IMG/VR virus record: IMGVR_UViG_3300049740_000674
Location: 1 to 23,974 of that record
DNA length: 23,974 bases
Strand: one strand, 5' to 3'
Source of the DNA: a virus
Each line of letters starts with the position of its first letter. Within the stretch, counting starts at the first letter, position 1. Positions 1 through 23,974 of the stretch are shown here, piece by piece. Below the pieces are notes generated by a model, which was given only the letters and a program-made list of their open reading frames with translations, ran no database searches and had not been told where the DNA came from. Position numbers and translations under genes: made by a program.

Positions 1-7
1 TTAATTA

Positions 8-26
8 AAAGACTCTATGAGTCTTT
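8..26 (-). terminator. Hairpin terminator after the minus-strand head genes
   Basis: An 8-bp perfect stem, AAAGACTC pairing with GAGTCTTT, closes a 3-base loop and overlaps the stop codon of the first minus-strand gene. Read on the minus strand it runs into TTTTAATTAA, a short U-rich tail. It looks like a modest intrinsic terminator or a 3'-end stabilising hairpin between this gene and the next (off-window) minus-strand gene. Confidence 0.5.
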
Positions 27-539
27 ACCAAAAGTCGTTTTTGATTTGCGTTCGTAAACTTGTTTAGTTGCCATTCTACTATCTTGGTCTTTGAAGTAAG
101 TGTTATCAACAGTTTCAACCTGTTGTTGTGCCATATCTGAAAAATGCTTTTCACGTGCTTTTGCTCGTTCTTCAGGCATTTTGCATAATAGCAATCCACC
201 AACTTCTATATTACCTTTTGCTGCCCATTCTGAATTATGGTCTTGCATATGTATCTGTAGTTCTGGGTGGTCTTCTAAACGACAAGGTGACCAACCATCT
301 CGAAAACTTTTAGATACATTAGGGTTGTCTGAATTTCCAACTAAGGAAGTTCTTACCCATCTGAAAACCCACCCTTCTTGTGGGTCTGGGTCAGGTAAAT
401 TGGCTGTGTTTTCCCAATTCTGATAACGTTGGGTAGCCTCTCGGCTATCTAATCCCCTAGGGGAACGCTCTTGGTCAGAGGAGTTCACAGAACTTTCCTC
501 CACTTCATTTTCATTTGATGTGTTATCTTGCTCTGTCAT
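15..539 (-). CDS. Conserved hypothetical protein of the head module
   Basis: A 174-residue acidic, soluble protein with no signal peptide or membrane segment. The first 45 residues are low-complexity and rich in E, S, N and D. The centre (about 55-120) is compact and Trp/Pro-rich, with a WVRTSLVG stretch, a DGWSPCR stretch and a hydrophobic VGGLLLCKMP segment; the C terminus is basic and helical. I recognise the pattern as a type seen in head modules of environmental phages but know no function. Start: ATG with AAGGAG 8 bases upstream, overlapping the stop of the scaffold-like gene in an ATGA junction, so the two are translationally coupled. Its position directly after the scaffold suggests a virion or head-assembly protein, by inference only. 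Confidence 0.8.
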   Translation of the reverse strand: MTEQDNTSNENEVEESSVNSSDQERSPRGLDSREATQRYQNWENTANLPDPDPQEGWVFRWVRTSLVGNSDNPNVSKSFRDGWSPCRLEDHPELQIHMQDHNSEWAAKGNIEVGGLLLCKMPEERAKAREKHFSDMAQQQVETVDNTYFKDQDSRMATKQVYERKSKTTFGKDS

Positions 540-1564
540 ACTTGCTCCTTTAATAATTGATTTGCATACTGCTCCGGACTTATACCAAGTTGTCGAGCTA
601 TCTTAACTTGAGTCTGGGTCAGACGTACTTGCGAGGGTTTAGAGTTTCCGGTGTTCCTCGTGGCACCGGCAACAACTGTTTGAGGTTGTTTATTTTTTGT
701 TTCAACTACTTCTTCCGAAGCTGTTTGTTGAATACCAAAAAAATTCGGGAACTTATTACGCATTTCTTTATCTACTTCTGCATAATACTTACCTGATTCT
801 TTAGCAGGGTCTATGCCATTAGTTCTTAATGCGTTGTCAACATACATAGCATATGATGACATTTCTTTGTGGATTGGCTCAGTACCCATAAACCATGGGT
901 TTTTAGCTGCCCACTTTTGTAAATCTTCATCTATTTGTTGAGGTTGTTGTTCAGGCGTTTCCTCAACCGGCAAGTCATTTAGTATTTGTGTTTGTACTTG
1001 CTGAGACATATTGTTAGCTGTTTGCTCTGCAAGAACTGCTTTTGAAAGTTGTTCTTGAGCCTCAGCCATTTTATCTGCATCACCTGCTTCATAAGCAGAC
1101 TTATACATTGCTTGTGCATTTTGTTTTGCCCACAAAGCATTGTTAGCTGCTTGTTTATTTAATACTTCTCCACCTTGGTCTACTAAAGCTTGTAGCTTTT
1201 TATTCTCGTCAATAAGAGAAGACAGTCTTTGTATTGCTTCTTGAGACTCTCTAGCAGCTTGTTCTTTAGCTCTACGCTCCTCATGGTAATCGTATTTTAA
1301 TTTATTAATTCTGTCACCGGCTCTCTTTGAATAGTCGGTAATTTCTGCGTCTAAAGTATCATCATCAACTTCTGTTTCTGCAACGCTTTCATCTCGTGGA
1401 GGTCTTCTATCTTCTGTAGGAACATCATCTACAATTTCAACAGATAAATCTTCTGGAACTGTATTATCAACTTCCATTGTTTTGCCAAAGAATTTTTCTT
1501 CTTCAGACGTTGTAGGCTGATTATCTATAATCGGCTCTTCATTTATAATCTCTGTATTACTCAT
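536..1564 (-). CDS. Probable capsid assembly scaffolding protein
   Basis: 342 residues. The first 75 are strongly acidic and disordered. A long charged, Gln/Ala-rich helical region at about 80-195 reads as coiled coil. A short conserved-looking block around 205-285 contains the KWAAKNPWF motif, and the C-terminal 30 residues carry LTQTQVKIARQLGISPEQYA, a helix-turn-helix-like tail typical of phage scaffold or head-assembly proteins. Acidic N terminus, coiled coil and small C-terminal helical hook is the usual scaffold plan; it would line the procapsid and direct major capsid protein assembly. Starts in an ATGA overlap with the GroES-like gene upstream and ends in one with the next gene. No protease motif was seen. 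Assignment rests on architecture and position. Confidence 0.7.
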   Translation of the reverse strand: MSNTEIINEEPIIDNQPTTSEEEKFFGKTMEVDNTVPEDLSVEIVDDVPTEDRRPPRDESVAETEVDDDTLDAEITDYSKRAGDRINKLKYDYHEERRAKEQAARESQEAIQRLSSLIDENKKLQALVDQGGEVLNKQAANNALWAKQNAQAMYKSAYEAGDADKMAEAQEQLSKAVLAEQTANNMSQQVQTQILNDLPVEETPEQQPQQIDEDLQKWAAKNPWFMGTEPIHKEMSSYAMYVDNALRTNGIDPAKESGKYYAEVDKEMRNKFPNFFGIQQTASEEVVETKNKQPQTVVAGATRNTGNSKPSQVRLTQTQVKIARQLGISPEQYANQLLKEQV

Positions 1565-1965
1565 GCTCTTACTACTCCTGTTGGGTCATCAACGACTGCT
1601 TCCACAGTATCGTCATTAATTAAACGAAACTCTTGTCCATACATGACCATACGAGTACCTGAGTAGGCTCTAAAGATTACCCAATCTCCTTTTTGACACC
1701 AAGGTCCTGAAGGAAATCTTTGTTCATCTTTATAAGCTTCAGGTCCAATCTTTAAGACATATCCACATATATTAGATACTTCTTCGTCTTTGATTGTTTG
1801 TGAGGCTTTGATAATACCACCTTCCGTCTTTTCATCTGCTTGTGGCATAGCTACTAATATCTTCCAACCTTTAGGGTCAGGTAGCTGTGTCTTAACATCT
1901 TCATTTACGGGTGGAGCTTTTACACTCTCTGGGTCTGGGATATTTTCTAGTTTTACTTCACTCAT
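1561..1965 (-). CDS. GroES-like (Cpn10) co-chaperonin
   Basis: 134 residues with a roughly 30-residue Pro/Glu-rich N-terminal extension and then a Cpn10-like beta-barrel: KGWKILVAMPQAD (strand 1), TEGGIIKASQTIKDEE in the place of the GroEL-binding mobile loop, GYVLKIGPEAY (the GxVxxVGxG-like turn), KGDWVIFRAYSGTRM and a closing strand with RLINDDTVEAVVDD. This matches GroES order (K-rich start, mobile loop, GDxVxF, xxLxxxDIxAVV), though the mobile loop is atypical. Phage co-chaperonins such as T4 gp31 recruit host GroEL to fold the major capsid protein; lying between portal and scaffold genes fits that role. No clear Shine-Dalgarno sequence precedes the ATG. A general GroES-fold head protein not acting with GroEL is the alternative. 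Confidence 0.8.
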   Translation of the reverse strand: MSEVKLENIPDPESVKAPPVNEDVKTQLPDPKGWKILVAMPQADEKTEGGIIKASQTIKDEEVSNICGYVLKIGPEAYKDEQRFPSGPWCQKGDWVIFRAYSGTRMVMYGQEFRLINDDTVEAVVDDPTGVVRA

Positions 1966-1994
1966 ATATTTGCACGACTTTAGGAGTCGAGTAC

Positions 1995-2213
1995 CTATTC
2001 ACGTTCTTCATGTCTTTTCTTCCAATCCGACATCTCACGCTCTGCGAGGGATAACCCCTCGATAATTCCACATAATCTTTTATAGTCAGGATAATCTTTT
2101 AGATTGCCTGTTGCTATATGTTGTTCATGCTCCCTAACGATATCATTTAGCCTTCTCTTTAAAAACTGTGAAAGTGATTGCTCTTTGACATCATTACTCA
2201 TTCTTATTGACAT
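1995..2213 (-). CDS. Small hypothetical protein between portal and GroES genes
   Basis: 72 residues, highly charged and predicted helical (QFLKRRLNDIVREHEQHI and GLSLAEREMSDWKKRHEERE), without Cys clusters or membrane segment. Overlaps the end of the portal gene. Two starts are possible, ATG at 2213 or at 2201 (MSNDVKE); the second overlaps the portal stop by eight bases and looks like a termination-reinitiation junction, and neither has a good Shine-Dalgarno. Small helical proteins at this position occur in portal-adjacent operons of podovirus-like phages, but I know no function. Confidence 0.65.
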   Translation of the reverse strand: MSIRMSNDVKEQSLSQFLKRRLNDIVREHEQHIATGNLKDYPDYKRLCGIIEGLSLAEREMSDWKKRHEERE

Positions 2214-4674
2214 CTTCGACTATTTGTCTAGCTATGTCAATACCTTTTTGGAAATCTTCTCTTGCCTCTGCCTTTCTGCTTTCTTCAACATCTAGCAAAT
2301 CACTAGCAACTTGCTGTCCTAATTTAGCTCCTGCTATTTGTTCTTGAGATTGTATTCTTTCTCTTTCAATTTCATCTCTGTTTATTGCTTTCTCTGAATC
2401 AAGTTGTAGTCTTGCAGAACTCTCTGCAATCTTTCTTTGTACTTCAGCTTCTTTAATTGCAATCTCTCTATCTTTCATTTGCAGTAATGGGTCTTGCTGT
2501 TGCTGTGCAATTCTTTCTTGTTGCTCTTTAGCCTGAGAAGTTATTGCAACTCTTTGTGCAGCTTCGGCTACTAATTCAGATATACGCTTTTCAACATCTG
2601 GTGGAATAGGCTGACCTTCTGGTGGTAGCTCAATACCCATTTCTCTTTCTACTTGTTTTCTAAACTTCATAGTTAAATGCTGATTAACATATGCTGAAGC
2701 ATTAGCCACAATACTTTGTGCATTAGGACTTTGCTCAATACTTGCAGCAACCTCAGGGTTTTGTTGAGCTGCAACAATAGTTTCAATATGAGCTTCATGG
2801 TCTTGAAATGGAAATGCTTTGACCGGCTGACCATTAATTAAATTCTGTACTGCAGTCACAGGGTCTACAGGTTTTATATCATCTGTATCAGGAATAATAT
2901 CTTCTACATTTCTTATGCCAAGTGTTTCGAGCATTTGTCTATGTAGCTCAGGCATATTATAAATTTGTGGAGCTGTAGTAGCTAACTGCATTGCAGCTTG
3001 ATACTGCATAATTCTTTGTGCCATAGTTGAAGCATTAGGGTCAGAAACCGGCAATACATCTATTCTTTCATCAAAGTCTTCAACCTTTATAAATTCTTCT
3101 TCGTCCATTTCATATGGGTACGAAGGCTCGGTAAAGTCTTTTACAATGCCAACTAAAATTTCAAATTCTTTTCTCATGGAAGCATGAAGTCTTGCTTGTA
3201 CTGCTGACATAACTTTCATGTTTCTTTCTAACAAAGCTAAAGTAGTTCCAACCGGAGCTTGATTATTCATGTCAGATACTTTCATATCATTCATACTTGC
3301 AAACCTTCTGCCTTCTTCAACTATATTCTGTAGTAATTGATATAGCGTTTGAGAAGGCTCTTTGTATGGTAAGAAAGTAATGTTATCTCTAATCGCACCA
3401 CCGGGAACATCAACATCTCTAAACTCTCCGGGCATGATAGGAGTATCATCTCCTTTAACTCTTAAGCCTCTAGCTTTCAGACCACCCGGCAAGTTAGATA
3501 AAGTACCGGCATCAACTAATTGTCTTAGTATTGAAGTTGCTGACTTAGCTAAACCACCAACCATGTGTATCAAACCAAAGCCATAAAACCCTAGACCCGG
3601 CAAGTATTGGTAGTGTACGAAGTGCATACGTCTTAGTTTCTTAGGGTCATTCTCGTAATAGTTTCTTCTGATGCTAAGTATTGTTCCACTTGGAAAATCT
3701 ATTGTGACCACATAAGGCAAAGCTATTCCGGTCTTTTCACCATTAGCCATGTCTTCAAACCCTTCTAAATCAAGGTCTACCTGCATTTCTAAAAGAGTAT
3801 GCCTATCATCAAAGTTGTAAGTATTACTCTCGCCTGTCATCTCGTCATACTTCTTGCGTATATCGGATTGATTATCAGACGGCTCAGGTATATCTATGTC
3901 ACGATAAAATCCTGCAACCTGATTTTTTCTAATTTCATTTGTAGACTTGTGCATTACATGAGTTGCACGTTGACAAGTTTCTAAATCACTTGCTCCATAA
4001 TTAACTACCACATCTTCAGCCGGAACAAATAAAGAAGCAGGTCTTTCTAAGTTCGGGTCATAATAAACTTTTCTAAAAGCAGAACCGGCAAGTGGCAAAG
4101 AGAATAACATCTTTTCTGTTTCTGTCCTGTATTCTGACATCTGGTATGTCAACAAGAAGTTCAGATAATCTTGTACTCGACCTGCTTGTTTGGTTTTATC
4201 TTCTGTCATCTTTCCAACAATCTTTGTTCTTACAGGTCCTTGTGCCGGAAACATTTCAGCAATAGATTGCGATTGAAACCTTATTACTGCTTCACTTAGC
4301 ATAGGGTGAAATACTCCACAAGCTCCTGCCCATGGTGTAGTTCTTTCCTCTATCTTCAAACCTAATTGGTCTAAACCTTTAACATAAGTTTCTTCCCAAT
4401 CAGAACGTGAGTCTTTGTCTGCTTGATATTGGGAAATCAAATCACCACCTAAAACATTTAAGTCATCTTCAGACATTAAGTCTGCAAGGTTTGAATTGAA
4501 ACCAGATTCAATTGAGTTTTCAGACTCAGGGTCAAAATCAATAATCATTCCTCCATCTTCCGTAGCTATTGCTACGGAGTCAGGATTATCTATGGAGATT
4601 GATAATTCTTCTTGTTCTGGAAGTGCGTCCGTACCCTCGATAGGAGTAGCCGGAGTGTTTCTTTCTATTGCCAC
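2194..4674 (-). CDS. Portal protein
   Basis: 826 residues, in the size range of P22-type portals. The N-terminal 65 residues are acidic. From about 75 on come typical portal segments: RSDWEETYVKGLDQLGLK, then TTPWAGACGVFHPMLSEAV and FQSQSIAEMFPAQGPVRTK, as in environmental podovirus portals, followed by a mixed alpha/beta core with GLGFYGFGLIHMVGGLAKS. The last 150 residues form a long charged, Gln-rich helix, matching the extended C-terminal barrel of P22-like portals. It would form the dodecameric ring at the DNA-entry vertex that docks terminase. Start is GTG at 4674 with GAGGT upstream; lies 8 bases after the TerL stop in a packaging operon. Confidence 0.92.
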   Translation of the reverse strand: MAIERNTPATPIEGTDALPEQEELSISIDNPDSVAIATEDGGMIIDFDPESENSIESGFNSNLADLMSEDDLNVLGGDLISQYQADKDSRSDWEETYVKGLDQLGLKIEERTTPWAGACGVFHPMLSEAVIRFQSQSIAEMFPAQGPVRTKIVGKMTEDKTKQAGRVQDYLNFLLTYQMSEYRTETEKMLFSLPLAGSAFRKVYYDPNLERPASLFVPAEDVVVNYGASDLETCQRATHVMHKSTNEIRKNQVAGFYRDIDIPEPSDNQSDIRKKYDEMTGESNTYNFDDRHTLLEMQVDLDLEGFEDMANGEKTGIALPYVVTIDFPSGTILSIRRNYYENDPKKLRRMHFVHYQYLPGLGFYGFGLIHMVGGLAKSATSILRQLVDAGTLSNLPGGLKARGLRVKGDDTPIMPGEFRDVDVPGGAIRDNITFLPYKEPSQTLYQLLQNIVEEGRRFASMNDMKVSDMNNQAPVGTTLALLERNMKVMSAVQARLHASMRKEFEILVGIVKDFTEPSYPYEMDEEEFIKVEDFDERIDVLPVSDPNASTMAQRIMQYQAAMQLATTAPQIYNMPELHRQMLETLGIRNVEDIIPDTDDIKPVDPVTAVQNLINGQPVKAFPFQDHEAHIETIVAAQQNPEVAASIEQSPNAQSIVANASAYVNQHLTMKFRKQVEREMGIELPPEGQPIPPDVEKRISELVAEAAQRVAITSQAKEQQERIAQQQQDPLLQMKDREIAIKEAEVQRKIAESSARLQLDSEKAINRDEIERERIQSQEQIAGAKLGQQVASDLLDVEESRKAEAREDFQKGIDIARQIVEDVNKNE

Positions 4675-4682
4675 TTAATACC

Positions 4683-6173
4683 TCAGTAATAGTCTGCGAC
4701 TTTATTATGTTCTAAAGGCTCATCTTCCTCGTCACTCTCTAAAGGAATAAACCCACCTTGTCTAAATCTTAGTAATGCTTGTGTACTGCTATCAACTAAA
4801 TCATCATGTTCCATATTAGGAAACCCTGCGAATTGTTCTATCACTTCTTCTCCCCACCTTGTTTCAGGACACCATACTACACCAGAACTGAATAAATCTG
4901 AAACAGCATTTACTCTTGAAATCTTATCATTACCTCTGCTAGGTGTGTATTCTTGTACCGGAATACCTATAGCACGTAGCTCAAATATCAGAGGCATACC
5001 TGCAGCCTTAGCCTCAACTATAAAAGCATCAGGTTTATATTCATTGTATTTATCTTGAGCCTTTCGTTTCAACTCAGGAAACTCTAATCTTTCTTGGTAA
5101 GCGTCTAACAAAATAAGATTAGGTACAAACTTACCTTCATCATCTTCGTTGTAGAAAACACCCCAAGTAGTACAGGCAGAGAAGTCAGCTCTTTGATTTT
5201 TCATAAAAGCTGTATCCCAAGACTGAATAATAAACTCGCAATCCGGTGGATTTCTACCTTCCCACACATTCCACCATTCCCTTTTTATCAAAGCTCCTTC
5301 TTCGGAGGTAGGGTCTTGTTGGTATTGTGATTGCCATTTGCTATTAGGTAACTCTGCTTTTAAAGCAGATAATTCTTCTAATGACCAAAACTCTTCCCAT
5401 AATGGATTACCTGAAGGCAAGATAGCAGGGAGTTCTATTACTTCCCATTGGTCTGCACCACCACGTTTAATACTTGCGTCAACAACTTGACCGGTTAAAT
5501 CCCTTTGATGCCATCTTGTCATTACCATAATGATTGAGCCATTCGGTTGCAAACGTTGTCTTGGTCCTGAGGTATACCACTCATAGGTACGATTAAAAAC
5601 ATTAACATCGCCACTCGCACCTTCTTGTTCAGAGTGTGGGTCATCAATAATCAATAGGTCTGCACCTTTACCGGTTACAGCACCACCAACACCTATCGCA
5701 AAGTATTCGCCACCCTTATTGGTATTCCAACGTCCGGCAGCTTTACTATCTGATTGCAAACTGATATCAGGGTAGATAGCTTTATAGTCTTTACTGTTAA
5801 CTAGGTTTCTTACCTTCCTACCAAAACCGACAGCTAACTCTGCAGTATGGGCAGTCTGGATTATCTTCTTATCAGGATATTGCCCTAGAAACCACGCAGG
5901 GAGCAGATAAGACGCAAACTCACTCTTGGTGTGTCTAGGAGGCATATTAACAATTAAACGCTTTAAATCGCCTCTAGCGACCTTCTCGAACGCTTCAGCC
6001 ATTATCTCGTGATGTTTACCATGAATAAACGCTGACCACATCTCTCCAACAAAATTCATAAAATTGTTTTGAGATAGCTCACGTTTCTTCGCAGACTCTA
6101 ACTCCTCAAGCAAATCAAGAAGCTCTAACTTACTATCAGAGTCTAAATTCTTCACTTGATTTAATATATTCAT
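4683..6173 (-). CDS. Terminase large subunit (TerL)
   Basis: Packaging ATPase and nuclease, about 496 residues. In the ATPase half: Walker A-like MPPRHTKSE near residue 78, adenine/coupling segment IIQTAHTAELAVGFGRKVR, Walker B LLIIDDPHSE near 173-182 and MTRWHQRDLTG as motif III. The C-terminal RNase H-like nuclease half has QSWDTAF near 318 (first acidic residue), VEAKAAG near 387 and HDDLVDSSTQALL near 457, giving the acidic triad. It would cut concatemers and pump DNA through the portal. A TTG at 6179 extends the frame by two codons; the ATG at 6173 is preferred, but the Shine-Dalgarno (GGAT) is weak. Upstream lies a long gap instead of the usual close junction with terS. Confidence 0.95.
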   Translation of the reverse strand: MNILNQVKNLDSDSKLELLDLLEELESAKKRELSQNNFMNFVGEMWSAFIHGKHHEIMAEAFEKVARGDLKRLIVNMPPRHTKSEFASYLLPAWFLGQYPDKKIIQTAHTAELAVGFGRKVRNLVNSKDYKAIYPDISLQSDSKAAGRWNTNKGGEYFAIGVGGAVTGKGADLLIIDDPHSEQEGASGDVNVFNRTYEWYTSGPRQRLQPNGSIIMVMTRWHQRDLTGQVVDASIKRGGADQWEVIELPAILPSGNPLWEEFWSLEELSALKAELPNSKWQSQYQQDPTSEEGALIKREWWNVWEGRNPPDCEFIIQSWDTAFMKNQRADFSACTTWGVFYNEDDEGKFVPNLILLDAYQERLEFPELKRKAQDKYNEYKPDAFIVEAKAAGMPLIFELRAIGIPVQEYTPSRGNDKISRVNAVSDLFSSGVVWCPETRWGEEVIEQFAGFPNMEHDDLVDSSTQALLRFRQGGFIPLESDEEDEPLEHNKVADYY

Positions 6174-6179
6174 AAACAA

Positions 6180-6633
6180 TCCATAGTATCTACTAGGTAA
6201 GTATCTACTTATTAAAAAAACTTAATGGGTATATATACCACTAGGTATATACTATATAGGAGGTATATCTACTGCTAGACTTTAACATAATATACCCTCT
6301 TCACATTCAACGCAATAACTTATTAAAAAAAAATATACTATGGGGGGTATGGGACTCCTACCCTTTATCCACATTCGATTATATATATCAAACAAAAAAA
6401 GCTATCACTTTGCTATATAATAGGGGGGGGTATACCAAAGTTGGGTATCGAATGAGTGAATCACTATGTATAGAGTGACAAGCAAGTTGCCAATTACTCA
6501 ATGGGGGTGTGGGTCGCCTAGATTTCTCACTTTGATTTTGCTCAAGTGGTACCTATCTTTCCCAATTACTGGGCAAAGCATAATTCAATATGATCTGAGA
6601 ATTCAGATGATGATAGCCTAGTGCTATCTCTTA
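6180..6633. other. Non-coding gap between terS and terL with G-runs and TATAC palindromes
   Basis: 454 bases with no credible gene. The terL-proximal part (6180-6290) holds repeated TATAC/GTATC boxes: GTATCTACT twice, the 12-bp perfect palindrome GGTATATATACC (6228-6239), ACTAGGTATATAC, and GGTATATCTACT. The middle has three G-rich patches: G6 then GGG (6342-6353), G8 then GGG (6423-6445) and G5 then GGG (6503-6513), striking in an AT-rich genome. The terS-proximal end has two hairpins, ATCTGA/TCAGAT (6593-6608, tetraloop GAAT) and GATAGC/GCTATC (6612-6628). The only GATC I found in the window is at 6592. Position next to terS makes a packaging initiation (pac/cos) or control region plausible, by inference. 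Confidence 0.55.
6403..6422 (+). promoter_or_regulatory. Repeated promoter-like element, antisense to terS
   Basis: The 20-mer TATCACTTTGCTATATAATA ends in a TATAAT -10 box and is identical at 19 of 20 positions to the element at 13792-13811. There is no good -35 hexamer here. Transcription would run rightwards through the gap and into terS in antisense orientation, ahead of the G8 run. Confidence 0.4.
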
Positions 6634-7146
6634 TTAGTGGTGGTCGTCTACTGCTTCGTTCTCTAGCAGTCTAAGTATCTCTGCCTCAATTGTTGAGGAG
6701 TCTCTCTGTTCTTTTACTTCGACTGTATCGGTAAACATACCGGAAGTTTTTCCTAGTAGTTCCAAAGACCTAACCCTACTTGCCGGAGTAGAATCCTCGT
6801 TGTCTCCTCGACTCTCTGCATGGAGCCTTTCTAAAACATAACTCCTCGTACGGATAGAGGAAGCTACTACTCCCTCCTCTCGCTTACTGATAGCACGTTG
6901 TATGCTTAGGGAAATCTTAGGGTTAGCTAACATCTTGGAAGCTTCTACATTTACCCATTTAGGAATGGAGCCGTTCTTGTTTAACTTCACGTCATAGACT
7001 TTTGCGTATGCTTCTTTGTAAGTTGTTTTACCTTTTACTATCTCTTCAATGAAGGCTCTCTGTTTAGGAGTAAGGTCTGTTTCTGGTTTCGGTTTCGTGC
7101 CGACTATTTTTAGGTTGGGTTTTTTCTCATCACTCATACAAAACAT
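6634..7146 (-). CDS. Terminase small subunit (TerS)
   Basis: 170 residues. After a Lys-rich lead of about 25 residues comes LTPKQRAFIEEIVKGKTTYKEAYAKVY, the N-terminal helix-turn-helix of the Terminase_2/TerS type, which recognises the packaging site on DNA. Next are VEASKMLANPKISLSIQRAI, typical of TerS after the HTH, and an amphipathic helical oligomerisation segment (about 100-150). It would form the ring that selects phage DNA for TerL. Start could be ATG 7146 or, three codons in, ATG 7137 (MSDEKK); neither has a Shine-Dalgarno. The 7146 start lies inside one of the dispersed palindromes, whose binding or folding could affect its expression. Confidence 0.85.
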   Translation of the reverse strand: MFCMSDEKKPNLKIVGTKPKPETDLTPKQRAFIEEIVKGKTTYKEAYAKVYDVKLNKNGSIPKWVNVEASKMLANPKISLSIQRAISKREEGVVASSIRTRSYVLERLHAESRGDNEDSTPASRVRSLELLGKTSGMFTDTVEVKEQRDSSTIEAEILRLLENEAVDDHH

Positions 7147-7167
7147 TTTACCGGTAAACCTTTTCCC
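7138..7167. repeat. Dispersed palindrome copy 1 (centre ACCGGT), over the terS start
   Basis: Divergent member of the nine-copy family; on the minus strand it reads GGGAAAAGGTTTACCGGT then AAAATG. The inner 12 bases TTTACCGGTAAA are a perfect palindrome, and one arm (GAAAAGGTTT) matches copy 8. It covers the terS initiation codon. Confidence 0.6.
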
Positions 7168-7220
7168 ACGTAATGACCACAGACTGATAGCTAAATAGAG
7201 GTATATTTAAGGGTACATTT

Positions 7221-7229
7221 TGCTATAAT
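7221..7229 (+). promoter_or_regulatory. Extended -10 promoter for the rightward MoxR-VWA transcript
   Basis: TGCTATAAT is a perfect extended -10 box (TGnTATAAT); no good -35 is visible 17 bases upstream, as is usual for extended -10 promoters. A perfect 7-bp inverted repeat, GGGTACA (7211-7217) and TGTACCC (7254-7260), brackets the box and predicted start site, so an operator or a 5' hairpin is possible. The predicted start is near 7236, in the divergent space between terS and the rightward genes. Confidence 0.65.
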
Positions 7230-7235
7230 CCTCTT

Positions 7236-7328
7236 ATGGCAATGACGTTTTTCTGTACCCAAAAATCAAGCAAGGACTTGAGGCTCAAACTCGTCATAAT
7301 TTTTGAGGAGGTGTCTATAGAAAAGTAG
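7236..7328 (+). CDS. Possible 30-residue leaderless leader peptide
   Basis: An ATG stands exactly six bases after the -10 box, so it would be at or next to the 5' end of the RNA, as at 14003 and 17122. The frame encodes 30 residues (MAMTFFCTQK...) with a hydrophobic centre LKLVIIF, ends at TAG and has no ribosome binding site. It overlaps the structured leader RNA. It may be a regulatory leader peptide or chance; the only support is the spacing shared with two longer genes. Confidence 0.2.
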   Translation: MAMTFFCTQKSSKDLRLKLVIIFEEVSIEK

Positions 7329-7654
7329 TTTTAATTTTTATCGGTAGTCTATTCGTACAGACTCCGTGGAGGTCGTCCTAGTATTCTTTATTACCCAAAA
7401 ACTAGGTCAGGTCGTGATGATAAATTGGTGGAACAATTTTAGCCGTACCTCAAACACCCTTACCTAAATGCTATATGGAGTATTGAAACAGATACGAAAG
7501 CAGTAGGTCTCGAAAGCAAAGTGACAGCAATTGCTCCAACGAGACCGAGTCTTGATGTTAAATAAACAGACCCTAAATAATTTTCTTTGCGACAGAAATT
7601 CCTAACCAAATTATTTGAGAGGGATAGCGTTTTGTTATCCCTTTCGAATTTCTT
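7236..7654 (+). ncRNA. Structured untranslated leader RNA upstream of the MoxR operon
   Basis: About 420 bases between the promoter and the first hammerhead, with no credible long gene and many local stems: TCAAG/CTTGA near 7268-7282, AGTCT/AGACT (7346-7363), CCTAGT/ACTAGG (7377-7406), AAATTG/CAATTT (7422-7439), GGTCTCG/CGAGACC (7506-7546) with inner AGCAA/TTGCT (7515-7535), and a 10-bp stem GAGAGGGATA/TATCCCTTTC (7617-7645). I do not recognise it as a known riboswitch, intron, RNase P, GOLLD or ROOL RNA. It may be a cis-acting leader or an independent RNA released by the hammerhead cut at 7660. Confidence 0.55.
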
Positions 7655-7703
7655 ACTGTCACTAGGTGTGTGCCTAGTCTGAGGAAGCGAAAGCAGAAAC
7701 AGT
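7655..7703 (+). ncRNA. Hammerhead ribozyme, type III (copy A)
   Basis: All hammerhead parts are present in order: stem III strand ACTG (7655-7658), GTC cleavage triplet with the cut predicted after 7660, stem I ACTAGG/CCTAGT (7661-7666 with 7673-7678) closing loop TGTGTG, core CTGAGGA (7679-7685), short stem II GC/GC with a GAAA tetraloop (7687-7694), core GAAA (7696-7699) and stem III strand CAGT (7700-7703). The 5' half (CTGTCAC), the TGTG loop, GTCTGA and the closing GAAACAG match the satellite tobacco ringspot virus hammerhead layout. Stem II is unusually short, with an A-A juxtaposition at its base. The cut would leave a 5' end about 70 bases before the ATG at 7732. Confidence 0.82.
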
Positions 7704-7731
7704 TAACTTAATATATTTCTTAGGAGGAAAT

Positions 7732-7857
7732 ATGAAAATACAAATGACAGACGTTCATGTCTCTAAACTGAACAGACGTAGTAGAAAGAAACCTATTGCG
7801 AAATTTAAATTTGAGAAGTTCGACAATGAAATTCTCGTATCTAAGGAGGTGTACTAA
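7732..7857 (+). CDS. Small basic protein encoded before MoxR
   Basis: 41 residues (MKIQMTDVHV... to SKEVY), basic in the first half (KLNRRSRKK), then alternating Lys/Phe (KFKFEKF). No Cys, no membrane segment. It has a strong ribosome binding site, TAGGAGG, 6 bases before the ATG, and its TAA overlaps the MoxR ATG (TAATG), with the MoxR Shine-Dalgarno AAGGAGG inside its last codons. Real translation and coupling to MoxR are therefore likely. It is the first gene after hammerhead A. Function unknown; a nucleic-acid-binding or adaptor peptide for the ATPase is conceivable. Confidence 0.7.
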   Translation: MKIQMTDVHVSKLNRRSRKKPIAKFKFEKFDNEILVSKEVY

Positions 7858-8963
7858 TGAGTGCCAAAGATAAAACTTATACTCCTTCGGAAGCTATCGA
7901 AGGTATGTTGGAAATTACTCCAATGGTTAGTGCAGACGGAACGGACTTAGTTCCTTGCTTACTCGGTGGAGTAGGTATCGGTAAGTCCTCTCTAGTCGAA
8001 CAATATGCTAAGACTCTCGCTAATGGTCGAAAGCTTGTCTACGGAAAAATAAATCCGAGCGAGGACGAGTTCTCTCTCATTGACTTGAGGATTGCAGACT
8101 TGGAGCCGGAGGACACGAGAGGTGTTCCGGTGGTCGACATGGTCGAAGGAGAGCCGGTACAAAGACTCGCTCAATTACAAAACTTGCCTATCTCAGGAAG
8201 TGGAGTTTTGTTTCTTGACGAGTTCGCACAAGCTACTCCGGAAATGCAAAAGATTGCCGGACGTGGTGTGCGTGAAAGGATTATTGGCGAAACAAAAATC
8301 TCTGACGGATTTAAAATTGTTTTAGCCGGTAATAGACAGACCGATAGAGCCGGAGCAAATTCTATCCTCTCTCACTTGTTAGACAGAGTGATAGAAATGC
8401 ACGTGGAAGGCGATACTAATTCTTGGTTAGCGTGGGCAACGAAGAATGATGTACACCCTCTGATAACTTCGTTCATAAACTATCAGCCTCAGTTCTTAAA
8501 TCACTTTGACCCTAAGTTGAAAGAGAGTCAGAGTTCCTCAAGGACTTGGTCAATGGCTAGTCCGATAGTTCAAAGATTTGAGAACGATTTGACTAACTCA
8601 ATGTTCGGAAAGCTTATGAGTGGTTGTATCGGCTCAGAGAGTACGGCTGAGTTCTTAACGTTCGTTAACCTCATGCAAAATGTTCCGTCCCTTGACGACA
8701 TTGTGAGTGGCGAGGACGTGGAAGTTCCGGAAGGAGTTGGTCTTCAATATGCGACTTGCTGTGGACTCGTTAAGGTCTTGTCTGAGTGCAAGGACAAGGA
8801 CTTGGTTTCCTATTGGGAAAATGCTCTCAAGTATGTTGAGAAGTTCCCAACGGCTGAGTTCGGTATCTACTTCGTTCGCTCTTGTGTTGGAGCAAGACCG
8901 GAGTTGGAGAAGAGCAAGGCGTTCGGACAATTCCGTGTGGATAATCAAAACCTAATTCTGTAG
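7857..8963 (+). CDS. MoxR-type AAA+ ATPase
   Basis: 368 residues. The ATPase core is clear: Walker A GGVGIGKS (37-44), Walker B GVLFLDEF (116-123) followed by AQATPEMQKI, sensor 1 in VLAGNRQTDRAG (N159) and a candidate arginine finger in LSHLLDRVIE (R177), the order of MoxR/RavA-like AAA+ proteins. The C-terminal half is helical lid without a recognisable added domain. MoxR ATPases work as hexameric chaperone-like remodelers with a VWA partner; the metallopeptidase-VWA gene two genes downstream is the obvious partner. Cytoplasmic. Translationally coupled to the 41-residue gene upstream. The transcript downstream carries a long palindrome and hammerhead B before the next gene. Confidence 0.9.
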   Translation: MSAKDKTYTPSEAIEGMLEITPMVSADGTDLVPCLLGGVGIGKSSLVEQYAKTLANGRKLVYGKINPSEDEFSLIDLRIADLEPEDTRGVPVVDMVEGEPVQRLAQLQNLPISGSGVLFLDEFAQATPEMQKIAGRGVRERIIGETKISDGFKIVLAGNRQTDRAGANSILSHLLDRVIEMHVEGDTNSWLAWATKNDVHPLITSFINYQPQFLNHFDPKLKESQSSSRTWSMASPIVQRFENDLTNSMFGKLMSGCIGSESTAEFLTFVNLMQNVPSLDDIVSGEDVEVPEGVGLQYATCCGLVKVLSECKDKDLVSYWENALKYVEKFPTAEFGIYFVRSCVGARPELEKSKAFGQFRVDNQNLIL

Positions 8964-8983
8964 GTCTTGGTTTTTTTGGAAGT

Positions 8984-9018
8984 GAGAGAAATATTTTACT
9001 AGTAAGATATTTTCTCTC
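8984..9018. repeat. Dispersed palindrome copy 2 (centre ACTAGT)
   Basis: The arms GAGAGAAA and TTTCTCTC flank TTTACTAGTAAG. As RNA the hairpin can extend outward to 8978-9024 with a G-U wobble and one mismatch, giving about 20 paired bases per arm. No U-run follows it. It begins 20 bases after the MoxR stop and ends just before hammerhead B, so one intergenic space holds both. Confidence 0.85.
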
Positions 9019-9025
9019 GCTGCCA

Positions 9026-9083
9026 TAAACTGATAATCGAGTGTGACTCGGTCTGACGATTACGAGAGTATGAAATCAGTTTA
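9026..9083 (+). ncRNA. Hammerhead ribozyme, type III (copy B)
   Basis: Stem III TAAACTGA/TCAGTTTA (9026-9033 with 9076-9083), TA before the predicted cut after 9035, stem I ATCGAG/CTCGGT (9036-9041 with 9047-9052) around loop TGTGA, core CTGACGA (9053-9059), stem II TAC/GTA with a GAGA tetraloop, core GAAA (9072-9075). Relative to copies A and C the stem I and II pairs change in a compensatory way (CGAG/CTCG, CAAG/CTTG, CTAGG/CCTAG), while loop TGTG, CTGA and GAAA stay fixed. The cleavage triplet is ATA, allowed by the NUH rule. A GGAGG site and ATG follow at 9102-9114. Confidence 0.85.
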
Positions 9084-9111
9084 TTAAATTTTTTATTTCA
9101 TGGAGGTATAA

Positions 9112-10068
9112 ATGAATAAAAATAAAACGTTAGAGTCTGTCTTTTCAGACTCGTTTGTTAAGGTGGTCTTTCGCAGAGGTTTACCCTCTGACCAAAAGGT
9201 CAATCCTAGGAGCAAGAAGGAGTTAGCAAAGTTGTTTGACTCTGACCCTTCTATGCACACAGCTTCGGACTATTTGTTTCCGGAGAAAATCAATTCCTAT
9301 TTTAGGAAATACTTTGTAGCGTTTGAGACGACTGTGTTTAAGCCGTTGTCTTATCCTTGGTCGGACGGAGATACTAACTCTTCACAATGGAGAATTATTC
9401 CTAACGACAAAGTGACTCAGTTAGAGAAACTCTACAAGCAACACAAGGCAATGTTTGAAAAAGCAGTTGACTCGTTTTGTTCAAATTATGATTGGCATAT
9501 TGAAAATGCTAAGAAGAAATTGGGCGAAGCTTTCGACATCAATAACTATGATGATGTAGAAACTTTCAGAGCGAAGTGCAAATTTGAAATACAGTTTGGA
9601 GCCTTCGAGTCTGTGTCATTTTCTAATGACGCTAGAGTTCAATTGTCAGCCGAGCAACGTTCAATGATTGAGAGTCAAGTTGCGAGTAATTTCAAAGATA
9701 CTCACAACATGATTGCCAAAGAGCAAATAGCCGGACTGACTGAGGCTCTAGACAATGTCTTAGTTGCAATGGAAAAGGAAGGCAACAAAGGGTCGTTCTT
9801 TAAACGTGCAGTCTTTGATAACCTCAAGGCTAAAGTTGAAAATGCTCAGAGTATCAATGACAAGCTTCTTAACAGTAAGAAATTGTCCGGTGTGATATCT
9901 CAAGTGACTGCGACCTTAACCAAAGTATCAAACGGCATAGAGTCTCTCAAAGGCAAGGACGACCTTGCGGTTGAAAACCGAGAGTCTATGAAAGAAGAAA
10001 TAACTACAGCGAAGAAAAGTCTCAACGACTCTATCTTCGGTGGACTAATGGGAGGCGACAATGAGTGA
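9112..10068 (+). CDS. Coiled-coil protein of the MoxR-VWA module
   Basis: 318 residues without a recognised catalytic motif. The N-terminal 110 residues are mixed (KVVFRRGLPSDQ, ASDYLFPEKINSYFRKYF, a Trp-containing SYPWSDGD). From about 115 on it is almost entirely helical and charged, with long heptad-like stretches around 115-170 and 190-310, ending GGLMGGDNE. Lying between a MoxR ATPase and a VWA/metallopeptidase gene, and overlapping the latter by eight bases, it resembles the DUF3150-type third member of phage MoxR-VWA clusters, but I could not confirm the family. A structural adaptor for the ATPase complex is the likely role. Good GGAGG site; its mRNA would begin at hammerhead B. Confidence 0.8.
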   Translation: MNKNKTLESVFSDSFVKVVFRRGLPSDQKVNPRSKKELAKLFDSDPSMHTASDYLFPEKINSYFRKYFVAFETTVFKPLSYPWSDGDTNSSQWRIIPNDKVTQLEKLYKQHKAMFEKAVDSFCSNYDWHIENAKKKLGEAFDINNYDDVETFRAKCKFEIQFGAFESVSFSNDARVQLSAEQRSMIESQVASNFKDTHNMIAKEQIAGLTEALDNVLVAMEKEGNKGSFFKRAVFDNLKAKVENAQSINDKLLNSKKLSGVISQVTATLTKVSNGIESLKGKDDLAVENRESMKEEITTAKKSLNDSIFGGLMGGDNE

Positions 10069-11503
10069 GTACAACGTTGCACAAAGACGACCTGAGTATA
10101 TGGGTCAAACGGCAGAGCAAGTCATAACAAAAGCTAAGTCACAGTTAATGGACTCAGCTACCGGCATGACTTCTATTCTCTTAGGACTTGACCTCATAGA
10201 GGACGAGTCCATTGGGACAATGGCTACGGACGGCAAGAGTATTATTTACTCTCCGGATTTCACTTTGTCTATGAAGTTCGACCAAATAAAAGGAGTCTTA
10301 ATTCACGAGGCTCTTCACGTTGTTTGGGGACACCATATACGAAGGTGCGAAGGTGGTCTTGAAAGACACCCTAAGCTTTGGAACATTGCTACTGACTATG
10401 CAATCAATTCATACATTGTGTATGACTTGAATTTAGATTTACCGGAAGGTGGTCTACTTGATAGGAAGTATCAGTCATGGTCGGCTAATGCAATCTATGA
10501 CTTCTTGTATGCGAATGACGAGGAGTTGGAGAAGGCAAAGTCTCAGGTTGAGAAAGGACTAGGTCAAGAGTCGGACGAGCAAGGCGAGTCTGAGCAAGAC
10601 GAGTCTGATTCAGGCGAGGGCGAAGGTCAGGGTCAGGGTCAGGGCGAAAGTCAGGACGAGGACGAAGCCGAAGGACAAATGTCCGGACAAGGTGGAGTCA
10701 ATCTTGACGACTTACCTCAGCCGGTTGGTGGTGTCATTGACATGAAGGGCGAAGAAGGACAAGACCTCACTCCTCAAGAAGTACGAGAGGAGCAGACGAG
10801 ACTTGACCAACAAGTTCTTATGGCAGAGAAACTTGAAGGAATGAAAGGAGACTCAGGCAACGTTGACTACCTTGGAGGCAGAGCCGGAGAAATCAAAAGA
10901 CCTCAGGTTGCATGGAATGATTACTTGAGAGAGATACTAACCTCTCGTAAATCCAACAAGAGGTCTTACGCTCGACTCAATAAAAAGTATCAACACTCCG
11001 GACTAATCTTGCCGTCAAAGAAACGTGAGAACGAAATAAAAAACGTTGTCATTCTCAATGACGTATCAGGCAGTACCGAATGGTGTCGTGATGAATTCAT
11101 TACAGAAACCATGACGTTGCTTGAGGAGTTTGCAGTTGAGAAACTGTGGGTCGGAAGGTATGCCTCTAACCATTTTAGAAATGAGCAAGGAGAATACTTC
11201 GACTTGTTCGACACGACTCAAGGAGATTGTATGCCGGACAAAGATACGTTCCCTTGTCATGGCTCCGGTGGTACTTATGGTGTTGCCGGTTTCAATGCTT
11301 TCCTTTCTAAGCTTGAAGAGAGAGACGAGGTCGACTTGCTTATTCACTTCTCGGACGGAGAGGACGACTTTGAAATGGAAGAGTTGGACGAGCCTATGCC
11401 GGACAATCTACCGGTCATTCACGTCTTTACTGTTGAAGGTAGCTACGGCTTCTCTAATCCAAAAAAGGATATGCCTTTTGGCGAGAGGGTGTTCATCAAG
11501 TGA
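10061..11503 (+). CDS. Metallopeptidase-like plus VWA-like protein (DUF2201-type)
   Basis: 480 residues in three parts. The N-terminal metallopeptidase-like domain has IHEALHVVWGHH (81-92), an HExxH motif with further His, followed by LWNIATDYAINSYI, the second helix of the family. A very acidic linker (about 155-235) contains Glu/Ser/Gly-Gln repeats (GEGQGQGQGE). The C-terminal VWA-like domain has the MIDAS start NDVSGSTE (333-340) and HFSDGEDDFE near 415. This matches the DUF2201 plan of a putative metallopeptidase fused to a VWA-like domain, which travels with MoxR ATPases; VWA proteins act as substrate adaptors for MoxR. Activity of the zinc site is not established. No signal peptide. Starts in an ATGAGTGA overlap with the previous gene. 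Confidence 0.9.
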   Translation: MSEYNVAQRRPEYMGQTAEQVITKAKSQLMDSATGMTSILLGLDLIEDESIGTMATDGKSIIYSPDFTLSMKFDQIKGVLIHEALHVVWGHHIRRCEGGLERHPKLWNIATDYAINSYIVYDLNLDLPEGGLLDRKYQSWSANAIYDFLYANDEELEKAKSQVEKGLGQESDEQGESEQDESDSGEGEGQGQGQGESQDEDEAEGQMSGQGGVNLDDLPQPVGGVIDMKGEEGQDLTPQEVREEQTRLDQQVLMAEKLEGMKGDSGNVDYLGGRAGEIKRPQVAWNDYLREILTSRKSNKRSYARLNKKYQHSGLILPSKKRENEIKNVVILNDVSGSTEWCRDEFITETMTLLEEFAVEKLWVGRYASNHFRNEQGEYFDLFDTTQGDCMPDKDTFPCHGSGGTYGVAGFNAFLSKLEERDEVDLLIHFSDGEDDFEMEELDEPMPDNLPVIHVFTVEGSYGFSNPKKDMPFGERVFIK

Positions 11504-11512
11504 ACACCTTTT
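11488..11512 (+). terminator. Hairpin with short U-run at the end of the VWA gene
   Basis: GGTGTTCA pairs perfectly with TGAACACC around a 5-base loop, followed by TTTTCC. The stem overlaps the stop codon. With only four U residues it is probably a partial terminator or a 3' protecting hairpin, and could let the transcript continue to palindrome copy 3 and hammerhead C. Confidence 0.5.
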
Positions 11513-11562
11513 CCCCGAAAGTTTTACACCATGTGTAACAGTTTGTGTTTCGTGACCCTTGT

Positions 11563-11594
11563 AGAGAAAGTATTTACTAGTAAATATTTTCTCT
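11563..11594. repeat. Dispersed palindrome copy 3 (centre ACTAGT), longest hairpin
   Basis: The best copy: AGAGAAAGTATTTACT on one arm and AGTAAATATTTTCTCT on the other, with a single mismatch. It is nested inside a second perfect inverted repeat, CGTGACC (11551-11557) and GGTCACG (11601-11607), so as RNA the whole 11551-11607 segment can fold into one long hairpin. A smaller repeat, TTACAC/GTGTAA (11524-11538), lies just upstream. Hammerhead C starts 25 bases downstream. Confidence 0.88.
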
Positions 11595-11631
11595 AATGTT
11601 GGTCACGGGACGCAAATTTTCACTTCTAAAA

Positions 11632-11689
11632 AAACTGATAATCAAGTGTGTGCTTGGTCTGAATGATTACAAAAGTATGAAATCAGTTT
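11632..11689 (+). ncRNA. Hammerhead ribozyme motif, type III (copy C, extra core base)
   Basis: Stem III AAACTGA/TCAGTTT (11632-11638 with 11683-11689), TA before a predicted cut after 11640, stem I ATCAAG/CTTGGT (11641-11646 with 11653-11658) around loop TGTGTG, core CTGAATGA (11659-11666), stem II TAC/GTA with AAAA loop, core GAAA (11679-11682). The architecture and compensatory stem changes match copies A and B. The first core segment has one base more than the CUGANGA consensus, so cleavage may be reduced or lost. Lies 28 bases before the ATG at 11717. Confidence 0.7.
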
Positions 11690-11716
11690 ATTAACTTAAT
11701 CTTTATAGGAGGTACT

Positions 11717-12445
11717 ATGGAAGATTTAAAACTACAGTTGTGGTTAGCCAAAGACGGAATGTTTACAGAGGTCTGTAAGCATGACGACCACACAAAATGG
11801 GACGTTTCTTTTTTAAGAAGTGTCAGACATCAATTAGACATGAAGGGTAACTTGTCCGAGAAACAATGGACTATGGTTGCGAAGATACGAGACAAAGTTC
11901 TTGCTCCTCCAAAACCTAAAGAGACTATTCAAGTCAATGAGATAAGCAAAGTGTTGGAGTTCCTAAACAGAGTTCCTAACTTTTCATCTATCAGAGTTGC
12001 TATGTCAGTTCCAATTGCCGGAGGTAGTTCCGGAAATGCTGATTGGTTTCTGAAGATGTACGTTGCTACTGACAAGTCAAAGTTTGAAGGTCAGTTGCAG
12101 TTGCTCGTCAGTTGTGACCCTGACTTTCAATATGGCAAAGAGTATCTTGGTAGGGTGGACTTGAACGGATTGTTCTTTCCTCACTTTAGATACTCTAATG
12201 TTCAGTTGGACTTTGAGAAACAAGCAATCAAAGACGAAGCAGTCAATACTCTAAATGCAATTGCCCTTGACCCTGAGAAAGTTGTCCGAGAGTTCGGACA
12301 GTTGACCGGTCAATGTTCTTTCTGCAAGAGGAGATTGTCTGACGATATCTCGAAAGCGTACGGATATGGAAAGCATTGTGCTAAGAAGTATCAGTTAACG
12401 TATCCGACTAAAAAACAATTTGAAATGCAAGGAGGTGTAGCATGA
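11717..12445 (+). CDS. Hypothetical protein with C-terminal DUF6011-like zinc motif
   Basis: 242 residues. The N-terminal 190 are soluble and unrecognised, with helical segments near 30-60 and a mixed beta region (SIRVAMSVPIAGGSSGNADWFLKMYVA). The C-terminal part has GQCSFCKRRLSDDISKAYGYGKHCAKKY, the DUF6011-type signature: CxxC, a Leu/Ser-Asp turn, GYGxxC near the end, probably a small zinc-binding treble-clef-like element. Proteins with this tail are common in phage genomes and may bind nucleic acid; the exact role is unknown. Strong ribosome binding site (TAGGAGG), and hammerhead C precedes it. Ends in an ATGA overlap with the next gene. Confidence 0.82.
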   Translation: MEDLKLQLWLAKDGMFTEVCKHDDHTKWDVSFLRSVRHQLDMKGNLSEKQWTMVAKIRDKVLAPPKPKETIQVNEISKVLEFLNRVPNFSSIRVAMSVPIAGGSSGNADWFLKMYVATDKSKFEGQLQLLVSCDPDFQYGKEYLGRVDLNGLFFPHFRYSNVQLDFEKQAIKDEAVNTLNAIALDPEKVVREFGQLTGQCSFCKRRLSDDISKAYGYGKHCAKKYQLTYPTKKQFEMQGGVA

Positions 12446-12747
12446 CAGAAGTTAAAGAAAAGATGTTATATATAGATGAACGTATAGTTCTGAAAGATAT
12501 AGTCAACGACTTGGTATCAGCAGTTGATATCATTCAGAGGTTAAGTAAACAATTGTCTTATCGAGTAGACAATGTCCAAAGACTAGACGCTATAAGTCTA
12601 AGTGAGGTTGAGTCTATTCGAGACTATCTTGACTCTATTCTTAGGTTGTCCGTGGAAAGCATTGACGACTTTCAACAAGGAGCCGACCATTTATCAGACT
12701 TGGTTGTTGCTATCAAAGACAACAGAAAGTCAGGAGGTGTAGCATGA
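12442..12747 (+). CDS. Hypothetical helical protein
   Basis: 101 residues, charged and almost wholly helical (RIVLKDIVNDLVSAVDIIQRLSK, then LSEVESIRDYLDSILRL), so probably a small coiled-coil or helical-bundle protein; no motif recognised. Its ATG overlaps the previous stop, with GGAGG seven bases upstream. It ends in GGVA like the previous protein, because both genes share the same junction sequence GGAGGTGTAGCATGA that supplies the next gene's Shine-Dalgarno. Confidence 0.75.
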   Translation: MTEVKEKMLYIDERIVLKDIVNDLVSAVDIIQRLSKQLSYRVDNVQRLDAISLSEVESIRDYLDSILRLSVESIDDFQQGADHLSDLVVAIKDNRKSGGVA

Positions 12748-12980
12748 GTAAATACTTTAAAGAAAGAATGACTTTTGCTAAGGAGTTGCACTCTGCAAGG
12801 AAGGTTGAAGTTCTGCTCACACTTCCGGTGGAAGAGGCTCTAGCAATAGCAACAATTCTTGAGGACTTAATCAAGTGTGCTAGTGATGAAAAAGTGATAG
12901 AGATTTGCAATCAAGCTTTGGATTCATTCGACAAAGGAAAAGTAAAAGTCTCGGAGGTGGAGTATGAAAAGACTACTTAG
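12744..12980 (+). CDS. Hypothetical helical protein
   Basis: 78 residues, helical and soluble (LHSARKVEVLLTLPVEEALAIATILEDLIKCA). No recognised family. Starts in an ATGA overlap after GGAGGTGTAGC and overlaps the next gene by 17 bases, so it is embedded in a translationally coupled run. May work with its two neighbours in the hammerhead C transcript. Confidence 0.72.
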   Translation: MSKYFKERMTFAKELHSARKVEVLLTLPVEEALAIATILEDLIKCASDEKVIEICNQALDSFDKGKVKVSEVEYEKTT

Positions 12981-13533
12981 ATTTAAGTATTACCCTCGTA
13001 GTGGGTTGAATGTCAGAGCCGGTATTATCCATGGCGAAAGCTTTGCCGAGTTAATTCCTCAGGTTTGTGAAGTCATGTGGTCAGAGTCAATGCCTTATGG
13101 GAAATACTTTGTGTTCAAGGACGACTTCAGAAGTGGAGAGTTTGAAATCGCTAGTGAGGTTTCAAAGTTCACGTCTCGTTCCGATAAACCTATGTCTTTC
13201 AGAATGGTCTTTCGTCACTTCGCAATGATAAGACAAGCCGGTTGTTATGACTCTGACCTTTCTATTGCACAGATAGACAGGAAGTATCACAAGTTCTTGA
13301 ATAATAAAAAGAACAAAAAAGATATTGAGTTGTTTCGCTATAGCAATACTCACTTCACAATAACTCATTCTCCTATTGCTGAGTTGTTTCTAAAGTGGAT
13401 TGACAAGTTTGGAACGGAAGAAGATTTGAAAGTTCTAGATAATTTTTTACATCATAGCAATATGTATACTCCGACTGAACAGTTTGAGAAAAGTATTAGA
13501 TATAGATTAAAAAATATAAAACAGTCTGCTTAA
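12964..13533 (+). CDS. Hypothetical protein, last gene of the rightward operon
   Basis: 189 residues, basic, with aromatic-rich segments (FKYYPRSGLNVRAGIIHG, YGKYFVFKDDF) and a Lys-rich stretch in the middle (KFLNNKKNKKD). No catalytic motif, no membrane segment, no Cys cluster. Start ATG has GGAGGTGG five bases upstream and lies inside the previous gene. Followed by a strong intrinsic terminator. Function unknown. Confidence 0.75.
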   Translation: MKRLLRFKYYPRSGLNVRAGIIHGESFAELIPQVCEVMWSESMPYGKYFVFKDDFRSGEFEIASEVSKFTSRSDKPMSFRMVFRHFAMIRQAGCYDSDLSIAQIDRKYHKFLNNKKNKKDIELFRYSNTHFTITHSPIAELFLKWIDKFGTEEDLKVLDNFLHHSNMYTPTEQFEKSIRYRLKNIKQSA

Positions 13534-13539
13534 AATTAG

Positions 13540-13586
13540 CCGAGGCTATGTGGTATTAATTTACTGCATAGTCTCGGTTTTTTTTT
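13540..13586 (+). terminator. Intrinsic terminator of the MoxR-VWA region
   Basis: CCGAGGCTATG (13540-13550) pairs over 11 bases (one G-U) with CATAGTCTCGG (13567-13577), followed directly by nine T residues. This is the strongest rightward terminator in the window and ends the operon that begins at 7732. Confidence 0.9.
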
Positions 13587-13666
13587 GGCTCAAAATTTCT
13601 AAACATGATGACATTTTTTTGGTTTGTAATCCCTCATATTACTTTATCTTATGACAATCCCTTGTG

Positions 13667-13696
13667 AAGAAAGTATTTACTAGGAAATATTTTTAC
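13667..13696. repeat. Dispersed palindrome copy 4 (decayed)
   Basis: AAGAAAGTATTTACTAG followed by GAAATATTTTTAC: the left arm is intact and the right arm has changes, so symmetry is weaker. Intergenic, between the terminator at 13586 and the promoter at 13781. Confidence 0.7.
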
Positions 13697-13780
13697 GTGC
13701 CTGAAAACACAGCGTCTGAATACAACAAACTTTAGAAAAAAAATCAACAGTAGATTGATTATTAAGTGGCTGACGTATGC

Positions 13781-13810
13781 TTGTCATGTCATATCACTAT
13801 GCTATATAAT
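13781..13810 (+). promoter_or_regulatory. Sigma-70-like promoter of the small RNA
   Basis: TTGTCA (13781-13786), an 18-base spacer, then TATAAT (13805-13810). The region 13792-13811 matches the element at 6403-6422 at 19 of 20 positions. Predicted start about 13817. No gene follows before the terminator at 13964. Confidence 0.7.
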
Positions 13811-13816
13811 AAAAGT

Positions 13817-13964
13817 AATTGTTCATGTTCTTTCATAGCGTGAACAACCTCCTAAGAAATCAAAGGCTTAGGCTAAAAGTCTTTGAAGTTTAATAAGATT
13901 GGAGGCAGACTTGAGCCATAGATAATTCTCCAAAGTAATCTATTAAGTCTGTCTCCTTTTTTTT
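13817..13964 (+). ncRNA. Probable phage small RNA with own promoter and terminator
   Basis: About 148 bases between a consensus-like promoter and a strong terminator. Predicted stems: GTTCATG/CGTGAAC (13821-13845), CCTAAG/CTTAGG (13851-13872), CAAAG/CTTTG overlapping it, and a long terminator hairpin with GGAGGCAGACTT/AAGTCTGTCTCC (13901-13956, 12 bp with one G-U) plus an inner ATAGAT/ATCTAT stem, then eight T residues. The only internal frame is 22 codons without a Shine-Dalgarno. I do not recognise the family. An alternative is an attenuated leader of the genes starting at 14003, but those have their own promoter. Confidence 0.65.
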
Positions 13965-13987
13965 ATGCTAGTCCCTTGCTATCTATA

Positions 13988-13996
13988 TGATATAAT
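13988..13996 (+). promoter_or_regulatory. Extended -10 promoter for the leaderless gene at 14003
   Basis: TGATATAAT, an extended -10 box, ends six bases before the ATG at 14003, so transcription should begin at or beside the first base of that codon. It follows the small-RNA terminator closely, making it an independent transcription unit. Confidence 0.65.
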
Positions 13997-14002
13997 CATC
14001 TG

Positions 14003-14293
14003 ATGTATGCAGTTGTCAGACACACCTTTGAGTTAACTATCCCTGAGCCTTTTGTTAAGTCTTCTCAGAAAAGTTTTGGGGATTGGAAATATAAAGTGTG
14101 GACGTTTGATACCTATGAGGAGGCTAGTAAGTTTGCATTTAAACTTTTATTAGTAGAGCCATTACTTAGGTATGACGAGCAATCGTATCACAACGCAATG
14201 AATTCTCTTGCCGAGAATGGATACTATACCTTGGGTAAAGAAAGCATAGCGATAGCAGAAGTAGAAGATAAAATTACAAGTGAGGATACCTAA
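14003..14293 (+). CDS. Hypothetical protein, probably from leaderless mRNA
   Basis: 96 residues, mixed alpha/beta (YAVVRHTFELTIPEPF, then WKYKVWTFDTYEEASKFAFKLLL), soluble, no recognised motif. There is no Shine-Dalgarno; the ATG is six bases after the TATAAT box, implying leaderless translation as for lambda cI from its maintenance promoter. Overlaps the following ribbon-helix-helix-like gene by one base (TAATG). The pair lies next to an inverted replication gene block and may be regulatory. Confidence 0.7.
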   Translation: MYAVVRHTFELTIPEPFVKSSQKSFGDWKYKVWTFDTYEEASKFAFKLLLVEPLLRYDEQSYHNAMNSLAENGYYTLGKESIAIAEVEDKITSEDT

Positions 14294-14574
14294 TGGCTAA
14301 TAGTATTTTTATAAGATGTAGTGAGGACACTTGGAAACTTGCTAACAAAATAGCAGAGAAGGACTCTCGTTCTTTGAACAAGCAAGTCATTCATCTAATA
14401 CATCAAGAAGCAGAAAGGCGAGGCATTGTATTGACTGAGGCTGACAATCAACCTGAGGAAGTACAAGAAGAATTTGAAGTAGAAGAGTACAACCCTAACA
14501 CAGTTGCACAACCTATGACTGACTCTATGAAGTCTCCTTTAGAAAGGCTCTCTGAAATAACGAAACCGGACTAG
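14293..14574 (+). CDS. Arc/MetJ-like ribbon-helix-helix DNA-binding protein
   Basis: 93 residues. The N-terminal 50 fit a ribbon-helix-helix fold: a short beta strand NSIFIRC, helix 1 EDTWKLANKIAEKDSRS, then the turn and helix 2 SLNKQVIHLIHQEAERRG, as in Arc-type repressors. The rest is an acidic, probably disordered tail. It would bind DNA as a dimer through the strand. The dispersed palindromes or TATAC boxes nearby are candidate targets, by inference only. Its 3' end overlaps the converging minus-strand gene by 50 bases. An antitoxin role is possible, but its partner has no toxin motif. Confidence 0.7.
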   Translation: MANSIFIRCSEDTWKLANKIAEKDSRSLNKQVIHLIHQEAERRGIVLTEADNQPEEVQEEFEVEEYNPNTVAQPMTDSMKSPLERLSEITKPD

Positions 14575-15082
14575 TCTCGTTGACATACCACAGTTGAAGT
14601 AAAGCTTCGGCACAATCAACAATCACATTATATTCTGACTCGGTAATTCTTTTAGGATTACCGGTCATTATTTTATAGAACGCTTTCTCTTTTTCATTTC
14701 CACATAACTCCTGAAGTTGTTTCACAGGGGGAGAAAGTACAATGGAGCGTGGCATTGCCCTTTGCAGAAAGTAATTACTAGTAAATATTTTCTCCATGGA
14801 GGGTGGAGCTGACGCAAAACAGCCTGACTTGGTCAACAGATTAAGGTATTTATCACACACCATGTGTTGTCTTTCGTTCAGATAATCTTGGATATAAAGC
14901 TTGTCTATCATGTGTTGGTCAAAGACAATCGCCTGACCTATGCGAGAGTTGTCTATCTTTTGGACTTGGACTTTGTGTCTCTTGTGTAAGTAAGGATTGC
15001 CTACATCATTGACGTAGACTTCCTCTTTAGAAATCCCAATCGTAGTCGTCAGTTTCTTCTTGAGTTTCAGAGTATCTTCCAT
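14525..15082 (-). CDS. Hypothetical protein following the primase-helicase
   Basis: 185 residues. Features: DVGNPYLHKRHKVQVQKIDNSR, then IVFDQHMIDKLYIQDYLNERQHMVCDKYLNLL, a pattern seen in phage proteins of unknown function (possibly DUF6456-like; not confirmed), and an acidic helical C terminus. The frame starts 56 bases inside the primase-helicase gene without a Shine-Dalgarno, so a later start is possible. It carries dispersed palindrome copy 5 in the codons for MEKIFTSNYF. Last gene of the inverted block; converges on the ribbon-helix-helix-like gene. Confidence 0.72.
   Translation of the reverse strand: MEDTLKLKKKLTTTIGISKEEVYVNDVGNPYLHKRHKVQVQKIDNSRIGQAIVFDQHMIDKLYIQDYLNERQHMVCDKYLNLLTKSGCFASAPPSMEKIFTSNYFLQRAMPRSIVLSPPVKQLQELCGNEKEKAFYKIMTGNPKRITESEYNVIVDCAEALLQLWYVNETSPVSLFQRAFLKETS
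14765..14794. repeat. Dispersed palindrome copy 5, inside coding sequence
   Basis: CAGAAAGTAATTACTAG then TAAATATTTTCTC, matching the family with a changed base in the left arm. It is translated on the minus strand as MEKIFTSNYF, unlike the peptides at copies 6 and 7. Confidence 0.85.
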
Positions 15083-16790
15083 TGGTTGGATTGAATGATA
15101 AGTCTGCCTTGCCTAACTGTGCGTTCCAATTCCACCTCGCTTTGGTACAATGGACTTCTACATTATCCGACCCTCTGTATACTGTCAAGCCTACATCTGC
15201 CTTCGTACTCCACGAGATACTGCCTGATATATCCATGAGGTTACAGACATTCTTTTTACTTCTGTCTTGTGGTTTCTGTGGGTGTGCTATGAAGATACAC
15301 AATACGTCATGTTGCTTACAAAACAATTGAACTTTGCTTAACATATCTGAAATCATGTGGGTTTCTAGACCGCTAGTCCTATCAGTATGGATAAAATTAA
15401 AGGGGTCAATCACACAAATCTTTACTGAGTTTCTCATTATGGAATGATGAAACTTCTCAAGCACGTTCTCAATCGTTGGCAACCCTCCGTCTAAATAGTC
15501 TTGGAACAGTACGTGTTCTCCTATCCATGCCTCTGCTTCGTCCTTCTCCTCTTGGCTCATACGCTCATGCCCATTGGTTTTAAAGAAAGGTTTACCGGTT
15601 ATTATTTGTGCTAACTGTACCGAATGATAGCTAGGGTTTTTCTCGAAACTAGCATAACAAGTTTTCCAATTGTAATTCTTACCGGCATTGACTACTAATT
15701 GGTCTATGAAAGCACTCTTACCTTCTCCGGCATAGCCGGTCACTACATAAAGCAATCCGGTTTGTAGATTAAATACCTTATCAACAGACTCATATCCGGT
15801 GTTTATGCCCTGAGGTTTGCCTTCATCATACAAACTTTGGAATTCATCTGTGTAAAAACTTATATCGTTTAGACCATGCAAAGGTATTGGCTCTGCATTA
15901 ATCACTTGCTTACGTACTGTCTCCTCGTCTGTCTCAATAAGCAATTCATTTGCGTCCTTGTATCCTTTGTAATCCATGCGATAGCACTTTGCTTTCCCTA
16001 TCCTACGGCTCAACTCATGGGTCAATACATCTCCGGCTGAGTCTTGGTCAGTAGCTAAGATAACTTTCTTCACATCAAGGAACTTATCTCTATCTTCCCA
16101 CACATAAGCAAACCTTCCGTCCTCGCTTGGGTCAACCTTACCCTCAGTAATCTTGTTTGGACTTCCATTTGGCACAGAGTAAACAGCTATGTTGTAGTCT
16201 TTGAAAGCTTCTGCTATAGCTAATACGTCCATTTCCCCTTCGGTAATAACAACTGTATCCTCTATAGTTTCTTTGTTGCTATCGAATTCATGCTCTCCCC
16301 AAAACCTTTTTGCATTGTTCTCCCACCAAAAATCCTTGTCGCCATTGGCTTTCCTGAACTTCACAGCTTCAACTTCTCCGTCAGGATTGTAGAAAGAGAA
16401 ACCTATTACCGGTAAATATTTTCTCTTTTCCCGTGCTACACGAAATTTATCTGCTGTTTCTAAACTAATCTTTCTATCAAGCAACCACTTGTTTGCTTTC
16501 TCTTCTTGCTTATCTGCTAAAACTATTTTCTTCTGTGGCTTTTCTGCCTTAACTACTTTCATAACTCCTCCCTTTTTGATAGCACTTTGGTATCTGTTTA
16601 TAACTCCCTTGATGTTGCAATGATGACAATGGTAAACGACTTTGTATTCGTCAATCTTTACGCTCAATGGTGTGTCATGTTTGTTTTTTGTTCTCTTATC
16701 TTGGCAATTCGGACATGAGATTTTTCTTTGTCCGTGACTCAGACCTGACGTATGCCGGTCTAATTTTTCATTTAATTCTTGGCTAATCAT
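15027..16790 (-). CDS. Primase-helicase (T7 gp4-like)
   Basis: 587 residues. N-terminal zinc-binding part: CPNC (26-29) and CHHC (55-58) around a beta segment. Toprim primase part: VVITEGEMDVLAI (E184) and ILATDQDSAGD (D248, D250). C-terminal RecA-like helicase part: Walker A TGYAGEGKS (351-359), Walker B CVIDPFNF (459-466), then CIFIAHPQKPQ, a motif of DnaB/T7-type helicases. It unwinds the replication fork and makes primers in one polypeptide. Strong site AGGAGG six bases before the ATG, directly downstream of the iterated TATAC boxes. It is inverted relative to the other replication genes. No DNA polymerase gene is in the window. Carries palindrome copy 6. Confidence 0.95.
   Translation of the reverse strand: MISQELNEKLDRHTSGLSHGQRKISCPNCQDKRTKNKHDTPLSVKIDEYKVVYHCHHCNIKGVINRYQSAIKKGGVMKVVKAEKPQKKIVLADKQEEKANKWLLDRKISLETADKFRVAREKRKYLPVIGFSFYNPDGEVEAVKFRKANGDKDFWWENNAKRFWGEHEFDSNKETIEDTVVITEGEMDVLAIAEAFKDYNIAVYSVPNGSPNKITEGKVDPSEDGRFAYVWEDRDKFLDVKKVILATDQDSAGDVLTHELSRRIGKAKCYRMDYKGYKDANELLIETDEETVRKQVINAEPIPLHGLNDISFYTDEFQSLYDEGKPQGINTGYESVDKVFNLQTGLLYVVTGYAGEGKSAFIDQLVVNAGKNYNWKTCYASFEKNPSYHSVQLAQIITGKPFFKTNGHERMSQEEKDEAEAWIGEHVLFQDYLDGGLPTIENVLEKFHHSIMRNSVKICVIDPFNFIHTDRTSGLETHMISDMLSKVQLFCKQHDVLCIFIAHPQKPQDRSKKNVCNLMDISGSISWSTKADVGLTVYRGSDNVEVHCTKARWNWNAQLGKADLSFNPTNGRYSETQEETDDYDWDF
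16396..16425. repeat. Dispersed palindrome copy 6, inside primase-helicase
   Basis: GAGAAACCTATTACCGG then TAAATATTTTCTC; right arm matches the consensus exactly, left arm is changed at three or four positions. The codons give RKYLPVIGFS between the zinc and Toprim parts. Confidence 0.8.
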
Positions 16791-16796
16791 TTTTCC

Positions 16797-16878
16797 TCCT
16801 ATATACTTAGTATATACTTACTAATGTATATACTTCCTAAATAAATTACTTAGTACATACTACCTAGTATCTACTTCT
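16797..16878. repeat. Iterated TATAC/GTATC boxes upstream of primase-helicase
   Basis: About 80 bases between the primase-helicase start and the next gene hold repeated short boxes read on the plus strand: TATATACTTAGTATATACTT, AATGTATATACTT, TTAGTACATACT and CTAGTATCTACTT. The last resembles the boxes upstream of terL (6185-6210, GTATCTACT twice). Likely repressor/activator sites or a replication-origin iteron array controlling the inverted block; the leftmost boxes abut the ribosome binding site. Confidence 0.6.
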
Positions 16879-17122
16879 CTACCTCAATAAGCTTACTAAT
16901 TTTATTAGCTAACTTTTTCTTTGAAACGATTGGGTACTCATTCAATTCAATGACTGCTAACTTAACTGTGTCTGAGTCTATAGAATTTCTTGTGCAAAGT
17001 TTCTCAAAATCCTGAGAAAGAAAGTAGGCTTTTGCCTCGGTAGATGTTCTTGGATTTTTACTTGCGATATCTCTGACTGCTTGTTGTAAAACTTTCTTAT
17101 CTAACGCCCTTGAAAAATCCAT
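16871..17122 (-). CDS. Hypothetical helical protein, probably leaderless
   Basis: 83 residues from MDFSRALDKK. Helical, basic, soluble: KKVLQQAVRDIA, TSTEAKAYFLSQDFEKLC, DTVKLAVIELNEYP, KKKLANKISKLIEVEK; the spacing of helices could make a small DNA-binding fold but no family was recognised. The frame is open further upstream (to an ATG at 17152), but a TTGAAT-17-TACAAT promoter ends six bases before the 17122 ATG, so this is the likely start, without Shine-Dalgarno. First gene of the inverted primase-helicase transcription unit. Confidence 0.65.
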   Translation of the reverse strand: MDFSRALDKKVLQQAVRDIASKNPRTSTEAKAYFLSQDFEKLCTRNSIDSDTVKLAVIELNEYPIVSKKKLANKISKLIEVEK

Positions 17123-17128
17123 GGCTCG

Positions 17129-17157
17129 ATTGTAGCCGAACAAAAAACACAATTCAA
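17129..17157 (-). promoter_or_regulatory. Sigma-70-like promoter of the inverted primase-helicase unit
   Basis: On the minus strand TTGAAT (17157-17152), a 17-base spacer and TACAAT (17134-17129), followed by six bases and the ATG at 17122. Good match to sigma-70 promoters and the same promoter-to-ATG spacing as at 7236 and 14003. Confidence 0.6.
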
Positions 17158-17232
17158 TACCTCATTTACACTTGTAAAAACTTTTTTTATCCCTCATAAT
17201 TACATCATATACAGTAAACCACGAGGTATTAT

Positions 17233-17484
17233 ATGGAATTTGAAATCAAGAAGGGGATACCCTTGCCACGCAACAAAGGTAGACCCTCTAAATACAACCT
17301 TCCTCTCGAAGATATGAAAGTTGGAGACAGCATTGAGATACCGATATCAAAGAAAGACCTAGCAGTAGAAATAAAAATCTTGCGAAACGCAGTTGATAGA
17401 TACAAAGCCAAAAGACTTGATACTAATTTTAGTGTTATGAAACTTTCAGATAACTCAGGGGTAGGAATATGGAGGACTAAATGA
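17233..17484 (+). CDS. Small DUF7303-like phage protein
   Basis: 83 residues: EIKKGIPLPRNKGRPSKYNLPLEDMKVGDSIEIP at the start, then a helix with ILRNAVDRYKAKR, and a final strand pair ending GVGIWRTK. The KGIPLP...R(G/P)SKY...M.VGDS...IWR pattern is a small widespread phage family of unknown function (DUF7303, named from memory), possibly a DNA-binding or regulatory protein with a beta core. Shine-Dalgarno GAGG before the ATG. First gene of the rightward replication/recombination operon; overlaps the next gene in an ATGA junction. Confidence 0.75.
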   Translation: MEFEIKKGIPLPRNKGRPSKYNLPLEDMKVGDSIEIPISKKDLAVEIKILRNAVDRYKAKRLDTNFSVMKLSDNSGVGIWRTK

Positions 17485-18005
17485 AAGACAAGATATTAAT
17501 AGAGGCACTACAAAGCTACGTTGTATCTCTCAAGCTAGAGATAGACGACTTGAAAAGTCAGTTGAAAGAAAAGGTAGTTAGTGTCAAAGAAGTACAACAG
17601 ACAACACGAAAAAGATTAGCTGTTGTTGGAAACACTAAACCAATTGTCGTAGAAGAAAAACCACAAGAAGAGGTAGTAGTTATACCTCACAACCCAAGAG
17701 AGATTTTAAAAAGGATTGGTCATTGCAAATACTCAGAACTAGACATCATTGCCTCTATCTACAAAGACGCTGATTGGTTTTTAGCAACAGTTACAAGAAG
17801 ACCTATGAACGCAAAGGCTGAGTTAGTTGCTCAACAATGTCTTGATAGATTTAGGGACAACAACATAAGTGTCTATGAACTTAGGAAGGAGTCTTACAAT
17901 ATGTATACTCATACTGTTCTGTCTGCTCAAGGATTGATTTGCAGAATTGGTAGAGCCATATATCATTGTGGCAACGAGGAGGAAAGAAAGCTTTGGGATT
18001 TCTAG
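17481..18005 (+). CDS. Hypothetical protein with N-terminal coiled coil
   Basis: 174 residues. The first 40 form a heptad-type helix (LIEALQSYVVSLKLEIDDLKSQL), a Val/Lys/Glu-rich linker follows to about 70, and the C-terminal 100 residues make a compact helical domain (NPREILKRIGHCKYSELDIIASIYKDADWFLATVTRRP... CRIGRAIYHCGNEEERKLWDF). No catalytic motif recognised. Good GGAGG site, coupled to the preceding gene. A coiled-coil oligomer with DNA-related role is a guess from context only. Confidence 0.75.
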   Translation: MKDKILIEALQSYVVSLKLEIDDLKSQLKEKVVSVKEVQQTTRKRLAVVGNTKPIVVEEKPQEEVVVIPHNPREILKRIGHCKYSELDIIASIYKDADWFLATVTRRPMNAKAELVAQQCLDRFRDNNISVYELRKESYNMYTHTVLSAQGLICRIGRAIYHCGNEEERKLWDF

Positions 18006-18076
18006 ATTATTATTACGCAGTTGTGGGAACGACTCTGATTGTCGCTATTGTCATTATCATTGCATACACAAGATGA
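17993..18076 (+). CDS. 27-residue single-span membrane peptide with UUG start
   Basis: The 67 bases between the flanking genes are filled by a frame encoding GFLDYYYAVVGTTLIVAIVI followed by IIAYTR: a short Tyr-rich head, a 16-residue hydrophobic membrane span and a basic end. AGGAGG (17977-17982) lies ten bases before a TTG start inside the previous gene; the TGA overlaps the ATG of the nuclease gene (ATGA), as at other junctions here. A GTG at 18023 would give a shorter form. No family recognised; small membrane peptides in phages include lysis and superinfection factors, but nothing here shows such a role. Confidence 0.5.
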   Translation: MGFLDYYYAVVGTTLIVAIVIIIAYTR

Positions 18077-18969
18077 AACTTACTAACAAAAACAAACTAC
18101 CCAAAGAAATAATACGTGCCATAAGTAATGATACTTACTCGAAGGGAGAGTCTACTATTTCTGTGTCAGGATTATTGTCTGCTCCTCGTCCAAGAATACT
18201 TGGAGTTGAATATCAAGACAGTATAGTTGTGGACGCAGTAGACCAAGTGTGGAAGATATTAGGCACGGCTACACACTCTATCTTAGAGAGGGCAAACGAA
18301 GGCTATGAAGACACTATGATTGAGGAAAGAATGTATGCCTCTGTATTGGGGTGGACTATATCCGGTCAGACGGACTCTATTAGCCTTGAGGAGAACACTT
18401 TAAAAGATTATAAGGTCACGTCCGTCTACAAAGTTATGAAGGCTCAGAAGGAAGGAGACGACTCGTGGGAGGCACAATTGAACTGCTATGCTTGGCTGTA
18501 TCAACACAACATAGGCAAGACCATAGATAAGCTACAGATTATTACAGTAAACAGAGATTGGAATAAGAGTCAGAAGAAGAGAATGGGTAGTGATTATCCG
18601 GACTCGCCTATCTCAGTTATAGATATACCGGTATGGGATACCGAGACACAAAAAGAATTTATAGAAGAAAGAGTCAAGCTACATCAAGAAGCTGAGGCTG
18701 ACTTTCTAATAAATAGGGAACTACCTTTATGCTCAGAGGAGGAACGTTGGAAAAGACCGGACTCTTTCAGAGTAATGAAGAAGGGTAGAAAGACTGCACT
18801 TAGAGTTTTGGATACTCAGTCAAAGGCTGATGATTACATTGCTAAGAGTAGTGATAATAACTTAACTATAGAGTTTGCAAAGGGAGAGTCAATCAAGTGT
18901 AAAGACTATTGTGATGTGGCACAATTTTGCGAACAGTACCAAAAGGAGGTAGCCAATGAAAGACTATAG
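18073..18969 (+). CDS. PD-(D/E)XK (Cas4/RecB-like) nuclease
   Basis: 298 residues from MKLTNKNKLP. The RecB-type motifs are all present: H68 and E72 in GTATHSILER, GQTDSI (D101), DYK (D112, K114) and Q135-xxx-YAW. The C terminus has a Cys group: C in LPLCSEEERW, then CKDYCDVAQFC, suggesting a Cas4/AddB-like iron-sulphur cluster. A DNA exonuclease or nickase giving single-stranded DNA to the annealing protein encoded two genes downstream is the likely job. The frame is open further 5' to 17947, but the start at 18073 matches the conserved domain, coupled by ATGA to the small membrane peptide. Confidence 0.85.
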   Translation: MKLTNKNKLPKEIIRAISNDTYSKGESTISVSGLLSAPRPRILGVEYQDSIVVDAVDQVWKILGTATHSILERANEGYEDTMIEERMYASVLGWTISGQTDSISLEENTLKDYKVTSVYKVMKAQKEGDDSWEAQLNCYAWLYQHNIGKTIDKLQIITVNRDWNKSQKKRMGSDYPDSPISVIDIPVWDTETQKEFIEERVKLHQEAEADFLINRELPLCSEEERWKRPDSFRVMKKGRKTALRVLDTQSKADDYIAKSSDNNLTIEFAKGESIKCKDYCDVAQFCEQYQKEVANERL

Positions 18970-19168
18970 TATGTTTAAGATACAGATTGAATTGCCTGAC
19001 GGCTCTAAACAATTTGTATGGTCGAAGATTGTCGAAGGCGATATTCAATTTGATAGAGACATGGATAAAGAAGTTGCAAGACTTGAGGAGTCCGGTCACA
19101 AAGTTGTGTATTCAAGAAGAGCAATCTTTGGAAGTAAATCTTTGTTCGCCAAGGGGGTAATTCAATGA
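18956..19168 (+). CDS. Small hypothetical beta-rich protein
   Basis: 70 residues: FKIQIELPDGSKQFVWSKIVEGDIQFDRDMDKEVARLEESGHKVVYSRRAIFG, a beta-hairpin, helix, strand layout, with no catalytic motif. Strong AAGGAGG site seven bases before the ATG inside the end of the nuclease gene; ends in an ATGA overlap with the next small gene. Unknown function, part of the recombination operon by position. Confidence 0.7.
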   Translation: MKDYSMFKIQIELPDGSKQFVWSKIVEGDIQFDRDMDKEVARLEESGHKVVYSRRAIFGSKSLFAKGVIQ

Positions 19169-19335
19169 GTAGAGATTACAAGATTGATATTCAGTACGAG
19201 AAAGTATCTGAGGAAAAACTATGTGATGTCTGTGGGGGTTTCTTACCTGACGTGGACGAACAAGAAATAAAAGAATTGTCTATTACACACGGCATACAAG
19301 CTGATAAGTGTAGTGGATATAAATGTTGGATTTAA
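19165..19335 (+). CDS. Small four-cysteine, probably zinc-binding protein
   Basis: 56 residues (MSRDYKIDIQ... to KCWI) with LCDVCGGF near the middle and CSGYKCWI at the end: a CxxC and a CxxxxC pair that could hold one zinc ion. Acidic loop between them. Starts in an ATGA junction with the gene before; AAGGGGG lies nine bases upstream of the ATG. No family recognised. Confidence 0.65.
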   Translation: MSRDYKIDIQYEKVSEEKLCDVCGGFLPDVDEQEIKELSITHGIQADKCSGYKCWI

Positions 19336-19353
19336 TTATCAATGGAGAAAAAT

Positions 19354-20127
19354 ATGGATAATTTATTAGAAATAAAAGCAGAGAAGTTTCGTGAAATATG
19401 GAACACATTATCGAAAGTTGATGTGTCTGAATTCAAAGAGACTAAGATGAACTTGGATTATCTCAGTTGGAGTAGAGCATGGTTTCTACTTTGCGAGAAG
19501 TATCCTGAGGCTGAGTATGAATTCATGCCGTCAATTAAAATGGACGATAACACCATGGAAGTTTGTACTTCAATTAGGATTGGCGAATGTGTACGTATGA
19601 TGTCATTACCAATCATGGACTATAAAAATCAACCAATAATAACACCTGACTCTAGGCAAGTATCTGATAACAGAATGAGATGTCTTGTTAAGAACATGGC
19701 TATGTTTGGATTAGGCATAGGTCTTTACATGGGATTAAGTGACGACTTACCTGACGAGGACAAAGATAAGGTGTCAGAAAAAACACGCAAGAAAAATCCC
19801 GTTAAAGCAAAAGAGCCTGAGCAGACTGAGGCTAGTGGTGATGAGGAGAAAAATATTCCTAGTAAAGAAGTTTCTCCTGCTGACTCAGAAAATCAAGTTG
19901 AGTATGATGAAGATTGGGCGAAGGTTTTTCTTGAAGGAGTTGATACGTTTATGCACTCCCCTTTATGTCAAACCAAGCAACAGTTGACTAACTACTACAA
20001 GGCTAATGCAAAAGACATAGGTATCTTAGGCGAGAAGTTTCCAGAGATGAAAGTTGAACTTGACCAAAGGTTTGTAAAGTACGCAGAAACTCTACCGGCT
20101 GACTCTGTTGAAAGGAACGCTCAATGA
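19354..20127 (+). CDS. Single-strand annealing protein-like (DUF1071-type)
   Basis: 257 residues from MDNLLEIK. The first 130 contain the DUF1071-like core: KMNLDYLSWSRAWFLLCEKYPEAEYE, then VCTSIRIGECVRMMSLPIMD, and NRMRCLVKNMAMFGLGIGLYMG, as in phage recombinases of the DUF1071 (Sak3-like) type. The rest is an acidic Lys/Glu-rich linker (about 135-190) and a small helical C-terminal domain. It would anneal complementary single strands made by the Cas4-like nuclease. GGAG at 19344-19347 lies six bases before ATG 19354; the in-frame ATG at 19342 is unlikely because the Shine-Dalgarno is inside it. Carries palindrome copy 7 in its linker. Confidence 0.78.
   Translation: MDNLLEIKAEKFREIWNTLSKVDVSEFKETKMNLDYLSWSRAWFLLCEKYPEAEYEFMPSIKMDDNTMEVCTSIRIGECVRMMSLPIMDYKNQPIITPDSRQVSDNRMRCLVKNMAMFGLGIGLYMGLSDDLPDEDKDKVSEKTRKKNPVKAKEPEQTEASGDEEKNIPSKEVSPADSENQVEYDEDWAKVFLEGVDTFMHSPLCQTKQQLTNYYKANAKDIGILGEKFPEMKVELDQRFVKYAETLPADSVERNAQ
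19846..19875. repeat. Dispersed palindrome copy 7 (divergent), inside annealing gene
   Basis: GAGAAAAATATTCCTAG followed by TAAAGAAGTTTCTC. Several arm bases differ from the consensus but outer and inner symmetry is kept. Translated as EKNIPSKEVS in the acidic linker, a region tolerant of sequence change. Confidence 0.6.
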
Positions 20128-20615
20128 TTGACGACATCAAGAAAGCTACTATAGATAGATATGTTATGAAGACCGAGGGTCATACCAATTGGATACTTTG
20201 GTCTATGCTTGATGAACATGAGGCTAATCACATACAGACTTGTATCAAGGAAGATTTGCCTATCGCTTGTCGCATTGTCGACATACCGGTAGGCTCTACC
20301 GATACAGATTGTAAGTGGGAAATGGTCAAGGTAGTTGTCTATCACAAGAACACTTTGACTAACAACGAAAGAGAAGAGCTTGACAAGATACAAGAAAAGC
20401 TGACTCTCAAGAAACACATAAGCAATTACTCTATTCTCAAGTACGGACACGACAGTTGGCAATACTATGACAATCTATCCCCTGAGATAAAACTTAATCC
20501 CTCAAGGTACGGATATCTTGAAGACAACATTCTTTTCTTTTACGAAGGAAAAGATTGGACGGAACTAACGGACGAGCATAACGTTTGTCCTCATTGTAAT
20601 TCATTTCTAATATAG
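20124..20615 (+). CDS. Hypothetical protein with C-terminal CxxC
   Basis: 163 residues, helical with charged segments (NNEREELDKIQEKLTLKKHISNYS) and a C-terminal HNVCPHCNSFLI, a CxxC pair without a clear second pair, so zinc binding would need a partner or dimer. Starts in an ATGA overlap with the annealing gene, with AAGGA upstream. No family recognised; position in the recombination operon suggests a role with it. Confidence 0.72.
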   Translation: MIDDIKKATIDRYVMKTEGHTNWILWSMLDEHEANHIQTCIKEDLPIACRIVDIPVGSTDTDCKWEMVKVVVYHKNTLTNNEREELDKIQEKLTLKKHISNYSILKYGHDSWQYYDNLSPEIKLNPSRYGYLEDNILFFYEGKDWTELTDEHNVCPHCNSFLI

Positions 20616-20625
20616 CGAGGTAAAA

Positions 20626-20952
20626 ATGACGAATGAAAATAAACCACAATCGGACGGAGCAATCTATCCTAACAGCTTTAAGAAAGCACAAAACCAACCT
20701 GACCATACCGGTAAGATAGAACTCAACAAGAACTTGATGAAAGAACTTGTTGAAGAAATCAAAGCCGGTAAAGAGCCTATCCTTAGGGTGGCTTTATGGG
20801 ATAGGGTAAGTAAGAATGACAACCCTTATATGTATGCAAGAGTTGACGTAGCACAACCAAAGCCTGAGACAAAGCCTGAGCCACAGCCGGAAAAGAAAGC
20901 TGTCTCTAGCTTTGACCCTTATGGAGAAGATGATATTGAGGTGCCTTTCTAA
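20626..20952 (+). CDS. Small protein with SSB-like acidic C-terminal tail
   Basis: 108 residues. The N-terminal 25 are polar; the middle has HTGKIELNKNLMKELVEEIKAGKEPILRVALWDRVSKNDNPYMYARV, a helix followed by strands resembling a small phage family of ssDNA-related proteins. A Pro/Lys/Glu linker leads to a C-terminal DPYGEDDIEVPF, very like the acidic DDDIPF peptide by which bacterial SSB recruits partners. A single-stranded DNA-binding role is likely but no OB-fold motif is clear. GAGGT site before the ATG; follows an annealing protein gene by two genes and precedes three small unknown genes. Confidence 0.6.
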   Translation: MTNENKPQSDGAIYPNSFKKAQNQPDHTGKIELNKNLMKELVEEIKAGKEPILRVALWDRVSKNDNPYMYARVDVAQPKPETKPEPQPEKKAVSSFDPYGEDDIEVPF

Positions 20953-21218
20953 TGGATAACATTGTAAATTTTGTGGATATGGAGATTGATAACAATGTCC
21001 TTGTTAATTGGGTAGACCATAGAAACGCTTTGCTCCGAGAGTTTGCTAGGATTATTGAATTGATGAACAAGGCAGTAGAAGAAGGCACATTAAATGTTAA
21101 GGGTGTAGAAGTTTTAGACCCTGATGTTCTTATGTCTATCTATCTTGGCAGTATCGTAGGCTTGGGCAGAGTCAACGGGAACTTTGACTTACGTGAGTTG
21201 GAGGAGGCTGAGAAATAG
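20952..21218 (+). CDS. Hypothetical small acidic protein
   Basis: 88 residues, acidic and helical (MEIDNNVLVNWVDHRNALLREFARIIELMNKAVEEG, then DVLMSIYLGSIVGLG). No motif recognised. Starts in the overlap TAATG with the SSB-tail protein, with GAGGTG upstream. Function unknown. Confidence 0.7.
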   Translation: MDNIVNFVDMEIDNNVLVNWVDHRNALLREFARIIELMNKAVEEGTLNVKGVEVLDPDVLMSIYLGSIVGLGRVNGNFDLRELEEAEK

Positions 21219-21220
21219 AT

Positions 21221-21448
21221 ATGGAAGAATTTGTTTGGTCTAATGATGAAACATACGAAGAGAACTTTGAACGTTGGTATCGTATGCAGAGTAGAGAACG
21301 TTATATGTGGAAAGATAATATAGACCCTCGACCTTTGGCTGAAGCAAAGTTTGATGAACTCTACGGAGATAGAACTGCACTCTCAGTTTCTAAAACCAAA
21401 GAGGTATTGAATGTCTTTGATACATATAAGAGGGAGGAAGATAGCTGA
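21221..21448 (+). CDS. Hypothetical small acidic, aromatic-rich protein
   Basis: 75 residues with many aromatic and acidic residues (EEFVWSNDETYEENFERWYRMQSRERYMWKD), helical. No family recognised. GAGGAGG lies upstream; the stop TGA and the next ATG overlap (TGATG). Function unknown. Confidence 0.7.
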   Translation: MEEFVWSNDETYEENFERWYRMQSRERYMWKDNIDPRPLAEAKFDELYGDRTALSVSKTKEVLNVFDTYKREEDS

Positions 21449-21789
21449 TGTCAGAAGAACTAATTGAGAATTGGCAACATGAGATTAGAAAACTTGCTCC
21501 GTTAATTGAACAAGCTATGTATCAGGTACATGAGAAGGAGGCTGATGTTAAGAAACTACAAGCAACCTTGAAACTCAGAGCCATTGATATGGGTATCAAA
21601 ACAAACTCAGGGCAAGAAACTCATGCCGAAGCTTCAGAAGATTTACACAAAGCTAGGCTGAAAGTTGGAGTTGCAAAAGGAACTCTTGAGGCAATACGAG
21701 TTAAACTCAAAAGCTTAGAGATAGGCTACGAGGTTTGGCGAACAAGAGAAGTCTCTCAGAGAAGAGAACAAGCTAGGTATGGAGCATAG
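21448..21789 (+). CDS. Hypothetical coiled-coil protein
   Basis: 113 residues, nearly all helix with heptad-like repeats (LIENWQHEIRKLAPLIEQAMYQVHEKEADVKKLQATLKLRA; second helix from about 60 to 113), so a helical hairpin or coiled-coil dimer. No catalytic motif. GGGAGG site before the ATG. Function unknown. Confidence 0.72.
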   Translation: MSEELIENWQHEIRKLAPLIEQAMYQVHEKEADVKKLQATLKLRAIDMGIKTNSGQETHAEASEDLHKARLKVGVAKGTLEAIRVKLKSLEIGYEVWRTREVSQRREQARYGA

Positions 21790-21832
21790 ACTTAATTGGT
21801 ACTTTGCTATCTTCATACCTAGTCCTTGCTAG

Positions 21833-22141
21833 ATGAAAGGCAAACCCCCCACAAAAGAAGAGCAAGAACACATGGACTTAGTCCGTGGCATTGGGTGTAT
21901 CGTCTGTTATAACAATGGTTATCCGTATGTTCCGGCAGAGATACATCACATTGTAGGAAAAGAAAAAAGAAATCACATGAGAGTATTACCTCTCTGTGAC
22001 ATTCATCATAGAAACGGCAGTCACAAAAGACCAATAAGCAGACACCCCAACAAGAAAAGATTTGAAGAAGCTTATGGCACGGAAGAAGAACTGCTAGAAC
22101 AGGTAGAGCATTTACTTAAAGAGCCAAGAGAACTACCATGA
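21833..22141 (+). CDS. HNH nuclease, Ref-like
   Basis: 102 residues. Metal-site pattern: CIVC (22-25), IHHI (H38, H39), LCDIHHR (C55, H58, H59) and H71, in the order of beta-beta-alpha HNH nucleases of the Ref (recombination enhancement) kind: CxxC, HH, PLCxxHH, then a GxxxxRFEEAYG helix. It would cut DNA in recombination or host DNA breakdown. No Shine-Dalgarno and no -10 box in the standard place before the ATG; an inner start at MDLVRG is possible. Upstream is the 15-base CCTAGTCCTTGCTAG, similar to CTAGTCCCTTGCTAT at 13969. Palindrome copy 8 begins at its stop codon. Confidence 0.8.
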   Translation: MKGKPPTKEEQEHMDLVRGIGCIVCYNNGYPYVPAEIHHIVGKEKRNHMRVLPLCDIHHRNGSHKRPISRHPNKKRFEEAYGTEEELLEQVEHLLKEPRELP

Positions 22142-22170
22142 GAAAAGGTTTTACTAGTAAATATTTTCTC
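22141..22170. repeat. Dispersed palindrome copy 8 (centre ACTAGT)
   Basis: AGAAAAGGTTTTACTAG then TAAATATTTTCTC. The right arm matches the consensus exactly; the left arm GAAAAGGTTT matches copy 1. It begins at the last base of the HNH gene stop and lies upstream of the next nuclease gene. Confidence 0.85.
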
Positions 22171-22213
22171 GCAGCGAAATGAGATGGAAAAAAATGATGG
22201 TAAGTTTTAAGGT

Positions 22214-22567
22214 ATGAAAACACAATCTGCAAAAGCAAAAGGAAGGAAACTACAGAAGTGGGTAGTAGAAAAGTTGATAGAGATATTGAAACTAGACCCT
22301 GAGGATATAGAGTCTCGACCTATGGGAAGCCAAGGGGAAGATGTGATAATGGGTAAGCAATCAAGAGAGAAGTTTCCCTTCAGTATTGAGTGTAAAAACC
22401 AAGAGGCTCTGAACATTTGGAAAGCTTACGAACAAGCTGAGGAGAATTGTAAAGGCTATGAGCCTATAGTCGTAATCAAAAGAAACAAGACTAAACCTTT
22501 GTTGGTTATTGACGCTGAAAAGTTTATTAGATTTATAGGTATATTAGTTGAGGAGGAGGAAGAGTAA
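22214..22567 (+). CDS. Small PD-(D/E)XK endonuclease-like protein
   Basis: 117 residues. After a basic start (KTQSAKAKGRKLQKWVVEKLIEIL) comes RPMGSQGEDVIMG (acidic D of the PD motif), then FPFSIECKNQE, an ExK-type second motif with Gln, as in Holliday-junction-resolvase-like or type II restriction-like folds. The last half is helical with a final strand (PLLVIDAEKFIRFIG). A structure-specific nuclease in recombination or host DNA breakdown is likely. Weak AAGG site before the ATG; ends TAATG with the next gene. Confidence 0.78.
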   Translation: MKTQSAKAKGRKLQKWVVEKLIEILKLDPEDIESRPMGSQGEDVIMGKQSREKFPFSIECKNQEALNIWKAYEQAEENCKGYEPIVVIKRNKTKPLLVIDAEKFIRFIGILVEEEEE

Positions 22568-22914
22568 TGTCTATGTTGGTAGAACAATTACAAGAAGAGT
22601 TGAAAGAACGGAAGAAGGCTTGGTGGGAATGGCATAAGAAAAACCCTCAGGTATGGGAGAAGTTTGAAGAGTACACCTTACAAGCGATAGCCTCAGGGAG
22701 AAAGAACTATTCTCAATGGGCAATCATCAATCGTATAAGGTGGAACGCTGAGGTCGAAACAAAAGGTGGGGACTTCAAGATAAGCAATGATTACATATCT
22801 TTCTACGCTAGACTCTTTCATGTTAGGTATCCACAGTATGAAGGCTTCTTCAGAACTAAACCATTCAAAGAAGAAAAGCTAATCGAAAGATTAGTTGTTG
22901 CTGAAATATACTAG
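22567..22914 (+). CDS. Hypothetical phage protein beside the resolvase-like gene
   Basis: 115 residues, N-terminal charged helices with Trp cluster (KKAWWEWHKKNPQVWEKFEEYT), middle NYSQWAIINRIRWNAEV, and C-terminal FKISNDYISFYARLFHVRYPQYEGFF, a pattern I recognise from phage proteins next to small nucleases but without a known function. GGAGGAGG site before the ATG, which overlaps the previous stop. Last gene of the rightward operon. Confidence 0.75.
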   Translation: MSMLVEQLQEELKERKKAWWEWHKKNPQVWEKFEEYTLQAIASGRKNYSQWAIINRIRWNAEVETKGGDFKISNDYISFYARLFHVRYPQYEGFFRTKPFKEEKLIERLVVAEIY

Positions 22915-22976
22915 CCTGAAAAAATCTGATTCGCAGGTGGGACGTTGTGTCCTAAAAAACTTTCAGACCCTAGCTA

Positions 22977-23006
22977 GAGAAAGTATTTACCGGTAAATAT
23001 TTTATG
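22977..23006. repeat. Dispersed palindrome copy 9 (centre ACCGGT)
   Basis: GAGAAAGTATTTACCGG then TAAATATTTTATG: left arm exactly as in copy 3, with the centre changed symmetrically from CTAG to CCGG. Lies in the 123-base convergent space between the last rightward gene and the minus-strand virion gene, with a second hairpin CTGTATC/GATACAG at 23009-23025. Confidence 0.85.
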
Positions 23007-23037
23007 TCTGTATCATGGATACAGCCCGGACTATCAC

Positions 23038-23974
23038 CTATTGCAATCCTAAATATGTTTCTTGTTGCCTTCTCATATCAGGAATGTACTGTAAAACTTG
23101 GTTGCGTCTTTCCTCTAAACTTCTAAGTGCTACTCTTTTCTGCTCAGGATTTAAAACTTTGCTTTGGTAAACTGCGTTCACTTGTTTTGTAATAGCTTTC
23201 AAACTTCTATCTATTGCTAATACTTGTCCTCTAGTTTGTAAGTATCCTTGATTGTTATTTGCATAGGATTGATACTCGTCTACTCTACCTTCATCTTTGA
23301 GTTTGTTCATAGTTGCTATCACTTTGTTGCTCTCTTCTCTCATTTCGTAATACTGCTGTTGTAAACCACCACCCAAAGGACTGCCAAAGAAACGTTTTAA
23401 GAGGGGTAATTGGTCTACCCTAGGTCTGATGAAGTCTCTGCCGGTAAGACCTTTTAGAACTGTGTCTACGAGGCTCAGACCATACCCACCAAGGGTACCT
23501 AAATAACCATTCAACATATACTCTAACTTCAAAGGACTTATACCGAATTGCTCTCCGACAATCTTAGCTAACTCACTTGTGGTTTCTCTATATTGAAGTC
23601 CTTCTTCAATGGTTTGCTCCATGTATGGAGGCACAATAGGACTTCCGGTAAAGCTACTGCGATTGTAAACAAAAGCTTCCATGAATGGTTTTAATACTTG
23701 GAATGAGAGAGGGTTGAATTTTAAAGTATCTTTTGTTGCCCTTGTAAATGACTCTAATGTTTCTTCGCCACTTGCTCCACCGACTACAAAGTCCATAGTC
23801 CTTTCAGGAATTACTTTAAACATGACACCAACTTCAAATGGAATAGGTAGCTTGAGAGGAGGAAGGTCTTTACCTGTGAAAATCAACCAATTGTTATCTC
23901 TCTCTTCTCTTCGTCTTGCTCTGTATTCGTCTGTATCTCCAACCATTAGATAATACATAGCCGTAACAAAAGTA
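23038..23974 (-). CDS. C-terminal part of a large virion (ejected/polyvalent) protein, partial
   Basis: At least 311 residues; the frame is open to the right edge (TFVTAMYYLMVGDTDEYR before the domain), so the start is outside the window. Features: a likely membrane or amphipathic segment at the start, then NWLIFTGKDLPPLKLPIPFEVGVMFKVIPERTMDFV, a pattern known from C-terminal domains of giant internal virion or polyvalent proteins (LPD38-like, named from memory), and a helical, Gln-rich C terminus. Such proteins are ejected with the genome in podovirus-like phages. It shows that the minus-strand structural module resumes here. Confidence 0.7.
   Translation of the reverse strand, partial: TFVTAMYYLMVGDTDEYRARRREERDNNWLIFTGKDLPPLKLPIPFEVGVMFKVIPERTMDFVVGGASGEETLESFTRATKDTLKFNPLSFQVLKPFMEAFVYNRSSFTGSPIVPPYMEQTIEEGLQYRETTSELAKIVGEQFGISPLKLEYMLNGYLGTLGGYGLSLVDTVLKGLTGRDFIRPRVDQLPLLKRFFGSPLGGGLQQQYYEMREESNKVIATMNKLKDEGRVDEYQSYANNNQGYLQTRGQVLAIDRSLKAITKQVNAVYQSKVLNPEQKRVALRSLEERRNQVLQYIPDMRRQQETYLGLQ

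Follow-up and report, generated by a model that had tools for sequence, protein, structure and literature searches.

The DNA analysed here (the window) is a stretch of 23,974 nucleotides, IMG/VR record IMGVR_UViG_3300049740_000674, from an uncultured virus of bacteria. It carries an operon with RNA motifs of a self-cutting type placed before genes, as do most of the relatives examined. The features are as follows:

6634-7146, minus strand: terminase-small-subunit gene, divergent from the operon leader
7147-7654, plus strand: leader, from the terminase-small-subunit gene to the first ribozyme, with a terminator-like hairpin
7655-7703, plus strand: hammerhead (HHR) copy 1; descriptor match, R1 covariance model 54.4 bits
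7732-7857, plus strand: small ORF of 41 amino acids with the Shine-Dalgarno AGGAGG in front
7857-8963, plus strand: MoxR-type AAA+ ATPase (Pfam AAA_5; phrog_1297 ATPase)
8984-9018, plus strand: palindromic hairpin 5′ of copy 2 (upstream 78 nt, z -4.8)
9025-9084, plus strand: HHR copy 2; descriptor match, R1 37.4 bits
9112-10068, plus strand: DUF3150-like protein (Pfam 22.2 bits, below the cut-off of 24.9)
10061-11503, plus strand: VWA / DUF2201_N putative metallopeptidase-domain protein (Pfam PF13203, 7e-32; phrog_1314)
11540-11618, plus strand: long hairpin 5′ of copy 3 (upstream 78 nt, z -3.7)
11632-11689, plus strand: HHR copy 3; descriptor match, R1 47.3 bits
11717-13533, plus strand: gene for a DUF6011 protein and, after it, three small ones (12442-12747, 12744-12980, 12964-13533), from the ORF list, Pfam and PHROG
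13538-13586, plus strand: intrinsic-terminator-like hairpin of 18 pairs with a T run

The name VWA for the product of 10061-11503 is the label used in the original prediction. The ORF listing holds no ORF of 60 or more amino acids in the leader, a PHROG search gave no match for the small ORF and PADLOC gave none for four operon proteins. The hairpin at 13538-13586 is likely the transcript end.

The three HHRs are the sole descriptor matches in the window (3), all on the plus strand and where the original prediction had placed type III hammerheads. In 4.79 Mb of Markov-1 random sequence, searched on 2 strands, the descriptor gave 1 match. The hammerhead fold is the minimum-free-energy fold for each copy; folding energy by itself is not decisive, since z is only -0.18, -1.96 and -1.73 for copies 1, 2 and 3, respectively. 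The minimum-free-energy folds, the descriptor and covariation all show a three-way junction in which stems I and II are hairpins and stem III is open. All three copies possess the proposed NUH site (GUC in copy 1, AUA in copies 2 and 3, H never being G), and the predicted cuts, after 7660, 9035 and 11640, fall at the same sites as first suggested. The distance to the gene, initially given as 28-76 bases, has been corrected: for every copy the start codon follows the 3′ end of the HHR by 27-28 nt and the cut site by 71-76 nt. None of the ribozymes includes the Shine-Dalgarno. Folding of the reverse strand as hammerheads was ruled out, the core letters being missing.

A CUGA(N)GA core had been claimed for every copy. 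This stands for copy 1 (CUGAGGA) and copy 2 (CUGACGA), where the core strands CUGANGA and GAAA are present together with A15.1-U16.1. Copy 3 departs from the CUGANGA consensus by one inserted base, reading CUGAAUGA, with the rest of its core intact; copy 1 of the relatives L004-L006 likewise reads CUGAAUGA, with one extra base. As insertion after A6 is a rare variant of low activity (PMC3088659), copy 3 was classed as a variant and not as a consensus member. The usual G10.1-C11.1 pair is absent from all three copies (A.A in copy 1, U.U in copies 2 and 3), which leaves stem II with 2-3 true pairs; that of copy 1 has 2 bp and a GAAA loop. We regard this mismatch as a departure from the consensus and not as grounds for exclusion, because U.U has been reported as active (PMC3088659); no such report is known to us for A.A. 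Copy 2 in relatives L004-L007 has G-C at 10.1/11.1 and the core CUGAUGA, as opposed to U.U and CUGACGA in the window.

Our own covariance model, R1, was trained on 34 HHRs, all taken from viral loci that gave no MoxR or VWA homologue, and its E-values are rough, the calibration being short. After the three copies (54.4, 37.4 and 47.3 bits), the next match in the window scored 10.5 bits. The Infernal check against Rfam that accompanied the original prediction came out negative, with 0 window matches at the RF00008 gathering score, no hammerhead at E≤10 over 7400-11900 and none when copies 1 and 2 were scanned narrowly. Formally, then, the outcome for Rfam is a score below threshold, which had been named as counting against the ribozymes. 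The RF00008 threshold is a poor test here, because three clear phage HHRs of L045 (CUGAUGA, G-C) also fall under it (39.4-46.9 bits against 48.5); the gathering score is a curated threshold and not a mechanistic feature. Copy 2 of L004 scored 15.4 bits against RF00008, and in none of 17 HHR-bearing loci was a hammerhead called at the Rfam gathering score. This suggests that many phage hammerheads are hidden by the Rfam threshold.

Pairing is clearly conserved in the relatives, with double changes in all three stems, and the lack of conservation that would have weakened the original prediction was not seen. Alignment A5, which like A10 holds only members of equal length, contains 145 double-change cells against 40 when shuffled; the HHRs of VWA-lineage loci contain 152 against 45.8. 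In the latter, six of the six pairs of stem I show double changes and are 100% paired. The catalytic letters (CUGA..GA and GAA) are constant in the alignments and the stems variable. Weak cores, with A.A or U.U at 10.1/11.1 or an inserted A, recur among the HHRs and are not repaired (30/157 HHRs could not be parsed at 10.1/11.1), and in copy 2 this position alternates between U.U and G-C in close relatives. With regard to a possible tertiary contact between loops I and II, loop columns 15, 16, 19, 39 and 41 of A5 are invariant, loop I having been largely fixed beforehand by the search pattern. A structure-only or protein-binding role would yield equal covariation.

Relatives of the VWA protein were sought with query alignment A8, which includes nine VWA sequences from loci found by the RNA pattern. 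The best 80 of at least 523 relatives form the protein-selected set, and the rates of HHR presence apply to these and not to more distant VWA proteins. Rates are quoted from this set only, because the RNA pattern derives from this lineage and presence in pattern-found loci is by construction. HHRs (1-6 each) were found in 73 of these best 80 of at least 523 loci and an R1 match was absent from 7, although the 80 are not independent cases since several are near-copies of one another. The RNA pattern had also found 20 of the 80 contigs; of the 60 that it had missed, 53 contained an HHR. Within the same best 80 of at least 523, HHR and VWA share a strand in 178/178 matches, and in 58 loci at least two HHRs point the same way.

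The VWA proteins of the compared loci are mostly 30-97% identical to that of the window, and the positions of the HHRs recur: 50/66 have one no more than 450 nt past VWA, mostly at 100-135 nt, and 56/77 have one 850-1350 nt before the VWA start. After merging identical sequences (178 to 118 in the protein-selected set, 253 to 157 in the pattern set), an ATG ORF began 12-50 nt downstream of 106/118 and 130/157 unique HHRs, respectively, compared with 5/157 antisense and 470/3140 random places for the pattern set. An earlier count that required a Shine-Dalgarno gave 91/157 within 60 nt; it was replaced by the ATG-only count because that requirement missed SD-less phages. Across eight records, each 52-59 kb long (G001-G003, G018-G022), HHR matches above 21 bits were confined to the operon region. 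Two loci with a MoxR of 28% identity (L009 and L010) contained no descriptor match.

Named phages were searched with R1 at E≤0.1. No matches were found in the TerL relatives HTVC027P, HTVC023P, 023Pt_psg01 and DSL-LC04 (TerL 53-58% identical), in the distant-MoxR phages CRP-7, S-TIM5, pVa5, G, RG-2014, Ka4 and VEc25, or in the distant-VWA phage MIF8. A BLAST search for the motif in named phages returned RiverRider alone (two records, E 0.1). Two short BLAST matches to copy 1 were discarded. Judging from its nearest named relatives, the phage lineage would be marine. Amongst bacterial and MAG contigs the RNA pattern occurred in 11 stretches, 6 of which were confirmed as hammerheads by the descriptor; the descriptor HHRs of L137 and L140 had no R1 confirmation among the 150 first-look candidates scored per genome.

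Each HHR in the window is preceded by a hairpin. A stable, terminator-like one (7613-7649) lies immediately 5′ of copy 1 (upstream 78 nt, z -5.0), and in that before copy 3 relatives show double changes at 3 pairs. Across loci, folding is more stable in the 78 nt before HHRs than in other gaps between genes (mean z -2.56, n=115, against -1.15, n=247), leaving aside HHRs less than 90 nt from the locus start or with N upstream. A single transcript is an assumption, because neither promoter-like sites (10 against 11.7 in shuffles) nor terminator-like sites (7 against 5.0) are in excess and a terminator-like hairpin stands before copy 1.

The HHRs resemble the type III hammerhead RF00008 in their three helices, open stem III, hairpin stems I and II, CUGANGA and GAAA strands and NUH site. 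They differ from it at 10.1/11.1, where U.U or A.A often replaces G-C, in some cores, which read CUGAAUGA, and in loop I, which is often UGUGUG and accompanied by a four-base loop II. Also self-cleaving and linked to phage RNA processing are the Theta ribozymes of gut phages, which by the title of the paper are HDV-like and tRNA-linked (PMC10879173), whereas here hammerheads precede protein genes. Another close system is that of the prophage hammerheads of Perreault et al. 2011, several of which flank individual genes or small groups of genes; the authors proposed that they cut transcripts into mRNAs the length of a gene or an operon, and three arrays cleave in vitro (PMC3088659). The idea of cutting an operon is therefore not new, and the original claim that several ribozymes on one operon are undescribed was too strong in general. 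As for the MoxR/VWA link, among the titles and opening parts of abstracts listed we found no paper tying HHRs to this operon. Both systems have at least two co-oriented HHRs flanking phage genes (three in the window), but gene identities are said to vary in the prophage clusters (PMC3088659), whereas the array described here goes with a single MoxR-DUF3150-VWA operon, in many viral contigs, at repeated places and with hairpins upstream. U10.1-U11.1, a two-pair stem II and insertion after A6 are all on record there, while the sections consulted make no mention of the A.A that recurs here (PMC3088659).

Comparison strongly supports the type III identity predicted from sequence and the predicted segmentation of the MoxR-DUF3150-VWA operon. 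We consider it probable that the HHRs divide one transcript into a leader and three mRNAs, thereby uncoupling gene sets. Transcription would start in the leader (7147-7650) and end near 13580, and the three hammerheads would fold during synthesis and then cut after 7660, 9035 and 11640. The products would be the leader RNA and messages for the small ORF with MoxR, for DUF3150 with VWA, and for the DUF6011 group. Each new message would begin, 71-76 nt ahead of its start codon, with a 5′-hydroxyl held in a pair of stem I, and the upstream piece would end in a 2′,3′-cyclic phosphate a short way past a stable hairpin. The probable advantage is that the three gene sets would be uncoupled in stability and dosage and their ends defined and protected, host RNases being unneeded. 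Several points count against this reading: the Rfam negatives, the VWA relatives and named phages with no R1 match, L009 and L010 with no descriptor match, and the cores themselves. As U.U allows more cleavage than other mispairs, copy 1, with A.A, may cleave slowly, and the insertion in copy 3 sits where an insertion after A6 gave low activity when assayed (PMC3088659).

Such weak cores, being recurrent, would suit slow or regulated cleavage, as would the narrow spacing between HHR and start codon if the HHRs were conditional switches, responding for example to temperature, Mg2+ or a protein, that cleave to remove upstream RNA and so control downstream translation or decay instead of cutting the operon constitutively. 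We think this unlikely; against it, no copy in the window has the Shine-Dalgarno inside the ribozyme. Alternatively, segments released by pairs of HHRs might be ligated, giving circular RNAs or joining messages together. At least two co-oriented HHRs in 58/80 VWA loci (best 80 of at least 523) would fit this, and retrozymes and viroid-like RNAs are cases in which HHR pairs go with RNA circles (PMC6155905); but an RtcB ligase match was found in 0/10 phage records searched, and Perreault et al. could detect neither spliced nor circular products (PMC3088659). We hold ligation to be very improbable.

The likeness of copies 2 and 3 (86%) and the core deviations could also be read as the marks of relic or mobile copies with no present function. 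Double changes in three stems, and repeated positions on one strand beside VWA proteins mostly 30-97% identical, argue against this, and we give it hardly any credence. Nor do we find it believable, beyond a slight chance, that these are hammerhead-like structures that do not cleave and act purely as stable 5′ leaders or protein sites. Cleavage here is a prediction and Rfam gives low scores or none, but the catalytic letters are fixed while the stems vary, and a pure leader would have no need of such letters.

The role of hammerheads in prokaryotes was an open question in a 2017 review (PMC6155905). Here it becomes directly testable, because a conserved ribozyme set stands at repeated places in an operon and includes natural variants of core and stem strength. 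A bolder reading, which we propose tentatively and consider somewhat less likely than not, is that in a large phage lineage ribozymes of a hammerhead variant class with A.A or U.U at 10.1/11.1 have become a regular part of mRNA maturation. The operon messages would then have a ribozyme-made 5′-hydroxyl end buried in a hairpin and a 3′ end guarded by a hairpin, a processing and stability code independent of host RNases and kept at narrow spacing from the start codon across deep protein divergence. The leader position is common to SD-less phages, which suggests a general phage strategy.

Sequence reading and a scan with a structural descriptor placed three type III hammerhead motifs in the window, all on the + strand, and thereby bore out the positions of the original prediction. 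One precedes each gene set of the operon (small ORF and MoxR; DUF3150-like and VWA; DUF6011 group). Copies are numbered along the + strand, and 10.1/11.1 is a stem II base position that is usually G-C.

Hammerheads and terminator-like sites of the operon region
7613-7649: terminator-like site, directly before copy 1
7655-7703, + strand: hammerhead copy 1, GUC, core CUGAGGA, A.A at 10.1/11.1
9025-9084, + strand: hammerhead copy 2, AUA, core CUGACGA, U.U at 10.1/11.1
11632-11689, + strand: hammerhead copy 3, AUA, core CUGAAUGA (one base extra), U.U at 10.1/11.1
13538-13579: terminator-like hairpin of 18 pairs, behind the last gene

The descriptor found no hammerhead in the window beyond these copies, and its background was one match per 4.79 Mb of random sequence (both strands). 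For each copy the minimum-energy fold is the hammerhead fold, and the predicted cuts, after 7660, 9035 and 11640, agree with those first proposed. The G10.1-C11.1 pair is absent from all three.

Rfam, the covariance check named in the original prediction, did not call the window hammerheads, whether the whole window was scanned at the gathering score, 7400-11900 at E<=10, or copies 1 and 2 with narrow intervals. Its threshold (48.5 bits) is little informative here, since hammerheads with CUGAUGA and G-C also fall short of it: the close relative of copy 2 in locus L004 reached only 15.4 bits, and three in locus L045 reached 46.9, 46.9 and 39.4 bits. Our own covariance model, R1, was trained on 34 hammerheads from loci without a MoxR, VWA, DUF3150, TerL or portal homologue by local tblastn, which covered one stretch per contig; one training locus, L032, has a distant primase-helicase in common. 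R1 scored copies 1, 2 and 3 at 54.4, 37.4 and 47.3 bits (next window match 10.5) and is partly dependent on copy 1, because its training loci were found by a pattern of 21 fixed letters present in copy 1 and distant relatives. This pattern is absent from copies 2 and 3.

In eight contigs whose MoxR is 93-100% identical, the hammerheads are present wherever the site is fully covered. Copy 2 differs between two sub-groups in its core (CUGACGA versus CUGAUGA), at 10.1/11.1 (U.U versus G-C) and in stem I (U-G versus C-G). Copy 3 is invariant among these relatives; the long hairpin upstream of it varies, with three double-change pairs but two broken pairs in 2 of 6 sequences. Distant relatives were fetched with a VWA alignment (A8), and in the best 80 of at least 523 R1 found 178 hammerheads at E<=0.01, all 178 on the VWA strand. 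At least one was present in 73 of these 80 loci (1 in 15, 2 in 27, 3 in 21, 4 in 6, 5 in 2 and 6 in 2), counts that are not independent because several loci are near-copies of one another. Sixty of the 80 contigs were new to the RNA pattern; 53 carried a hammerhead and 38 at least two, with presence by VWA identity of 1/1 (>=80%), 4/4 (40-79%), 26/27 (35-39%), 21/24 (30-34%) and 1/4 (<30%). Among the same best 80 of at least 523, hammerheads recur at the following places: up to 450 nt behind VWA (50 of 66 loci, mostly at 100-135 nt), 850-1350 nt ahead of the VWA start, around the DUF3150 gene start (56 of 77), and over 2 kb ahead of VWA (33 of 67). An ATG ORF begins 12-50 nt downstream of 106 of 118 unique hammerheads. 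Five or six R1 matches fall in each of the 5-7 kb loci L194, L199 and L220; several of these matches score low and contain longer inserts.

Covariation was scored in A5, an ungapped alignment of 34 hammerheads from loci outside the lineage, and A10, 27 distinct hammerheads from VWA-lineage loci; longer-looped hammerheads were left out of both because members were chosen for equal length. Pairing cells made up 89.8% of A5 (65.3% shuffled) and 89.1% of A10 (58.7%), double-change cells numbered 145 (40) and 152 (45.8), and covariation scores were 0.677 and 0.851, against at most 0.10 and 0.123 for slid structures. Pair counts and pair-type counts alone were weakly above shuffles (reached by 46 and 32 of 500 in A5, 13 and 72 of 500 in A10). 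All six stem I pairs of A10 show double changes and none is ever broken; 10.1/11.1 is never a standard pair. Homologous phages keep the pairing, contrary to one refuting condition of the original prediction. We judge the window motifs to be real, conserved hammerheads, copy 3 being a core variant. At L190:608-662 and L229:480-534, A15.1-U16.1 is swapped to U15.1-A16.1, a variant described as slower yet active (PMC3088659).

Position 10.1/11.1 was tallied in 127 parsed unique R1 matches (30 of 157 were left unparsed): U.U 48, G-C 45, A.A 24, G-U 1 and U.C 1; 8 carried an extra U ahead of the stem, and A-U, U-A or C-G occurred in none of the 127. The pattern-scan descriptor set, in which this position was unconstrained (n=104), gave U.U 41, G-C 35, A.A 20, extra U 7 and G-U 1. 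Active U.U variants and an insertion after A6 with low activity are already known, and the consulted sections of the same paper make no mention of recurrent A.A (PMC3088659).

Whole viral records searched at E<=0.1 gave three R1 matches in that of L008 (58,982 bases), three plus a 20.8-bit match elsewhere in that of L007 (58,166 bases), and three plus a 22-bit match after VWA in that of L016 (58,929 bases). In five further records, G018-G022 (52-58 kb), the operon region contained every match at E<=0.01, spread over 2.7-4.9 kb per record. This clustering ties the ribozymes to the operon, not the genome at large, in these records. R1 found none in two of 14 records, those of L225 and L218, both among the seven VWA loci lacking hammerheads.

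Hammerheads or candidate hammerheads also occur elsewhere. Six viral loci without detected MoxR/VWA homologues (L043, L053, L068, L085, L091, L094) carry 3-5 each, mostly 16-28 nt before ATGs lacking a Shine-Dalgarno. Xanthomonas phage RiverRider (L155, NC_048703.1) has a 33-nt hammerhead-like BLAST match at ~17808 (E 0.1), in the gap before a tRNA cluster. Six bacterial MAG contigs (L135, L136, L138, L139, L143, L144; 6 of 11 pattern matches) hold hammerheads with the same loop I, possibly phage-derived.

In the pattern-found set, an ATG ORF lay 12-50 nt downstream of 130 of 157 unique hammerheads, against 5/157 antisense and 470/3140 at random places. Of 66 without a nearby Shine-Dalgarno start, 38 still had an ORF start 16-28 nt downstream, with mostly A/T-rich leaders; such leaders are the expectation for Bacteroidota hosts. 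The 78 nt upstream of hammerheads fold more stably than intergenic gaps elsewhere (mean z of -2.56 for 115 hammerheads and -1.15 for 247 gaps; Mann-Whitney p 5e-10), with z of -5.0, -4.8 and -3.7 for copies 1, 2 and 3. Neither terminator-like sites (7 versus 5.0) nor promoter-like sites in the region were in excess over shuffles. The ~500-nt leader at 7147-7654, between divergent gene runs, has no listed ORF and, once cut off, might act as a small RNA in its own right. The palindrome TTAC(C/T)(A/G)GTAA is dispersed in the window (7148, 8996, 11574, 14775, 16406, 22151, 22987), within and between genes and often inside a longer palindrome; VWA loci totalling 652 kb contain 95 copies, where base composition predicts ~5. 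It resembles an operator or other regulatory site shared across the lineage, and only 14 of 117 unique hammerheads have a copy in the 110 nt upstream. MoxR and VWA proteins are partners in AAA+ chaperone systems. The VWA gene product (10061-11503) has a Pfam DUF2201_N putative metallopeptidase domain (7e-32); it also matches phrog_1314, whose label, HNH endonuclease, is probably misleading for this protein. PADLOC found no match for four proteins of the operon.

The original prediction regarded ribozyme processing of such an operon as undescribed. Perreault et al. (2011) had already proposed the same transcript-cutting use for clustered prophage hammerheads; three of their arrays cleaved in vitro and one in E. 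coli (PMC3088659). A 2017 review calls the prokaryotic role open (PMC6155905). Among the titles and abstract openings listed, from a library short of most subscription journals, no paper linked hammerheads to a MoxR/VWA operon.

Judged from sequence, cutting of the operon by the window hammerheads is the best reading and a fairly probable one. One transcript would cross the operon and each ribozyme would cut on emergence, releasing the leader as a separate RNA, followed by three messages. All three messages would begin with a 5'-hydroxyl, their first base paired in stem I, and each upstream piece would end behind a hairpin. RNA decay initiated at a 5' monophosphate acts poorly on 5'-hydroxyl ends. 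The outcome would be separate lifetimes for the MoxR, DUF3150-VWA and DUF6011-group messages.
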